A stretch of 64,000 bases of DNA, taken from the NCBI GenBank assembly GCA_019359355.1, contig JAHHHM010000023.1:1-64000 (forward strand). Direction: 5' to 3'. Below the pieces are notes generated by a model, which had not been told where the DNA came from, did no database searches, and saw only the letters and a program-made list of their open reading frames with translations. Of the stretch, positions 1 through 64,000 are shown piece after piece (within the stretch, counting starts at the first letter, position 1; the number at the start of each line of letters is the position of its first letter). The position numbers were made by a program, and so were the translations under genes. This DNA is from Microcoleus vaginatus WJT46-NPBG5. GTDB lineage: Bacteria; Cyanobacteriota; Cyanobacteriia; Cyanobacteriales; Oscillatoriaceae.

Positions 1-28
1 TTTGAGCTAAGGCGTCTTTGAGATTCAT
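1..28 (-). CDS. Possible 5' end of a gene running off the left edge
   Basis: On the minus strand an ATG at position 28 opens a frame reading MNLKDALAQ that stays open to the window edge. An in-frame stop lies at 50-52, so the start cannot be far upstream. Only nine codons are visible and no clear Shine-Dalgarno sequence precedes them, so neither the product nor the reality of the gene can be settled from this window. Confidence 0.25.
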
Positions 29-260
29 GCTCAGGGATTTTTTGAGCTGTCAAAATCGGGGATAGAAGATAGTCTAGGCGATAAAGTGGCCGGATTAATT
101 TTCTCTCCTTACAATGAATTAGCCCTGGGTGGTGGGGGGCATCGGGTACGGTAAAAGGGGGTTTTTTGCCCCTATTCCCATGCTCCCCCGTTTCCCGCCT
201 ATTAGCTGTGATCGCCTACCCGTCTGGTTGTGACGTGCTACCCCCTTTTGTTGTGACCGG
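29..260. other. Intergenic region downstream of cynS
   Basis: No supported gene is present. A 65-codon minus-strand frame at 119-316 overlaps the 3' end of cynS and has a low-complexity, non-protein-like composition. No strong hairpin with a T tract was found, so the cynS terminator was not identified. Confidence 0.5.
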
Positions 261-701
261 CTACCACTTTTTATAAGGCAAAAATTTCCCAGACATGGTG
301 ATCTTGACACGATCACCTTTAGGGTCTTCTTCTTTGTCTACGTCGAGGGTGAAATCAATCGCACTCATGATGCCGTCGCCGAATTTCTCATGAATTACCG
401 ATTTCAAAGGCATTCCGTACACTTGCATAATTTCGTAGAAGCGGTAAATCAGCGGATCGGTGGGAACAACCGGCCCTAACCCTTTGAGAGAGGGTTCAGT
501 GAGAACTTCAGCGACACTGGCATCCAGTCCAAGTGCATCGGTGAGTTTTTTGGCTTCTTCTTCAGAAGCACTGGCTTGCCGGTAGAAAACGGCGGCGATC
601 CAGACTTCATCGCGTCCGAGAATTTTTTCTAAATCGACAAAGCTGAGTCCGCTGGCTTTTTTAGCCGCTAAAAGTTTTGAGGTGATGTCTGGGATTTGCA
701 T
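261..701 (-). CDS. cynS: Cyanate hydratase (cyanase)
   Basis: Cyanase converts cyanate and bicarbonate to carbamate, which breaks down to ammonia and CO2, so it detoxifies cyanate and supplies nitrogen in the cytoplasm. The 146-residue protein has the family's size and two-domain layout: an N-terminal helical DNA-binding-like domain (about 1-75) and the C-terminal catalytic domain. The catalytic triad known from E. coli (Arg96, Glu99, Ser122) is present as Arg87, Glu90 and Ser113. The ATG at 701 has an AGGA about 8 nt upstream. In several cyanobacteria cynS is controlled by NtcA; no perfect GTA-N8-TAC site was seen in the upstream 150 nt. The gene stands alone, divergent from the invertase gene. 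Confidence 0.96.
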
Positions 702-1073
702 TGAGTGTTCCTTTATCTGCGTGACCGTTCAAGATTGCGCGTAATCATCCCAGATTTGATTAAAGGAGTTGGTAATTTTTGACACCGACACTCAGTTGCC
801 ATTGATGTACTACCAGATAAACGCTTCGAGAATACACCGGCATCTCAGAAAGGCAATTTGAGAGGAGACGCAGAAAGCTTGCGCCGCTCGACGGTTATGT
901 ATAAACTGAGTGCCGACGCTCTCAAAAGCCCGGATCGAGGCTCAAGGCTACGACAACACCGGCCTGAAAGTGTGCAACCCAGAGCCGCACAATCAGAGAA
1001 GGTGGGAGAGAAACATTTCAGGAAGCTGCATCTCCTCTAACATAATGATCGGAAGTTGAGGAAATTAAGTCAG
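702..1073. other. Divergent intergenic region cynS / invertase
   Basis: This must carry the promoters of cynS (minus) and the invertase gene (plus). A 60-codon plus frame at 858-1040 has no ribosome site and a composition unlike its neighbours, so it is not called. No perfect regulator site was recognised. Confidence 0.5.
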
Positions 1074-2504
1074 ATGGAAGAAGAGGCGTTAAAAATTCTT
1101 GTTGAGTCGCTGGTCGAATATGAAGGGCGTTGGATTGGCACACCGGCTGTCTGTAATCCTGATGCAGCGCATCCTGTTCCGGGAGAAGTTCTAAATTACG
1201 ACCAGGTTTTTATTCGTGATTTTGTTCCCGTTGCGCTGCTTTTTTTGGTAAAAGATGATGAGCTGCCGGTTAAACATCATAAAGATACAGAGATTCCACT
1301 CAGCGGCAAAGAAATTGTTCGCAATTTTCTGGAAGTGACTTTAAAGTTGCATCAGCAAGCCAGACAAAGAAGTTTTACGGGTTTAGCTTTGATGCCGGCT
1401 AGCTTCAAGGTAATTGTCGAAAATGGACAGCAACATTTAGAACCAGATTTTGGTGATCGGGCAATTGCTAGAGTAACGCCGGTTGATTCTAGTTTGTGGT
1501 GGATTCTTTTGTTACGGGCTTATGGTAAGGCAGTTCAAAATTACTCTCTAGCACATCAAGAGGAATTTCAAGAAGGCGTTCGATTAATTCTGGAATTGTG
1601 TTTTTCAGATCGCTTTGATATGGAACCGACGCTGCTGGTTCCAGATGGTGCCTGTATGATTGATCGCCGGCTAGGAATCTACGGACATCCGTTAGAAATT
1701 CAAGCTCTATTTTACGCGGCTTTGCGAGCAGCTTCTGAGCTATTACCTGATAATGAAGCAAATCAAAAAGTGAGGCGGGCGGTTCATTTACGCTTGCAAG
1801 CGCTTAAAGATCGAATTCGGATCGATTATTGGTTAGATATTAAGAGTTTGAATGATATCTATCGCTTTAGGGTCGAGCAATATGGGAAAGAAGTGCTTAA
1901 TAAATTCAATCTGTATTCAGATTCGATTCCCTACGAGTGGTTGAGTGAGTGGTTGGAAGAAAAAGGCGGATATTTTGCCGGCAACCTCGGCCCTTCACAA
2001 TTAGATTGCCGCTTTTTTACGCTAGCAAATTTGATGACGATTCTGTGTTCTTTGGCAACGAAGATGCAGTCACAAGAGATTATGGAACTGATCTATCAGC
2101 AATGGGATAAATTGCTTGCCCATATGCCGATCAAAATTTGTTACCCGGCTTTAGAAGGTCGAGATTGGGAGATTTTGACAGGGTGTGATCCGAAGAATAA
2201 ACGCTGGTCTTATCATAATGGGGGCAGTTGGCCGGTTTTAACTTGGATGTTGGCAGCGGCTGCTTTGAAAACCGGCAGATACGATGTCTTAAAAAGATTG
2301 AAGGAAGACCTTGTCGGTGTCGGGAAGCGTTTGTTAGCCGAAGATTGGCCAGAATATTATGATGGTGAGGATGGCCGGCTGATTGGAAAAGAAGCAAGAA
2401 AATTCCAAAGTTGGACAATTGCTGGGTTCTTTTTGACACAAGAGTTAATTGACAAACCTGAATTTTTAATGTTAGTCAATTTTGGGTTTGATGAAGATCC
2501 TTAA
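1074..2504 (+). CDS. Neutral/alkaline invertase, glycoside hydrolase family 100
   Basis: The protein hydrolyses sucrose to glucose and fructose in the cytoplasm. GH100 invertases have an (alpha/alpha)6 barrel and resemble Anabaena InvA. Numbered from the ATG at 1074 (476 aa), family blocks appear in order: DSSLWWILLLRAY near 138-150, the CMIDRR...GHPLEIQ block (about 193-210, a candidate position for the catalytic Asp), HNGGSW at 381-386, and the WPEYYDG block with Glu427 as the candidate second catalytic acid. A TTG at 1056 would add six residues. The ATG is preferred because GAGGAA lies about 10 nt upstream, while the TTG has almost no spacing from GGAAG. It is monocistronic, and no sucrose synthase or sucrose-phosphate synthase lies nearby. 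Confidence 0.92.
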   Translation: MEEEALKILVESLVEYEGRWIGTPAVCNPDAAHPVPGEVLNYDQVFIRDFVPVALLFLVKDDELPVKHHKDTEIPLSGKEIVRNFLEVTLKLHQQARQRSFTGLALMPASFKVIVENGQQHLEPDFGDRAIARVTPVDSSLWWILLLRAYGKAVQNYSLAHQEEFQEGVRLILELCFSDRFDMEPTLLVPDGACMIDRRLGIYGHPLEIQALFYAALRAASELLPDNEANQKVRRAVHLRLQALKDRIRIDYWLDIKSLNDIYRFRVEQYGKEVLNKFNLYSDSIPYEWLSEWLEEKGGYFAGNLGPSQLDCRFFTLANLMTILCSLATKMQSQEIMELIYQQWDKLLAHMPIKICYPALEGRDWEILTGCDPKNKRWSYHNGGSWPVLTWMLAAAALKTGRYDVLKRLKEDLVGVGKRLLAEDWPEYYDGEDGRLIGKEARKFQSWTIAGFFLTQELIDKPEFLMLVNFGFDEDP

Positions 2505-2534
2505 TCAGGCTTAGTTGCGGTGAAGTTTGCCGGC

Positions 2535-4016
2535 TCATTCGGCTGCCGGCATTTCTCGCAGGAAGTAAAAGCAATCATTTTGCCAATCATTTGCTTCCTC
2601 GCGTCCTAAATAGCCGGTTAAGGGTGAAGAAAGCTCGATGAGAACTTCGTGCAATTGTTCTCGATTTAACAGAGGATCGGGAGGAGTGGAGTATACATAT
2701 CCTCCGTGAAGTTGATTAAACACTACTTTCTCAGCTTGGCTTTTTTTCAAGTAATCTTTTACAAATTTGACGAGGTACACTCGAAGTTTAATTTGTTGGA
2801 AAACCTGCTGAATATATTTTTCAACTTCACTATCAGATTTGCCTGGTTTGAGATATTCTTTTAGCTTAAACAAATCCACTGAACCGGGATATTTACTTTG
2901 AAGTTTTACTAACTTTTCCAGGGTTTCCGGGTTAATAATTGCCATATTATGCACCTTTGCGGCGTCTTCGAGTTGTGGAGTCGGCTCACCAGGGCCGATA
3001 ATTAATTTAGCTGTTTTCTTCAGCAATTGTTCGTCTTTTAGGCGTAGCGTTCCCAAATTCAGCAGTTGCACGGCTGTATCATTGGGAATTTTTCTGCCGG
3101 CTTTACACTCGCCAACCAACGCATAGGGTTTTGAGCAGAATAAATCTAAGCCGCCGGCACCGCCTCTATGGGCGTAGTCAATCGTAAATCCTAGAAATTC
3201 CAAGCTATTTCGCACAGCAATTTCAAAGTCTGTGCCGGCTTGATAATTACTCTTGCCAACATCTTCTTCTTTACTGCGATTACCTAATTGAGCAATGGTA
3301 TCTATCCAAGCTAGATTTGGGTCAGGTTGCGCTTTTGGTGAAGCTTCAGACCAACCCAAAAAGATTTTGATTTCTTGATCAAGTGCTTTGGCTGCTGGAT
3401 TATTAAGAGAAATCTGCTCAACTTGAGCCTGCAAAGCCTCTAAACCGCTATCGGGAAAGTCTTCTCCTGCTAATAAAAGCGCTTTCCGCTTATTAAAACT
3501 AACCTCAGAAACGATAGGGGTATCGCTCTGACTGCCCATCGTTATAATATCTTCTGACTGAGTAGGCCAATAGAAATATCCGGGTTCTGTTGGGACATTA
3601 ACGGTGCAAGGATTCGATAAACGATAAACGCGCAAAATCAAAAGTTTCAGAACCTTGTACTGTTCAAAGATATGTTCTAAAGCAGTTAAATTCCAAACAG
3701 TTGACTTGGCAATGTTAGCTAAACGATGCTTTTGATCTGGATTAATCCGCCACTGAAATTCACAACGTGCCCAGGTTTTAAGCTGGATGGGATGCTTTTC
3801 ATATTGAGCAAATGAACTTCTCGCCTGAGTTAAATATTCAGGCTGATAATATTGTTCTAGACTGAGATTATCGGGAAGCGTTTGACTCGGATAAAGCCAC
3901 AATTCCTGATTATCTGGGATATACTGTCTGAATGGCACAACAATGAGCTTGCCTAAACTCAGCATTTCCACATCAAAAGCCGGCAGTTGAATCCCTTTAA
4001 TAATCTGAACTGTCAT
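2535..4016 (-). CDS. PD-(D/E)XK nuclease-like protein (DUF1802-type N-terminus)
   Basis: This 493-residue protein is the last gene of a three-gene operon. Its N-terminal half (about 1-140) resembles the cyanobacterial DUF1802 family, a recollection-based assignment. Residues about 258-345 look like a restriction-endonuclease fold: Glu265 in a TDFE helix, Asp291 in GGLDLF, and Glu303-x-Lys305 in the GECK strand, which is the E-D-ExK pattern of PD-(D/E)XK/Mrr-type nucleases. The C-terminal part is helical and charged. The ATG overlaps the ATPase stop by 4 nt, indicating translational coupling. Nuclease activity is inferred from the motif only. Alternatives are a structural DNA-binding role or RNA cleavage. 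No signal peptide or membrane segment is visible. Confidence 0.75.
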   Translation of the reverse strand: MTVQIIKGIQLPAFDVEMLSLGKLIVVPFRQYIPDNQELWLYPSQTLPDNLSLEQYYQPEYLTQARSSFAQYEKHPIQLKTWARCEFQWRINPDQKHRLANIAKSTVWNLTALEHIFEQYKVLKLLILRVYRLSNPCTVNVPTEPGYFYWPTQSEDIITMGSQSDTPIVSEVSFNKRKALLLAGEDFPDSGLEALQAQVEQISLNNPAAKALDQEIKIFLGWSEASPKAQPDPNLAWIDTIAQLGNRSKEEDVGKSNYQAGTDFEIAVRNSLEFLGFTIDYAHRGGAGGLDLFCSKPYALVGECKAGRKIPNDTAVQLLNLGTLRLKDEQLLKKTAKLIIGPGEPTPQLEDAAKVHNMAIINPETLEKLVKLQSKYPGSVDLFKLKEYLKPGKSDSEVEKYIQQVFQQIKLRVYLVKFVKDYLKKSQAEKVVFNQLHGGYVYSTPPDPLLNREQLHEVLIELSSPLTGYLGREEANDWQNDCFYFLREMPAAE

Positions 4017-5845
4017 GTTACAGTGCCGCCCTCGCTCAGAATTTCACGGATGAGCCGGTTATCCGCAGCCAGTTTGAGTTCTTTGACAAAATTTGAAACT
4101 TCCTCTTTTGTAAACCCGTAGTTTTCAGCTTCTTCATACATTGTATGAATCGCTGCTAAAGGATTAATTTCATCTTTCTTCAAAACAACAACCTCACCCC
4201 CTTGTTGCTGGACAAGCTGCTGTTCAAGTTCTTTAGCTTTTCTCCAACTTTTGGGAAGGGGAGTAGAGCGCACTAAACAACCGCGAGTAATCCCATACTT
4301 GCCGTAGTCTAGCAGTTTCTTCATCGCCGCAGTCAAGGTGGCGGCCGTCTGTGTTTCACAAATTCTGACACCTATCTTTACATTTTTTTGTTCGGTGGAA
4401 TTAGAGCCAGAGATTGTCAAATGGAGGTCATGAGACTTCGCTTTAATAGACTCAACTTTTTGAATGACTAAATTTTCGATAGTTTCTTCTGGCAACATTT
4501 TCATTGCACAGGCAACTATTGCCGCTAACTGATCATCATTTTGCTCAGGGGCAGAAGTTCGGCCTAACAATTCGTTATAAGCATCCGAAAATTCTTTACG
4601 TTTCTTTTCTTCTGCGTTCAAAGATGGGGCAACTGACCCTCCGATTTCCACTGAATCGAATTTTTCAGTACACCATTTCATCAGAGAACGAACACCGGCT
4701 CCCTTACTGGCAATTCCTTTTATTTCATCTTGATCGAAAGGATATAAAAAAGGGTAAGAATCGGGATTTAATTTCTTTTCAGAATGAAACCAATCTAACC
4801 TCAATTTTACAAGTTCTATCATCTGCTCAGCCGTAGGTGGCTTTGTAGAGACAGACCATTGGCCCACCCGATCTGGGATTCCACTTCCCATTTGCTCGAT
4901 TTCCCGCCATCTATCGCTCATCACGCAGCAAAGGATGATAACGTTGCTGCATTGAAAGTAGATTTTATCAATACAGCTTGCTACGATTTGAGCGGCGCTA
5001 TCTCCACAATCAGCACTGACATTCGGCTGGTCTAATTGATCAAAACAAATCACGACAGGTCGTGAGGCAACGCTAGCGAGCTTACAAATTTGCTGGATAA
5101 CCCAAATAGATCTCGCATCTTGCTCTTGCCGTGAAAACTCTGGTAAGCCTCTTTGTCGAGTATCCGGGTGATCAATACCTTGAATCCAAGCCATGCCAAC
5201 CTGAGCAATGGGGGAAGTTTTGAAGAGTAAAAACAAAACTGCTTTCAAAAAATTAGAATTCAGGTCAGATTGATTTTCTAGAATGGCTTCAACTAGCTCA
5301 TCAACCAGTTCATACCTTTGGGCTGGAGTGTGATTTTGGAGGATGTATTGCCTGAGTTGTTCAGGATGCTCACATTTTTCAAGATAAGGCTGGTACTTTT
5401 CTTCAAATTCCGTTCCTTTAAGAGTGGCAACCATAGCTGCTGCTAACTGTTGCCATTGTGTGACTCCCCTAACATCTTTGTGATCAAAAAAACTGTTTGA
5501 TAGATGGAAGCGCACGTGGGAGTCAATGCGATTAGCATCAGTAAATTGAGGGATGTAGGCAAATACTGCGCCTCCTTCCCTCTCAAGGGTTTTCCAAAGC
5601 CGGTGGATTACATGACTTTTGCCAGTGCCTCGATCACCTTTGATGGCAATTCCGATTTTGTCTGAATATCTTTTGCGAACCTCGGAAATGGCTTGATATA
5701 TTGTTTGATCAACGTGCTGATTGAGGTTAAGCAAATCAGTGACTACATTACCCCAAACTTCATCTGCACTGATGATTGGTTTTAATTTGAAAGGGTTTGG
5801 CCCTTCCTTCCGTGCTTCTTCAAATAATGTGTATGGATCTGTCAT
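4013..5845 (-). CDS. AAA-type P-loop ATPase, operon partner of the nuclease-like protein
   Basis: The 610-residue protein has a Walker A motif GDRGTGKS at 70-77, a Walker B block VVICFDQLDQ at 264-273 with Asp269 and Asp272, and a sensor-1-like strand near 301-311. The sequence between Walker A and B is long, as in ORC/STAND-like AAA proteins. A separate C-terminal domain (about 430-600) contains a KIGVRI strand and a GCLVRS segment, both conserved in the paralogue at 7750-9669. The order of elements suggests an NTP-driven switch or loader acting with the nuclease-like protein. It starts 17 nt after the winged-helix gene and overlaps the nuclease gene by 4 nt. I do not recognise it as a named family member, so its function is unassigned. 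Confidence 0.8.
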   Translation of the reverse strand: MTDPYTLFEEARKEGPNPFKLKPIISADEVWGNVVTDLLNLNQHVDQTIYQAISEVRKRYSDKIGIAIKGDRGTGKSHVIHRLWKTLEREGGAVFAYIPQFTDANRIDSHVRFHLSNSFFDHKDVRGVTQWQQLAAAMVATLKGTEFEEKYQPYLEKCEHPEQLRQYILQNHTPAQRYELVDELVEAILENQSDLNSNFLKAVLFLLFKTSPIAQVGMAWIQGIDHPDTRQRGLPEFSRQEQDARSIWVIQQICKLASVASRPVVICFDQLDQPNVSADCGDSAAQIVASCIDKIYFQCSNVIILCCVMSDRWREIEQMGSGIPDRVGQWSVSTKPPTAEQMIELVKLRLDWFHSEKKLNPDSYPFLYPFDQDEIKGIASKGAGVRSLMKWCTEKFDSVEIGGSVAPSLNAEEKKRKEFSDAYNELLGRTSAPEQNDDQLAAIVACAMKMLPEETIENLVIQKVESIKAKSHDLHLTISGSNSTEQKNVKIGVRICETQTAATLTAAMKKLLDYGKYGITRGCLVRSTPLPKSWRKAKELEQQLVQQQGGEVVVLKKDEINPLAAIHTMYEEAENYGFTKEEVSNFVKELKLAADNRLIREILSEGGTVT

Positions 5846-5862
5846 GATTTTCTCTTTTTATC

Positions 5863-6552
5863 TCAAGATTGTTGACTGGCGAAAAATAAAAGTCCTCTCA
5901 CGTCATCGATGATAGAGTCGCGTTTTTGATCGTCTGTTGCGCCACGCGCTTCGCCGCTTTGGAGATAGAACAATTGTTCACCCTGCATTTTCATCACCCA
6001 CTCATTAAATTTTTCACGTCCCACTCGCTCGCCTAGTTCACGGCGCAGATGCCAGATGGGAACAAGTCCGCTGTAGTTGTGGCCTTTATCCAGCTTTTCA
6101 AATAAGGCAAGGACTTCAGGCTTAAATTTCTCATAAGATGCAATTTCAGCAGCCAGCTTACCTTGAGATGCCGGCACACTTACCGCACCATCGATTTGAC
6201 GAATCCACTTCAGCAACGCATTAGCAACTCTGCTACCAACTTGAGTGCCGTCAAACTCAAATTCAGCGCTTTTTAATCCTTCCGCTAGGCTTTGCCGGCC
6301 TTCATTGGTTAAAGAAATCTGCGTGACTCGGTTTTTATTAGCAATCTCAATCGCTTTAGATTCTTCTAATTCCGTCAATATATTTTTATAGTCTTGACTT
6401 GTCTCACCTGTGCGTACGATGCGTTTTGTCAAATCACCTTTCTTAACTCCTGCTTCAGATCCTCCCAAATCCCACAAAGTCAGGAGCAGACGAGTTCTTG
6501 CTTGGGATTGAAAATCCTTTGAATCCTTATTCTTGCCGGCTTTAGATGACAT
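5863..6552 (-). CDS. Winged-helix-like protein, first gene of the ATPase-nuclease operon
   Basis: A protein of about 229 residues. The N-terminal part (about 20-95) reads as a winged helix-turn-helix: helices, a TGETSQDY turn, then a beta-wing-like VTQISLTNEGRQSL segment. The C-terminal part (about 110-229) is a separate helical domain with a conserved-looking PIWHLRRELGERVGR stretch. The ATG at 6552 is chosen over the in-frame TTG at 6558 because AGGA sits 8-9 nt upstream of it. It lies just downstream of a perfect inverted repeat (6567-6601) overlapping a possible -10 box, so it may repress its own operon. It may also be the DNA-recognition subunit of the complex. Neither role can be proved from sequence. 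Confidence 0.7.
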   Translation of the reverse strand: MSSKAGKNKDSKDFQSQARTRLLLTLWDLGGSEAGVKKGDLTKRIVRTGETSQDYKNILTELEESKAIEIANKNRVTQISLTNEGRQSLAEGLKSAEFEFDGTQVGSRVANALLKWIRQIDGAVSVPASQGKLAAEIASYEKFKPEVLALFEKLDKGHNYSGLVPIWHLRRELGERVGREKFNEWVMKMQGEQLFYLQSGEARGATDDQKRDSIIDDVRGLLFFASQQS

Positions 6553-6566
6553 ATTCAAAATTCCTG

Positions 6567-6601
6567 ATAACTTGGATACCGTCTCACACTCTCCAAGTTA
6601 T
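6567..6601 (-). promoter_or_regulatory. Operator-like inverted repeat upstream of the winged-helix operon
   Basis: Two perfect 10-bp arms, ATAACTTGGA (6567-6576) and TCCAAGTTAT (6592-6601), are separated by 15 bp. On the minus strand the distal arm abuts a TACTAT sequence that could serve as the -10 box. Additional CCAAGT half-sites occur near 6629 and 6711. The position, 15 nt before the ATG at 6552, fits an operator for autoregulation. An RNA hairpin in the leader is the alternative. Confidence 0.5.
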
Positions 6602-6744
6602 AGTACCCAAAAATTTTTAACTCTCCCTACCAAGTTCCCTGGAAAAGTGAAATCAAATTTTTACAAAAATTGAAAAAATGTTAATTTGTTCTTTCAAACC
6701 TTGACAACTGTTCCAAGTAACAATATAAAAACTTGAATAAACTG

Positions 6745-6765
6745 AAAAAACCCGCTGAAGCGGGC
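6745..6765 (-). terminator. Rho-independent terminator of phzF
   Basis: Read on the minus strand, CCCGC-TTCA-GCGGG (6764 to 6751) is followed directly by six T residues (6750-6745). It lies about 50 nt past the phzF stop and separates phzF from the winged-helix operon. Confidence 0.85.
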
Positions 6766-6813
6766 TGAGCTTTAAACCGACAAGTTCATTCAGGAAAAAT
6801 CATTTATTTGCGA

Positions 6814-7605
6814 TTAATTCAACTCTCCCCGCAAAACTGTTACTGCTTGACCGCCTAAATAGACGCGTTCGCCGGCTAAACGTACCCGCACAACGCCACC
6901 CCGCGCGGATGCCTGATAAGCGACAAACTCATTTTTATGTAATCGCTGACTCCAAAAAGGTGCGAGACAGCAATGTGCAGAACCCGTCACCGGATCTTCA
7001 TTAATTCCGGCTGCCGGCGCAAAAAAGCGTGAGACAAAATCATACTCATGGGATGCGGAAACACAAGTCACAATAATTCCGCGCACCGGCAGAGTTTTTA
7101 ATAATACAAAATCTGGCTGCATTTGCCGCAGCGCTTGTTCAGAGTCAACCTCAACCAAGTAATCGAATTTATTCTTCCCAACATACTTCAACTTAACGCC
7201 TAACGCTTCCTCTAAAAGCGCAGGTGCGGATGCCGGTTCAGGCGCGTTTTTGGGAAAATTCAACTCAATCCAATTTCCCTGGCGTTCTGCTGTTAGCAAA
7301 CCGCTACGGGTGTAAAATTTTGCCTGTGCTGCTGCGTCTAAATACTGCAATTCCCACAACACATGAGCGCTTGCCAGTGTGGCGTGTCCACATAAATCCA
7401 CTTCGACTGCCGGCGTAAACCAGCGCAAATTATAACCGTCTTCTTGAGGATATAAAAACGCGGTTTCAGACAAATTCATTTCGGCGGCAACATTCTGCAT
7501 CCACTTTTCATCTGCCGGTTCATTTAAAACACAAACCGCTGCCGGATTACCGGAAAACCGCTTATTAGTAAACGCATCCACCTGAATCAGTGTTTTTCCC
7601 ATCAT
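6814..7605 (-). CDS. PhzF-family isomerase-like protein
   Basis: PhzF-family proteins have two diaminopimelate-epimerase-like halves. PhzF itself isomerises an intermediate of phenazine synthesis, but most bacterial members have unknown substrates. The 263-residue protein carries the family marks: FSGNPAAVC at 17-25, SET with the general base Glu47, DLCGHATLA at 70-78, and a C-terminal DPVTGSAHC loop. The start is an ATG-ATG pair; either is possible, and a G-rich stretch lies just upstream. It sits between the two paralogous ATPase genes, 145 nt downstream of the second and ended by its own terminator, so it may be co-transcribed with that ATPase. No phenazine pathway genes are nearby. Confidence 0.88.
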   Translation of the reverse strand: MMGKTLIQVDAFTNKRFSGNPAAVCVLNEPADEKWMQNVAAEMNLSETAFLYPQEDGYNLRWFTPAVEVDLCGHATLASAHVLWELQYLDAAAQAKFYTRSGLLTAERQGNWIELNFPKNAPEPASAPALLEEALGVKLKYVGKNKFDYLVEVDSEQALRQMQPDFVLLKTLPVRGIIVTCVSASHEYDFVSRFFAPAAGINEDPVTGSAHCCLAPFWSQRLHKNEFVAYQASARGGVVRVRLAGERVYLGGQAVTVLRGELN

Positions 7606-7749
7606 TCCCCCCGATTTGTTTTCATTTCTAAGAAAGCATAAAAATGAGATTTTCTCGTCAATTCATTCCTATTTCTTCTTCTTTTAAGTTGCTTCCCTCA
7701 AAGCTACCTAAAAATTAGCACTCAGTGCTCACCACTCAAAAATCAACAC

Positions 7750-9669
7750 TCAGGACTTAGTAAAGTCTCTCATCAAATCCCGCTGATCTGCCGGCTCCAC
7801 TATATCTGCAAACACTTCCTTATTCATTTCTGTTTCAAGAATAACTTCAACGGTAACTTGAGGAGTTTGTCCTCTCACAATTCCTCGAATTAAAGGATTA
7901 TCTGCCGCCAACCTTCTTTGAGCAATAAACTCAAAAATTTCTGCCTCACTAAACTGATCTGCTTGCCGATGCCGGTGAAGTGACCAAATTGCTATCAACG
8001 GCTTAATGTCTTCTAATTTCAAGTTTACCCATTTTCCCCCTAATTCAACTGTAAGCTGGGTGAGATAATGATAAGCTTGCCAATGAGTGGGAATTTCTCG
8101 CTCTGAAGCGCGAACTAAACAACCGCAACTCAGATCAAAAGTTTCGTATTGCGTTAAGCGTTTTAATCCTGCCGCCACACTTTGAGCGCGAGTATCCTGA
8201 AGCACAGCCACGCCAATTTTGACAGGATTTTCATTTTGCGTGCCGGTGATTATAAATTGAATGTATTCTTGATTCGCTGATTTAGGTTTTACCTCGCCGG
8301 CAACAGCTTCAATTTTTACACCTTCCACAGTCTGACCGATTAATGTTTGAAAGCTAAAGTTAATTGCCTCAGCCAGCAAAGAATTATTACTCAATTCCTC
8401 GCCAAGTTCAATACTCATCGCTTGCTCAAAAGCTTGTTCCACTTTTTCCAAAGGATCAAGTTCAACAGGGCGAAAATTTTCTGCACACCACTCTAAAACT
8501 TCTCGTACTGTCAGTTTCTCTCGACCCAAAGATTGTAATTGACCGCTATCAAAGGGATAAACCGACGTAGGCGGGATTAAGTTTTTAGATGTATAAAAAA
8601 TTTGCAGCCAGTCACTTACTAACCCAACAATTTTATCTCCACTAATATTATTTAATTGAATGACTTCTTTTTTACCTGAAAAATAAGTCGCAAATCCAGC
8701 CGGCAAAGTTAGAATTTTCTCTGTCCAGGTTGCCGGTGTCATTGTCGAAAGAATCACAACCCCATGATTCAGGCGAGTCATCTGAAGGCTATCCCACAAA
8801 CGCCTGATTAAGCTTGCAACCACCCGTTCCCGCTTCAAATTGTTCTCGCTGTTTTCTGTCGAATCCAAGTCATCAAAACAAATAATCAGCGGATAATAAT
8901 CACTCATTAAATGCAGAATTTGTACCACCGTATCCCAAGCGGCAGATTCTCGTTCCTCCCGGCTGTGATTCGGTAATCCCAACTCATCTGCTTTCCAGGG
9001 TGCTAGGGATTTGCCGGCTAACCATTTAATTGCAAAAGGTGCTTGTGCGTTGCAAAGTGTCCACACTAATGCTCGAACAATATCCGGTTCAGGCACATCA
9101 GGTTGTGTTTTGAAAAAAGCTTCTGTTAACTGGTTCACCCAGTTTTGATTTTTTGCGTGGGAATTTCCCGCTAGTTTTCTCACCAATTCGGGCGCAGTAA
9201 ACGCTTTTGCCATCGGAGTCAGCGCTTTTAAAGCTTCGTTAATCATCACCGTTGCCAGTTGCTGGCACTGTAAAACCCCTTGGCTTCCTTGGCGTCTCAA
9301 GCTATCAACGAGAAGTTGCAGAAATTGGTAGCGAATTAGATTAACTTCAGTAAATTGATGAGCGTTAGCATAAATAAATAAGCCACTGCCTTGAACTTGG
9401 AGGCGATGGCGAATGCGATGAATCAGGTGACTTTTCCCCGTACCACTTTCACCAGAAATCGCCATTGATATGACTTTAGTTTGTCCAGTTCTCGCTTGCT
9501 CAATCGCTTGAAAAATAGCATCAGAAGCGTGATCATTAAGGGTCGTAATATCCGGGAATATTAGACTCCAAATCTCTGAATCTTTGACAGATGCCGGGTT
9601 ATTAAATGGGTTGTGAGTGGCGATGGCAGTATTAAGCGCTTTAATCGGAGAGATAAAATCACAAGCCAT
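7750..9669 (-). CDS. AAA-type P-loop ATPase, paralogue of the operon ATPase
   Basis: Numbered from the upstream TTG at 9693, the Walker A motif GESGTGKS falls at 81-88 and the Walker B block LIICFDDLDS at 269-278. The ATG at 9669 (subtract eight) is preferred because the resulting N-terminus lines up with that of the first ATPase. Both proteins share the whole layout: a short N-terminal segment ending near a Glu/Lys-rich motif and Trp, the P-loop, the YANAHQF/YIPQFTD-type strand, the long insert, and a C-terminal domain with KIGV, GCLVRA and RLAADNPLIR (RLIREIL in the other). It lacks an adjacent nuclease gene. Its role is unknown; it could cooperate with or substitute for the first ATPase. 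Confidence 0.78.
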   Translation of the reverse strand: MACDFISPIKALNTAIATHNPFNNPASVKDSEIWSLIFPDITTLNDHASDAIFQAIEQARTGQTKVISMAISGESGTGKSHLIHRIRHRLQVQGSGLFIYANAHQFTEVNLIRYQFLQLLVDSLRRQGSQGVLQCQQLATVMINEALKALTPMAKAFTAPELVRKLAGNSHAKNQNWVNQLTEAFFKTQPDVPEPDIVRALVWTLCNAQAPFAIKWLAGKSLAPWKADELGLPNHSREERESAAWDTVVQILHLMSDYYPLIICFDDLDSTENSENNLKRERVVASLIRRLWDSLQMTRLNHGVVILSTMTPATWTEKILTLPAGFATYFSGKKEVIQLNNISGDKIVGLVSDWLQIFYTSKNLIPPTSVYPFDSGQLQSLGREKLTVREVLEWCAENFRPVELDPLEKVEQAFEQAMSIELGEELSNNSLLAEAINFSFQTLIGQTVEGVKIEAVAGEVKPKSANQEYIQFIITGTQNENPVKIGVAVLQDTRAQSVAAGLKRLTQYETFDLSCGCLVRASEREIPTHWQAYHYLTQLTVELGGKWVNLKLEDIKPLIAIWSLHRHRQADQFSEAEIFEFIAQRRLAADNPLIRGIVRGQTPQVTVEVILETEMNKEVFADIVEPADQRDLMRDFTKS

Positions 9670-10260
9670 AGTATATTGCTTTAAGAGGGTCAATAAAGTT
9701 GCTAGCTGAAGCGGCGGCGCTATCTAACTGTTTTACCGCCGGTTTTATCAAGATTGTCGCTTGCCCCAACTCGAAATAGATTTGCACCCTTGTCGATCAG
9801 TTGCTGATGACATCGCACAGCAGGATAGCTCTATAGTTGCCGCCTGTTCATCAGCTTTCATGGATTTGCATGATCATCAAGCCAAAAAAGCATGGAAGTA
9901 GCGACACAGGGAGTTACCTAAAATTTAGCACATTAAATTTATATCTACCCACTTCTCTAGTCTATTGCAAAGTAAATATACAAATTATACGCACCTTACT
10001 CTCTGGAGTTTGAAAGGGCTAAAGCTAAAAGAGCAAAGGTGGAAAGATGTTAGCAGGGCAGCCAGAAACAAAGCAAATTAATTCACGTCATCTCAAGAAA
10101 AACTTTGGATTTTTGGATATAAAGTCTCCTTGAGAAGACGGGATGAAATATCAATTAGTTGCCAACTAGCGTGTGATTGCCTTAACCCGACTATGAGAAA
10201 AGTTAGTTTTTTAAATAATAAATATGGTAAAGCCGGCACTGCCGGCCCTACTTTGCTTAC
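9670..10260. other. Intergenic region upstream of the second ATPase
   Basis: About 590 nt without a supported gene. It contains the promoter of the ATPase gene and the region downstream of mdh. No tRNA-like fold, strong terminator or protein-like frame was found by eye. Confidence 0.5.
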
Positions 10261-11244
10261 CTAAGACTCGGAGGTGCTAGCAATTAGTTCTTTTGCCCGC
10301 TCAATGTTTTGCCGAACCGATTCAGCGGAAGCCTTGAAAGCAGTTTGTTCGTCTTCAGTTAAGGGGAGTTCCAGCACTTTTTCTACCCCCCGACAACCTA
10401 GCCGGCAGGGCACACCCAGGAAAAGATCCCGCAACCCATACTCGCCTTCCAGATAGGCGGCTGCTGTTACCAAGCGCGACTGATTTAATAAAATCGCTTC
10501 CACCATCAGCGCAACCGAAGAAGCCGGTGCAAAATAAGCGCTGCCGGTTTGCATCAGTTCCACAATTTCTGTCCCGCCATTGCGTGTTCGCTCAACGAGG
10601 CGTTCAATCGTTGCAGCATCCATCAAATCTGTGATGGGAATCCCCCCAACTGTACAGTAGCGAGGCACCGGCACCATCAGCTTGCCATGATCTCCCAGCA
10701 CTAAAGCGTTGATATCCTGCACAGAAAGGCCCAATTCCATCGCAATAAACGTCTGGAAACGGGCGGAGTCGAGTACCCCTGCCATGCCAATCACCCGGCG
10801 TCCCGGCAACCCACTTGCCTGCCATGCTAAGTAAGTCATGACATCTAGCGGGTTGGTGACGACGATAAAAATGGCATCGGGAGAGTTAGCAACCGCGTTT
10901 TTTGTTGCCTCTACAACGATCTTGGCGTTGGTTTTGATTAAGTCTTCCCGACTCATCCCCGGTTTGCGCGGCAAGCCAGCGGTGATGACCACAATGTCAC
11001 AACCGGCTGTGTCTTTATAATCGTTTGTGCCGATAATTTGTCGGTCGTGGCGTTCTACCCCTCGCGCTTCCATAAGATCGAGGGCAAGACCTTGGGGCAT
11101 CCCGGCCACGATATCCAGCAATACCACATCAGCAATGTTTTTTTCAGCAATTCGCTGTGCTAGGGTGCTGCCAACTCTGCCGGCACCAATAACCGCGACA
11201 CGAGGGCCACTACAAGTAGGTGGAAAGAACGAGTTAGAGGTCAT
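10261..11244 (-). CDS. mdh: Malate dehydrogenase (NAD-dependent)
   Basis: It interconverts malate and oxaloacetate with NAD in the cytoplasm. The 327-residue protein shows the Rossmann glycine motif GAGRVG at 20-25, Asp44 at the end of the second strand (NAD preference), and the substrate arginines of the LPRKPGMSR loop (Arg93, Arg99). Asp159 and Arg162 lie in the VLDSARF segment, and catalytic His186 in LGDHGK. Arg93 after Pro distinguishes it from lactate dehydrogenase, where Gln is expected. The length matches the lactate-dehydrogenase-like MDH group. It lies 52 nt downstream of ndhO on the same strand, so co-transcription is possible. The N-terminal dozen residues are variable, so the exact start is moderately certain. 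Confidence 0.95.
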   Translation of the reverse strand: MTSNSFFPPTCSGPRVAVIGAGRVGSTLAQRIAEKNIADVVLLDIVAGMPQGLALDLMEARGVERHDRQIIGTNDYKDTAGCDIVVITAGLPRKPGMSREDLIKTNAKIVVEATKNAVANSPDAIFIVVTNPLDVMTYLAWQASGLPGRRVIGMAGVLDSARFQTFIAMELGLSVQDINALVLGDHGKLMVPVPRYCTVGGIPITDLMDAATIERLVERTRNGGTEIVELMQTGSAYFAPASSVALMVEAILLNQSRLVTAAAYLEGEYGLRDLFLGVPCRLGCRGVEKVLELPLTEDEQTAFKASAESVRQNIERAKELIASTSES

Positions 11245-11296
11245 CTTGGGGGGTACTCGCTACAGGTTCAAGGGCTTTAAGAGTAGCCGGTGGTGA

Positions 11297-11530
11297 CTAC
11301 TTGGTTTTTTGTAACTGATCGAGGCGCAACCAAAAGTTTGGAGTAGGGACTATGCCAAATTTGACGAAGGCATATTCACCGCGAATATCTACAACCTCAC
11401 CGTCAGTTTCAAACATATAAGGCGGAAAGCGGGGATCGCTGGCTTGAGCTTCCAAGCTATTTTCTAATTTTTCGCGGACGGCGCGAACCAAGTCACCTTT
11501 TTTGAGGGCTGCTTCTTTTTTTTCTGGCAT
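11297..11530 (-). CDS. ndhO: NAD(P)H-quinone oxidoreductase subunit O
   Basis: NdhO is a small peripheral subunit of the cyanobacterial and chloroplast NDH-1 complex on the thylakoid membrane, which works in respiration and cyclic electron flow. The 77-residue protein matches the family throughout: [19 protein letters not shown] near the N-terminus, [21 protein letters not shown], and a C-terminal NFWLRLDQL. The lysine-rich start [11 protein letters not shown] is typical. The gene precedes mdh on the same strand. ndhH, another subunit of the complex, lies about 31 kb away in this window. Confidence 0.96.
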
Positions 11531-11692
11531 AGGTTGCTTTGTCGCCTTTGTTTAATGACTTTCTTTAAAAATTTTAAGCTGCTTCAGCGCTCAGTTATCT
11601 TTGTCTACTCTGATTCGAGAAGAAAGGCCGGCAGTTCCTTTACTTTTCTTCCCCTCTCCCCCACTCTCCCACTCAGGACTCAGGACTCTCCC

Positions 11693-12616
11693 TCACTCCT
11701 GACACTGAGGGCAAAAGTGGGAGGATCGACCGGCTAATTTAAGCCGCTCAAGGGGGGTGCTACAGACGCGACAAGGCTGACCGGCACGATTGTAAACCCA
11801 CGCAACACCGGCATAGTTTCCGTTGATGCCTTGCACGTTGAGAAAGTTACTGAAGGTTGTGCCACCGGCTGCGATCGCTGCTTGCAAAACCTGAATGACA
11901 GCCTCATGTAAGCGTTCTATCTGCTGCCGGCTCAAATTTGCACATAAAGTTTCTGGACGGATGCCGGCTTTAAATAAGGCTTCATCGGCATAGATGTTAC
12001 CCACACCGGCAACGATGGACTGATCAAGCAAGGCGGTTTTGATGGGGCGTTGGCGTCGCTCTAGCTTGCTGACAAAATATTCCAAGTTAAACTCAGCCGA
12101 AAAGGGTTCTGGCCCTAATAGCTTCAGGCCGGTGATGATTTCTTGGGGATTGGATAACGGTGGCACCCACCACATTTGGCCAAAGGTACGCTGATCCACA
12201 AAGCGCAATTCTCGGTTGCCGGCGAAGAACAGGCGGACACGGGTGTGTATTTGTAAAGGGGTGTCTTGATCAACCCACAATAGTTGGCCGGTCATCCGCA
12301 GGTGAACGCCTAACCAGCCGATTGGATTCGTTTTGAGTTTTGAGGAGTGAGTTTTGAGTGCCCAATCCCCCATGCCCAATCCCCCCTGCCCAATTTCCCC
12401 TGCCCTCTGCAAATCATCAAGTTCAGCCAGCAAATATTTACCCCGCCGGTGCCACTGAGCGAGGGTTTTCCCTTTCAGGCCGGTTAAAAAATCCTCAACA
12501 AAAAGAGGATGGGCGATGGTGCGAGCAAGCAACACATCCCCACCCAATATTTCTTGGCCCAGGGTCAATTGATTTAGACCCTGGCGCACGGTTTCTACTT
12601 CAGGCAGTTCAGGCAC
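11693..12616 (-). CDS. mutM: Formamidopyrimidine-DNA glycosylase with a repeat-derived insertion
   Basis: This base-excision enzyme removes 8-oxoguanine and formamidopyrimidines and nicks the abasic site. Visible hallmarks are Pro2-Glu3 of MPELPEVETV, Lys60 in RRGKYLL, the HLRMTG segment, the helix-two-turn-helix with GVGNIYADEALF, and a C-terminal zinc finger (Cys282, Cys285, Cys302, Cys305). It starts with GTG at 12616, only 3 nt after the psaE stop, so the two are co-transcribed. Residues about 70-96 form an extra low-complexity loop encoded by short intergenic-type repeats (12331-12410). This explains why the protein, at 307 residues, is longer than usual. The frame stays open and all active-site residues survive, so it is probably functional. 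Confidence 0.95.
   Translation of the reverse strand: MPELPEVETVRQGLNQLTLGQEILGGDVLLARTIAHPLFVEDFLTGLKGKTLAQWHRRGKYLLAELDDLQRAGEIGQGGLGMGDWALKTHSSKLKTNPIGWLGVHLRMTGQLLWVDQDTPLQIHTRVRLFFAGNRELRFVDQRTFGQMWWVPPLSNPQEIITGLKLLGPEPFSAEFNLEYFVSKLERRQRPIKTALLDQSIVAGVGNIYADEALFKAGIRPETLCANLSRQQIERLHEAVIQVLQAAIAAGGTTFSNFLNVQGINGNYAGVAWVYNRAGQPCRVCSTPLERLKLAGRSSHFCPQCQE
12331..12410. repeat. Short tandem repeats inside mutM
   Basis: Plus-strand reading gives degenerate TTTTGAG heptamers followed by CCCAATC/CCCATG-type units. These are the two kinds of short tandemly repeated sequence common between cyanobacterial genes. Here they sit in coding sequence and preserve the mutM frame. Confidence 0.8.
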
Positions 12617-12619
12617 AAC

Positions 12620-13000
12620 TTAGCGAGAGTCAGTCCCTTGATTGGGGCTGCCTTCCACAACAGCGCTGCCTTCGCCCGACTCAGGTTTAGCAGTTGACTT
12701 CGCTTCTGAGTTGACACCCGCACCCATACCCGTCTTGCGCTTAGCCTCATCGACAGGAGTTTGTTTGGTGCGTCCGACTGCCTCTCCGCCTTGCTTGGCT
12801 TTGCCTTTAGGCGCTGCAATCTCGACGACTTCGTTGGTTGCGAAGTTGTTCGTATTGACGCCGGCATAGTTGGGGTTGTTGAAACGAACGATGACCGAGT
12901 ACTTGATGCCGCTTTGGTCGATAGAAGCGACCGTGCCCGTGTCTTGGAACCAATAGGACTCTTTACGGAGAATGCGAACTGTCGAGCCGCGTTGAACCAT
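12620..13000 (-). CDS. psaE: Photosystem I subunit IV with a C-terminal extension
   Basis: PsaE lies on the cytoplasmic face of photosystem I and helps dock ferredoxin and support cyclic electron flow. The first 70 residues match the family closely: [38 protein letters not shown], and [12 protein letters not shown]. Typical PsaE ends near residue 70. Here a Lys/Gly/Glu/Ser-rich tail of about 55 residues follows and ends at a clean TAA. GGGAG lies 8 nt upstream of the ATG. mutM starts 3 nt downstream. The tail looks disordered and has no recognised motif. No HLR1 box was seen in the 170 nt upstream. Confidence 0.95.
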
Positions 13001-13169
13001 GAGTTTTTCTCCCTTTGTGATTGATATTTAAAGCACACAGCTAATTGCTTTTCAGCGTACTATCCCTGATAGACCCTTGGTTCACTCAATTCTTTAAGTT
13101 TTATTGCTATTTAGGGGGGAAGCGTGGCTAGAACTTCCCCAGGTTATCGATTTTCTGCCTCTAACGCTC

Positions 13170-13811
13170 TTATTCGTTCCAGCGCACACGAACAAAATGG
13201 GCGGAACGTCCCCACAGATCGCGGGTGATAGTAATGTCATCAATGACCAGATTGAAAGGAATGGCAGTGGTTACATATCGCTGGGCGACACTTCCCACAT
13301 CAGGTGCCAACTGGGAGGCTGTTGTGGCGGCGATGCCCAAGCCTATCAGTTGCTCAATTGGCCCTCGTGGCAACAGCAAATGGATGCCAACAGCAAGGCC
13401 GGCTGTTAGAAGCATTCCCACTGACAAATTTGTACCGCAGCGCGGATGCACTGCCAGATCCCACTCGCCGGTGGTGATGCGCTGTAAGGCTCTTCGCACA
13501 GCCCGCTGAAGCGCAGCCGTACTGACATTGCCATACAGGTAAAATCCTGAGTCGGTGGACATCCCGCCCAACCCCTCATTATCGGCGGGTGATGCCGAAG
13601 CAATTCTGCTGGGTGCCGGTGAAGTGGGAGATTGACTCAACACCCAAACAGTGGCGTGTTCCAAGGCATGAACCTGCCGCAGCATTAAAAGTTCTTTTAA
13701 CCCTGGAACAAACGCCAATTGCTTCAGTAAATCAGCATCTTGGGTGGGTTGAGGGACAAAATCAAAGGGAGACTGGCCCATCTGCGAAGAAGCAGAAGCG
13801 GCAGTTGTCAT
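13170..13811 (-). CDS. DUF6391-type conserved cyanobacterial protein
   Basis: A 213-residue protein of a family I recall as DUF6391, restricted mainly to cyanobacteria and without known function. Visible features are the RQVHALEHATVWVLS segment near 45-59 (a conserved His-Glu-His pattern), a central Ser/Pro-rich variable loop, a VHPRCGTNLSVG segment, and two hydrophobic stretches around 130-170 that could be one or two membrane helices. The C-terminus has a TTAIPFNLVIDDITITRD strand-rich end. The HALEHA histidines could bind metal, but that is speculation. It is upstream of psaE on the same strand, with about 170 nt between. Confidence 0.75.
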   Translation of the reverse strand: MTTAASASSQMGQSPFDFVPQPTQDADLLKQLAFVPGLKELLMLRQVHALEHATVWVLSQSPTSPAPSRIASASPADNEGLGGMSTDSGFYLYGNVSTAALQRAVRRALQRITTGEWDLAVHPRCGTNLSVGMLLTAGLAVGIHLLLPRGPIEQLIGLGIAATTASQLAPDVGSVAQRYVTTAIPFNLVIDDITITRDLWGRSAHFVRVRWNE

Positions 13812-13936
13812 AGCAGCAAGCCTCCAAAACCTAATTGAGTAAAAGAAATCTCCCTCAACTTTAGCGCTGACAACTCGGAGCCGGTGCTAATTTTTAGGGG
13901 AGATTTTGTTGTTACCTTAAACGGTCGCTAGCATCC

Positions 13937-14701
13937 TTATGATTGAGGCTTTTTCGGATCAACCGGCTGACCGTCGCGGAACACTCCCTGGAAGCGCTGA
14001 CCGTTGGCCTTGATCATTACCCCTCTGCCATGTGGGACTGCGCCGCGTAACTCTCCTTCATAACGATCCTTGTTTGGGTATCTGCAACTCCCTTTACCAT
14101 CAAGCTCGTTATTGTAGAACTGCGCTTCGCAGCGGGTGCCATTTGCGTGGGTGAATACCCCCCTACCAAAAATAGCGCCGGCGAAGTATTCTCCCTCAAA
14201 GCGAGAGCCGTTGGCGAAGAAAAATCTCCCTGGGCCGACCGGCTGAAAACTCACCTCGCCGGTCGGTTTGCCTTCAGCGTCAACAATTACTAAGAGATTA
14301 AGCCGTCCTTCAAAGCGATCACCATTGGGTAAAAAGAAGTTTCCCCTTGTGATATTACCATCGCGGAATTCTCCCTCATAGCGGGAATCATCAGCTGCGA
14401 GGTAAACTCCTCTTCCATTAGCCCTACCACCGCGCCACTGCCCCTCATATCGGTCACCATTAGGATATACAAATATACCGTATCCGTTCGGCAGGTCATT
14501 GGCCAACCCTCCTACATAGTTAGCACCATTTGAATAATTGCATTTCACAGCGCCGGCAGAAGGATCACCTTGGCAGCGAGGAGGTTGATAATTATTTTCT
14601 TCTTGGGCTACTGATGGAGCGCTATGAGTGGCATAACCGACAATATCTAAAAGAAACGCTAGTAAAATTGTCATCCCAAGTTTCTTAATTGAGTTAGGCA
14701 T
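13937..14701 (-). CDS. Exported MORN-repeat protein, copy 1
   Basis: A 254-residue protein with an N-terminal signal sequence (Lys residues, then a hydrophobic segment to about residue 32, with an AQE-type cleavage region). About eight MORN units of the YEGxxxxGxxxGxG type follow, for example YVGGLANDLPNGYG and RYEGEFRDG. MORN repeats form beta-hairpin arrays that can bind lipids or proteins; a specific role cannot be assigned. It is the tandem copy of 14979-15743, with the same length and the same repeat order, and parts of the upstream regions are also similar. The C-terminus ends in DPKKPQS. Confidence 0.85.
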   Translation of the reverse strand: MPNSIKKLGMTILLAFLLDIVGYATHSAPSVAQEENNYQPPRCQGDPSAGAVKCNYSNGANYVGGLANDLPNGYGIFVYPNGDRYEGQWRGGRANGRGVYLAADDSRYEGEFRDGNITRGNFFLPNGDRFEGRLNLLVIVDAEGKPTGEVSFQPVGPGRFFFANGSRFEGEYFAGAIFGRGVFTHANGTRCEAQFYNNELDGKGSCRYPNKDRYEGELRGAVPHGRGVMIKANGQRFQGVFRDGQPVDPKKPQS

Positions 14702-14978
14702 TAGGTAAAGTCCTCCAAAGAGTTGTTAGTTGTTATCGGTCAAGTTGGTATAAGCACGCTCATGACTGCTACTTGTAATGCGCCGTGGACTGCCTATACT
14801 TTGTTTTAAGTTAGTCAGGAGAAAGCAAAAAACCCAATACTCTCTTTTTTAATTTTAATTTTTAATTCGGGCGAGCTGGTGAAAATAATTCAACTTTATA
14901 GATACCGTCATAAATCACAGTATCCTCCTATCTAGTAAGGTTGAGAGCAAAAGCGAATTTAGTAGCCGGCATTCTTAA

Positions 14979-15743
14979 TTATTTAGGCTTTTTCGGATCA
15001 ATCGGCTGACCGTCGCGGAACATTCCCTGGTAGCGCTGACCGTTAGCCTTGATCATTACGCCTCTACCATGTGGTACTGCGCGGCGTAACTCTCCTTCAT
15101 AACGATCCTTATTTGGGTATCTACAGCTCCCTTTACCATCGAGTTCTTCATTGTAGAACTGCGCTTCACAGCGGGTGCCATCTGTGTGGGTGAATACTCC
15201 TCTACCAAAAACAGTGCCCGCCAAGTATTCTCCCTCGAAGCGAGAGCCATTGGCGAAGAAAAATTTTCCTTGCCCTATTGGCTGAAAAGTGCCGCCGGCA
15301 AGCTCGCCTTGATTGCCAATAAGTAGTATAAGACCAACGGTTCCTTCAAAGCGATCGCCATTAGAATAGAAGACTTTTCCTGTTTTCATAACACCTTCGC
15401 GGAAGACTCCCTCGAAGCGTGTATCATCACCAGCAAGGTATACTCCGGAACCATGAGGTATACCGTTGCGCCACTCTCCCTCATATCGGTCATATCCTGA
15501 TTCCCCCTCAAACACAAATATGCCTCTGCCGTTGGGGCGGCCATTAGCCCAGCCTCCTACATACTTTTGACCATTAAAGTAGTAACAAGTCACAGGGCCG
15601 GTGCTGGGATTTCCTTTGCAACGGGGCCAAAAGTTATTTTGTTGTTGGGCTACTGATGGGGCGCTATCAGTGGCATAACCGGCAATCTCAAAGAGCAACG
15701 CCGCTACGATCATCATCCCAACTTTCTTAATTGAGTGAGGCAT
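14979..15743 (-). CDS. Exported MORN-repeat protein, copy 2
   Basis: This is the upstream paralogue of the preceding protein, also 254 residues, with a signal sequence ending near the AQQQN segment and the same series of MORN hairpins. The copies differ most in the N-terminal 60 residues and around the central loop (about 130-150, where copy 2 has ILLIGNQGELAGG). They are nearly identical in the C-terminal third. Two cysteines early in the mature part (near 42 and 53) and two in the CEAQF/GSCRYP segments are shared and could form disulfides in the periplasm. Both genes have their own upstream region, so they may be separate transcripts. Confidence 0.85.
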   Translation of the reverse strand: MPHSIKKVGMMIVAALLFEIAGYATDSAPSVAQQQNNFWPRCKGNPSTGPVTCYYFNGQKYVGGWANGRPNGRGIFVFEGESGYDRYEGEWRNGIPHGSGVYLAGDDTRFEGVFREGVMKTGKVFYSNGDRFEGTVGLILLIGNQGELAGGTFQPIGQGKFFFANGSRFEGEYLAGTVFGRGVFTHTDGTRCEAQFYNEELDGKGSCRYPNKDRYEGELRRAVPHGRGVMIKANGQRYQGMFRDGQPIDPKKPK

Positions 15744-16267
15744 GGTTCCAGTTCTCCAATCAGTTATTTGTTGTTATTAGCTGGCTGGGGGCAAAAGCCC
15801 CGACTATTCTTCCTTCTCTAAATTTAAGTTTTAATGTTTATGTTTGGCGAGTCGATAGAAATAATTTACCTCAAGGTAACGCTCATAGAGCGCTATATCC
15901 TACTCCCATGAACAATGAAATTCAAATGCCACAAATCGACAATTACCGCTAATTGCTAAATAAAAGTTGTAGAGAGATAGCCTAATCAGCCTGCCAATCA
16001 GAAGGAAATATCAAGCAGCAACCGTTGTAAGAAAACTGAGGTTCCCGATTTCTATTAAGGCTTTTGAAAATGGCTCTGAAACCTTGAGGGGCAAAATCTG
16101 TGAAAGCGAGTTCGCCACACTCACTCAAGAGAGTTAACACATAGATCCACAACTTTAGACAGATACCTGATGTTGATGACATCGCCACCTGCCTAAAGTT
16201 GTATTAATGTGAGTAATCCAAGCAAGAGGGGACTGAGTAGCAAAGCGGAAAAATTAACAGCGATGTC
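15744..16267. other. Intergenic region between MORN copy 2 and the lipoprotein gene
   Basis: About 520 nt without a supported gene. A 68-codon minus frame (15982-16188) has no ribosome site and no family resemblance. The part at about 15835-15910 resembles the sequence upstream of MORN copy 1 (about 14865-14935), showing that the tandem duplication included upstream DNA. Confidence 0.5.
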
Positions 16268-17602
16268 CTAAGAGGTTGCTCCTGGTGCCGGTGCCGGCGC
16301 GACGGGTTTTTCCCCAATCGATTTAGCAACCTCTATGCCCTTCTCCTCTAAAATCACGATCGGCTCTGCACCTTCATTCATTTCTACCCGTTTAACGAGT
16401 ACCTGGCCATTAGAGAGCCGTTGCCCAACTTTGACATACCGACTCGCGGCTTCATCCGGTGCTTTCACAATAATCTGAGTCTCTCTACCCACTTGGACAA
16501 CGCCTGTGACTTCCACTGCTCTGGCAATGTCTGGTTGCGGTGGTGGGGGTGCTGCCGGCGCGGCGGGTACTGGGGGAGGCGGGGGAAGCTGAGGGCCAAT
16601 TGCCACCGGCAAATCTGGCAGTCCCGGCACTTGCCGACTCGGTGTGCTGGGGAGTTTAGGTGGTGTAGGCGGTGTAGGTGGTTTTGGGGCCGAGGCTACG
16701 GCAGCAGGGGGCTTAGGAGGCAGTTGAGGGCCAATTGCCACCGGCAAATCTGGCAGTCCCGGCACTTGCCGACTCGGCGTGCTGGGTAGTCTAGGTGGTG
16801 TAGGTGGCTTCGCTTGCGCTGTATTTGCGGGGCTTGTGCGACCGTTCTGCCCTGTATTTGCGGGGCTTGTGCGACCGTTCTGCCCTGTATTTGCGGGACT
16901 TGTGCGACCGTTCTGCCCTGTATTTGCGGGGCTTGTGCGACCGTTCTGCCCTGTATTTGCGGGGCTTGTGCGACCGTTCTGCCCTGTATTTGCGGGGCTT
17001 GTGCGACCGTTTTGATTATTGGGGAGATTTGGCCCAATAGCAATCGGTAAATCGGGCAAACTAGGAACCTGTCTGCTTTGTGTGCCTGGAAGTTTGGGAA
17101 CTCCGGCAACGTTTCGAGGATTTCCTGCAACGTTTCTGCGATTGGGTGGCCGAAGGTTAATTGGGTTCGGCACATTTGGCACAAATGGGATACCGTCTGT
17201 TGGCCGTTCTAAAGCTGGCAGCGTGGGTAGCCTCGGCACGTTTTGCCCACCGGCTGCGGCGGTTTTTGGCGGTGTCAGCGGCTGAACGGCAATACCGGCA
17301 AATGGATTTGTCCGCCCTGTCTGCACCAGCTTCGTCCGTTGTTCTGCGGAGGTTGACGGTGTGATGCCGGGTGGTGGGCCAAGAGCGGGTGATTTTTCCG
17401 CTATGGGCGGCTTGGTGGTTGCCGGTGCTTGAGCCGTGGGGGCTGGAGACTGCCCTGGAGTTGCTGCTGGTGTTGTTGCTGCTGGGGTGGCAGCCGGTGA
17501 TGGCGAAGGAGTCGTGCTGCTTTGATTTTCTCCAGGTTGCCCGCACCCACTCAGCAAAAGTACAAGGATTCCTAAAGACACCCTCATTGATGGTCTACGC
17601 AT
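16268..17602 (-). CDS. Proline-rich lipoprotein with 11-residue tandem repeats, PilP-like C-terminus
   Basis: The 444-residue protein begins with a lipoprotein signal (hydrophobic segment, then LLLSGCG lipobox with Cys near 20). A Pro/Ala/Thr-rich linker follows, then a TGRTNPFAGI segment as seen in pilus-assembly PilP-type proteins. After this come six copies of an 11-residue NTGQNGRTSPA unit and three related blocks containing SRQVPGLPDLPVAIGP. The C-terminus (about 355-430) is a beta-rich domain with VTGVVQVG and VKVGQRLSNGQVLVKRV, which again recalls PilP. A role in type IV pilus assembly is an inference. The repetitive middle is probably a flexible spacer in the periplasm. Confidence 0.65.
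   Translation of the reverse strand: MRRPSMRVSLGILVLLLSGCGQPGENQSSTTPSPSPAATPAATTPAATPGQSPAPTAQAPATTKPPIAEKSPALGPPPGITPSTSAEQRTKLVQTGRTNPFAGIAVQPLTPPKTAAAGGQNVPRLPTLPALERPTDGIPFVPNVPNPINLRPPNRRNVAGNPRNVAGVPKLPGTQSRQVPSLPDLPIAIGPNLPNNQNGRTSPANTGQNGRTSPANTGQNGRTSPANTGQNGRTSPANTGQNGRTSPANTGQNGRTSPANTAQAKPPTPPRLPSTPSRQVPGLPDLPVAIGPQLPPKPPAAVASAPKPPTPPTPPKLPSTPSRQVPGLPDLPVAIGPQLPPPPPVPAAPAAPPPPQPDIARAVEVTGVVQVGRETQIIVKAPDEAASRYVKVGQRLSNGQVLVKRVEMNEGAEPIVILEEKGIEVAKSIGEKPVAPAPAPGATS
16821..17018. repeat. Six tandem 33-bp repeats inside the lipoprotein gene
   Basis: The unit beginning GTATTTGCGGGGCTTG recurs at 16821, 16854, 16887, 16920, 16953 and 16986. Copies differ at very few positions (an A for G in copy 3, and a change at the end of copy 6). 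The unit length is a multiple of three, so the array adds 11 residues per copy and keeps other frames open too. Confidence 0.95.
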
Positions 17603-17820
17603 AATGGCCCATCCACAAAAGCTTTAAATTTACGAGAGCTTATATAGCATAAGATGCTATCATTATAAGTTGATTTACTTCTATTGATAGAGAATTTAAA
17701 ACAACGATATTAATAAATATTTTAGGATTTTTATAAGAGTTTATTCCATAAGAGAGGTTAAGAAAGTAAAGGTCAATGATATGATGAGGGCGAAATTGCT
17801 GAACTAAACGGTGACTGATT
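17603..17820. other. Divergent promoter region, lipoprotein / gpmI
   Basis: About 220 AT-rich nucleotides between divergent genes. They hold both promoters, but no specific regulator site could be recognised. Confidence 0.45.
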
Positions 17821-19419
17821 ATGGCCCAAGCACCTGTATATCCGGTGGTGCTAGTCATTTTAGACGGTTGGGGCTACCGTGAGGAAACTGACGGTAATGC
17901 GATTGCTCTAGCGAACACACCCGTGATGGACAGCCTCTGGGCAGCCTATCCGAAAACGTTAATCCGCACTTCCGGGAAAGCCGTAGGCTTGCCAGAAGGC
18001 CAAATGGGCAATTCCGAAGTGGGTCACATGAATATTGGTGCCGGTCGGGTTGTCAAGCAAGAATTGATGCGGATTTCTGATGCGGTTGAAGATGGCTCGT
18101 TGCTGAGGAATCCAGCCCTATTAAAAGTTTGCCAAGAAGTGCGGGAATCGGGCGGCAAGCTGCATTTGGTCGGTCTTTGCTCAGAAGGAGGTGTGCACTC
18201 CCATATCTCCCATCTGTTCGGATTGTTAGATTTGGCAAAGGCGCAAGGGATTTCAGAGGTTTGCATCCACGCGATCACAGACGGTCGGGATACTTCGCCA
18301 ACAGAGGGAATCCAAGCGATCAGGCAAATTCAAGATGCGATTGAGCGTATTGGAATTGGGCGAATCGTCACCCTTAGTGGCCGGTACTACAGTATGGATC
18401 GCGACCACCGCTGGGATCGCAACAAACGTGCTTATGATGTGATGACTCAGGATGGCCCTGGAGATGGCCGTTCAGCTTTAGAGGTCTTGCAAGCTTCTTA
18501 CAACGAGGGCATCACAGATGAGTTCATTGCGCCGGTTCGCCTCGCACCGGGAGCAGTGGAAGCCAAAGATGGGATGATTTTCTATAACTTCCGCCCAGAC
18601 AGGTCGCGGCAGCTTACCCACGCCTTTGTCAGCGAGAATTTTAACGGGTTTGAACGCGAACTCATTCGTCCCTTGTCGTTTGTGACCTTCACTCAATACG
18701 ATTCGGAACTGCCGGTGTTGGTCGCGTTTGAGCCGCAAAACCTGACTAAAATTTTGGGAGAAGTGATTGCCGAAAACGGTCTACGGCAGCTTCGCACCGC
18801 AGAAACGGAGAAGTACGCCCACGTGACGTATTTCTTTAATGGAGGTCTCGAAGAGCCATTTGAGGGCGAGGACCGAGAGTTAGTGCAAAGTCCGATGGTG
18901 GCCACTTATGACCAAGCACCGGCAATGTCGGCGGAGGCTGTAACGGATGTGGCCAGCGCGGCCCTTAAAAAAGGTATCTACTCGCTTGTGGTGATCAACT
19001 ACGCCAACCCGGATATGGTGGGGCATACGGGCCAAATAGAACCCACCGTCAAAGCCCTTGAAACGGTGGATAAGTGCCTCGGTCGCTTGCTGAGCAGTAT
19101 CATTGGTGCCGGCGGGTCCGCCATCATCATTGCTGACCACGGGAACGCTGAATGTATGCGAGATGAAGCAGGAAACCCCTGGACAGCTCACACCACGAAT
19201 CCGGTGCCCTTTATTTTAGTAGAAGGGGAAGGGTTGAAAATTCCAGGGCACGGAACCGAAGTTTCTCTGCGAAGCGATGGCTGCTTAGCGGATATTGCCC
19301 CCACAATTTTAGAAATTTTGAAACTGCCTCAACCCTCCGAAATGACTGGCCGTTCTATGATAGAGCCAGTAGAATTTGAAGCCCGCGCCAATCGCACGCC
19401 GGTGCGGATTCGTCTATAA
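17821..19419 (+). CDS. gpmI: 2,3-bisphosphoglycerate-independent phosphoglycerate mutase
   Basis: It interconverts 3- and 2-phosphoglycerate in lower glycolysis using two Mn ions. The 532-residue length fits the family. Asp15 in VILDGWGYR is a metal ligand. Ser65 in the MGNSEVGH motif is the phosphorylated catalytic serine. HITDGRDT, SGRYYSMDRD and the R-x-D-R phosphate-binding segment NFRPDRSRQ follow, then the second metal cluster with NYANPDMVGHTG and IIADHGNAE. The start MAQAPVYPVVL is typical of cyanobacterial members. secG follows about 90 nt downstream on the same strand, a pairing I recall as common in cyanobacteria. Confidence 0.97.
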   Translation: MAQAPVYPVVLVILDGWGYREETDGNAIALANTPVMDSLWAAYPKTLIRTSGKAVGLPEGQMGNSEVGHMNIGAGRVVKQELMRISDAVEDGSLLRNPALLKVCQEVRESGGKLHLVGLCSEGGVHSHISHLFGLLDLAKAQGISEVCIHAITDGRDTSPTEGIQAIRQIQDAIERIGIGRIVTLSGRYYSMDRDHRWDRNKRAYDVMTQDGPGDGRSALEVLQASYNEGITDEFIAPVRLAPGAVEAKDGMIFYNFRPDRSRQLTHAFVSENFNGFERELIRPLSFVTFTQYDSELPVLVAFEPQNLTKILGEVIAENGLRQLRTAETEKYAHVTYFFNGGLEEPFEGEDRELVQSPMVATYDQAPAMSAEAVTDVASAALKKGIYSLVVINYANPDMVGHTGQIEPTVKALETVDKCLGRLLSSIIGAGGSAIIIADHGNAECMRDEAGNPWTAHTTNPVPFILVEGEGLKIPGHGTEVSLRSDGCLADIAPTILEILKLPQPSEMTGRSMIEPVEFEARANRTPVRIRL

Positions 19420-19512
19420 GAAGGAAATCGGTAAATGAGTCATAAGTTATTCATCATGAGTGGCTTATGCTCCATTATCGATTAGCCATTACTGATTAAT
19501 AACTGACACACC

Positions 19513-19746
19513 ATGACCATTGTTAGCTTTTTGCAGATTATCTGGGCCTTGTCCGCACTTGGCTTGATTGTATTTGTGTTGCTGCACAGCCCCAAAGGTG
19601 ATGGCATCGGGGGCATTGGCGGACAAGCCCAACTTTTTACAAGCGCTAAGAGTGCTGAAACCTCGCTAAATCGCATTACTTGGGGTCTCAGTATCATTTT
19701 TATGGGCTTAACGGTGATTTTGAGCGCCGGGTGGCTGGGCAAATAA
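19513..19746 (+). CDS. secG: Preprotein translocase subunit SecG
   Basis: SecG is a small membrane subunit of the SecYEG channel. The 77-residue protein has two hydrophobic helices (about 5-23 and 52-74). The conserved cytoplasmic loop between them is HSPKGDGIGGIGG followed by a glutamine-containing SAKSAE segment. Its length is typical. The downstream metalloprotease frame begins within or just after it, so the two may be co-transcribed. Confidence 0.95.
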   Translation: MTIVSFLQIIWALSALGLIVFVLLHSPKGDGIGGIGGQAQLFTSAKSAETSLNRITWGLSIIFMGLTVILSAGWLGK

Positions 19747-19766
19747 GTCAGCTGACAAACATTTTT

Positions 19767-20612
19767 TTGTCCTTTGTCTCCTGTAACCGGCAAAGGACAA
19801 GACTGGTATTTCTGGCCACCAGCACAGTCTGGCTCGTTATCTTGAGTAATATCACTCTCTCATCTGCCGCACCCACCGGCAGATGTTGTGGTGTTTTAGC
19901 AAAACAAACGGCGATATCAACGCAGCGATGGCACCCACCAGCCGGCCTGACAAATCGGATTTTGAGCTTAGAAGAGACAAAATCCCCACCGGCAGCCTTA
20001 CCGCCCCTACAGGCGCACCCCCTGCCCCCCTCGCTTGCCCAGTGGCAAGATGCCACCGGCAGCGGCGATTATTTCTTAGAGGTGAAATCGCTGCCCGTTG
20101 GCTATCTGATCTGGTCGCGATTTCCGGTTAAAGTTTTTATCGAGCCAGCCGGCTCTCCCTCATCCCAGCAGTGGGCTAGCGCGGTCTTGCAAGCAGTGCG
20201 GGAATGGAGCGTATATTTACCCTTAGACCTCGTCAATCACTCGGAAACGGCAGATATTGCGATTTGGCACCGGCGTCCACCCTTGCGAAGATCTCCTGAT
20301 GGCAACCTAACTCGCGCTCGTTCTGCTGAAACCCGCTACGAGTTTTATATCAGTCACGAAGCAGACTCACCGGCAATGCTGTCCCACCGTTTCACAATCT
20401 TGTTAAGTCCTAACCAGGCCGGCCCATACATTCAAGCAGCCGCCCGTCACGAACTTGGCCATGCTTTGGGAATCTGGGGCCACAGTCCCCTGGAAACCGA
20501 CACGCTCTATTTTTCCCAAGTTCGCAACCCACCCCCCATTTCCGCTAGAGACATCAACACGCTTAAGCGGATTTATGAGCAACCCACTCGCTTGGGCTGG
20601 TCTGTGAATTAA
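19767..20612 (+). CDS. Exported zinc metalloprotease (matrixin-like)
   Basis: The protein has an elongated zinc-binding motif HELGHALGIWGH. Numbered from the TTG at 19767 (281 aa), His228, His232 and His239 are the ligands and Glu229 the catalytic base, as in metzincin/matrixin peptidases. A basic-hydrophobic stretch with LVILSNITLSSAA near residues 20-35 looks like a signal peptide. The mature part would act in the periplasm or outside. The open frame extends back to an ATG at 19680 inside secG, but that start would put secG-overlapping sequence before the signal. No ATG or GTG lies between, so TTG 19767 is the best guess. Substrate unknown. Confidence 0.8.
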   Translation: MSFVSCNRQRTRLVFLATSTVWLVILSNITLSSAAPTGRCCGVLAKQTAISTQRWHPPAGLTNRILSLEETKSPPAALPPLQAHPLPPSLAQWQDATGSGDYFLEVKSLPVGYLIWSRFPVKVFIEPAGSPSSQQWASAVLQAVREWSVYLPLDLVNHSETADIAIWHRRPPLRRSPDGNLTRARSAETRYEFYISHEADSPAMLSHRFTILLSPNQAGPYIQAAARHELGHALGIWGHSPLETDTLYFSQVRNPPPISARDINTLKRIYEQPTRLGWSVN

Positions 20613-22508
20613 TATTTGTCTTGATTTAGATGGATATCTACCCCGAGCGAAACAAAAAGTGAAAAAAAGGCACCCAGGGAAAGACGCACTTTGTCGCTGA
20701 TTAACTTGCGATTAGCATAAAAAGTAGCCAGGAAAAAACAAGACTCTTTTGCTTTTTTTTAAAATTTCTGTGTAGATTTGGAAGCCAATTAAGCATTTGC
20801 CGATCTTCGCGCTAGAATATCTTGCTTATATCCCGATCAGCACAGCATCGGCTGGCTGCTTACCGACTCAGTTTTTAAAGTTAGGCTAGCGTTTTTGTCA
20901 CATTGGTAAGATGTCTGAGGTGTCTAAGCAGTAGGTAGCAGTTTATTTTAGAAGGAATGGGTAATATAAGTAATAGCGAAGAGGCGACTTTCTTCTCGTA
21001 GCCTCTAAATGGCTGTTTGCCCTCCCTAATTAGCAATAGAAGTGTGCTGCCGGTCAGAAAAACCTGATAAACCCTGATTTGTGCTGGGAGTGACCTCTGA
21101 TAAGACTCTTGTATTTTTCAGCGGTTACAGATTCAACCCAACCTTGTTTTGAAGGGGGTGTTTAACCTTCCTTTTTAAAGCCGGCACAGCGGTTCCAGCC
21201 GCCAAGGGTGCGGGAGAAGCACGCGCAACAACTCTTTTTTGAGGCAAAAACTCCGCGATTGGGATGAGAAATGTTAATTTCTGAAAGTTACCCACTGTCA
21301 ACTATCAAAAGGATTCATTAGAATAGCGGAAAGTAGTTGGCTTAAGTGTCCGGTTCAGTGAACCCGTCTCAATTAAAAATAGGGATGAGGATTTTAACGA
21401 ACCACAGCAAAAGACGCAAGGATTAAATAGGCGTGGGGGTATTGACCCAAAAAAGCCCTGTCCAGTGGGTACTTCAGAGACTTCCCCAGTTAAGACTGCT
21501 AACAAGCGGTTGGGGTCGGACGCTTGAAAAGGAGACACCTTCACAGGGATGGATACAGTAAGTTAGCGGACATTGTGCCAGTTTCTCGCCTTCTCGGCTC
21601 CCAACAAACTGGCATCCTACCCACCCAAGCAAGATTGGATGAGGTATTTAGGGGAAAGCACGATGAATTTTGTCAAAAATTTAAGTAGTATTTAACAGAA
21701 TGCAAGACACGGCCTAAATAAGTTAAAAAGGGGTGGTGTAGCTAGTCAGTCTGCTTCAAAACAGAAGTTGGCGAATCGAGACATCTACTGTGATCTATTG
21801 GCTAACACACTGCCGGCACCAACACTCCAACTCTCCCACACCCAGTTTGGGTTGAGTTAATTACTGAATGCTATGACTGCGATGTTGCGCTTCTGGAGCG
21901 CATGAAGAGGCAATTGCAGAAAGCAGTTTGAAATTATCTACAGTAGATCCCAGCAAACCGGCTTGATTAAAGCGCAAAGTGCGTATGAAGTTCAAAGATA
22001 CAGGGTAAATATGGGTGCATTAATGATTATCGGTTTCCTGATCAACTCAGATGGCAAAACCGAATTGCTTTTTTACCACTGACTTGCTAGTGGAATTAGA
22101 GCGCAACGGTGCAGCGAGATTCTTATTTCAGGATCGCGCTTCTCTAAATACCAAGCATCTTGCAGACTTTTCAAGTGTTCAACTGAGATGACATGGTTGA
22201 TGTAAACCAAGCTAGCTTGGCAAGACTCTCCGAAACTATAATTAAGCCAACAAAGTAGCGTGCTATTTTTGTGAAAAAGGCTACAATCGGAGAGGTCTGA
22301 GCAAGATCCAACCTTTACTTATCCCACACTCGCTATATGCCGACATATATGGTGGCAGCGAAGGGGTTTATCTTCCAGTTAACTAGCCCGCAGTTGTTCA
22401 AGCCATTGAGCGCTTGTAAAAAGCTGTAACCGGCTATTTTGTATAGAGCTCTATTGAGCAAGCTATCCAGTTATTGATTGTTTCATGAAGGAGCATGAGG
22501 AACGCAGC
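20613..22508. other. Long gene-poor region upstream of sigA
   Basis: Almost 1.9 kb without a supported protein gene. It is the largest gap in the window. A 79-codon minus frame (21305-21544) has a borderline composition and no clear ribosome site, so it is not called. Several inverted repeats occur, the clearest at 21576-21614. The most likely content is a long sigA promoter/leader, possibly with one or more small RNAs. No tRNA, rnpB or tmRNA signature was recognised. Confidence 0.5.
21576..21614. other. Perfect 9-bp inverted repeat in the sigA upstream region
   Basis: TGCCAGTTT (21576-21584) and AAACTGGCA (21606-21614) are separated by 21 nt. There is no T tract, so it is not a simple terminator. 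It could be part of a structured leader or small RNA, or a protein-binding site. Confidence 0.4.
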
Positions 22509-23684
22509 ATGACCCAGGCTAAAAACGTACTTGCAACCCTTGATCAGCCTGAGCTGGAAATTTTCCCCCAGCCTGAGATCGAGTTAGAAGATCTTTTAAT
22601 TGAAGAAGCAGAAGATGAGTTGCTTGGTGCCGACTCCGGCGACCAAGAAGCCTTTCTAGATGCTCAGTCTGATGATGAGGACGCGAAGTCTGGGAAGGCT
22701 CGCTCTGGCCGGCGCAAAGCCCAGGCTAAGAAAAAGCATTATACAGAAGACTCGATTCGTCTCTACCTGCAAGAAATCGGCAGAATTCGGCTGTTGCGTG
22801 CAGACGAAGAAATTGAGCTAGCACGTAAGATTGCCGATCTGCTTGAATTAGAGCGCGTACGCGAGAAACTGTACGATGATTTGGCTCGGATTCCCCATGA
22901 TGCGGAGTGGGCTGAGGCTGTGAAGATGCCATTGCCAGACTTTCGCCGTCGCCTGCATTTAGGCCGGCGCGCGAAGGAAAAAATGGTGCAGTCTAACCTC
23001 CGGCTGGTGGTTTCGATTGCGAAAAAATATATGAATCGAGGCCTGTCATTCCAGGACTTGATTCAAGAAGGTAGTCTGGGTCTAATCCGGGCGGCTGAGA
23101 AGTTTGACCACGAAAAAGGTTATAAATTCTCCACCTATGCAACGTGGTGGATTCGTCAGGCAATTACCCGCGCAATCGCCGATCAGTCGCGCACTATTCG
23201 TCTTCCTGTTCACCTTTACGAAACAATTTCTCGAATTAAGAAAACGACCAAATTACTTTCCCAAGAAATGGGTCGCAAGCCCACGGAAGAGGAAATCGCC
23301 ACTCGCATGGAAATGACCATTGAGAAATTGCGCTTTATTGCCAAGTCCGCGCAGTTGCCAATTTCTCTGGAAACTCCTATCGGGAAAGAAGAAGATTCTC
23401 GCTTGGGAGATTTTATTGAATCTGACGGAGAAACCCCGGAAGATCAAGTTGCTAAAAATCTACTCCGGGAAGACCTTGAAAGTGTCCTCGACACCCTCAG
23501 CCCTCGCGAACGTGATGTTTTGCGTTTGCGCTATGGCTTAGATGATGGGCGCATGAAGACGTTGGAAGAAATCGGTCAAATATTCAACGTCACTCGCGAA
23601 CGAATTCGGCAAATCGAGGCCAAAGCATTGCGGAAGTTGCGCCATCCCAATCGCAATAGCATTCTCAAAGAATATATTCGCTAG
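22509..23684 (+). CDS. sigA: Principal sigma factor of RNA polymerase (SigA/RpoD)
   Basis: This group-1 sigma-70 factor directs transcription of housekeeping genes. Visible parts are an acidic N-terminal region, region 1.2 ([13 protein letters not shown]), and region 2 with [23 protein letters not shown] and the -10 recognition helix [15 protein letters not shown]. Region 3 and region 4.2 ([20 protein letters not shown]) follow. The ATG at 22509 (391 aa) is favoured over the ATG at 22485 because GAGGAA lies 7 nt before it. The length and near-canonical region 2 support the principal rather than an alternative factor. It is followed by a strong terminator and preceded by a very long intergenic region. 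Confidence 0.96.
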
Positions 23685-23731
23685 TATCGCTAATGGTTAA
23701 TCACTGATTAATCATTAGTAAATTAAAAAAA

Positions 23732-23770
23732 AACTGGGCGTTTCTTTTGGAATTCCCAGTTACTTTTTTT
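23732..23770 (+). terminator. Rho-independent terminator of sigA
   Basis: AACTGGG (23732-23738) pairs perfectly with CCCAGTT (23755-23761), and a run of seven T residues follows (23764-23770). It lies about 50 nt after the sigA stop. Confidence 0.85.
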
Positions 23771-23884
23771 GGAGATTGTAGAGGTTGATAAACTGAGCGT
23801 CGGCTACACCGGCATTCTTAGCGCCTAGGATTTTTCGGCCCTACAAGAGATGAATGCAATTTAATATGAGAAGGTTTTGAAGAA

Positions 23885-24037
23885 TTAGATTAAGCCCCAG
23901 AAGTGAAGCAAACCTTTTCCAGTCACCAATTCCAGAATCATTGCGCCGGCAAAGCCAATCATTGCCAGACGACCGTTCCAGTTCTCGGCACCGGGGGTGA
24001 AGCCAAAGCGCCAAGCGTTGCGATTTTCTTTTTCCAT
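23885..24037 (-). CDS. hli: High-light-inducible protein (one-helix chlorophyll-binding family)
   Basis: A 50-residue protein read directly on the minus strand. It starts MEKENRNAWRFGFTPGAENW and continues with one membrane helix containing NGRLAMIGFAG. The ExxNxR signature of chlorophyll a/b-binding proteins is present (Glu18, Asn21, Arg23). HLIPs sit in the thylakoid membrane, bind chlorophyll and carotenoid, and protect photosystems during light stress and assembly. GTTACA-type HLR1 repeats (24075-24090) upstream of the ATG suggest RpaB control. It converges with sigA, with the sigA terminator between them. Confidence 0.93.
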   Translation of the reverse strand: MEKENRNAWRFGFTPGAENWNGRLAMIGFAGAMILELVTGKGLLHFWGLI

Positions 24038-24074
24038 GAAGATGAATGACCTTTAGCTACATTTTTTTAATTTG

Positions 24075-24090
24075 TGTAAATAAATGTAAC
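24075..24090 (-). promoter_or_regulatory. HLR1 box (RpaB binding site) upstream of hli
   Basis: The minus strand reads GTTACATTTATTTACA, a full match to the HLR1 consensus (T/G)TTACA(T/A)(T/A)NN(T/G)TTACA bound by the response regulator RpaB. It begins 38 nt upstream of the hli ATG. hli genes are established RpaB targets, so the site is very likely functional. Confidence 0.8.
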
Positions 24091-24176
24091 AAAGAATCAT
24101 TAGAGGTGCAATAAGCAGCCGGTTCTAATGACTGTGAGAAGATTTTACCGCCCGACAAAAAAGAGATTGAAAGTAG

Positions 24177-25397
24177 CTAAGGCAAGATCGCGATGCCTGT
24201 TTCTGGGTCGAATAAATGAATTTTGTCCGGTGCGATCGCCAGCCAAAGTTGTTCACCGGCACTTACAAGACGATCTGGCTCGATTCGCACTTGTAGGGTT
24301 GAAGGATTGCCGGCATTCTCAACGGGACTAACATGAAGTTGCGTTTCCGCGCCGAGAGATTCCACCAGATCAACTTGAACTTGGATATTTTTCAGCGCCG
24401 GCAAACTAATGTTTAAGTGTTCTGGGCGGATGCCTAAAATCAGTGATTGGCCCCTGTATTTTTCCAGCGCCGGTGCCCAGGTTTCTGGCAGCGTGAGGCG
24501 GAACTGGTTTTGGTAGAGCAACAGGGGTGCTTGAAACTGCACCGGCAGAAAGTTCATCGGAGGTGAGCCAATGAAGCCGGCGACGAAGCGATTTACAGGC
24601 CGGTTGTACAGTTCCAGAGGCTTTGCCACTTGCTGAATTTGGCCGGCATACATAACCGCAATGCGATCACCCATTGTCATTGCTTCAGTTTGATCGTGGG
24701 TAACATAAATCGTTGTTGTTCCTAGCTGGCGTTGCAATTTAACGATTTGAGCGCGGGTTTCAGCACGGAGTTTAGCGTCTAGGTTCGATAGGGGTTCATC
24801 CATCAAAAAGACTTGGGGGTTGCGGGCGATTGCTCGTCCAAGGGCAACTCGCTGCTTTTGCCCCCCAGATAGCTGTTTTGGCAGCCGATCAAGGAGTGAT
24901 TCAATTTGCAATAGCTGGGCAACTCTTGCCACTTGTGTGTCAACGGCTTTCTCTTGCGGTGACAGGTAGCGCAGATTTTTTGGCAAGGATCGTGTCATGC
25001 CGGCGAACAATTTTTCAGCAGATTTACCCATTGATAATGATTCATTTTCCCCATTGCTGAATTTTGTGCGCCGCAGCCCAAAGGCAATATTGTCATAAAC
25101 GGTCATGTGGGGATAGAGGGCGTAATTCTGGAACACCATCGCAATGTCTCGCTGTTTGGGGGGCAATTCATTGACGAGGCGATCATCAATTTGAATTTCG
25201 CCGCCGGTGATTTCTTCTAAACCCGCAATTAAGCGCAGCAGGGTACTTTTCCCGCAACCAGACGGCCCAACCAGCACCATAAATTGGCCATCGGGTACTT
25301 CTAAATTGATGTCCCGCAAGATGGACTTGTTTTCGCCTTTGCGACCGGGAAAACTTTTGTAAACACTTTTGATAACAACTTTTGCCACGGCGGTCAA
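24177..25397 (-). CDS. Sugar ABC importer ATP-binding protein (MalK/UgpC/MsmX family)
   Basis: The 406-residue cytoplasmic ATPase has Walker A GPSGCGKST at 44-52, the Q-loop at Gln90, signature LSGGQ at 176-180, Walker B FLMDEP at 197-202 and the H-loop in YVTHDQ. It also has the C-terminal regulatory OB-type domain of carbohydrate importers (FIGSPPMNFLP and GIRPEHL). An unusual insert of about 44 residues (about 111-154) separates the Q-loop from the signature helix and accounts for its length. It is divergent from a binding-protein/permease set that is broken (25492-28396). Because ATPases of this family can serve several importers, it may be kept for transporters elsewhere. Confidence 0.93.
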   Translation of the reverse strand: MTAVAKVVIKSVYKSFPGRKGENKSILRDINLEVPDGQFMVLVGPSGCGKSTLLRLIAGLEEITGGEIQIDDRLVNELPPKQRDIAMVFQNYALYPHMTVYDNIAFGLRRTKFSNGENESLSMGKSAEKLFAGMTRSLPKNLRYLSPQEKAVDTQVARVAQLLQIESLLDRLPKQLSGGQKQRVALGRAIARNPQVFLMDEPLSNLDAKLRAETRAQIVKLQRQLGTTTIYVTHDQTEAMTMGDRIAVMYAGQIQQVAKPLELYNRPVNRFVAGFIGSPPMNFLPVQFQAPLLLYQNQFRLTLPETWAPALEKYRGQSLILGIRPEHLNISLPALKNIQVQVDLVESLGAETQLHVSPVENAGNPSTLQVRIEPDRLVSAGEQLWLAIAPDKIHLFDPETGIAILP

Positions 25398-25491
25398 TAT
25401 CTACTACATCTAGGAAAGTTGAGGGAGATTCGATCTCTTCACCCGATATTTCTAAAATATATGAGAAGTCACAAAATTAGGAAATTTAATA
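25398..25491. promoter_or_regulatory. Shared divergent promoter of the ABC importer
   Basis: About 94 nt separate the divergent ATPase gene from the binding-protein pseudogene. Both promoters must lie here, but no regulator site could be named. Confidence 0.4.
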
Positions 25492-26741
25492 GTGAGGGTA
25501 AGAAGGTTAGCCGATTTTGCGATCTCGATACTCGCGCTTATAACTTTAGCAGGCTGTAGGACGAAAGACATAATCCCTGCTCAACAAGTTGTTACACTTG
25601 CCGGTTGGCAAAGCAATCTCAGCGAACACCGGCTTCTCAAACAGCTCATTCAGAAATTTGAAGAAAACTATCCTCATATTAAAGTTAAGTATGAAGTGAT
25701 TAATAGTGAGTATATGTCTGTTATTTATACTCGCTTAGCCGGGAAAACTGCACCTGATGTCTTTTATTTAGAGGCATTTGAAGCGCCTAGATTAATGAAA
25801 GAGGGGGCGTTAGAATCTCTGAATACTTATATAACAGCAGATTTTAATATTGCCGATTTTAAGAAACGGGTACTCGATGCTTTTAGGAATGAGGGTAAAA
25901 TTTATGGCATTCCGAAGGATTTTTCTACTTTAGCTCTTTTTTATAATAAACAAGCTTTTAAAGAAGCCGGTATTTCCCAAGCACCTAAAACTTGGGAGGA
26001 GTTGATGAAATATTCCCAAAGGTTGACGGTTGATCAAAATCAAGATGGCAAAATTGATCGGTATGGTTTTGGAGTATATCCAGAATTGGCACGTCAATAT
26101 TTTATGATTAAAGCTTGTGGGGGACGGTTAACGGATCAAGCGGGTAAAGCTGCTTTTGCCACAGATGCCGGTTTAAAAGGTCTTCAATTTGTCATTGTCA
26201 GTATCGAAAAGATCAGTCTTCTGCACAAACTTCAGATGTTGGGGCAAGTTGGGGCGCTGAAATGCTTGGCGTTGGAAAAGCGGCGATGGTTATTGAAGGA
26301 TTGTGGGCAATTCCTAATTTAAAAGATACGTTTACAGCGTTAGATTATGCTGTTGCAGAAGAGCCGGCAGTTTGTGGTAAAAAAGGCACAATGGCTTTTA
26401 CGGTTGCCTATGCGATGAATAAAGATGCTAAAAATAAACCGGCAGGTTGGGAGTTAATTTCTTTCTTAACCGGCACAGAAGCGATGAAAATCTCAGCAAG
26501 TACAGGATTCGCCTTACCTAGCCGTCAATCTCTTATGCAAACGTTCAAACAAAATCCTCAAGATATTCCGTTTATTACGAATGCCGGTTATGCAACCATT
26601 TGGCAAGGCGGTGAGAGGCTTGGCAAAATTGTTACCAGTTTTAATAATCAATTTATCAGTGCAATGATTGGGCAAGAATCTTTATCACAAGCTATGAACG
26701 AATCTCAAAAAGAAGCAAACAAAGATTGTATAGCTCCCTAA
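25492..26741 (+). pseudogene. Sugar ABC importer substrate-binding lipoprotein, frameshifted
   Basis: The first frame (25492-26322) starts with a lipoprotein signal (LITLAGC) and reads as a family-1 extracellular solute-binding protein: TLAGWQSN, PHIKVKYEV, RLAGKTAPDVFYLE, GIPKDFSTLALFYNK. Near 26196-26199 the reading shifts: after GLQFVI the protein-like sequence continues in another frame (QYRKDQSSAQ..., then GAEMLGVGKAAMVIEGLWAIP) to 26741. A sequence GATCAG reduced to GTCAG, that is a single-base loss, would explain the shift. Both halves are otherwise well conserved, so the lesion is recent or a sequencing error. The two permease genes downstream are also broken, which favours real decay. 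The substrate is probably an oligosaccharide. Confidence 0.85.
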
Positions 26742-26828
26742 CTTGGCAAAGGTTGTAAATTATGTTGGCATTATAAAAAGTTAAGCAAAAATAAAAATAC
26801 GAGAGAAGCATTCTCTGCTTATTTATTT

Positions 26829-27666
26829 ATGAATTCTACAATTTTAATTCTAGGAGTATTTTTGGTGCTTCCAATTGTTTTTGCTGTATTTTTAGCTTTT
26901 CATAAACTAAAAATTTTAGGCAAATTAAATTTTAAATGGATTAGCGGACAAAACTTTCTTTGTCTTGCTAATGATGAGCGAGTTTGGATTGCGCTAAAAA
27001 ACACGGCTGAGTATGTGGCGATAGGGGTGCCGGTTCAAACACTATTGGCACTTGTTTTAGCTACAATTTTGGATGCTCACATTAAAGGAAAAAACTGGTT
27101 TCGGATTATTTTATTTCTACCAACTGTTACATTCTCGGCAGTTTTAACTTTAATTTTTATTATGTGGATGTTAAATTCTAACGTTCAATACTCTGTTAGG
27201 ATTTATCGGGTTGCCGGCTTACAATTGGATAGGCAATCCAGATGTAGCGCTTAAAGCAATTATGCTGATGAATATTTGGTCAACTATGCCATTTTATATA
27301 GTGATTTATTTAGCAGCAACGCAAGATATTCCTGAAGGTTTATATGAAGCAGCAACCCTTGATGGTGCGACGAATTGGGAAAAGTTTTTATATATTACCT
27401 AGCCTTTTTTAAAGCCAGTTACTTTTTTTATTCTCGTGATCGGAATTATTGGGACATTTCAACTCTTTGATCAATTTTATATCTTTTCTGCCGGCTCAGG
27501 TGGCCCTAATAACGCAACCTTAACGCTTGTGCTTTTAATTTATCAGTATGCTTTTAAAAACTTAGAAATGGGTTATGCTGCTGATCTGGCTTTAATGTTA
27601 GCCTCAGTTATTATGCTAGCAACCGTTATTCAACGCAGTTTGTATAGAGAAGAACAATTGAAGTAG
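26829..27666 (+). pseudogene. Sugar ABC importer permease 1 (MalF-type), broken
   Basis: Three pieces in two frames make one inner-membrane permease. Piece 1 (26829-27254) carries the first helices. A frameshift at about 27181-27184 moves the coding sequence to the frame of piece 2 (GLPAYNWIGNPDVALKAI). A TAG at 27400-27402, where TTG of a TLPFLKP segment is expected, then interrupts the EAATLDGA...-type ATPase-contact loop region. Piece 3 continues to 27666. The 5' end is also doubtful: protein-like sequence (REAFSAYLF) precedes the ATG at 26829 without a start codon in frame. The gene cannot give a full permease. Confidence 0.85.
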
Positions 27667-27679
27667 GGGGTGAAAAGCA

Positions 27680-28396
27680 GTGAATCGTTTTAATGGGTCA
27701 AAAGCAATCTTCTATGCAAGCTTAATCTTCTATGCCATGATAACGATACTGCCCTTTATCTGGGCGTTTTCTGCCTTCTTTAAACCACTCGAAGAAATTT
27801 TAATCGGCGGTTTAAGTTTTATTCCTAAACAAGCCACACTTGATAACTACAACCAATTTTTTATCGAACAACCGAGCTTTGTGCGATGATTTTTAAATAG
27901 TTTATTTGTAGCTATTTGCGTTACCGCTTTTAATCTGTTATTTAACTCAATGGTCGGTTATGCTCTGGCACGACTTCCGTTACCCGGCAAAAATTTCTGG
28001 TTTTTTTTTTCAATTTTAGCAGTCTTAATGATTCCCGGTCAAGTTACTTTAGTTCCTAATTATTTAATTTTAAAAACTTTGGAATGGTTAAATTCCTATC
28101 AAGGGTTAATCGTTCCCAATGCTGTTAATGCAACCTTTATATTTATGATGCGGCAATTTTTTGTAAATTTCCCCAAAGAGTTAGAAGAAGCGGCCGCATT
28201 AGATGGATTAGGAGAATTAAAGACATTTTTTAAAATTGTGTTGCCTTTAGCAAGGCCGGCTTTAGCAGCGCAAACTATCTTTGTGTTTATGGGTTCTTGG
28301 AATAATTTTTCAATGCCTTTGGTTATTTTGTCGGATCAAGAGTTATTTACGCTTCCCCTTGGTTTAAATGCCTTTAAATGGCAATATATGACTTAA
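27680..28396 (+). pseudogene. Sugar ABC importer permease 2 (MalG-type), broken
   Basis: A GTG at 27680 opens the frame. TGA at 27887-27889 replaces what should be Trp in SFVRWFLNSL, after which the same frame continues through the EEAAALDGLG coupling loop to 28396. The C-terminus is also short: after GLNAFKWQYM the frame stops, whereas MalG-type proteins have about 40-50 more residues and a last helix. Similarity to the MalG family is clear from VGYALARLPLPGK, MIPGQVTLVPNYL and GSWNNFSMPLVIL. Loss of function is therefore likely even if the TGA were read through. Confidence 0.85.
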
Positions 28397-28485
28397 AGGA
28401 TTGGACGAATGGAATTGCTTTGCCGTGAAAATTTTCCCTTTTACGGCGTCAGGTTTACTTGCGCCGGCTTACACTGAGAGCAAAC

Positions 28486-28508
28486 AAAAAACCCGCTGAT
28501 GCGGGCTT
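28486..28508 (-). terminator. Rho-independent terminator of the gyrase-A-like gene
   Basis: On the minus strand GCCCGC-ATCA-GCGGG is followed by six T residues (28491-28486). It lies about 45 nt past the stop at 28552 and has the same stem as the phzF terminator at 6745-6765. Confidence 0.85.
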
Positions 28509-28551
28509 TGTTCGTAATAACTTTAAATGTTAACCGGCAGACAAATGATCT

Positions 28552-31143
28552 CTACCCCAACTCTTGGGAACACAGAGTTAGAGAAATTACCTTCTCCCCA
28601 ACATTGAGCAAAGGCACCCGATCACCGGCACCATCTTTACCCCAGATTGCCACCTCACCAATTGGCAACTTCACCAACCGATCCCCAGAAGTGTGCAACA
28701 TTACCGAAGCATCCTTCGGTGCCGGCACGATCCCGGCTAAGGAATCACCCTTGGTGGTAAACTGCAACGCCTGAGTCCCAATTTCTCCCCGATTTGCCGG
28801 TCTCAATAAGTGTATCGGCAACCGCTTTGCAAACCCCAACTTAGACACCAGCAACAAATCTTTATTCGTCCCCATTGTCGCACAGCCAACTAACTCCTCC
28901 TGCTTGCGCAAGCGCAATGCTTGATAACCCTGCGCCGTGCGCCCCATCACCGGCAACTGCTCCTCATTCACCTCAAAGCGCAACAGCCGGCCTCCAGAAG
29001 TTGCCAAAACCACCTCCTCACCAGCAGCCGCTAGATGTGCATACACGAGCAAATCGTCATCCTTCAACTTCATCACCGTCAGACCTCGACCTGTCATATT
29101 GGCCAACTCTAATAAGGGAATCCGCTTAATGCGTCCCTGCTGCGTTAGCATAATCAGCGTCATACTGTCAAGATAATCTGAGATAATAAATTGCGCGGTG
29201 ATCGCTTCGGGATCGTTGTGGACAGACTGAGGCAGCAAAGTCACAAACGGCTTGCCCTTCACGTCCCGACCTGTTGCCGGTGGAATGTCCCCAACCTTAA
29301 GCGCAAAAGCCTTGCCGGTGCGAGTCAAGGCTAAAACATCTTGCCCCGTCTTAGCCAACTCAGTCTGAACCGAAAAGTCCTGATTACTCGGCACAGACTC
29401 CGCGCCCTTGCTCTTTTTCCGACCGCGAGTCGGCTGCTGCAACGTCGCCACCGGCAGCCGGCGCACATATCCCCGGTGCGTGAATTCCAGAACCGTTTCT
29501 TCCTCTGGGAAAGGAAGAGAGGGAACGGGGGAAGTAGGCAGCGGGGGAGAGTCAGACTTATTTCTCCCTTTTTCTGCTTTCTCCTGAGTGCCCTTGCCGG
29601 CTTTTTCTTCTGTACCTTTACCCTTTTCCCGCTGTGCCGGTTTATTTCCATAAATCCGGGTACGGCGCGGATCGCCATACTTCTTTTTCTGGGATCTCAA
29701 GTCTTTTTTCAGGGCTTTGAGCAGTTCCTGACGATCACCCAGCAACAGCTGCAGCTCTTGCCGGCGCTGCGTTAGTTCCGCAAATTCCGTCTGCAAGTTC
29801 TGCCGTTCCAAACCCGTCAGCCGGCGCAAGGGCATCGCCAAAATTGCATCTGCCTGCCGATCGCTCAAATTCAGCTGAGCCTGAAAAGCGATCTTGGCAG
29901 TCGTGCCATCCGGCGCATTTCTGAGAATGTCAATCACCGCATCGAGATTTCCCAACGCATTGAGCAAACCCTCAACAATGTGCAGCCGTTCCTCAGTCTT
30001 ATTTAGTTCGTGATTATATCGGCGCGTCAGCGTCAGCTCTCGGAAACTCAAAAACTGTAGCAATAACTCCCGCAGCGTCAGCTGGCGGGGCTGACCTTCA
30101 ACAATCGCTAGCAAAATCGCCCCAAAGGTAGACTGGAGGGCTGTTTGGTGGTACAGGTGATGCAGGATGTTTTGAGGCTCTACCTCTCGTTTGAGTTCAA
30201 CGACCACACGCATCCCCTCGCGGTCACTCTCGTCGCGGATATCAGAAATGCCCTCAATTCGCCCCTGATTGACTAACTCTGCCATTTTTTCAATCCAAGC
30301 TGCTTTATTAACTTGGAATGGCAGTTCTGTCACCACAATTGCCATACGCTTGTGTCGGCCTCGCCCGCCTTGAACCTCTTCAATTTGAGCAATGCCCCGG
30401 ACAGAGATGCTGCCCTTGCCGGTGGTGTAAGCCGCTCGAATTCCCTCTGTCTCAACGATTTCGCCGCCGGTGGGGAAATCTGGCCCCGGAATCAGATCAA
30501 ACAGCTTCTCATCGGGCAGATCGGGCCGGTCGATTAAGGCAATTAAACCATCAACAATCTCTCCCAAGTTGTGGGGAGGAATATTGGTGGCCATTCCCAC
30601 CGCAATCCCAGAGCACCCGTTGAGCAATAAAATCGGCAGTTGCGCCGGCAGCACCACCGGCTCTTGCTGCGAGTTATCGAAGTTGCCGATGAAGTCAACC
30701 GTCGCCGCGTCAATTTCAGCCAGCATCGCCTCATGGCTCACCGGCGCTAAGCGAGTTTCGGTGTAACGCATGGCTGCCGGTGGGTCATTGTCCACCGAAC
30801 CAAAGTTGCCATGACCGGCTAGCAGTGGATAGCGCGTCGAAAACTCCTGCACCATTCGCACCAGGGCGTCGTAAACCGCCTGATCTCCGTGGGGGTGATA
30901 TTTCCCCAGCACATCCCCGACCACACGGGCGCATTTGCGGTAGGGCCGGTCTGGTGTCAGCCCCAACTCGTGCATAGCGTACAAAATTCGCCGGTGGACG
31001 GGTTTTAAGCCATCGCGAACGTCCGGCAGTGCCCGCCCGACGATCACACTCATGGCATATTCAAGATAGGACTGTTGCATCTCCGTGTGCAGGGCAGTGG
31101 AGATCACCTGTCCTGTCGAGAGCAAGTTCAACTGTTTGGCCAT
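28552..31143 (-). CDS. gyrA: Type II topoisomerase subunit A (gyrase A / ParC-like)
   Basis: It cleaves and religates DNA together with a GyrB-type ATPase. In the 863-residue protein, the winged-helix cleavage domain contains the catalytic Tyr127 in [10 protein letters not shown], preceded by Arg126. The 81-92 segment [12 protein letters not shown] has Gln88 where E. coli has the quinolone-sensitive Ser83. The tower and coiled coil run to about 490. A low-complexity Lys/Gly/Glu/Pro-rich linker follows (about 505-560), then the six-bladed beta-pinwheel C-terminal domain. A canonical GyrA box (QRRGGKG) is not seen; the nearest match is TRGRKKSKG. Cyanobacteria can carry two GyrA-like proteins, so this could be the second copy, and the gene name is tentative. 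Confidence 0.85.
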
Positions 31144-31861
31144 GAGTTCAGTTCCTTAATTCCCAACTTTTAACAGTGTCGTGCAATTTTAGCCATGTCA
31201 TCTAGCGTAACGGAAGACTTGGTCTCGATCAGACTTCAGTGCCGGTGCTTGATGGTTTGTTATAGATTCTCAGGTGAGGGGCTAAGGCTCTGGCTGAGGT
31301 CGCTTTTAAAATTGAAAATCAGTTATCCCTCAAACGAAAGCACCTTCAACCACTTTATTCACTACTGGCTGACGGCAGCATCGTATAGCACCCCAGTCTT
31401 CACAAAAATTGTTTCTGTGGGAATTTAATCAATTAATGCCGGTTTAGGAAAATAGCTTGAGAAATACTTTTTTGAGTGACTAACTTTCGATGGGTCTTTA
31501 AACCTAGACTATAAGAGTAGCCTGCCAAAATTTCTAGGTGTGAACCACTTCTGGTGATTTTACGGGCCGGCTCTGACTTCAGCCTTTTGGCTAGGTAGCA
31601 CACAGACAAGACATACTGGTAGGGATAGGCGAGGAGGTACGGATGTCCTTTATTGTGTGCCCCTTAGCGCATGGCCTTCAAACTCATAACTTTGTGGCTC
31701 AGCCCCAAGTTTTCAGTGCGAATGCTATGCCCTGCGACCACGTTGTGCTAACGGTGTCGGTCGCTTATAAACGGGGACATGACTGTTCTGTAGCTGGCGG
31801 TAACGCCCAGCTTTTCTCCAGTCCTAAACAAGTTTAGATGGTATCCAGTGGGAAGTTCAAA
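31144..31861. other. Divergent intergenic region, gyrA-like / response regulator
   Basis: About 700 nt. Short frames at 31195-31428 and 31643-31837 have unconvincing composition and no good ribosome sites. No hairpin with a T tract was noted. It holds both promoters; a small RNA cannot be excluded. Confidence 0.45.
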
Positions 31862-32260
31862 ATGAAAACCGTTTTGATTGTGGAGGACGATCAGGTCAAT
31901 GCGCGAGTATTTTCTAAGATCCTGACCAAACGGGGCGGCTTAGCCGTAAAGCATACCGAAAATGTGGAAGAGGTGATGCAAATTGCCCAGGCTGGGGAAG
32001 CAGACATTATTTTGATGGATGTCTCCCTCGCTCGCAGTGTTTACAAGGGCAGAGCGGTTGATGGCATCAAAATCACTCAAATGTTAAAGTCAGACCCTCA
32101 AACGGCTAATCTGCCCATTATTCTGGTGACGGCTCATGCGATGGCCGGCGATCGCGAACAATTTCTAGAGCAGAGTGGAGCAGATGGGTATATCTCCAAA
32201 CCTGTGGTCGATCACCAAGAGTTTGTTGATCGAATTATGGCTCTGCTGCCTAAGGATTAA
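31862..32260 (+). CDS. Single-domain response regulator (CheY-like, DivK-type)
   Basis: A 132-residue receiver domain without an output domain. The acidic pocket (Asp9, Asp10 in VEDDQ), phosphorylation site Asp53 (ILMDVSLA), the conserved Thr in ILVTAHAM and the Lys in YISKP are all visible. The in-frame ATG at 31838 would add eight residues. The ATG at 31862 gives the usual MKTVLIVEDD start and has GGGAAG upstream. Such proteins relay phosphate or switch partner proteins. No kinase gene is adjacent, so the partner is unknown. A heptamer-repeat hairpin follows. Confidence 0.9.
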   Translation: MKTVLIVEDDQVNARVFSKILTKRGGLAVKHTENVEEVMQIAQAGEADIILMDVSLARSVYKGRAVDGIKITQMLKSDPQTANLPIILVTAHAMAGDREQFLEQSGADGYISKPVVDHQEFVDRIMALLPKD

Positions 32261-32266
32261 AGTGGG

Positions 32267-32319
32267 TTTTAGATTTTAGATTTTAGATTCTTACCCAATC
32301 CAAAATCTAAAATCTAAAT
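32267..32319. repeat. Inverted heptamer repeats between convergent genes
   Basis: Three TTTTAGA units (32267-32290) are mirrored by two TCTAAAA-type units (32301-32319). They could fold into a hairpin between the convergent response-regulator and TPR genes, possibly acting as a bidirectional terminator. This is a classic cyanobacterial short tandem repeat type. Confidence 0.75.
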
Positions 32320-32322
32320 GCT

Positions 32323-33204
32323 TTAGGGCGACATGACAGGAGGTGTAGGAGCGTCTTGATTTTGCGCTAGGGAGGCTTGGATACGGGGCGTTTCTAAGAA
32401 TTTTTGGGTGTCTTGGAGCAAGCGCTCTCCCCAAAGATTTTCTTTGAGAAATTCTATATCCCCATATCGGCTGTCTAATTTTAGCGCCGCTTCTCCCATC
32501 GCTAAGCCCTGTTCTCGGTCGCCTTTGGTGTAAAGGGCGACAGCAAGCGCCAGCATTGGTTCCGCTGCTTTGTCGTCAATGGACACGGCGGTTTTCCACC
32601 TTTGAATCGCTCCTTCAGTATCGCCTTTCTCGTAGTTGACTAATCCAATGTTGTTAATCGCCGGCCAAAAGTTTTTCTCTTGGGCGTAGGCTTTTTCATA
32701 CTCTGCAATCGCTTGGGGAAATTGATTGAGCTTGTAGTAAGCATTTCCCAAATCGAATAAAGCGCCCGGAACATTGGGTTTTAATTTCAAGCCGGCTTGT
32801 AACTCTTGAATGGCTGCGGCGTAGTTTTCCTGCTGAAACCGCGCCGATCCTAGGGCAAACAAGATTGAAGCATTTTCAGGATCTAGGTTTTGAGCTTGTT
32901 GCAGGGCTGCAACTCCTTTTTCTAGTTCCTCAGTTTGGATATATAAACTACCCAGCAGCGCCCAAGTTTGAAAACTTTTCGGTGCCAACTGAGTGGCAAG
33001 CTCAGCTCTAGGCAAAGCCAATTCATATTGCCTGAATCGCGCTAGCTGCGCGGCTTCCTCTGCTATGCTCAGGCCCGTTTTCTCCATTTGGGTTGAGTCA
33101 AGTTGCAGGGGATGGGGCAATAATGCCTGTCCAAAAGCAGGCACGGCAGCACTCCCGACAGCAAGAGTGATTAAGAAACAGATGAAAGGAATACGCTTTG
33201 GCAC
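32323..33204 (-). CDS. Exported TPR-repeat protein
   Basis: The 293-residue protein begins with a signal peptide (ICFLITLAVGSAAVPAFGQA, cleavage likely after FGQA near residue 26). About six tetratricopeptide units follow from about 55 to 255, with the W-LG-Y-A-A-P pattern, for example NVPGALFDLGNAYYKLNQ. The tail is Pro/Gln-rich. TPRs mediate protein contacts; the partner and process are unknown. It would act in the periplasm or thylakoid lumen. It converges with the response-regulator gene. No lipobox is visible. Confidence 0.85.
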   Translation of the reverse strand: MPKRIPFICFLITLAVGSAAVPAFGQALLPHPLQLDSTQMEKTGLSIAEEAAQLARFRQYELALPRAELATQLAPKSFQTWALLGSLYIQTEELEKGVAALQQAQNLDPENASILFALGSARFQQENYAAAIQELQAGLKLKPNVPGALFDLGNAYYKLNQFPQAIAEYEKAYAQEKNFWPAINNIGLVNYEKGDTEGAIQRWKTAVSIDDKAAEPMLALAVALYTKGDREQGLAMGEAALKLDSRYGDIEFLKENLWGERLLQDTQKFLETPRIQASLAQNQDAPTPPVMSP

Positions 33205-33802
33205 AGTACAGCTTTGAAAAAATGCTAAGGGTTCTCGGCTAGCTTAGATCATCTCATTTCAATCGTGACAAAAATCCGCTCGAAAAACTAGCCCTGTCCA
33301 CTTCTTCGATCTTTTTCTGGCTAATCTGTATAAATTACATCGCTTCCCACTCTATCTGCCGGCAGCAGTGTATGGGGTTTTCTCCCTAAAGTCTTACCGC
33401 GTTATGATCACTTGTGCTTCCAGAACCTATGAAATTATACTTTTTAAATGCAAGTATTTTAAATTAAATAACATGATTGGATCTAGCATTCAGGAATTTG
33501 TATTTTGCAAAAAAATCACAAAACTAGCAAATAGCCTGAAATTGAAGTTCCGCTCAAATGGCTAAACCCGGCGGGAATTTGGAACCCTTGAAAGCCAAAG
33601 CAGGGGTTTGGCACTGGCAGCGTGGTATTGGGCAAAAACTGAGGTTAGATCGCAACTTGAGTGGGTTTGCAACCAGCTGATTGCTTCAGCCGGCTCACTC
33701 AAAATTTCAGCGAGATGGATCTACCCCAAGGGGGACAAATGAACGGGGATCACTCTGTTAGTATCTATATTAAAGATTACTACACTTTGAATAGGAGATT
33801 TT
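33205..33802. other. Intergenic region upstream of the TPR gene
   Basis: About 600 nt. A 65-codon plus frame at 33368-33565 is AT-rich and lacks a ribosome site. No other support for a gene. The 3' part contains the promoter of the acidic small protein that follows. Confidence 0.5.
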
Positions 33803-34138
33803 ATGCCAGAAAATCAATCTGAAAACTTTGATGTTCAGCTGCAAAACGAGAGCATCCAAGCCGGCGAACAAAAATTACCAGAAGTCAATGTAGAGGACGA
33901 CTACGAAGCTTCAAAACAATTTAGTGGCGGTGTTAGCGCCGAGGCGGCAGAGTCTGCAACCGCTCCTCAATTTAGAGTTTCGCAACCTCAAGAAACCACA
34001 CAACAAACTCAGCAAACTGGCGCTCCTGGAGATTACCGGGAGATGGCTAAAGATATCAATTCTTCATCAGAAGCTAGCAGTACCGTCAGTGATGAACTTG
34101 TAGAAAAAGCTTTGGAAAAGGGTCAGGCTGCTCAGTAA
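33803..34138 (+). CDS. Small acidic hypothetical protein
   Basis: A 111-residue, Glu/Gln/Ser-rich protein without hydrophobic stretches, so it is probably soluble and largely disordered. The C-terminal 40 residues (DYREMAKDINSSSEAS... and DELVEKALEKGQ) look more ordered and helical. The start is strong, with AGGAG 7 nt upstream of the ATG, and a terminator follows. This is the main evidence that it is real. I do not recognise a family. It stands alone between the TPR gene and a HAD phosphatase. Confidence 0.7.
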   Translation: MPENQSENFDVQLQNESIQAGEQKLPEVNVEDDYEASKQFSGGVSAEAAESATAPQFRVSQPQETTQQTQQTGAPGDYREMAKDINSSSEASSTVSDELVEKALEKGQAAQ

Positions 34139-34173
34139 GCTTTCCAAATTTTTCACACATAAATACTGCCCTC

Positions 34174-34204
34174 GCTCAACCGATTTATGGTTGGGCTTTA
34201 ATTG
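34174..34204 (+). terminator. Likely rho-independent terminator after the small acidic protein
   Basis: GCTCAACC (34174-34181) pairs with GGTTGGGC (34189-34196) with one G-T wobble, 7-nt loop, followed by TTTAATTG. The T tract is short, so confidence is moderate. Confidence 0.6.
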
Positions 34205-34271
34205 TTGGATAAATCAAAAAAATTATATTTAGAATTATGCCGATATTTAAAAGCTATGTTTTTGGTAAAGT

Positions 34272-34937
34272 TCAAACTTTGGGTGAGTAAAAATCTCGCT
34301 GCTGTAAGCTTTCTATCACCTTAATCAGTTCTTCGGGTCGATCAATTAAAAAATCTGGATTTTGCGCGGCTAACACTTGTTTGGAATTAAACCCCCAAGT
34401 CACGGCAATGACTTTAATCTGGCTTTTTTTAGCCGCTTCTATATCGCGGGTTTCATCGCCAACATAAACAACTTCCTCTGGGTTAAGACTCTCTTTTTTC
34501 AAGAATTTGTTAATGACTCTATGTTTTCCAAATAGGGTAGTTTCTGCATAAACAAACTCAAATAAATCTTGGACATCATTTTTTTGAAGAATCGTCATAA
34601 CATTTGGCTTAGAGTTAGAAGTAATAATTCCTAGTTTATTCCCTTGACTTCTTAGTTGCGTCAGAACTTCCTTCATGCCTAGAAATGGATGGATTCGAGG
34701 GATCTCATGAGCTAACTCTATCTTCACTTTTCTTAATAAGAAGGGAATTTTAAAAAGTGAAACTCCGGAATCTTTAATAATTTCTCTAGAGCTTAAGTTT
34801 TTGAGCTGTTCAATATCCGCCCGACTCGCTTGTTTGTATTTAAATTCTGCGGCTAACCGATTAATAACAGCAATGAGTGCCTCAAGGGTATCAGCAATTG
34901 TGCCATCAAAATCAAAAACAATTACTTTCACTGTCAT
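34272..34937 (-). CDS. HAD-superfamily phosphatase (Gph/PGP-like)
   Basis: The 221-residue protein has haloacid-dehalogenase motif I DFDGT (Asp9 nucleophile, Asp11), motif II in IITSNS, the Lys of motif III region (FGKHRV), and motif IV in YVGDETRDIEAAKK. A helical cap at about 15-80 places it in the subfamily that includes phosphoglycolate phosphatase and pyrophosphatase PpaX. Substrate specificity cannot be read. The gene is monocistronic, converging with the small acidic protein gene. Confidence 0.85.
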   Translation of the reverse strand: MTVKVIVFDFDGTIADTLEALIAVINRLAAEFKYKQASRADIEQLKNLSSREIIKDSGVSLFKIPFLLRKVKIELAHEIPRIHPFLGMKEVLTQLRSQGNKLGIITSNSKPNVMTILQKNDVQDLFEFVYAETTLFGKHRVINKFLKKESLNPEEVVYVGDETRDIEAAKKSQIKVIAVTWGFNSKQVLAAQNPDFLIDRPEELIKVIESLQQRDFYSPKV

Positions 34938-35068
34938 AATTTAGTTAAAGTTAATGACCACGAAATCCTGGCTGAATTTGAAAATAAAGAGTCAGCGCCT
35001 AAAAGTTAGAAATTAGAATTCAAAAGTAATTTTAGGGCTTGAGATGTAAGCCTTTTGTCCGTTTATTT

Positions 35069-36037
35069 TCACGTTTCACCTTTCACTTCAATCGTTCGTG
35101 AACCGGCTTCCAGATTAACCCTGGCATTGCGCCGCAGCATCTCTGGTTTAATCCGCCGCAGCGCGGATGCACGAAAGCGCTGATCCCACTGTTCGTCAGA
35201 TATCTCGGCTAATTCCGCGAGGGTGGGAGCAACATTCTCAGGATAAGGCTGAAACTCTGCGACATTGGTTTCATTAGCAAATCGTTGGTTCCAGGGACAT
35301 ACATCCTGGCAAATATCGCAGCCGGCAACCCAACCGTGCATCTGGGAGGTGATAGCATCTGGCAGATGTTCCCCGCGATTCTCAATCGTATGATAGGCAA
35401 TGCACCGATTCGCATCGACCACAAATGGCTGGACGATCGCGCCGGTGGGACAGGCATCTAGACAGCGGGTGCAAGTGCCGCAGTGTTCGGTATGCGGTTG
35501 ATCCGGCGTTAGAACCAGATCGGTCAAGACTTCACCTAAAAACACCCAAGAACCGTACTCTCGCGAGAGCACGTTACTGTTCTTCGCAACCCAACCAATC
35601 CCGGCTTGCTGCGCCCACATTTTATCCTGAATCGGGCCGGTGTCCGCATAGTAACGTGCTAGGATGCCGTCACCTTGCGCTTGCAGCCAATTTGCCAGCG
35701 CCTTCAGTTTTTTTGGCAGTACCTTGTGATAATCCCGTCCCCATCCATAACGGGAGATTTTGGCATATTTTTGTCCTTCTGGACGCTGCTGAGGGGTGTA
35801 GTAATTGAGCGCTACGCAAATGACAGACTGCACTTCTGGCATTAACCGGCGAATATCTTGGCGGTTGGGATGGGCCATCCAATTCATCTCAGCGTGGTAA
35901 CCTTTTGTCAACCACGCCTGTAGGTGCGCTGCCTCTGAAGTGCCGGCAGCCGCGTCTGCTGCAGCGATTCCCACCTTGTGGAATCCCAATTCTGTGGCTT
36001 TCTGTTTAACCTGGGTGCTACTAACTGGTGAGTTCAC
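35069..36037 (-). CDS. queG: Epoxyqueuosine reductase
   Basis: QueG reduces epoxyqueuosine to queuosine in tRNA, using cobalamin and two [4Fe-4S] clusters. Both ferredoxin-type clusters are clear: CGTCTRCLDACP and CDICQDVCP. Other family segments are LGFHKVGIA, ARYYADTGP, GWVAKNSNVL and CIAYHTIENRG. The GTG at 36037 (322 aa) is chosen because its N-terminus fits the usual length; an ATG at 36121 would add 28 residues and has no better ribosome site. It is divergent from the carotenoid-binding CTD homologue. Confidence 0.93.
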   Translation of the reverse strand: MNSPVSSTQVKQKATELGFHKVGIAAADAAAGTSEAAHLQAWLTKGYHAEMNWMAHPNRQDIRRLMPEVQSVICVALNYYTPQQRPEGQKYAKISRYGWGRDYHKVLPKKLKALANWLQAQGDGILARYYADTGPIQDKMWAQQAGIGWVAKNSNVLSREYGSWVFLGEVLTDLVLTPDQPHTEHCGTCTRCLDACPTGAIVQPFVVDANRCIAYHTIENRGEHLPDAITSQMHGWVAGCDICQDVCPWNQRFANETNVAEFQPYPENVAPTLAELAEISDEQWDQRFRASALRRIKPEMLRRNARVNLEAGSRTIEVKGET

Positions 36038-36329
36038 AGGCTTAAAAATTAGGGCAGGGGCAAGTTTATGCTTCTTTCTCACCAGCCGAATAGCGCATTT
36101 ATCCTGCGAAGACAAATCCATCTAGCGATCAGGAGCGCAAACGATCAAAGTATTATAATTTTTCTTTAACCTATTGGTAAATTTTATAGACAAATTGTTG
36201 AAAAGCTTTACATAATTGCCATTGAGCTGCAAGTTTAGAGTTTCACTCCCTGAGCAAGATATGAATGATTGCGTCCCAATATTCGTTTAAAATCGATTTG
36301 CCGCCCATGCTTTCTCCAGGGTAAATCTG

Positions 36330-36773
36330 ATGGAAACAGAAGACGCTATCAACTCAAACACTGAACCGGCCTCTGGCACTGATATCGCCATAGAAGGCAT
36401 TACAGAGCCGGTAGTGCAGCGCTATTTTGAAACGTTTAATGCCGGCGATTTTGAGGCGACAGCGGCGCTGTTTGCCGCAGATGGACAGATGAACCCGCCT
36501 TTTGAGGAGCCGCTGGTCGGCCCTGAAGCAATTGCCGCTTACCTAGAAGCGCAAGCAAAAGGGATGCAACTCAACCCGCGCCAAGGCATCGCTGAGACGT
36601 TAGAAAATAACCAAACTCAGATTCAAGTCAGCGGGAAGGTACAGACTCCCTGGTTTGGTGTGAATGTCAGTTGGATTTTTATACTCAATCAAGAGCAAGA
36701 ACTGATTTCTGGCACGATTAAACTCCTGGCGTCTCCCCAGGAATTGCTGAATATGCGCCAATCTCAGTCTTGA
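36330..36773 (+). CDS. Orange-carotenoid-protein C-terminal-domain homologue (CTDH), NTF2 fold
   Basis: CTDH proteins bind keto-carotenoids and deliver them to helical carotenoid proteins or to OCP apoprotein, so they act in photoprotection. The 147-residue sequence follows the OCP C-terminal domain closely: VVQRYFETFNAGDFEA, ALFAADG, NPPFEEPLVG, GKVQTPWFGVNVSWIF and KLLASPQELLN. Tyr32 and Trp115 appear to correspond to the OCP Tyr201 and Trp288 that bind the carotenoid ring. No cysteine is visible, unlike some CTDHs that dimerise through one. The N-terminal 25 residues are an acidic extension. The helical-domain partner is not in the window. Confidence 0.88.
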   Translation: METEDAINSNTEPASGTDIAIEGITEPVVQRYFETFNAGDFEATAALFAADGQMNPPFEEPLVGPEAIAAYLEAQAKGMQLNPRQGIAETLENNQTQIQVSGKVQTPWFGVNVSWIFILNQEQELISGTIKLLASPQELLNMRQSQS

Positions 36774-37139
36774 TGGCTGAAGCCTCTCTCGGCGCTTGGA
36801 AATGAAGGCTTCCGAAGCGCGATTAAGTGAATTAATGGCTGCTAGTCTTAAGAATTTGCCGGCTTTAAGTCAGCGTAACTTATTAGAATTTCTAATTTTA
36901 TTTCACATCAATTTAGTTTATTTGAGACTCCCATAAATTGCGATGTGCCGGCACAGATGCCCTTAACCTAAGCAGAACATTAGTATGATTTCTCAATGGT
37001 TTAGGAAATGGTAAAACCGGCTGAAAGCTTATGCCCAGATAGATAGCGCCGGTGGAGTTTCTATTCTCCGCTTAAGCGCTATCGTGAAAAACATTTCACT
37101 CATCGCGGTTGCTGAAGCCTGATCCAGACCCGTAGATGA
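36774..37139. other. Intergenic region between CTDH and the anti-sigma-type gene
   Basis: About 370 nt between convergent genes. No supported gene or clear terminator was found. Confidence 0.45.
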
Positions 37140-37568
37140 CTAAGCTTTCTTCACTTCTGGCAAACTGGCTTCCAATTTGAGACAGTTACGACCGTCTATT
37201 TGCAAGCAATATTCAACCCTATCCATCAGACGATTCATAATCAACCAGCCATAGCCGCCGTCAGACATTGCTTCAGGTGATGGAGCCATATAGGTAGAGA
37301 GATCGTATCCTCTACCGTGATCCCAAACTTCCAGAGCGATGTCACGATCCTTAAGTTCTAAGCGAATTAGCACCGGCAGGTTAGGCTGATCTCTATGAGC
37401 GTGTCGAACGACGTTGGAATAAGCTTCCGCTAGAACCAGGCGCAAGCGATTGGACTGACGGGGCCAATCAACATATTCGCCGACTTCAACCTCTAAAGAA
37501 CCCAGCAGCCAGTTTTCGACAATTGTCAAAAACCTCAAATCACTTGGCACATGAAGCTCAGTTCTCAT
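37140..37568 (-). CDS. Serine kinase / anti-sigma-type regulator (RsbW-like HATPase)
   Basis: The 142-residue GHKL ATPase has an N-box LAEAYSNVVRHAH, a G1 box DHGRGYD and a G2-like GGYGWLIMNRLMD. In RsbW/SpoIIAB-type systems such kinases phosphorylate an STAS antagonist and sequester a partner. It lies 3 nt downstream of a response-regulator/GAF/PP2C phosphatase gene on the same strand, forming a clear two-gene operon. No STAS antagonist or alternative sigma gene is adjacent, so the target of the switch is unknown. Confidence 0.87.
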   Translation of the reverse strand: MRTELHVPSDLRFLTIVENWLLGSLEVEVGEYVDWPRQSNRLRLVLAEAYSNVVRHAHRDQPNLPVLIRLELKDRDIALEVWDHGRGYDLSTYMAPSPEAMSDGGYGWLIMNRLMDRVEYCLQIDGRNCLKLEASLPEVKKA

Positions 37569-37571
37569 AGC

Positions 37572-39230
37572 TCACAGAACCTCCAGAGAAAGAATAGTTT
37601 GGTCATCTTCTTGCTCCACCGCTTGATCGCGGATGCGAGCCAATAAATTATTCAGGTCTAAAGGAGCCGGCTCAGCCAGTAGAAGCTCCCAAAGCCCCGA
37701 CTGTTGGAGCATTGACCCTGCATTTGACCCGCTGCCGGCGGAGCCTTCTTCAGAGATAGTGGCTTCTGTAATGCCATCGCTCGTTAGTAGAAAGATATCC
37801 CCTGGATTTAACGCTAAGGTGCCCGCTTTGGCTTTCCACACCGGCAAGATCCCCAAAGGAACGCCTCGAACTTTTAGGAAATTTGGCTCGATCTCTGCTT
37901 TGTCAGCCACCGCTTGCTTAGACCAAACGAGGGGATAAATGTGTCCCGCATTTGCATAAACCAGTTGCTTGGTTGCCGGTGTGTAACGAGCCAGAACCAT
38001 TGTAATAAAGCAGTTATTACTCACCAGATCCTCTGAGAGGATGCTGTTGAGGTTTTGCATCACCTGTTCGGGTTCTGGAGTATTTTCTTGAGACAATTCC
38101 CGTCGCATGACAGAAATGGCACTTGCCATAAACAGTGCGGCTGGAACGCCTTTACCCGAAACATCCCCCACCGCGACCCAAATATCTCCTTGAGCGTGAA
38201 TATAAACTTCAAAGAAATCGCCTCCCACTTCTCGCGCCGGATAGCAGCAAGCTTGGACCTTCGCACTCTCCATCTCTGGCCAACTTTGGCGCAGCAGGTT
38301 TGTTTGAATTTGACGCGCCACTTCTAGCTCAGCTCGCATTTGCTGGGCTTGCTCTTGGCTGCGCTGGTAAAGCTTGGCTTGCGAAAGCGCGAGGGCGGCT
38401 TGTTCTGCCATCCCTTCAATTAGCTGGATATCTTCAGATGACCAAGCAGCCGCATGGTTTTCTTGGTAGAGCGATAAAACTGCCAGAAAATCCTTTTGGT
38501 AGAGCAGTGGCAACACCAGGCGATTTGCACTGTTGCTGTCTTCTTCACCCAGGCTAACTTGGCGCTGCCGGCTTTCGAGGACGGTGTGAATCAGGGGATC
38601 TTCGTGATAAAGCGGCGTTTGCGAGTTGAGCGCTTGATAAGAAAAAATTTCTGGCATCAAGCGATCACTTTCCACCGGACGCAGGATGCCGGCGCAAGCG
38701 TCAAAAGTCCGGCCCATCGTCTCCACAATTGTTTGGAGCATACTGCGATAGTCCAGTGACTCGCGGATCGCACTCATCACTTCATTAAAGAGTAATTCGC
38801 GCCGCAGAGCTCTTTGCAGTTCGTTGGTTCGTTGCTTGATAACTTTATAAGTTTCCGAAGCTTGTTGAACCACCGCCTTTAATTCTTCAGGCTGCCACGG
38901 TTTAGTAATGTATTTAAAGACTTGGCCTGAGTTAATTGCCTCCACCAAATCTTCCACATCGGTGTAGCCTGTCAGTAAGATGCGAATCGTATCGGGATAA
39001 CGATCTACCGTTTTTCCCAAAAACTCTGTGCCATTCATTTCTGGCATTCGCTGGTCAGAGATGATGACAGCCATTTCTCCCTGCTGATCCAGCGTTTCCA
39101 GGGCACTCAAGGCACTGTCGGCTCTGTAGACCTGAAAATCTCGCCGAAACGTCCGGTACAGCAAGTCTAGGTTGTCTGCCTCGTCATCAACTACCAAGAG
39201 TTTGAGTTTGCCTCGATTTCCTTGACTCAT
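37572..39230 (-). CDS. Response regulator with GAF and PP2C-type phosphatase domains (RsbU-like)
   Basis: Numbered from the ATG at 39230 (552 aa): receiver domain about 8-125 with Asp15, Asp16 and phosphosite Asp59 (IISDQRMP). A linker coiled coil follows, then GAF domain about 155-290, a second coiled coil, and a SpoIIE/RsbU phosphatase domain to the end. Metal ligands are in VGGDFFEVY, VGDVSGKG, LTSDGITEA and EDDQTIL. A TTG at 39287 would add 19 residues; the ATG is preferred. A kinase signal sensed through the receiver would activate the phosphatase, which would dephosphorylate an antagonist protein phosphorylated by the downstream HATPase. Confidence 0.9.
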   Translation of the reverse strand: MSQGNRGKLKLLVVDDEADNLDLLYRTFRRDFQVYRADSALSALETLDQQGEMAVIISDQRMPEMNGTEFLGKTVDRYPDTIRILLTGYTDVEDLVEAINSGQVFKYITKPWQPEELKAVVQQASETYKVIKQRTNELQRALRRELLFNEVMSAIRESLDYRSMLQTIVETMGRTFDACAGILRPVESDRLMPEIFSYQALNSQTPLYHEDPLIHTVLESRQRQVSLGEEDSNSANRLVLPLLYQKDFLAVLSLYQENHAAAWSSEDIQLIEGMAEQAALALSQAKLYQRSQEQAQQMRAELEVARQIQTNLLRQSWPEMESAKVQACCYPAREVGGDFFEVYIHAQGDIWVAVGDVSGKGVPAALFMASAISVMRRELSQENTPEPEQVMQNLNSILSEDLVSNNCFITMVLARYTPATKQLVYANAGHIYPLVWSKQAVADKAEIEPNFLKVRGVPLGILPVWKAKAGTLALNPGDIFLLTSDGITEATISEEGSAGSGSNAGSMLQQSGLWELLLAEPAPLDLNNLLARIRDQAVEQEDDQTILSLEVL

Positions 39231-39577
39231 GCAAGACCCCACTTCCCGGCTAATCCATCTACTCGCGCTCGAAGATCCATTATCCAAACACTATAATTTC
39301 GGGTCACAGGAAGATATCCGGGATGTTTGGACGATGGATCTTCAACTAAAGATACAGCCAATAGCATCAGTACATCCGGCTTTATGCCAATATGTTTGCG
39401 GCACGTCTGGCAAATAGCTAGCGAGATATTCCCTTAAAGAAAGTACCCTAAAATTGGGTGTCTCTAACAGGTAGAAGTTGCTGAGTTAAAACCGGCATTT
39501 CGAGTTTTCGCTCTCGCTATTGCTTCTAGTGCTGTGCGATTCCCATCGGGTGAGGGGTTTTACCCCCTATTTTTATA
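39231..39577. other. Intergenic region upstream of the PP2C operon
   Basis: About 350 nt between two minus-strand genes. A short inverted repeat (ACCC...GGGT near 39446-39460) is present. No supported gene. Confidence 0.45.
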
Positions 39578-40489
39578 TCACGCACTCGATCTTTCGGCTA
39601 ACCTAAGTTTGGCCGAGCGTGATCGAGGATTCGTTGCCAGTTCCTCAGCTTGCGGCAAAATGGGCTTTTTCGTCAAGACCCGCAGCAGCGGTGAATCGCG
39701 CAGACGGTGCTTGGCGATCCGGTCTTCCAGGCTATGAAAACTGATAACTCCCAACCGGCCTCCTGGTTTTAGCCAGTTGGGGGCAACGTTAAGAAATGTT
39801 TCTAAAGAAGTTAGCTCTTGGTTAACCGCGATTCGCAAGGCTTGAAAGACGCGAGTGGCTGGGTGGATGCGACCATGACGGTATTTGGGGGGAACGCTGC
39901 GGGAGATCACGTCTGCGAGTTCTGTGGTGGTGTGGAACGGTCGCCGGCCTACAATTTGACGCGCTAGCCGGCGTGAGAGACGTTCTTCGCCATAGGTGTA
40001 AAAAATATTTGCCAGTTCTGTTTCCTCCCAGTGATTGATAATTTCTGCGGCTGTCAGGGATTGCCGGCAATCCATTCGCATATCTAGTTCAGCCGTATGG
40101 CGAAAACTAAATCCTCGTGCCGGTGTATCAAGCTGGCCCGAACTTACGCCCAAATCTGCGATAATTCCGTCAAATTGCGTGTTATTTGGCTTAAATTCGG
40201 CATAATTTCCTCGCCAGAAATTGACACGGTCGCCAAATTGTGCCAAGTGAGTCTTGGCAGTCGCGAGTGCTTGCTCATCCCGGTCAATTGCCGTTACCCG
40301 CACACCAGGGGACAGTGCCAAAAGCAAACTGCTGTGGCCGCCGGCACCCACTGTCGCATCCAAATAATGACCATCTGCAACGATCACCACACCCTCTATC
40401 AATTCCCGACTCAACACCGGCACATGGACAAATCCTGGTGTTTGCGTGTCTGTCTTCTCTTCCAAATCTCTCAATTCTTCATCCTTCAT
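39578..40489 (-). CDS. rsmH: 16S rRNA (cytosine1402-N4)-methyltransferase
   Basis: RsmH (formerly MraW) methylates N4 of C1402 in the ribosomal P site using S-adenosylmethionine. Visible features are [12 protein letters not shown], the SAM-binding GAGGHS near 48-53, [39 protein letters not shown], and the C-terminal [12 protein letters not shown] with RSRSAKLR. The frame is open to a GTG at 40507, but the ATG at 40489 gives the better N-terminus. It overlaps the stop of the M48 gene by 11 nt, so the two are translationally coupled. Confidence 0.95.
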
Positions 40490-42395
40490 GTTTATAAATA
40501 GCCGCACCCTGTATTTCTCGCAAGATTTGTTCTAAATCTTTGAAGTTCTTCTCTTGAGAATTCAGAAGAATAACATAAGCTTGTCCGGGGAACCTTACTT
40601 CAGACACAAACTGGTTAAAAAATTGTTGGTCGCTGTCCGAACTTTGGAATTTATACCAAGCTCGACGCAACTTTATTCCTAAAACATAAAAAGGTTGCTC
40701 CGGGAAATATATCACCTTTTTCCGAACTAGATAAACTTCTTTAACTTGAGTGTAACGAGAAACTTGCTGTAGCAGCAATGCCAAAGCTGCCGACGGCAGA
40801 TCATGAGGCAAAAACGTGTCACTTTCCTGCACAAAAGACCGCTCTTGCTGAGCTATTAACAGTAACTCATAATGCTGTTGAGCACGTGCTTGGTAAGCTT
40901 TTGCTTTCTCAAGCTGCCCATGTTCCTTGAAAAAAGCATAAATCAACTCACACCCAGGCAGCACTTTTTCGGGGTCTTTTTCCATCGCTTTCTCGATGTG
41001 ACCAATGCCAGAAAGTTCATTTTGCTCTAACAAAATTTGACCGAGCAAAAAGTGAGTTGAAGGATGTGCCGGCGCAGTTGTGAGGATTTCTCTCAAAAGT
41101 GGAATCGCCGCTTCATTTCCCTTAAATTCTGCCGTCCAAGCGGCGCGATCCCAAGCGTCCTCCGGCGTAAGTTGCTGAGTTTTAGCTTTCTTATCAAGGA
41201 TTTTTAACTGATTTTGTGCTTCTTTAGCATAGGCATAGCGTTGCCGCCAAGGCGTTTCCATGTCCTGTTTCCAGGTATGGTCAAAATCTGCGAGAAACTG
41301 TTTAAATTTGCTTTCTAAAAATTCTTGAGCTGCACTGATTTTGACATCAGCTGGCAGGGGAATTTGCTTAGGTTTGCCCTTGAGATAACCTAAAGCAGCA
41401 AGTCGGTCTGTTAGGCAAGGATGGGTGTCATCCAGATCGGTTTTTTGTGCAAGCGCTCGGTCTAGCCAAACAGTTGCCTCATCAGCCGGAATACCAGCAG
41501 CCAAAGCTTTAACTAGATTTGTATAAATTGCTGCCGGCGGCTCGACTTGATGAATCACTTGTTTATCAATATTTGGCCAAAAAGAATGGTGCAAAAATTT
41601 AGCGCTGACTTTCACATTAATCAGCGCCTCAGCCATATTTTGCGCTCCGGCGAGAGCCGCCGCACATCGATCCGCTTCATATTCATTTATTCGCGCTAAA
41701 ACAAACGAGTAAGCGTAAAAAAATGGAGCATACCAGTTAAAAAAATTCTGAAAAAGAACGGAAGATCCCCCGTGATTGCTTTGTTGTAATCTTTTTAATA
41801 TTTGAACATAAATTTGTCGAACGCGATAAATCCAGCCGGCAAAGCGACTGTGGTTACCAGATAAATGTCCCAATTCATGAGCGAGAACCGCACGAAACTG
41901 TTCTGGGGAAAGCGCTTGCATTAAAGGCAGTCCCACGATTAAATAGTTTTGCTGCCAGCCAAATATCCCTAAACGAGGTCTTTGGATAACCCCAGCATTA
42001 AACTCTTCAGTGAGCAGGATGTGATGAAACCGTGGCGCTTCCAACTTTAACGTCAGTTCGTCAACCAGCTCAAACAGGCGGGGAACTTCTTGCCGGCGCA
42101 ATTCTAAACCCGTCGGTGGGGGAAAACGTACCCACAGGGATTTGAGGACGATGAATGTGGGAACGAGAACCAGAATGCCGAATTTGAGGACGTAGCCATT
42201 GATTCTGCCGGTTGAGATCACCATCGCCACAAGCAGTGCCGGGAGAGCCAGTAGCAGTGCCAGGATGGTGAAGATGTAGGCGTAGCCAAGCACAGCAAGT
42301 AGCGCCACGCAAAGCTTGTAGAGTGCCGGCTGCTGATGTGCAAACTTTTCTAGGCGCTGGATGAGCGCATCAAACTGTGGTTGAGTTATGGCCAT
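40479..42395 (-). CDS. M48-family membrane zinc peptidase with TPR-like C-terminus
   Basis: A 638-residue protein with two N-terminal membrane helices (about 30-80), then an M48 (HtpX/Ste24-type) domain with HELGH (His173, Glu174, His177) and the downstream NEYEADRCA glutamate. A C-terminal tetratricopeptide-like region (about 430-530) and an alpha/beta tail follow. M48 proteases degrade misfolded membrane proteins; the TPR part may present partners. The start ATG at 42395 is preferred over a TTG at 42434 because [12 protein letters not shown] begins the conserved part. It overlaps rsmH by 11 nt, an unusual pairing of a protease and an rRNA methylase. Confidence 0.87.
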
Positions 42396-42639
42396 GAGAC
42401 ATATTCTTTTGTTGGGAAGATTGAAGCTGAGCAATCTTGCCGATAGCTTTGTTTAATCTTGGCCTATTCCCTTACCCTTCAATCCATATAATTAGAAGAA
42501 GTGCAACAAAAATCAATATTAGGTGCTAGACCTGCCGGCTCACCGAGGATTGGAGATGGGCGATTTTATCCAACATCCACAATCCAACATAAACTGGGTG
42601 CGGCGGCTCGAAACTGTATAAAGGGGAGAATGCTGAGCG

Positions 42640-43824
42640 ATGTCAAGGATTGAAACAAGAACAGAACCCATGATCCTCAACATGGGTCCCCACCACCCTT
42701 CCATGCACGGGGTGCTGCGGTTAATTATGACTCTCGACGGTGAGAATGTGGTGGATTGTGAGCCGGTGATCGGCTACTTGCACCGAGGAATGGAAAAGAT
42801 CGCCGAAAACCGCACCAATATCATGTACGTTCCCTACGTCAGCCGGTGGGACTACGCCGAGGGAATGTTCAACGAAGCCGTTACCGTCAATGCGCCGGAA
42901 AAATTGGCTGATATTGCGGTTCCCAGACGCGCCAGCTACATCCGCGTGATTATGCTGGAGTTGAACCGGATCGCCAACCATTTGCTCTGGCTTGGCCCAT
43001 TTATGGCTGACGTTGGTGCTCAGACGCCCTTTTTCTACATTTTCCGGGAACGTGAGCTGATTTATGACCTGTGGGAAGCTGCCACCGGCTACCGGATGGT
43101 GAATAACAACTACTTCCGCATTGGGGGAGTTGCAGCGGATCTGCCTTACGGTTGGGTTGATAAGTGCGAAGATTTTTGCGACTATTTCGATCCCAAAGTT
43201 GATGAATATGAGCGCTTAATTACAGATAACCCAATTTTCCGCCGGCGCGTTGAGGGAATTGGCACGATCAGCCGTGAAGAAGCGATTAACTGGGGACTTT
43301 CTGGCCCAATGTTACGCGCTTCCGGGGTTCAGTGGGACTTGCGGAAGGTTGATCATTACGAGTGCTACGATGACTTCGACTGGGAAGTACATTGGGAAAC
43401 TGCCGGCGACTGTATGGCGCGTTACGTGGTGCGAATTCGTGAGATGCGCGAGTCGGTGAAGATTATTCGCCAAGCGTTGAAAGGATTGCCCGGTGGCCCA
43501 TTTGAGAATTTGGAAGCCAAACGCATGGCAGAAGGGCCAAAATCTGAGTGGAACAGCTTTGATTACCAGTTTATTGGTAAGAAAATTGCGCCTACTTTCA
43601 AGATTCCTAAAGGCGAACATTATGTCCGCGTTGAAAGCGGCAAAGGTGAGTTAGGAATTTACATTATCGGAGATGATAATGTATTCCCCTGGCGCTGGAA
43701 AATTCGGGCGGCTGATTTCGTTAATTTGCAAATCTTGCCTCAGCTATTGCGAGGAATGAAGGTTGCAGATATTGTGACGATTTTGGGCAGTATCGATGTG
43801 ATCATGGGATCGGTTGACAGATAA
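42640..43824 (+). CDS. ndhH: NAD(P)H-quinone oxidoreductase subunit H
   Basis: NdhH is the 49-kDa-type subunit (NuoD/NDUFS2 homologue) at the quinone site of NDH-1 on the thylakoid membrane. The 394-residue protein fits the family throughout: [67 protein letters not shown], and the C-terminal [12 protein letters not shown]. The quinone-site His of the PHHP motif is present. Arg49 lies in GYLHRGMEK, the place where mitochondrial NDUFS2 carries dimethyl-arginine. The gene directly precedes a methyltransferase of the NDUFAF7 family. Confidence 0.98.
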
Positions 43825-43831
43825 GATATTT

Positions 43832-43974
43832 TTAACCGCAGATGATAGCGCAGCGTGGCGCTAGCCATACGCAGATGAACACAGATAACTTGTCTTCATC
43901 TGCGTTCATTGGCGGTTAATAAACTATAGATAACTTCTCTTCATCTGCGTTTATCTGCGTGCATCTGCGGTTAA
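43832..43974. repeat. Dispersed CCGCAGAT repeats in inverted orientation
   Basis: TTAACCGCAGATG (43832) and related units (ACGCAGATGAAC) are followed by inverse copies (TTCATCTGCGTT, GCATCTGCGGTTAA) up to 43974. The ends can pair as a large hairpin between ndhH and the methyltransferase gene. Related units occur near 52390, 53315, 55070-55140 and 58621. Confidence 0.8.
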
Positions 43975-43993
43975 AAAAATTCCAAATATTCTT

Positions 43994-45184
43994 ATGGATG
44001 AGAGCAACCGGCAGCTTTGCGAAATCATTGCTCAGCGAATTGCCGAGAGTCCCGAAAAGCGTATTACATTTGCAGAATATATGGATTTGGCGCTGTATCA
44101 CCGGCACCACGGTTATTATGCGACGAATCAAGTCAATATTGGCACGAAAGGTGATTTTTTCACCTCGCCGCATCTCGGTGCTGATTTTGGTGAATTGCTA
44201 GCAGAACAATTTTATGAAATGTGGGAAATTTTGGGGAAGCCGGCCCCGTTTCAATTGGTAGAAATGGGTGCAGGGCAAGGGTTGTTAGCGGCGGATGTGC
44301 TGAAATATTTACATAAACATTATTTTGATTGTTTTGAAGTTTTAGAATATGTGATTGTTGAAAAAGCTGCGGCGCTGATTGAAGAACAAAAACATATTTT
44401 ATCAAAATTGTCAAGATTCGGCGCAAATTTGCGTTGGTGTCGTTGGGAAGAGATGCCGGCAGAATCGATCACAGGTTGCTTTTTTTCTAATGAGTTAGTA
44501 GATGCGCTGCCGGTGCATCAAGTTGTAATTAAAGACGGACAATTACAAGAAATTCATATAACGAAAAGCCTCGAATCCTCCGCTTTATTTAAGGAAGAAA
44601 CGGCAGAACTTTCTACCCCGGAACTTGCCGAGTATTTTGAATTTGTGGGGATTGATGTGTTGGGGAGTAGCTATGAAGAGGGTTATCGCAGCGAGGTGAA
44701 TTTGGCGGCGTTAGACTGGATGCAAACGGTGGCAAACCGGCTGCAACGCGGGTATGTGCTGACGATTGATTACGGCTATCTTGCTGAGCGATATTACAGC
44801 CGGCATCGACGTGAGGGAACCTTGCAATGTTACTACCAGCACGCCCATCATAACGATCCCTATATTAATGTAGGCCGGCAGGATATCACCGCTCATGTTG
44901 ATTTTACGGCCTTGCAGCGTCAGGGAGCATTGTGCCGGCTACAGCCGGTGGGTTTTGTTCAGCAAGGATTGTTTTTGATGGCGCTGGGTTTGGGAGATCG
45001 GATTGCGGCGCTTTCCAATATGCAGACACCAGATATTTCAGGTTTACTGCGCCGGCGTGAGGCGTTGCACCAGTTGATGAATCCGATGGGATTGGGTAAT
45101 TTTGGGGTATTAATCCAGAGTAAGGGGTTAAATGAGGAAGAGAGGGGACGGAGTTTGAAGGGATTGAGCGTGCCGGTGATGTAA
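43994..45184 (+). CDS. SAM-dependent methyltransferase, NDUFAF7/MidA family (DUF185)
   Basis: The 396-residue protein has the family's start (ITFAEYMDLALYHRHHGYY, GDFFTSPHLGADFGELLAEQ) and the Rossmann SAM motif LVEMGAGQGLLAADVL. It continues with the FFSNELVDALPVHQV segment and LTIDYGYLAERYYSRHRREGT. In mitochondria NDUFAF7 symmetrically dimethylates an arginine of complex I subunit NDUFS2 and is needed for assembly. Here the gene follows ndhH, the NDUFS2 homologue, by about 170 nt of repeat DNA, and ahcY, which clears the by-product S-adenosylhomocysteine, comes next on the same strand. NdhH is therefore the natural candidate substrate, by inference. Confidence 0.88.
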   Translation: MDESNRQLCEIIAQRIAESPEKRITFAEYMDLALYHRHHGYYATNQVNIGTKGDFFTSPHLGADFGELLAEQFYEMWEILGKPAPFQLVEMGAGQGLLAADVLKYLHKHYFDCFEVLEYVIVEKAAALIEEQKHILSKLSRFGANLRWCRWEEMPAESITGCFFSNELVDALPVHQVVIKDGQLQEIHITKSLESSALFKEETAELSTPELAEYFEFVGIDVLGSSYEEGYRSEVNLAALDWMQTVANRLQRGYVLTIDYGYLAERYYSRHRREGTLQCYYQHAHHNDPYINVGRQDITAHVDFTALQRQGALCRLQPVGFVQQGLFLMALGLGDRIAALSNMQTPDISGLLRRREALHQLMNPMGLGNFGVLIQSKGLNEEERGRSLKGLSVPVM

Positions 45185-45339
45185 GATTTGCCAAGGATTT
45201 ATTTTCTTGCCATAAGTCAGATTATTGCTCCCCATTATTCTTTCTACCCTCTCCCCCTATCCCCGCATCAGTATTCTTTGAGTGGGAAGGGACTAGAAAC
45301 GGGCTTTTTAGTCTGTGCAGGAAGAAAGTTATTTGCTAA

Positions 45340-46644
<1,305 letters not shown>

Positions 46645-46979
46645 GGGATTAACGATCAGCTTTGAGCGGTCTTAGTGTTGATTATTTCTGTTTTTTTGAG
46701 GCACTGCCTTGCGCCGGCCTCAAGAATTCTCTCTCTAAAAATGATTGCCGCCCGATAATGCCGATAATTATTTTATAGAGAAACGAGAAATAATTTTCTA
46801 CACGCTAAAGTTTTGAGTCTTGCGTTCTCAAGTAAAATTCTTGGGAACGCAAAAAATTGAGAATTTTAAAAGGGCAAAGCATTCGCGTCATAAATCTTGA
46901 GTTGAAACCCTTACATCTCGCCCTCAAATGCTTTGCCTCTACCTTGATAAATCACCACTAACCACTAACAAATAATCCT
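46645..46979. other. Intergenic region ahcY / dedA with hairpins
   Basis: About 330 nt. GCGTTC-x-CAAG and CTTG-x-GAACGC (about 46822-46850) form a good stem with one mismatch. A second pair, GGCAAAGCATT near 46873 and AATGCTTTGCC near 46927, could enclose it. No T tract follows on the plus strand, so this is not a clear terminator. A structured RNA or repeat element is possible. Confidence 0.45.
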
Positions 46980-47585
46980 ATGCAGGAATGGATAACGAAC
47001 ATCATGGTTTCCCTTGGCTACTTGGGAATTGGGCTATTGATGTTCTTGGAAAACTTGTTTCCCCCCATCCCCTCAGAGTTAATCATGCCGCTGGCCGGTT
47101 TCACAATCTCCCAAGGCAAAATGGAGTTTGCGCCGGCCCTTTTTGCGGGAGTATTGGGCACCATACTAGGAGCGCTGCCGTGGTATTATGCCGGCAAACT
47201 GTTAGGTGACGAGAGATTGCAGGGTTTGGCCGATAAGTACGGTAAGTGGATTTCTGTATCGGGCAAAGATATTCAAAAAGCGAATAACTGGTTTAACAGA
47301 TATGGCAAGCAAGCTGTATTCTTTGGCCGGCTTGTGCCTGGAGTTCGCACCTTAATTTCCATTCCTGCCGGTATTAATGGCATGGCTTTGCTGCCCTTTC
47401 TATTTTACTCAACCATCGGCACAGTCTTGTGGGTGGGTTTACTCACCGTTGCGGGCTTTGTGTTGGGAGATAACTATGAACTTGTAGAAACCTACATTGG
47501 CCCGCTTAGTAAAATCGTCCTTGCTATTTTAATTGCTGGATTTATTATCTGGATCGTTAGAAAAAGAATGAGAATGAACACTTAA
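46980..47585 (+). CDS. DedA-family membrane protein
   Basis: A 201-residue integral membrane protein of the DedA/VTT family, whose members flip or recycle undecaprenyl phosphate or other lipids in bacteria. Family marks are ENLFPPIPSELIMPLAGF near the first re-entrant loop, the GRLVPGVRTLISIPAG segment with its conserved arginines, and four to five hydrophobic segments. The C-terminus is basic (RKRMRM). It precedes an ABC exporter gene by about 80 nt, so the two may be co-expressed for envelope functions. The exact substrate is unknown. Confidence 0.92.
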   Translation: MQEWITNIMVSLGYLGIGLLMFLENLFPPIPSELIMPLAGFTISQGKMEFAPALFAGVLGTILGALPWYYAGKLLGDERLQGLADKYGKWISVSGKDIQKANNWFNRYGKQAVFFGRLVPGVRTLISIPAGINGMALLPFLFYSTIGTVLWVGLLTVAGFVLGDNYELVETYIGPLSKIVLAILIAGFIIWIVRKRMRMNT

Positions 47586-47662
47586 ATATAATCTTGAAAC
47601 ATTGATGAATTAAGCCTGAAAGCTGATAACTTAATACAGGATATTTTTGTAGCAAAAACCGC

Positions 47663-49435
47663 TTGAAAACGCGCTCTAGTTATTGGCAACTACTGCCCTA
47701 CATCAAAACCCAATGGCCAACGATTGCGAAAGCACTCGCTTGTACCTTGGGGTTTACCGTATTTTGGCCCATCTTAGCTTGGCTAGCCGGTCGCATGGCC
47801 AATTTTATCGGAGAGGGAAATGTCGTAGCGATCCTGCAACTGGCGGGAGTCGCCGCGATCATTTTTCTGATCCGAGGCACTGTCCAATATGGGCAAGATG
47901 CTTTAATGGCTAAAGCGGCTTTGAAAATTGCTTTAGACCTGCGTAAACAAGTTTATGCCCACTTGCAACAACTGAGCATTGACTATTTTGCGACTGCGAA
48001 AACCGGCGATCTTTCCTACCGGCTAACCGAAGATATTGATCGGATTGGGGAAATTATCAATAAAGTCTTCCATCAGTTCGTTCCCTGCATTTTGCAACTG
48101 ATTGTCGTCTTAGGTTACATGATTTGGCTCAACTGGCAGCTAACCCTTGCCGCGCTGATTATTGCGCCACTAATGGCTTTTTTAATTGGCTGGTTTGGGG
48201 AACGTCTGCTGGTTTTCTCCCGCAGTAGTCAAAATCGCACGTCTAATTTATCTTCCCTTCTCACAGAACTATTTAGTGGCATTCGCTTGGTGCAAGCGTT
48301 TGCTGCGGAAGAGTATGCCATTAATAGTTTTAGTAAAGAAGCCGAACACAACCGGCAAGCGAAATATCTAGCAGAAAGAGTCAAAGCACTTCAATTTGTC
48401 GTGGTTGGCTTTCTGGAAGCGATGAGTATCTTATTACTCTTTTTCTTGGGCGGGTGGCAAATATCTCAAGGAAATTTAACAGGTGCCGGTTTTATTAGCT
48501 ACGTGACAGCCGTCGCACTGTTAATTGATCCGATTTCCCTAACGACCAGCAATTACAGTGAATTTAAGCAAACTGAAGCATCTGTAGACCGAATTTTTGA
48601 ACTGTTCGCCATTCAACCAACGGTTCAAGAAAAGTTAGATGCGATTAGTCTTCCTCATGTCACCGGCAAAGTAGAATATCGCAATGTTTCCTTTGCCTAT
48701 GGGAAGCAAAGCGCAGGAGGCGAGGAAAACGCACCTTCTGCCAATCCTGAAACTTCAATTCCAGTTTTGCAAAACTTAAACTTGCTGGTGCAGCCGGGGG
48801 AAGCGATCGCGTTGGTGGGTGCATCGGGTGCCGGTAAAACGACGATGGTTAATTTACTGCCGCGTTTCTATGACCCCCAAGTCGGTGAAATTTTCATTGA
48901 TGGCGTAAAGATTCAAGATGTGACCCTTCGCAGTCTGCGCCGGCAGATCGGCCTTGTCCCCCAAGAACTTACGCTTTTTTCGGGTAGCATTGCCCAAAAT
49001 ATTGCTTTCGGTCAGGCTCAATTTGATCTCAAAGATGTTCAAGAAGCCGCTAAAATCGCGAATGCTCACGATTTTATTACCCAACTGAGTGATGGATATC
49101 ATACTTGGGTGGGTGAACGCGGTGTCAACTTATCCGGGGGACAGCGTCAGCGAATTGCGATCGCCCGCGCTGTGCTGCTGAACCCTCAAATTCTCATTCT
49201 GGATGAAGCTACCTCAGCCCTTGATTCTGAATCTGAAGCCCTTGTGCAGCAAGCTTTAGAACGCTTAATGCAAGACCGTACTGTGTTTATCATCGCCCAC
49301 CGGCTGGCAAGCGTGCGCCGCGCTGATCGGATTTTAGTGATGGAACAGGGGCGCATTGTGGAGTCTGGCACTCATCAGGAATTGCTGGATCGGGCCGGTC
49401 GGTATGCCCGTTTTTATGCTCAGCAATTCAGTTAA
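47663..49435 (+). CDS. ABC exporter, fused membrane and ATPase domains
   Basis: The 590-residue half-transporter starts with TTG. Six membrane helices occupy about 1-310 (CTLGFTVFWPILAWL, FLIRGTVQYG and others). The nucleotide-binding domain has Walker A GASGAGKT near 388-395, signature LSGGQ near 488, Walker B LILDEATS and the H-loop IIAHR. It belongs to the large MsbA/HepA-like group that exports lipids, polysaccharide components or peptides; the substrate cannot be read. Two copies dimerise in the plasma membrane. Its stop overlaps that of cytM by a few bases (tail-to-tail). Confidence 0.92.
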   Translation: MKTRSSYWQLLPYIKTQWPTIAKALACTLGFTVFWPILAWLAGRMANFIGEGNVVAILQLAGVAAIIFLIRGTVQYGQDALMAKAALKIALDLRKQVYAHLQQLSIDYFATAKTGDLSYRLTEDIDRIGEIINKVFHQFVPCILQLIVVLGYMIWLNWQLTLAALIIAPLMAFLIGWFGERLLVFSRSSQNRTSNLSSLLTELFSGIRLVQAFAAEEYAINSFSKEAEHNRQAKYLAERVKALQFVVVGFLEAMSILLLFFLGGWQISQGNLTGAGFISYVTAVALLIDPISLTTSNYSEFKQTEASVDRIFELFAIQPTVQEKLDAISLPHVTGKVEYRNVSFAYGKQSAGGEENAPSANPETSIPVLQNLNLLVQPGEAIALVGASGAGKTTMVNLLPRFYDPQVGEIFIDGVKIQDVTLRSLRRQIGLVPQELTLFSGSIAQNIAFGQAQFDLKDVQEAAKIANAHDFITQLSDGYHTWVGERGVNLSGGQRQRIAIARAVLLNPQILILDEATSALDSESEALVQQALERLMQDRTVFIIAHRLASVRRADRILVMEQGRIVESGTHQELLDRAGRYARFYAQQFS

Positions 49436-49863
49436 AGCTTTTCAAGATAGTTGAGCAAATCGGCCATTTCTTGGGCATTAGGCTGGAACTGGGGCATAGG
49501 TGGAGTTTGTCCGCTGATGACTTGTTTGATGAGGCGAACGCGAGACTTGCGCTGGGAGATACCATCTAGGCTTGGCCCAACACGGCCTTGTGCTTGCACG
49601 CCATGACAGCCGGCACAGTTCATTTGAAAGATAGCGTGACCCTGAACTGCATCGCCATTCATGGATAAAACGCTTTTAACGTAAGGGTCGGATGTCTGAA
49701 TGTGGTAAAAGCCGACAACTCCCAACACAGCGAGCAATATCGCCGCCAGCCCCGCGACGGCGGTTCGCTGGAGAAGACTTTCCATTTCAGGTTTGGCCAG
49801 CTGGTTATTCAAAAGCTGAGAATTTGAAGAAAGATGTACAAAAAGCTTTTCGTTTAATAACAT
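49432..49863 (-). CDS. cytM: Cytochrome cM
   Basis: CytM is a low-potential c-type cytochrome of cyanobacteria that suppresses respiration or photosynthetic electron flow under some conditions. The protein has an N-terminal membrane anchor (about 33-54), the haem motif CAGCH at 83-87, and the axial Met123 in PPMPQF. The SLDGISQRKSRVRLIKQVISGQTP segment is typical of CytM. The ATG at 49863 gives 143 residues; an ATG at Met27 would give the 117 residues nearer the usual size. The gene is divergent from petG, and the neighbourhood petG-rsmD-hisH is familiar from other cyanobacteria. Confidence 0.92.
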   Translation of the reverse strand: MLLNEKLFVHLSSNSQLLNNQLAKPEMESLLQRTAVAGLAAILLAVLGVVGFYHIQTSDPYVKSVLSMNGDAVQGHAIFQMNCAGCHGVQAQGRVGPSLDGISQRKSRVRLIKQVISGQTPPMPQFQPNAQEMADLLNYLEKL

Positions 49864-50162
49864 AGCTTAAAAGATAGGGAGAGTGTAAGCAAGCTTAGGG
49901 AGTTCTACGGGCCTGCCGATCACCCTTAAGGAAGATTGAGGGGGAGAGGACTTTGGCGATTAGGAGGGAATGTGAGTCCCTGCCAGTGGGTGAGATGGGT
50001 TACAAGAGGAGAGGTTTACCCACTGGGGTGGCTGTCATACTTGCCTCTAGTGGCTTTGTGGCAAAGTCTTCGCAAGTCTCTCCTGTTTTGCCGCTAGAGC
50101 TAGTAGTATGAGAATCAGGAAAAAAACCTTAATCAATCGCTCAGGACTCAAGGAGAATTAAC

Positions 50163-50276
50163 GTGGTAGAACCGTTACTGTCAGGCATTGTACTCGGACT
50201 GATTGCCATCACCCTTGCCGGTTTGTTTTTCAAGGCTTATGAGCAGTTCAAACGGGGCAATAAGTTGGGTATTTAG
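50163..50276 (+). CDS. petG: Cytochrome b6f complex subunit V
   Basis: A 37-residue single-helix protein, too short for most gene finders. It starts GTG ([20 protein letters not shown]) and ends [15 protein letters not shown], the standard PetG sequence. PetG is needed for stability of the cytochrome b6f complex in the thylakoid membrane. AAGGAG lies 7-9 nt before the GTG. Its N-terminus faces the lumen by family knowledge. It is divergent from cytM. Confidence 0.96.
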
Positions 50277-50330
50277 GCCGTTCTAAATGGGCAAGCACGG
50301 GCGATGCTAGCGGTTTCGCCCCGACAGATG

Positions 50331-50906
50331 TTATTGGCTAGCATCTGTCAGTAAAGGATCGTCACTGGTTTGCCGGTAGAAGGTTAAAGCGGTGTTGCCG
50401 TAGACTTTCTGCCGGCATATTTCTAGGGCGGGAATGGCTTTCACCGGCAACCGATTCGGACTGTGCTCCGCTGCGACTTCGCCTGCCGGTGCGAGGAGTT
50501 GGTAATTTGCAATCGCCTCTAACACCGGCTGGTAAAGATTGCTAGCATAGGGGGGATCGAAGTATATCCGATCAAACTGCTGGCCGGCAAGGGTTTTCAA
50601 TCGTTTGACGACATCTCCCTGCACGACCTGAAATGTCTGATCTTCCCCGGCGACTTGTTGCAGATTTTCCTCAATTATGATGCAGGCACGATTCCATTTT
50701 TCAATGGCGATCACCTCAGCAGCACCCCGACACAAAGCTTCTGCTGCCATTGCGCCGGTGCCGGCACACAAATCCAACCAACGACAGTCGGTGATCGTGC
50801 CTTGCCAGATATTAAATACCGCTTCTCGCACTCGTGCCACTGTCGGTCGGGTATCCAAAGTCGGTAAAGTTTTTATCTGCCGGTTGCCGTAAATTCTCAG
50901 GCTCAT
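50331..50906 (-). CDS. rsmD: 16S rRNA (guanine966-N2)-methyltransferase
   Basis: RsmD methylates N2 of G966 in 16S rRNA with SAM. The 191-residue protein has the family start LRIYGNRQIKTL, the RPTVARVREAVFNIW segment, the SAM motif LDLCAGTGAMAAEAL, and the catalytic FDPPY (Asp117-Tyr120). The C-terminus is a short variable tail. It converges with petG and is transcribed in the direction opposite to it. Confidence 0.93.
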   Translation of the reverse strand: MSLRIYGNRQIKTLPTLDTRPTVARVREAVFNIWQGTITDCRWLDLCAGTGAMAAEALCRGAAEVIAIEKWNRACIIIEENLQQVAGEDQTFQVVQGDVVKRLKTLAGQQFDRIYFDPPYASNLYQPVLEAIANYQLLAPAGEVAAEHSPNRLPVKAIPALEICRQKVYGNTALTFYRQTSDDPLLTDASQ

Positions 50907-51128
50907 AAGTCCTTGGGGTTTCTATTAACATACTCTGCTCATCCTCTGTTATTAACAACACAAAAACGTTGGGTTAAGGGTGAGGATTCCGTTAAATGCC
51001 GTGAAAATATTTGTTATCCCCGATTAGGATAAGAGATAAATTCTTTTTTTGTAAATTTCTGCGCCGGCACTTTAATGTAAATTGATCAAACTAAAAATGC
51101 CGGCACTTTTTTAAACTTCAACAAAAAC

Positions 51129-51767
51129 TCAATGCACGCTTGCCGGCACATTCACCAAACTGACAAAATTCGCAAGCATTTGTAAGCCGGCAGTCGAAGA
51201 TTTTTCTGGGTGAAATTGCACTGCCATCAAGTTATCACGGGCGATCGCAGCCGTTACAGTCTGGCTGCCGTGCGTCACTGTTGCCGCCTTCATGCTGGGA
51301 TCAATGGGATCAACATAATAGGAATGCACAAAATAAACCCAAGGCTGAGGTGCAAGTTTCTGCCACAGGGGTACATCTGGCTGTGTAAATTCTAGCTGGT
51401 TCCAACCCATGTGAGGAACCGTCAGCTTCGGTTCATGCTTAAACCGGCGCACCACACCAGGGATAACGCCTAAACCCGGTTCTTTGCCTTCTTCGCTACT
51501 GTCAAAGAGTATTTGCAAACCCAGGCAGATGCCTAAAAATGGCTTACCGGAGGCGATCGCATTTTTCACGGGTTCGATTAAATTGCGAGAGCGCAAGTGC
51601 TGAATGGCTGGATCAAACGAACCGACTCCAGGCAGCAAAACCGCAGCAGCGGACTCGATAACCTCTGGATCGTCCGTAATTTTTGGCGATCCGCCGGCAT
51701 TCTCTAACCCTTTGCAGACTGAGTGCAAATTTCCCATGTCATAATCTACGACAGCGATGACTGGCAT
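51129..51767 (-). CDS. hisH: Imidazole glycerol phosphate synthase subunit HisH
   Basis: HisH is the glutaminase partner of HisF in histidine synthesis. The 212-residue class I amidotransferase shows VVDYDMGNLHSV at its start, the PGVGSF oxyanion segment, catalytic Cys81 (GICLGLQ), and the His186/Glu188 dyad in QFHPEKS. HisF is not in the window, as is usual for cyanobacteria with scattered his genes. Upstream is the C15-type peptidase gene, divergent from it. Confidence 0.96.
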   Translation of the reverse strand: MPVIAVVDYDMGNLHSVCKGLENAGGSPKITDDPEVIESAAAVLLPGVGSFDPAIQHLRSRNLIEPVKNAIASGKPFLGICLGLQILFDSSEEGKEPGLGVIPGVVRRFKHEPKLTVPHMGWNQLEFTQPDVPLWQKLAPQPWVYFVHSYYVDPIDPSMKAATVTHGSQTVTAAIARDNLMAVQFHPEKSSTAGLQMLANFVSLVNVPASVH

Positions 51768-51832
51768 TGATCGGGTTCCTTTATTTATAGTAGTGATCGC
51801 TCCTAATTATTATAAAGCGTTCTGCTGATTTT

Positions 51833-52348
51833 ATGGCTCGAAAAATCTTGCTAACATCCTTTGAGACGTGGCTTCCTCATCAAGTATCAAATTCTTCTGA
51901 CGATTTATTAGAAAGAGTTTCCCAACTTGATTTTCTTCCCTCCTCTTTAACTTTCTTACGGAAGCTGCCGGTTGATTTTGAACTTGCTCCTGCTCTGGCG
52001 CTCGCTAAAATTGAGGAATTGCAGCCGGATGTGATTCTCTGTTGCGGTATGGCTGAAGGCAGAGAAAAATTAACGGTAGAATCGAGGGCAGTGTGTGGGG
52101 ATGATACGCTACAAACTTCTGTTGATCTAGAAAAAATTATATCTGGTTTATCGGTTACGGAAATTAGCCATGATGCGGGGAAATTTGTTTGTGAGGCGCT
52201 TTATTATTCTGTACTAAACTATTTATGCAGTTCGTCTTGTTTCCAATCTCAATGTATTTTTGTTCATGTGCCGATTTTGAGAGATGAAAATCTGGAGCCG
52301 ATTTTAGCAGATTTTTTATCGATTATTAAAAAAGTGGAATGTTTTTAG
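51833..52348 (+). CDS. Pyroglutamyl-peptidase-like protein (peptidase family C15)
   Basis: C15 peptidases remove N-terminal pyroglutamate. The 171-residue protein keeps the family's Glu83 in the LTVESRAV segment, Cys120 in the DAGKFVCEALYYSVL helix, and His145 in FVHVPIL, matching the Glu-Cys-His triad. It is somewhat shorter than typical members (about 200-215). The 3' end is notable: a diverged copy of its last 18 codons reappears at about 53250-53305, on the far side of the HepT/MntA pair. Confidence 0.8.
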   Translation: MARKILLTSFETWLPHQVSNSSDDLLERVSQLDFLPSSLTFLRKLPVDFELAPALALAKIEELQPDVILCCGMAEGREKLTVESRAVCGDDTLQTSVDLEKIISGLSVTEISHDAGKFVCEALYYSVLNYLCSSSCFQSQCIFVHVPILRDENLEPILADFLSIIKKVECF

Positions 52349-52469
52349 AAAGATTGGGTCGGTTGCAGGGATTTTATTGATTGAACTACAGATAAACACA
52401 GATGAATAACTGATGGGATTATGGGGGTGCCGGCAGAAAATTACTGATATTGATGAGGATTCTTTCTCT
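52292..52469. repeat. Direct repeat A flanking the HepT/MntA pair
   Basis: This segment includes the last codons of the C15 peptidase gene, an ACAGAT-type repeat, and an ACTGATGGG...TATGGGGGTGCCGGCA block ending in TTCTTTCTCT. It matches 53238-53405 in the same order and orientation with many differences. Confidence 0.75.
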
Positions 52470-52564
52470 ATGCTTGGTTGTACTTGTCGCTGGTGCCGGT
52501 GGAAAATTATGCTAATAGTAGCGGGGCATTAACTGGGTACAGGATAAGGAGGAGCAAACAAAAT

Positions 52565-52894
52565 ATGGTTGAGCCAATGATTGAATTACCGATGAGGTTT
52601 TCCAAAGAACAAATTGCTAATTTTTGTCAACGCTGGCAGATTCGAGAATTTGCATTATTTGGCTCGATTTTACGGGACGATTTTTGCGATGATAGCGATA
52701 TTGATGTGCTGGTCACTTTTGATTTAGATGCCCATTGGGGGCTACTTGCTCATGTACGGATGGAGCGAGAATTAGGAGAAATATTGGGACGGAAAGTTGA
52801 TTTAATTGAACGAGGATCTATTGAAGAAAGTCCCAACTGGATACGACGAAAAGAAATTTTGAACACAGCACGAACTTTTTATGTTAAGGGATAG
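52565..52894 (+). CDS. mntA: MntA-type nucleotidyltransferase antitoxin
   Basis: The 109-residue minimal nucleotidyltransferase has the GSX10DXD motif (Gly33-Ser34, Asp45, Asp47) followed by a further aspartate in the KVDLIER strand. In characterised HepT/MntA systems MntA neutralises the HepT RNase by transferring AMP to a tyrosine near its active site. The ATG at 52565 is chosen because AGGAGG lies about 10 nt upstream. The longer frame from 52478 has no such support. It overlaps hepT by 14 nt. Confidence 0.92.
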   Translation: MVEPMIELPMRFSKEQIANFCQRWQIREFALFGSILRDDFCDDSDIDVLVTFDLDAHWGLLAHVRMERELGEILGRKVDLIERGSIEESPNWIRRKEILNTARTFYVKG

Positions 52895-53222
52895 CGCCGC
52901 TCTTTTAGACATTGCGAGATTTGCAGGACAAATTCTTGAATTAACTTTGGGAATGAGTCGAGAAGAATTTGAGACAGACATTAGAACCCAATTAGCGGTG
53001 TTGTATGAGATTGCTGTTTTGGGAGAAGCCGTGAAGCGTTTGTCTTTTGAATTTCGCACACAGTATCCAGACATCCCCTGGGGGGAAATTGCTGGGATGA
53101 GAGATAAAGTTATTCATCAATACGATAAAGTAAAAGTTGATGTGGTTTGGCACACGATTCAGAATGATGTGCCGGCTCTTTTGGCAATGATTGAACCCTT
53201 ATTGCCAGGAGAGGAAAATTAA
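52881..53222 (+). CDS. hepT: HEPN-domain toxin HepT
   Basis: The 113-residue all-helical HEPN protein carries the RX4HXY motif (Arg74, His79, Tyr81 in MRDKVIHQY). Arg and His form the RNase site and the tyrosine is the AMP acceptor in studied systems. It overlaps the antitoxin gene by 14 nt, the usual order for this module (antitoxin first here). Both active motifs are intact, so the pair is likely functional in stress response or phage defence. It is flanked by diverged direct repeats. Confidence 0.92.
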   Translation: MLRDSAALLDIARFAGQILELTLGMSREEFETDIRTQLAVLYEIAVLGEAVKRLSFEFRTQYPDIPWGEIAGMRDKVIHQYDKVKVDVVWHTIQNDVPALLAMIEPLLPGEEN

Positions 53223-53237
53223 ATATTCAATTCTTCA

Positions 53238-53405
53238 CCGGCTTTCGAGTTTGGCTAATTTTTTAGCAATTATTAAAAGAGTGGGATTTTTTGAAGGATT
53301 TTAAGTTGATTTAACCGCAGATGCACACAGAGAAACACAGATGAAGAACTGATGGGCTTATGGGGGTGCCGGCATAAAGTGACCGATGTTGATGATTCTT
53401 TCTCT
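53238..53405. repeat. Direct repeat B flanking the HepT/MntA pair, with a relic of the C15 peptidase 3' end
   Basis: The frame LANFLAIIKRVGFF followed by a stop mirrors LADFLSIIKKVECF at the end of the C15 peptidase. Then come CCGCAGATG/ACACAGATG units, ACTGATGGG, TATGGGGGTGCCGGCA and TTCTTTCTCT, in the same order as repeat A. Downstream to 53630 no gene is supported. Confidence 0.75.
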
Positions 53406-53630
53406 TTCTCCCCACTCATCCGCAGCCGACGTGTCAGGGAAGACTTTTGTTAAAAAACTTATCCCTAATGATAGGTGTGGTGTATTCCCAGCTACAGTTA
53501 AGCAACGCCGCTAACATTTATACCAGTTTAAAGGTGATGCGGTTGCCGGTGTTGATACACTAGCGGTGCGATTGATTGGTTAATCAATGGCGTCAATCAG
53601 AAAAAAGTTAAGACAGTTGGATGGCTGGAA

Positions 53631-55064
53631 GTGCGATTTGATAGTTACGATCCAGGGGATTTCTACGATGAACTGTTCGCCGGCAAGGGCACACCCCGCC
53701 CAGAAGCGACTCCTTTGATAGATAGAATTCACTCACTATCTGAAGGGGAATTGAAGCGGCGGCAGGAAGCAGCACAAATTGCCTTGTTTAAGCAAGGTGT
53801 AACATTTAGTGTCTACGGTGATAGTGAGGGGACAGAGCGAATTTTTCCTTTTGACATTATCCCGCGCATTGTTGCAGCCGGCGAATGGGCAAAACTCGAA
53901 CGGGGACTCAAGCAACGGATTTTTGCCTTAAATCTGTTCATCGCAGATATCTACGACGAACAGAAAATTATTAAAGATGGCATTATTCCAGCAGAATTAA
54001 TTCACTCGGCGAAAGGGTTTCTCCCGCCTTGCATGGGGTTGAAACCACCGGCAGGCATTTGGTGTCACATCACCGGCACTGATCTGGTGCGCGATAGAGA
54101 TGGACAATGGTATGTCTTGGAAGACAATCTTCGCTGTCCTTCAGGGGTTTCCTACGTTCTAGAAAATCGGCGGGTGATGAAAAGCACCTTTCCCCAAGTG
54201 TTTCGGACAATGGAAATTGAGCCGGTGCATAAATATCCCGGCCATCTGCTTGAAACCTTACTGAATTTAGCCCCAAAAAATTTAGCAGATCCTACCGTTG
54301 CTGTTCTGACTCCAGGCATTTATAATTCCGCCTATTTTGAGCATTCTTTTCTCGCTCAGCAAATGGGCGTAGAATTAGTTGAAGGGCGAGATTTAGTGGT
54401 GGCGGATGGTTACTTACAAATGCGAACCACAAAAGGCTTGCAGCGGGTGGATGTCCTTTACCGGCGCATTGACGACGACTTCATTGATCCTAAAGTTTTC
54501 CGTCCTAATTCCTTAATTGGAATTCCCGGTTTCATGGAAGTTTACGCGGCTGGTCGGGTTGGCATTGCCAACGCATTAGGTACAGGGGTTGCAGATGATA
54601 AAGTCATCTATGCTTATGTACCTCAAATGATTCACTATTACCTTAATGAAGACCCAATTTTGCCCAACGTTCCCACCTATTTATGTTGGGAATCAAAGCA
54701 GTTAGAACACGTTCTGTGTAACCTCGACAAATTTGTTGTCAAAGCAGCCAATGAATCTGGCGGTTACGGAATGTTAGTTGGCCCGCACGCTTCAACAGAA
54801 GAACGAGAAGAATTTGCCCAACGAATTCAAGCAAATCCTCGCAATTATATCGCCCAGCCCACTCTTTGCCTGTCACGAGTTCCTACACTCGTAGACGATC
54901 ATTTTGAAGGATGCCATGTAGACTTGCGGCCCTATATTCTTTATGGCAAGGAAATCTACGTCAATCCCGGTGGCTTAACCCGCGTCGCCCTCAAAAAAGG
55001 CTCCTTAGTCGTAAACTCCTCTCAAGGAGGCGGATCAAAAGATACCTGGGTGCTTACCCACTAA
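53631..55064 (+). CDS. Circularly permuted ATP-grasp protein (DUF404/DUF407 type)
   Basis: A 477-residue ATP-grasp ligase-like protein of the circularly permuted type 2 family. Recognisable blocks are [13 protein letters not shown], the [15 protein letters not shown] segment, [33 protein letters not shown], the ATP-lysine region [14 protein letters not shown], and [10 protein letters not shown] with [32 protein letters not shown]. It starts with GTG. The family is usually next to an alpha-E protein, as it is here after one intervening gene. These clusters are proposed to make or modify peptides, but no product is known. Confidence 0.92.
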
Positions 55065-55069
55065 CCTTT

Positions 55070-55140
55070 TTAACCACAGATAAACAGTGCCGGCACCCAG
55101 TTATTACCTATCAGCGTTATCTGCGTTTATCTGCGGTTAA
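55070..55140. repeat. Inverted CCGCAGAT-type repeat after the ATP-grasp gene
   Basis: TTAACCACAGATAAAC (55070) and the inverse TTATCTGCGGTTAA (to 55140) could form a hairpin. It belongs to the same dispersed family as 43832-43974. Confidence 0.7.
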
Positions 55141-55163
55141 AAAATCTAACTTAAAAATCAAAC

Positions 55164-56465
55164 ATGGAAAAGCCAGAAAGCAAACCCCGCCCCTTGTGGC
55201 AGCGTATCCCACTTTACTTGCAGATACTCATTGCCCTAATTCTGGCAGTCTTATTAGGAATTGCTTTAGGTGCCGGCCAACCCAGCCCTAACAATATCGT
55301 CTTTATCAACAACCTGGCAATTCCCTGCAACCTGATACTGAAAGCCCTCCGCGCCCTCGCGACCCCGCTGATTTTGTTGGCAGTGCTCCATGCCTTTATG
55401 ACAGCCACGATCCCCGGCAGATCAGGCCGGCGTCTGGCAATTCTTCTGATCACCAATACCCTAGCCGCAATTCTCATCGGACTTTTGGTGGCAAATGTCC
55501 TGCAACCGGGTAAATGGGGCCGGTTGGCTGCCCCCTCAGACGCCTCCGAAGTCAGCAAAACCCTCGATCCTTGGGGACTACTTCAGGATATGGTGCCAGA
55601 GGCTATTTTAGGGCCGATGGTGGATAACAATGTCATTCAGCTCATTTTTCTCGCTTTAGCGTTTGGAATCGTGCTGCGGGGCTTAAAAGCGGAGCAAACT
55701 GCCCAAGGGAAGACAGATTACCTAGCAGTTGAACAGGGCATCACCCTGTTATTTGAAGCGGTGATCCGCATTCTCCACTGGGTAATCGCCCTCGTCCCGT
55801 TGGCTGTTTTTGGAATTGTTGCCAAAACCGTTGCCCTGCAAGGCTTTGAACCCTTTAAAGCTTTAGGTGCCTTCATCCTAGCGGTGCTGCTGGCTTTGTT
55901 CTTGCAAGGTTGCTATTACCTCAGCCGAGTTTACTTGGGATCGTGGGTGAGTCCCCAAAAATTCTTGGCTGGAGGATCGGATGCGCTGCTGACTGCCTTC
56001 TCTACGGCTTCCTCAACCGCAACGATGCCAATCACCTACCAGGCAATGCTAGAAAAAATTGGTTTGCGAGAAGCTTCTGCTTCCTTGGGGGTGCTGGTTG
56101 GCAGCAATTTTAATAACGATGGGACGGCACTTTATGAAGCGATGTCTGCCTTGTTTGTTGCCCAAGTTCTGGGAATTAATCTTTCCCTGCCCCAGCAGTT
56201 TATTGTGGTGATTACATCCATTTTTGCTTCGGTGGGGGCTGCCGGCATTCCCGAAGCCGGTTTGGTAACCATGACGTTGGTATTTTCTGCGGTTGGTTTG
56301 CCCACGCAATATATTGCGTTATTAATCTCGGTTGATTGGTTCCTGGATCGCTGCCGCACTGCCATCAATGTTATGGGAGACATGACGGTTAGTGCGATAC
56401 TCGATGGCAAAAAACGTCAACTATTGCCGGCAGAAGAATTAACTTTGCAAAGTAGTGAAGAATGA
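55164..56465 (+). CDS. Dicarboxylate/amino acid:cation symporter (DAACS/GltP-type)
   Basis: The 433-residue protein is a sodium- or proton-coupled carboxylate symporter of the glutamate-transporter fold. Visible are eight or more hydrophobic segments, the serine-rich AFSTASSTATMPIT hairpin (HP1), the NFNNDGTALYEA motif of TM7 (related to NMDGT), HP2 with GAAGIPEAGLVT, and TM8 with DRCRTAINVMGD. Substrates of relatives are glutamate, aspartate, malate or succinate. The gene sits between the ATP-grasp and alpha-E genes, with 100 and 65 nt spacings, so it may be co-transcribed with them. Confidence 0.92.
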   Translation: MEKPESKPRPLWQRIPLYLQILIALILAVLLGIALGAGQPSPNNIVFINNLAIPCNLILKALRALATPLILLAVLHAFMTATIPGRSGRRLAILLITNTLAAILIGLLVANVLQPGKWGRLAAPSDASEVSKTLDPWGLLQDMVPEAILGPMVDNNVIQLIFLALAFGIVLRGLKAEQTAQGKTDYLAVEQGITLLFEAVIRILHWVIALVPLAVFGIVAKTVALQGFEPFKALGAFILAVLLALFLQGCYYLSRVYLGSWVSPQKFLAGGSDALLTAFSTASSTATMPITYQAMLEKIGLREASASLGVLVGSNFNNDGTALYEAMSALFVAQVLGINLSLPQQFIVVITSIFASVGAAGIPEAGLVTMTLVFSAVGLPTQYIALLISVDWFLDRCRTAINVMGDMTVSAILDGKKRQLLPAEELTLQSSEE

Positions 56466-56529
56466 GTTAAATAGCAAGTTAGTTTTTTTAGAACAAAAAA
56501 CGCTAAGGTTTTAGGAGGAAGTTTCGTAA

Positions 56530-57480
56530 ATGTTGAGCCGCGTTGCTAATTCTATTTATTGGCTTACTCGCTATGTTGAGCGAGCCGAAAATATTGCCCG
56601 ATTTATTGATGTGAATTTGAATTTACTTCTGGATTCTCCTGCCGGCACTACCCAGCAGTGGGAACCTTTAGTCGTAACAACCGGCGATTTGCCTTTGTTT
56701 CAAGAACGTTACGGTGAGGCAACTGCAGAAAATGTTATTCAGTTTCTAACTTTTGATAGAAAGTATTCCAATTCAATTCTCTCTTGTCTCCAGAGGGCTA
56801 GAGAAAACGCTCGCTCGATTCGAGAAATTATTTCATCGGAAATGTGGGAACAAGTCAATGCGTTTTATCTAATGGTAAAAGAGGCCGATCCCGACCAATC
56901 TTTATCGGCTTTGCATGAGTTTTTTACGCAAGTCAAAATGGCAAGTCACCTATTTGCCGGTGTGATGGATGCCACGATGACCCATAATGAAGGGTGGAAT
57001 TTCGGTCAGATGGGGCGTCTTTTAGAACGTGCGGATAAAACAACTCGCATTTTAGATGTGAAGTATTTTATTTTGCTTCCTTCAGCAAAAGATGTGGGCA
57101 CAACCCTAGATGAAATTCAGTGGATCGCGTTACTTCGTTCGGCAAGTGCTTACGAAATGTATCGTAAATGTCAGCATCGAATTACCCCCACCGGCGTTGT
57201 AGAATTTTTGATTTTAGATAGAGATTTTCCGCGATCAATTCGATTTTGCTTGTTGCGTTCAGAACGTGCGCTTCATAAAATTACTGGTACACCGGGGGGA
57301 ACGTGGAGAGATCCGGGAGAAAGAGCTTTAGGGCGCTTGCGTTCGGAGCTGGATTATCTGACAATTGAGGAAATCATTCAACAAGGTTTGCATGAATTTT
57401 TGAATGACTTACAAATCCAGTTGAATGGTGTCGGCAACCAAATTTTTCAAACGTTCTTTGCTTTGGAACCCATTCATTAA
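56530..57480 (+). CDS. Alpha-E domain protein (DUF403)
   Basis: The 316-residue, largely helical protein matches the alpha-E family: MLSRVANSIYWLTRYVERAENIARF, FLTFDRKYSNSILSCL, ARENARSIREIISSEMWE, GRLLERADKTTRILD, and LLRSASAYEMYRK. The family is a regular companion of circularly permuted ATP-grasp proteins in bacteria, often with a transglutaminase-like protein and a proteasome-like peptidase. Its biochemical role is unknown. Here the partner ATP-grasp gene lies two genes upstream; no transglutaminase or peptidase gene follows. Confidence 0.93.
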   Translation: MLSRVANSIYWLTRYVERAENIARFIDVNLNLLLDSPAGTTQQWEPLVVTTGDLPLFQERYGEATAENVIQFLTFDRKYSNSILSCLQRARENARSIREIISSEMWEQVNAFYLMVKEADPDQSLSALHEFFTQVKMASHLFAGVMDATMTHNEGWNFGQMGRLLERADKTTRILDVKYFILLPSAKDVGTTLDEIQWIALLRSASAYEMYRKCQHRITPTGVVEFLILDRDFPRSIRFCLLRSERALHKITGTPGGTWRDPGERALGRLRSELDYLTIEEIIQQGLHEFLNDLQIQLNGVGNQIFQTFFALEPIH

Positions 57481-57569
57481 AATAAAAATGGGAGATGCCA
57501 ATTTTAATCGAAGGCTGATCTGCCCCTACAGCTTTTTAAGAAGGGGCAATTAATCCTCAATAAGTTATC

Positions 57570-58502
57570 TTATTCCTCAACTCGATAACCCAAGTCTGCA
57601 AGATGCTGGCGCGATTGTCGCCATTTGGGCTGCACTTTAACAAACAGCTCTAAATAGACTTTTCCATCAATTAACTTTTGCATTTGTTCACGGGCAGCAC
57701 TGCCAATTTCTTTGAGCATACTGCCTCCTTTACCAATGAGAATTCCTTTTTGAGAGTCACGTTCGACGTGAATTGTGGCTAAAATTCGGGTGATTTTGGG
57801 CGTCTCTTCCACAATATCAATAACGACAGCGACTGAGTGGGGAACTTCTTCGCGAGTGAGAAGCAAAATTTGCTCCCGGATCAGTTCGCCCATGATAAAG
57901 CGCTCCGGTTGATCGGTGACTAAGTCGGGAGGATAATAATAGGGACCGGCTTCTAAATGCTCGATTAAGAGTGTTTGCAGGGTGTCCAGTCCAGTGCCGG
58001 CGAGGGCGGAGAATTTTACAATGGGCCATTTGTGACCGGCAATTAGTTGCTGATAAGTCTCATCCAACTGTTCCGACTCTGAGGGTTGCTGGTCAATTTT
58101 GTTCAACCCTAAAATAACCGGCGTTTCAACATTGTTCAACAGTTCTGCAATGTAACGATCTCCGCCGCCGGCAGGGACGGAAGCATCCACAACAAACAAA
58201 ATGACATCAACGGATCGAATCGCAATTTGGGCATTTTGCACCAGCACTTCCCCTAGCTGGTGGTGGGGTTTGTGGATACCGGGAGTATCAACGAAAATCA
58301 ACTGAGCTTCTGGAGTCGTTAGGATGCCTCTCAGGCGGTTACGGGTGGTTTGCGCCACAGGCGAAGTAATGGCAATTTTTTGCCCCACCAGATAATTCAT
58401 CAGGGTAGATTTGCCGACATTCGGGCGTCCGATAATGCCGATGAAGCCGGATTTAAACCCGGCAGGTGCGGTGGGGATTGGCGTAATATCTGAGATATTC
58501 AG
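57570..58502 (-). CDS. era: GTPase Era, probable non-canonical CTG start
   Basis: Era is an essential GTPase that binds 16S rRNA during 30S assembly. Read from a CTG at 58502 the protein has 310 residues with GRPNVGKST (25-33, G1), the FVDTPGIHKPHH G3 segment, NKID (G4), and a C-terminal KH domain with GKGGSMLKEIG. No ATG, GTG or TTG lies in frame between the upstream stop and the internal Met35, which sits inside the P-loop helix and cannot be the start. The CTG has GAGG 9 nt upstream and gives MNISDITPIPTAP, like other cyanobacterial Era N-termini. A sequencing error or mutation of an ATG is the alternative. Confidence 0.88.
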   Translation of the reverse strand: MNISDITPIPTAPAGFKSGFIGIIGRPNVGKSTLMNYLVGQKIAITSPVAQTTRNRLRGILTTPEAQLIFVDTPGIHKPHHQLGEVLVQNAQIAIRSVDVILFVVDASVPAGGGDRYIAELLNNVETPVILGLNKIDQQPSESEQLDETYQQLIAGHKWPIVKFSALAGTGLDTLQTLLIEHLEAGPYYYPPDLVTDQPERFIMGELIREQILLLTREEVPHSVAVVIDIVEETPKITRILATIHVERDSQKGILIGKGGSMLKEIGSAAREQMQKLIDGKVYLELFVKVQPKWRQSRQHLADLGYRVEE

Positions 58503-58782
58503 GATCAGTTTCCTCGTGCGAGATCGGCTCCAGTGTCATTTTATGCTAACTGCCGGCAAAGCGACTGAATCTTTTGCCAAAACCTTAAACGCCTAAACTC
58601 GCTCACATCCAACTGTTCCTCTTATCTGCGGTTAAAAAACTTAAACTCTTAACGTTGGCAAAAATTTACTTGAGGGATGAAAAAGCCAGAAAAATCTTAG
58701 CCAATTTTCAACTTATTATTGCCTAGCGAGAAGATCACCCTCCGACTCATCCAAAAATTAGCTATTTTGAACCTTACTTTTG
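58503..58782. other. Intergenic region upstream of era
   Basis: About 280 nt between era and the DHFR-like gene, both on the minus strand. It contains a half unit of the CTGCGGTTAA repeat at 58621-58636. No supported gene. Confidence 0.45.
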
Positions 58783-59319
58783 TCAGACGATGTCTATAAA
58801 TTTTCTTTTTAAATCATAAGACACTTGCAGCAATCCCGATTCAAACGTTTTAACGTCCTTCAACTCAAGTTCTGTTTCTAAGCTCGAATCTCGCACAATC
58901 AGTGGAATGCCATCTCCTAAAATTTTTGGATGTATTGAAAGAATTAATTCATGAATAAAACCGTGCTTTATAAAAAAATAAATCGTCTCAGTTCCTCCAA
59001 CCAGCCAAATATCACCCCCGCTTTGGTTTAGCAGTTTGTTGAGGAAGCTTTTCAAATCGCCACCTACAAATTCTACGTTATTATCTCTTTCCCCGGCACG
59101 AGTTTTTGATAAAACAAACCCTTCCTTCCCTTTATAGGGGTATTCTCCAAAACTCAAGGCTTGCTGATAGGTCTTATTCCCCATAATCAAGGTGTCAATT
59201 TGGGAAAAGAAGTCTGTGTAACCGTAATCTTGATCGGTGAACAGCCAATCCACCTCGCCTGATGTTCTGGCAATATATCCGTCAAGACTAGAAGCAATGA
59301 ACAATCGTACTTTTCTCAT
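58783..59319 (-). CDS. Dihydrofolate-reductase-like protein (RibD C-terminal domain family)
   Basis: A 178-residue NADPH-dependent reductase-like protein. It begins with IASSLDGYIAR, a hallmark of the RibD-C/DHFR-like fold, and includes MGNKTYQQAL, GDIWLVGGTETIYFF and IHPKILGDGIPL. It probably binds NADPH, but family members have varied or unknown substrates. It is a stand-alone domain and not the riboflavin enzyme RibD itself. AT-rich codon use differs from its neighbours, which could hint at transfer. Confidence 0.82.
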   Translation of the reverse strand: MRKVRLFIASSLDGYIARTSGEVDWLFTDQDYGYTDFFSQIDTLIMGNKTYQQALSFGEYPYKGKEGFVLSKTRAGERDNNVEFVGGDLKSFLNKLLNQSGGDIWLVGGTETIYFFIKHGFIHELILSIHPKILGDGIPLIVRDSSLETELELKDVKTFESGLLQVSYDLKRKFIDIV

Positions 59320-60114
59320 GATTTTGCCACATTTTTTAAACTTTAATTGAGAAATGAAGAGATTGATTGTGATAAAGTTATCACAAATGCGATTATGTTT
59401 AAAATAGATGTATTGCTTGCTAATGTAAACATTTTAGTCAATAATTAAATATTGGTGATGATAAACACGGGCTTTTACTTCAAGATTTGTGTGTTTACGC
59501 TTTATGGAAATTTATAAATTTTCACGAAATTAAATAAACTATAAAATCTAAAATTATTAGAAACAACTTTTTTGAAGACAAGTTACTAAAAAAAATTAAA
59601 AAATAGCAGGGAAATTCTAGGCGAAAACTTATGCGCTACAGAGCAATGCGGGATTGCGCCGGCTCCACAGAGCAAGGTGAGCCTCTGAACGCCTCGATAA
59701 TTTACTTTTAGGATTTATCCAATTCAAGTAAAGTAGGTTGGCTGAGTGCAAGACACTGCTCCTGATATCTGGCAGGTTAAGAATGTGCTATCAGTAATTA
59801 AGTGTATGTTGGCATAATCAGCAGAGCCGGCACAAAAGTGCGACCCACTGGCCATGCACCCAGCACACAAAATCGACGTTTGATCAATATAGCTGCCATC
59901 AGCCATCGACAGTTGAGATACTTAGAAAAACCTCTCAGCCTCTAGATACCTTCAAACCTTGAAATACCCGTATCATCAAGAATTAAGGCACTTTATTATC
60001 ATGAATCTAGAATCGGCTAACGCAATCAATGCGCTCAAGTTAGGTGGTGCACCATAAAAATAGAGACTTTTGAGTCTGTACAAGACAACATTACCCTAAC
60101 GGGGAGAATCATCC
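59320..60114. other. AT-rich intergenic region before the sensor kinase
   Basis: About 800 nt, mostly AT-rich up to 59630. A 60-codon minus frame (59724-59906) is not convincing. A tiny plus frame from about 60001 (MNLESANAINALKLGGAP) lies upstream of the kinase but has no ribosome site. No RNA gene was recognised. Confidence 0.45.
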
Positions 60115-63087
60115 ATGAATGCCTTCGCGCCCAAACACTGGCGCTCCCGATGGTTTAATCTACAGGTGCGCCGGCAAGCAGCGCTGATTATTGCCATCCC
60201 AGTCACCTGCCTGGTTAGCTCACTCCTCGCAATCGCCTGCTTGCGCGAGATTGTTTCTAATGGGCGAGAGCAAGAAAACCACAGCAAGCAAGTCGTGATG
60301 GAAGCTAATCGCTTGCTCACAAATATTTTGAATGCTGAAACCGGCATCCGGGGTTACGCGCTTACCAAGCGTCCTGAATTTCTAGAACCTTATAAAGCAG
60401 CCAAGAGGGATTTGCCTGATTCGCTCAAACAACTTAGGCTTTTGGTTCAAAACAATCCCTCCCAGGCGAAACAAATCCAACAAATTCAACAAAGCGCTCA
60501 AGAAAGAATGAGCAGCTTTGACCAAACGCTAGTATTAATGAATCGTTTGGCCAAGACAACCAGCACATCGCCACAACTGAGCACCCAGATGGTTGAGGGC
60601 AAATTGAGAATGGATGCCTTGCGCCGGCAGATCGCTCAGTTTAGCACTCAAGAAGAAAGCCGGTTGGGTCAGCTCAAGCGCTACGTTGTGCAGATGCGGG
60701 ATCTCACCACCGGCTTTCAGTGGTTCGCCTTATTTTTTGGCTTAGTCGGTGCGGGGACAGCTTGGCAGTTGTTTGATCGCTTAGATCGCCAGCTCAAGAA
60801 GCGGGAAGCCAGTTTGCGAGAAAGTAAAATTCGCATCCAAGCCGTTGTAGATAACGCCCCAGATGGAATTATCACCCTTGATGAGCAAGGGAACATTGAG
60901 TCTTTTAACCCTGCCGCAGAGCGGATCTTTGGGTATAAAATGGCACAAGTCACAGGGATGAACATCAGGCAGCTAATAGAGGAAGCTGTTCGTGAGGGTA
61001 CAAGCAGCGACTCACTCAACTACTTTTTAAGCACTCCAACCGCTAAAATTAGCTGCTGCCAACGGGAAACCACCGGACGGCGCGAAGCCGGCACCACCTT
61101 CCCAATGGATTTGGCCATCAGTGAAATGCACCTCGCCCCAGATCGCCTGTTCATTGCGATTTGCCGTGATATTACCGAGCGCCGGCAAGCCGATGAAACC
61201 GTGCGAAACCAAGCACAACTGCTCGATTTGGCGAATGACAGCATCATCATCCACGACTTGAACGATAGAATTATTTACTGGAATCAGGGTGCCAGATATC
61301 TGTACGGATGGAAAAATAAAGAAATACTCGGTGAAGAGGTTCACACGCTTTTAAAAACAAAATTTCCCCAACCCCTAGAGGCAATCAAACAAACGTTGCT
61401 AAATCAAGGCCGGTGGGAAGGACAGCTCGAACACACCAAGCGAGATGGGACAAAAGTGACCGTTTCCAGCCGGTGGACGCTACAGCGAGACGAAGAAGGC
61501 CAACCGACAGCCATCTTAGAAATTAACAACGATATTACAGAGCGCCAGCGTTGGGTGCAAGCGCTGCGCGACTCACAGCAAATGTTGCAGCTGGTGATGG
61601 ACAACATCCCCCAATTTATCTTTTGGAAAGATCGCAATTGTGTTTACCTGGGCTGCAATGACAACGTTGCGTGGCTGCTGGGTTTAAATAGTCCCACAGA
61701 TATCATCGGCCTTACCGACTACGATATGCCCATCAGCCGAGAGGAAGCAGAACGCCATTATGCCATTGACCGGCAGGTAATAGAAACCAACACCCCCATG
61801 TATCACATGGTTGAGCCTTTATTTTTAGAGATGCCAGATCGCAAAACGATTTGGGTTGATGTGAATAAAGTGCCCCTAACCGATGGAGCCGGCAATGTCG
61901 TAGGAATTTTAGGAACCTTTGAGGATATCACAGAGCGGATGCACTCAGAAGCGGCTTTAGCGGAGAGTGAACAGCGCTTCCGCGCCACCTTCGAGCAAGC
62001 GGCAACGGGGATGGCTCAAGCCACTCTAGAGGGGAGGTTAATTCTGGTAAATCAAAAGCTGTGTGAAATTGTCGGTTACAGCCGCGAAGAACTTTTGCAA
62101 CTGAAGTTTCAAGAGTTTACCCACCCAGACGACCTCCATGCAGAGCTAGAATCCTTGCAGCAACTGTTAGCCGGTGACATTGAAAGCTACTCAATGGAGA
62201 AGCGTTACATCCGCAAAGAGCGGGTGCCGGTGTGGGTTAATCTTAGCGTCTCGCTGCTGCGCGATTCCAGTGGAAAACAAACGCTGATGGGAGTCGTTGA
62301 AGACATTACGTTTCGCAAGCAGGCGGAGGAAGCGCTGCAAACACGAGCGGAAGAACTTTCGCGGACTACAGCAATTTTGGCAAGAACTACAGCAAATTTA
62401 AAGAAACGCAATCAGGAACTCGACCAGTTTGCCTATGTCGTCTCCCACGACTTGAAAGCACCGCTACGGGCAATCTCTAACCTCAGCAGCTGGATAGAAG
62501 AAGACCTCGAAGCTCATTTAACCGAGGATACCCATCATCAAATGAACCTGCTGCGTGGGCGCGTTCACCGCATGGAAGCCCTGATTGAGGCGCTGTTGGA
62601 GTATTCCCGTGTTGGACGCTTGAAAAGTGTGCTAGAAACTGTGAGTGTTGCAGACTTGCTAGAAGATGTAATTGATTCTCTGGCACCACCGGCATCGTTC
62701 ACAGTCGAAGTTGAACCCGAAATGCCGACACTGGTAACAGAGCGGTTACCCTTAGAGCAGGTTTTTGCCAATTTGATTGGCAATGCCATTAAACATAACC
62801 GCCAGCGGGCCGGTCATGTGAAAATATCAGTAAAAGATCTCGGAGATTTTTACGAGTTTGCTGTGGCTGATGACGGCCCTGGCATTGCCCCTGAATATCA
62901 TGAAAAAGTGTTTGTTATCTTTCAGACTTTGGAAGCTCGCGATAAGGTCGAGAACACCGGCATCGGTCTGTCGCTCGTTAAAAAAACTGTAGAAAACCAG
63001 GGGGGAACGGTCAAGCTGACATCCCAGGCCGGTCAAGGCGCTACTTTTAGCTTTACCTGGCCAAAGCAACCAATTGCACACCACTAA
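60115..63087 (+). CDS. CHASE3-PAS-PAS-PAS-PAS sensor histidine kinase
   Basis: A 990-residue membrane kinase. Two membrane helices (about 20-45 and 197-220) flank a CHASE3 sensor domain with the NAETGIRGYALTKRPEFLEPY block. Four PAS domains follow at about 237-350, 365-480, 490-615 and 625-745 (each ending in a VxEDIT or DITER motif). Then come a coiled coil, HisKA with His778 in VVSHDLKAPLRA, and HATPase with NLIGNAIKHNR and GTGIGLSL-type boxes. GGGGAG precedes the ATG. It overlaps or abuts the next response-regulator gene, so the two form a cognate pair. The signal is unknown. Confidence 0.93.
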   Translation: MNAFAPKHWRSRWFNLQVRRQAALIIAIPVTCLVSSLLAIACLREIVSNGREQENHSKQVVMEANRLLTNILNAETGIRGYALTKRPEFLEPYKAAKRDLPDSLKQLRLLVQNNPSQAKQIQQIQQSAQERMSSFDQTLVLMNRLAKTTSTSPQLSTQMVEGKLRMDALRRQIAQFSTQEESRLGQLKRYVVQMRDLTTGFQWFALFFGLVGAGTAWQLFDRLDRQLKKREASLRESKIRIQAVVDNAPDGIITLDEQGNIESFNPAAERIFGYKMAQVTGMNIRQLIEEAVREGTSSDSLNYFLSTPTAKISCCQRETTGRREAGTTFPMDLAISEMHLAPDRLFIAICRDITERRQADETVRNQAQLLDLANDSIIIHDLNDRIIYWNQGARYLYGWKNKEILGEEVHTLLKTKFPQPLEAIKQTLLNQGRWEGQLEHTKRDGTKVTVSSRWTLQRDEEGQPTAILEINNDITERQRWVQALRDSQQMLQLVMDNIPQFIFWKDRNCVYLGCNDNVAWLLGLNSPTDIIGLTDYDMPISREEAERHYAIDRQVIETNTPMYHMVEPLFLEMPDRKTIWVDVNKVPLTDGAGNVVGILGTFEDITERMHSEAALAESEQRFRATFEQAATGMAQATLEGRLILVNQKLCEIVGYSREELLQLKFQEFTHPDDLHAELESLQQLLAGDIESYSMEKRYIRKERVPVWVNLSVSLLRDSSGKQTLMGVVEDITFRKQAEEALQTRAEELSRTTAILARTTANLKKRNQELDQFAYVVSHDLKAPLRAISNLSSWIEEDLEAHLTEDTHHQMNLLRGRVHRMEALIEALLEYSRVGRLKSVLETVSVADLLEDVIDSLAPPASFTVEVEPEMPTLVTERLPLEQVFANLIGNAIKHNRQRAGHVKISVKDLGDFYEFAVADDGPGIAPEYHEKVFVIFQTLEARDKVENTGIGLSLVKKTVENQGGTVKLTSQAGQGATFSFTWPKQPIAHH

Positions 63088-63103
63088 AATGATGGAAGAA
63101 ACG

Positions 63104-63520
63104 ATGATTCATCTCCTGCTTGTAGAGGACGATGAGGTTGATGTGATGAATGTCCGACGAGCGTTCAAAAAAAACAACATCACGAATCCTCTCTACGTGG
63201 CAAATAATGGTTTAGAAGCGCTGTTTATGTTACGCGGGAATGGGGTAGCGCCGGTGGTTCCCCCTAACCGCCGCCTGATTTTGCTCGATATCAATATGCC
63301 CAAAATGAATGGAATTGAGTTTTTACGGGAATTGCGTGCGGACAGTTCCCTAAAAGCCATCCCAGTGATTGTACTGACGACCTCGAATGAAGATAAAGAT
63401 AAGGTGGAAGCTTATCACTTAAATGTTGCGGGATACATTCTTAAACCCGTAACATTCTCTAGCTTTGTTGATGCGATTGGGACGCTTAACAAATATTGGA
63501 CACTGAGTGAAATTCCCTAG
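63104..63520 (+). CDS. Response regulator, Rcp1-like single receiver
   Basis: A 138-residue receiver domain of the Rcp1 type (longer beta4-alpha4 loop). Asp9 and Asp10 form the acidic pocket, Asp62 in LLDINMPKMNG is the phosphosite, and a Thr/Lys pair follows in VLTTSN and ILKPVT. Start codons at 63089 and a TTG at 63074 are possible. ATG 63104 is preferred because GGAAG lies 5 nt before it and because relatives start MIHLLLVEDDE. It follows the kinase stop by about 17 nt, so it is the likely phosphate acceptor. Confidence 0.9.
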   Translation: MIHLLLVEDDEVDVMNVRRAFKKNNITNPLYVANNGLEALFMLRGNGVAPVVPPNRRLILLDINMPKMNGIEFLRELRADSSLKAIPVIVLTTSNEDKDKVEAYHLNVAGYILKPVTFSSFVDAIGTLNKYWTLSEIP

Positions 63521-63846
63521 GGAATAACGGTTTTTCATGGCTGGATGCTGAATTTGGTCAGGTTATCCGGAAAGATTGAGTGGGGCGATGTAATGCTTGC
63601 CGGCAACCACACCCACTCATCCTGAACACAGGCATCCTACCTGCCGGCACCCAACAAGTTTAGAATTTTCAGTTAATTTGTGAGTTTATTTAATTTTTAA
63701 CGCTTAATTTTCAAGTTTTCTCCTGTCATCAACCCTAAGTTTCTAGATAGGAATTGCTTACTTTAACCGAGATTAAATCCCCCTTGGGGGGGATGGCACC
63801 GCAGGGCAACTACTAATTAAATCGAAGGAAGCACAGCTGAAAGCGG
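63521..63846. other. Intergenic region before the last gene
   Basis: About 325 nt with GCCGGC-rich segments but no supported gene. A GGGGGG-containing stretch near 63787 is followed by the putative leader of the next response regulator. Confidence 0.4.
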
Positions 63847-64000
63847 ATGGTCATGGAAGAAACTTTTGAAATCTTAGTGGTTGATGATGATGAAGTGGAT
63901 CGCATGGCAGTCTGCCGAGCGCTGAAAGCTGCGGGTTTGGCGGTGGAAGTGTCGGAAGCCGCTGATTGTGCGGGGGCGATTGCCGCTTTGAAACTACAAT
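63847..64000 (+). CDS. Response regulator, cut by the window edge
   Basis: The frame from ATG 63847 (or ATG 63853) reads MVMEETFEILVVDDDEVDRMAVC and continues to the edge. The DDDE acidic pocket of a receiver domain is visible; the phosphosite is beyond the window. It may be a hybrid kinase or a further receiver in the same signalling cluster. Confidence 0.8.
   Translation, partial: MVMEETFEILVVDDDEVDRMAVCRALKAAGLAVEVSEAADCAGAIAALKLQ

What the first reader, a model, noticed from the sequence alone, without database searches (positions are those of the whole stretch)
2535..6601. Operator, winged-helix protein, AAA ATPase and PD-(D/E)XK protein form a coupled operon
Seen: three minus-strand genes in one tight unit (17 nt gap, then 4 nt overlap), a P-loop ATPase with Walker A 70-77 and Walker B Asp269, and a downstream protein with E265, D291, E303-x-K305 in a restriction-like fold. 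Known: DNA-recognition protein plus ATPase plus nuclease is the logic of many defence and DNA-processing systems. Inferred: this may be an undescribed cyanobacterial antiviral or DNA-repair module. I cannot match it to a named system such as restriction types I-IV, BREX or DISARM.
Basis: partly seen in the sequence, partly recalled or inferred. Interest (0 to 1): 0.75.

Follow-up and report, generated by a model that had tools for sequence, protein, structure and literature searches.

The report
Likely cyanobacterial defence cassette, swappable nuclease
Three neighbouring genes found together across filamentous cyanobacteria encode a DNA-binding protein, an ATP-driven motor and a DNA cutter that look like a virus-defence machine, and its cutting part is repeatedly swapped for other versions while the rest stays put.

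Summary
Window 2535-6558 (minus strand) holds a tandem winged-helix protein (WH), an Orc/Cdc6-like AAA+ ATPase and a nuclease (NUC) with E265, D291, E303 and K305 invariant in 41 of 41 aligned sequences. The NUC model has an ASCH-like domain (Pfam DUF1802), a FokI/Nt.BspD6I-like PD-(D/E)XK domain and a C-terminal winged helix. The order WH-ATPase-NUC holds in 39 of 41 and 74 of 80 loci; 7 of the 8 exceptions are cut by a contig end. The 'operator' is weak.

The gene set is not new: a 2024 comparative-genomics paper (PMC10853773) predicts it, in one sentence, as an anti-invader system. Five paper searches turned up no experiment on it.

What I did not find in print: a preferred chromosomal slot (mutM-mdh) where cassettes multiply, decay or are replaced; a co-varying WH-ATPase-ASCH platform; and a catalytic block (NUC about 240-430) that shuffles independently, seen as a clean swap in a same-genus genome. 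Most likely it is modification-dependent or invader-triggered restriction (about 0.6). Defence is untested, and a coarse test found no enrichment of known defence genes in the flanks.

The parts
5863..6558 (-). WH: tandem winged-helix protein (likely start ATG at 6552); first wHTH about residues 18-96 (6271-6507), second about 136-231 (5866-6153)
   Evidence: 39-row alignment; weak support for the first wHTH: profile positions 32-102 to ribosomal protein eS10, E 0.33, Pfam DUF6293_C winged helix E 0.0081. The second wHTH is read from the sequence pattern; no model of WH was made
4013..5845 (-). ATP1: Orc/Cdc6/TnsC-like AAA+ ATPase; AAA+ and lid to about residue 402 (4640-5845); Walker A 5615-5638; Walker B D269 5039-5041, followed by natural Gln270
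   Evidence: best VIA matches Z 14.0 (7jgr chain G, an ORC-Cdc6-DNA entry) and TnsC Z 13.5
4181..4537 (-). ATP1 residues 437-555: alpha-beta-beta-beta-alpha-beta-alpha-beta domain with the order of a PD-(D/E)XK core but no E-x-K (K-I-G-V instead): possible inactive REase domain
   Evidence: secondary structure of the model and alignment; not supported by hhalign and barely tested by the structure search
2535..4016 (-). NUC: ASCH-like (DUF1802) + PD-(D/E)XK + winged-helix nuclease, 493 aa
3522..4016 (-). NUC residues 1-165: DUF1802 = ASCH-like (PUA-fold) domain
   Evidence: Pfam DUF1802 E 7.5e-17, residues 11-178; Foldseek ZmASCH E 3.7e-4, prob 1.00; VIA Z 8.4, rmsd 4.0, 129 aligned
2799..3329 (-). 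NUC residues 230-406: FokI/Nt.BspD6I-like PD-(D/E)XK domain; E265 3222-3224, D291 3144-3146, E303 3108-3110, K305 3102-3104
2538..2795 (-). NUC residues 408-493: C-terminal winged helix (ORC/Cdc6-type)
   Evidence: VIA Z 10.7, rmsd 2.2, 84 aligned
2682..3281 (-). Exchangeable block: NUC residues about 246-445 (probably reaching further towards the C-terminus), replaced by a divergent version in same-genus genome G292
7750..9693 (-). ATP2: second, solo Orc/Cdc6-like ATPase (647 aa, Walker A GESGTGKS, Walker B FDDLD), present between mdh and a PhzF-like gene (6814-7605) in the window, G292, G293 and G294, and before PhzF in G297
   Evidence: dN/dS 0.13 and 0.15
6567..6601 (.). Putative operator: 10-bp inverted repeat with 15-bp spacer just upstream of WH
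   Evidence: weak

Best explanation
An ATP-dependent restriction-type defence cassette. The tandem-wHTH protein (WH) binds DNA and helps place the complex (inferred). The Orc/Cdc6-like AAA+ ATPase, which may carry an inactive REase domain, assembles around or along DNA and holds the nuclease (inferred from fold). The nuclease reads a modified or otherwise foreign feature of invader DNA through its ASCH-like domain (inferred) and cuts with its FokI-like PD-(D/E)XK centre (active-site residues shown, activity inferred). WH, ATPase and the ASCH half of NUC vary together as one platform, while the catalytic block (residues about 240-430) is exchanged between platforms (shown by sequence comparison). 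About half of the cassettes tested sit in one chromosomal slot after mutM-mdh, where they multiply in tandem, decay or are replaced (shown for the loci read).
For: Invariant catalytic residues and fold; Orc/Cdc6/TnsC-like ATPase; triad order in 39 of 41 and 74 of 80 loci; NUC in 49 of 292 genomes of the phylum sample, 43 with at least 285 aligned residues and 6 with fragments only; two or three neighbouring divergent cassettes in 5 genomes; catalytic-block swap inside an otherwise closely similar region; ATPase-WH-ASCH identities correlate at 0.68-0.79 against 0.16-0.29 for the catalytic block in 108 cassettes, and at 0.58-0.75 against 0.17-0.33 without the 17 Gln cassettes, with the drop at residues about 225-255; remnants in 3 of 5 slots that lack a cassette and a NACHT NTPase in a fourth; a related wHTH + ATPase family beside an exonuclease-PD-(D/E)XK-FtsK fusion matching SspH and mad8 models; the same prediction in PMC10853773.
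Against: No enrichment of known defence genes in flanking proteins against control regions of the same genomes. No NUC copies in the plasmid, phage or viral collections. The slot lies among housekeeping genes and the genes show ordinary purifying selection. Nothing shows that this ASCH-like domain reads modified DNA: in the passages seen, ASCH as a DNA-modification reader is a prediction, and known ASCH proteins include an amidohydrolase (PMC11037411) and an RNase (a reference title in PMC7641849). The REase-like reading of the ATPase C-terminus failed a profile test against NUC. No activity has been shown.
Confidence: 0.6

Rival explanations
1. A DNA-repair or chromosome-maintenance module: the AAA+ ring and wHTH protein bring an ASCH-guided nuclease to damaged or modified host DNA.
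For: mutM (a DNA glycosylase) or mdh lies upstream on the same strand in 30 of 59 named loci with at least 5.5 kb upstream; purifying selection; no plasmid, phage or viral copies of NUC.
Against: No NUC match in 243 of 292 genomes; decayed copies; divergent duplicates; swapped catalytic block. mutM and mdh are kept where the cassette is lost.
Confidence: 0.12
2. A suicide (abortive-infection) or addiction nuclease: the ATPase and WH hold the nuclease in check and infection releases it on host DNA or RNA.
For: An AAA+ controller beside a nuclease without a modification gene in the triad; RdrA is among the ATPase matches (Z 12.7, rmsd 5.8).
Against: The architecture does not separate this from restriction; the catalytic block changes independently of its would-be controller, the opposite of what a toxin and its inhibitor should show.
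Confidence: 0.15
3. A domesticated Tn7-like TnsA-TnsC pair used for site-specific DNA cutting or rearrangement.
For: PD-(D/E)XK plus winged helix with a TnsC-like ATPase (TnsC Z 13.5); TnsA is recalled to have the same two-domain plan.
Against: In the neighbourhoods of 41 loci only the triad is shared by more than 14 loci, and the one transposon-like cluster noticed (5 loci) looks like a TnpB-type gene (recalled), not a TnsB; no TnsB search was made. No copies in the plasmid, phage or viral collections. Top structure rows are FokI-like; TnsA is not among the rows shown (inconclusive).
Confidence: 0.06

Closest known systems
Predicted Orc/Cdc6 + ASCH-REase + DndG-like triple-wHTH system (PMC10853773, Nucleic Acids Res 2024; section 22 read in full, passages elsewhere)
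   Same: Same three components: Orc/Cdc6 ATPase, REase fused to ASCH, separate multi-wHTH protein; proposed anti-invader role.
   Different: Given there in one sentence of the main text, which does not hold the word cyanobacteria. The slot, tandem arrays, catalytic-block swapping and Walker B Gln class are not in what I read; its figures and supplements I did not see. I read two wHTH domains in WH; a third was not tested. The paper calls the neighbourhoods mobile; here about half sit in one slot.
HerA/FtsK-capture systems with Orc/Cdc6 (same paper)
   Same: Related wHTH + Orc/Cdc6-type ATPase; the sister family found here with an exonuclease-PD-(D/E)XK-FtsK fusion fits that description.
   Different: No FtsK/HerA domain in the window triad.
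Modification-dependent (Type IV) restriction enzymes such as EVE-HNH, SRA-HNH and wH-nuclease fusions (abstract starts and passages)
   Same: PUA-fold reader or winged helix fused to a nuclease.
   Different: Adds an Orc/Cdc6 ATPase and a separate wHTH protein; base specificity unknown.
Tn7 TnsA-TnsC
   Same: PD-(D/E)XK plus winged helix working with an Orc-like AAA+ (TnsA part recalled).
   Different: No transposase in the triad; extra ASCH-like domain.
SspABCDE
   Same: Orc/Cdc6 ATPase plus triple-wHTH protein (passages of PMC10853773).
   Different: No phosphorothioation enzymes in the triad.

Membership tests
Predicted Orc/Cdc6 + ASCH-REase + DndG-like system | Orc/Cdc6-clade AAA+ ATPase | tested here: met
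   VIA Z 14.0, rmsd 3.5, 236 aligned to chain G of 7jgr (ORC-Cdc6-DNA); next rows are ORC, Cdc6 and TnsC
Predicted Orc/Cdc6 + ASCH-REase + DndG-like system | REase fused to an ASCH domain in one protein | tested here: met
   catalytic residues invariant in 41 of 41
Predicted Orc/Cdc6 + ASCH-REase + DndG-like system | Separate DndG-like triple-wHTH protein | tested here: inconclusive
   Two wHTH domains read from sequence; no model was made for WH and no DndG comparison was run
Predicted Orc/Cdc6 + ASCH-REase + DndG-like system | Inactive REase between AAA+ and C-terminal wHTH of the ATPase (stated in the paper for the HerA/FtsK-linked members; it calls these ATPases related) | tested here: inconclusive
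   Strand/helix order fits in the model and E-x-K is missing; hhalign with NUC gave 0.21% probability
Predicted Orc/Cdc6 + ASCH-REase + DndG-like system | Mobile gene neighbourhood | tested here: inconclusive
   mutM or mdh upstream in 30 of 59 named loci; no NUC in plasmids, phages or viral contigs; but cassettes and blocks do get exchanged
HerA/FtsK-capture system | HerA/FtsK translocase | tested here: not met
   No such Pfam match in the triad, ATP2 or the three other neighbours scanned
Type IV restriction | Cuts modified, not unmodified, DNA | not testable with these tools
   needs biochemistry
Tn7-like transposon | TnsB-type transposase with the nuclease and ATPase | tested here: inconclusive
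   No such gene seen among shared neighbourhood clusters of 41 loci, but the clusters were not all annotated and no TnsB search was made
Named PADLOC systems (2023 models) | Significant match of the core proteins | tested here: not met
   Best match of the three core genes E 0.0056, none for NUC

The most novel reading that the evidence does not exclude
A modular immune cassette in a preferred chromosomal slot: a co-evolving wHTH/Orc-like ATPase/ASCH platform is fitted with interchangeable REase blocks by recombination inside one gene, and a class of ATPases with a natural Walker B Glu-to-Gln change works as an ATP-locked scaffold.
Probability: 0.35. Interest if true: 0.72.

Novelty: new member of a known kind. 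Interest (0 to 1): 0.5.

Why it matters
It gives a predicted but, as far as my five paper searches show, untested anti-invader system a concrete, widespread home (249 nuclease relatives in the named-genome scan) and a testable oddity: the catalytic block is what recombines, while reader, motor and DNA-binding protein stay together. It marks a slot (after mutM-mdh, with phosphoglucose isomerase in the same locus in 16 of the 30 named loci of that slot) in which to look for further conflict genes, and offers natural chimeras for finding which part sets the target.

Tried and rejected
Operator as a conserved regulatory site: rejected. Named defence system by PADLOC or NCBIfam: none over a cut-off; the best NCBIfam match of ATP1 is ATPase_Sll1717, 19.9 bits against a cut-off of 75. 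Defence-island test: 150 of 228 flanking proteins from 20 loci against 150 of 296 proteins from one control region in each of the same 20 genomes. At E 1e-15, 43 families were matched in the flanks (25 listed; top: mad3 in 5 members, four Cas12f/Cas12u models and Csx1 in 3 each) and 60 in the controls (25 listed; top: mad3 3, mad2 2, then methyltransferases and others 1 each): no enrichment, and a coarse test. Profile comparison between the domains (hhalign, 21 pairs): nothing above 2.04% probability, so the inactive-REase reading rests on the model's strand order. PDB sequence searches with the three profiles found no convincing relative. The first genome-contig scan, with the ATPase, found nothing. 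PHROGs: no match for the triad; one weak match for ATP2, E 0.0012. TnsA is not among the structure rows shown, which excludes nothing.

Caveats on counts: named loci (L095-L174) and handle loci (L035-L074, L191-L198) overlap in part (for example L194 and L103 appear to be one contig). For the pairwise work I dropped NUC proteins under 400 aa and identical NUC copies (122 left) and kept the 108 with an ATPase over 500 aa and a WH over 150 aa. The nine pairs were picked because they disagree between modules. Identity correlations do not correct for shared ancestry, and the catalytic block is the most conserved module on average (0.53 against 0.43-0.51), which lowers its cluster number at a fixed cut; the within-gene steps do not depend on this. 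Two near-full NUC copies (G207, G282) were not fetched as cassette loci. L169, titled Planctomycetaceae, is nearly identical to cyanobacterial L167 in the ATPase tree and is probably a misbinned contig.
Full report
What is there. One search confirms three minus-strand genes in one unit: WH (5863-6558), ATP1 (4013-5845) and NUC (2535-4016), with a 17-nt gap and a 4-nt overlap. Upstream lie a PhzF-like gene (6814-7605) and a second ATPase, ATP2 (7750-9693), a paralogue of ATP1 (31% identity over ATP1 residues 17-603). Pfam gives DUF1802 for NUC residues 11-178 (E 7.5e-17) and only sub-threshold AAA matches for ATP1. PADLOC, NCBIfam and PHROGs have no match to the triad over a cut-off or at better than E 3e-4.

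Conservation of the unit. In a phylum sample NUC matches in 49 of 292 genomes; 43 have at least 285 aligned residues and 6 only fragments. WH profile matches occur in 55 and ATPase profile matches in 79 of the same 292; both numbers include distant families and fragments. Of 41 loci read (the window and 40 fetched), 39 carry WH, ATPase and NUC in this order; the other two are cut by the contig start. The ATPase ORF is split in three of the 39 (L040, L047, L056). A named-genome scan found 249 relatives of NUC; 80 were kept, all cyanobacterial by title except one MAG titled Planctomycetaceae. Of these 80, 74 have the full order, five are cut by contig ends and one (L161) has a short ATPase and no detected WH.

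Folds. The NUC model (pLDDT 87.6, pTM 0.59) splits into three parts: residues 1-165 match ASCH (Foldseek E 3.7e-4 to ZmASCH; VIA Z 8.4, rmsd 4.0, 129 aligned), 230-406 match Nt.BspD6I (Z 13.8, rmsd 3.1, 171 aligned) and FokI (Z 12.8, rmsd 3.5, 146 aligned), and 408-493 match the ORC/Cdc6 winged helix (Z 10.7, rmsd 2.2, 84 aligned). E265, D291, E303 and K305 are invariant in 41 of 41. The ATP1 model (pLDDT 88.7, pTM 0.65) matches Cdc6/ORC (Z 14.0, rmsd 3.5, 236 aligned) and TnsC (Z 13.5, rmsd 4.5, 265 aligned) up to residue 402. Its C-terminal part has the strand order of a PD-(D/E)XK core with K-I-G-V where E-x-K would be; that rests on the model and alignment only, since hhalign did not support it. 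DUF1802 also occurs alone as a protein of about 190-240 aa: the domain, free or fused, was found in 18 of 20 relatives and in 2 of 14 control genomes.

Two ATPase classes. The window's ATP1 has CFDQ at Walker B where most have CFDE. In 108 complete cassettes 88 carry Glu, 17 Gln, 1 Asp and 2 were not scored. On the tree, ATP1 belongs to a strongly supported group of 13 rows, 12 of them Gln; the other 5 Gln rows lie elsewhere. ATP2 belongs to a separate group found before PhzF in the five genomes of the window's family whose region was read (window, G292, G293, G294, G297); it is intact and under purifying selection in the window's genus.

The slot. In the window the order is mutM, mdh, ATP2, PhzF, WH, ATP1, NUC (mutM and mdh by Pfam). 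In 30 of 59 named loci with at least 5.5 kb upstream of WH, mutM or mdh lies upstream on the same strand; 16 of these 30 also show phosphoglucose isomerase (pgi) in the locus. So about half use this slot and half do not. In G294 and G297, of the window's family, the region after PhzF holds two and three cassettes with Glu-type ATPases instead of the window's one Gln-type cassette. Five genomes in all show two or three neighbouring cassettes; a sixth (L155) has a second NUC alone. Eight genomes of family f6 without an intact cassette were examined. Five keep mutM, mdh and pgi on one stretch: three of these hold short NUC or WH remnants (L219, L221, L222), one a NACHT-domain NTPase (L220), one two other ORFs that look like oxidoreductases (L223; my reading, not searched). 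In two of the other three, mutM and mdh lie apart, and in the third no mdh match was found. Against a single slot: the remnants of G245 and G127 lie away from mutM.

Module exchange. Against same-genus genome G293, 150-bp windows are 85-99% identical, except 65% at the end of the alignment and 73% in one partly intergenic window. Against G292 identity is similar except for window 2551-3300, which falls to 43-71%, with 77-91% in the next 600 bases. This is NUC residues about 246-445 and probably further; dS is 2.08 there, 0.36 in residues 1-235 and 0.96 in 450-493, against 0.23, 0.23 and 0.12 for G293. Nine discordant pairs were compared along the DNA, this one included: five show the catalytic block changed on a kept platform, three show ATPase and the start of NUC changed between a kept WH and a kept catalytic block, and one shares the catalytic block while the rest has diverged. 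Over 108 cassettes the pairwise identities of ATPase, WH and NUC 1-235 correlate at 0.68-0.79, while NUC 246-445 correlates with them at 0.16-0.29 (permutation maxima 0.12-0.17); without the 17 Gln cassettes the values are 0.58-0.75 and 0.17-0.33. The drop lies at residues about 225-255. At 60% identity there are 30 ATPase, 30 WH, 45 ASCH-half and 14 catalytic-block clusters, and the commonest catalytic cluster occurs with 17 ATPase clusters. These are identities, not a phylogenetic test; the sharp steps in closely related DNA are the stronger evidence.

Kin systems. ATPase and WH relatives form a second family of loci with a wHTH protein (about 270-330 aa) and one or two ATPases (about 650-715 aa). 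In 7 of the 13 such loci read (L075-L084, L087, L088, L094) an 840-930 aa protein follows; the three scanned (L077, L081, L082) are an RNase D-like exonuclease, a PD-(D/E)XK domain and an FtsK translocase with matches to SspH and mad8. The window's own genome has one such locus without the large protein (L075). In one genome (L086) our WH stands next to a PLD-SNF2 helicase instead of the ATPase and NUC. The second wHTH domain also occurs in six viral contigs; of two such proteins scanned, one matches a minor head protein family. A malate dehydrogenase with a C-terminal extension matching the WH profile was seen in L149.

Literature. I made five paper searches. DUF1802 occurs in one paper, on soil gene networks (listing only). 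[quoted passage not shown] PMC11037411 and PMC7641849 (passages only) treat ASCH as a predicted, not shown, reader of modified DNA. PMC12839542 and PMC12458937 (passages) do not describe this triad in what I saw. Figures and supplements were not open to me, so finer descriptions may exist.

Reading. The triad fits the 2024 prediction and works most plausibly as restriction-type defence. For: conflict-type dynamics, kin systems and fold logic. Against: no enrichment of known defence genes in the flanks, no copies in the mobile-element collections, and no biochemical evidence. The part that seems new is the exchange pattern, not the gene set.

Noticed in passing
L075 7724-13033 (window's own genome, contig 4): Sister locus: wHTH protein (323 aa) and two tandem Orc-like ATPases (710, 682 aa), with a ParA/HSDR_N-like fusion and a ParB/SAP-like gene on the other strand.
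   Followed up: partly
L086 7657-11876: WH of this family (strong match) followed by a 1097-aa PLD-SNF2 helicase instead of ATPase and NUC: a single case.
   Followed up: partly
L077, L078, L081-L084, L088: wHTH + ATPase followed by an 840-930 aa protein; the three scanned (L077, L081, L082) are RNase D-like exonuclease + PD-(D/E)XK + FtsK fusions.
   Followed up: partly
L175-L180: Second wHTH domain of WH found in viral contigs; the L178 protein matches a minor head protein family, the L175 protein matches nothing.
   Followed up: partly
L149 3364-4614: Malate dehydrogenase with a C-terminal extension matching the WH profile, upstream of a cassette.
   Followed up: no
L220 7663-10845: NACHT-domain NTPase in the mdh-pgi slot in place of the cassette.
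   Followed up: partly
L193 14447-15034 (macro domain by Pfam); L194 17667-18245 (similar start of sequence, not scanned): A macro-domain protein directly downstream of the tandem cassettes.
   Followed up: no
window 16268-17602: Protein with tandem GQNGRTSPANT-type repeats and proline-rich stretches; no Pfam match.
   Followed up: no
window 13937-15743: Two adjacent, similar 254-aa proteins; the one scanned has MORN repeats.
   Followed up: no
window 25492-26741: Sugar-binding-protein-like gene (my reading, not searched) that appears split into two overlapping ORFs, possibly a frameshift.
   Followed up: no
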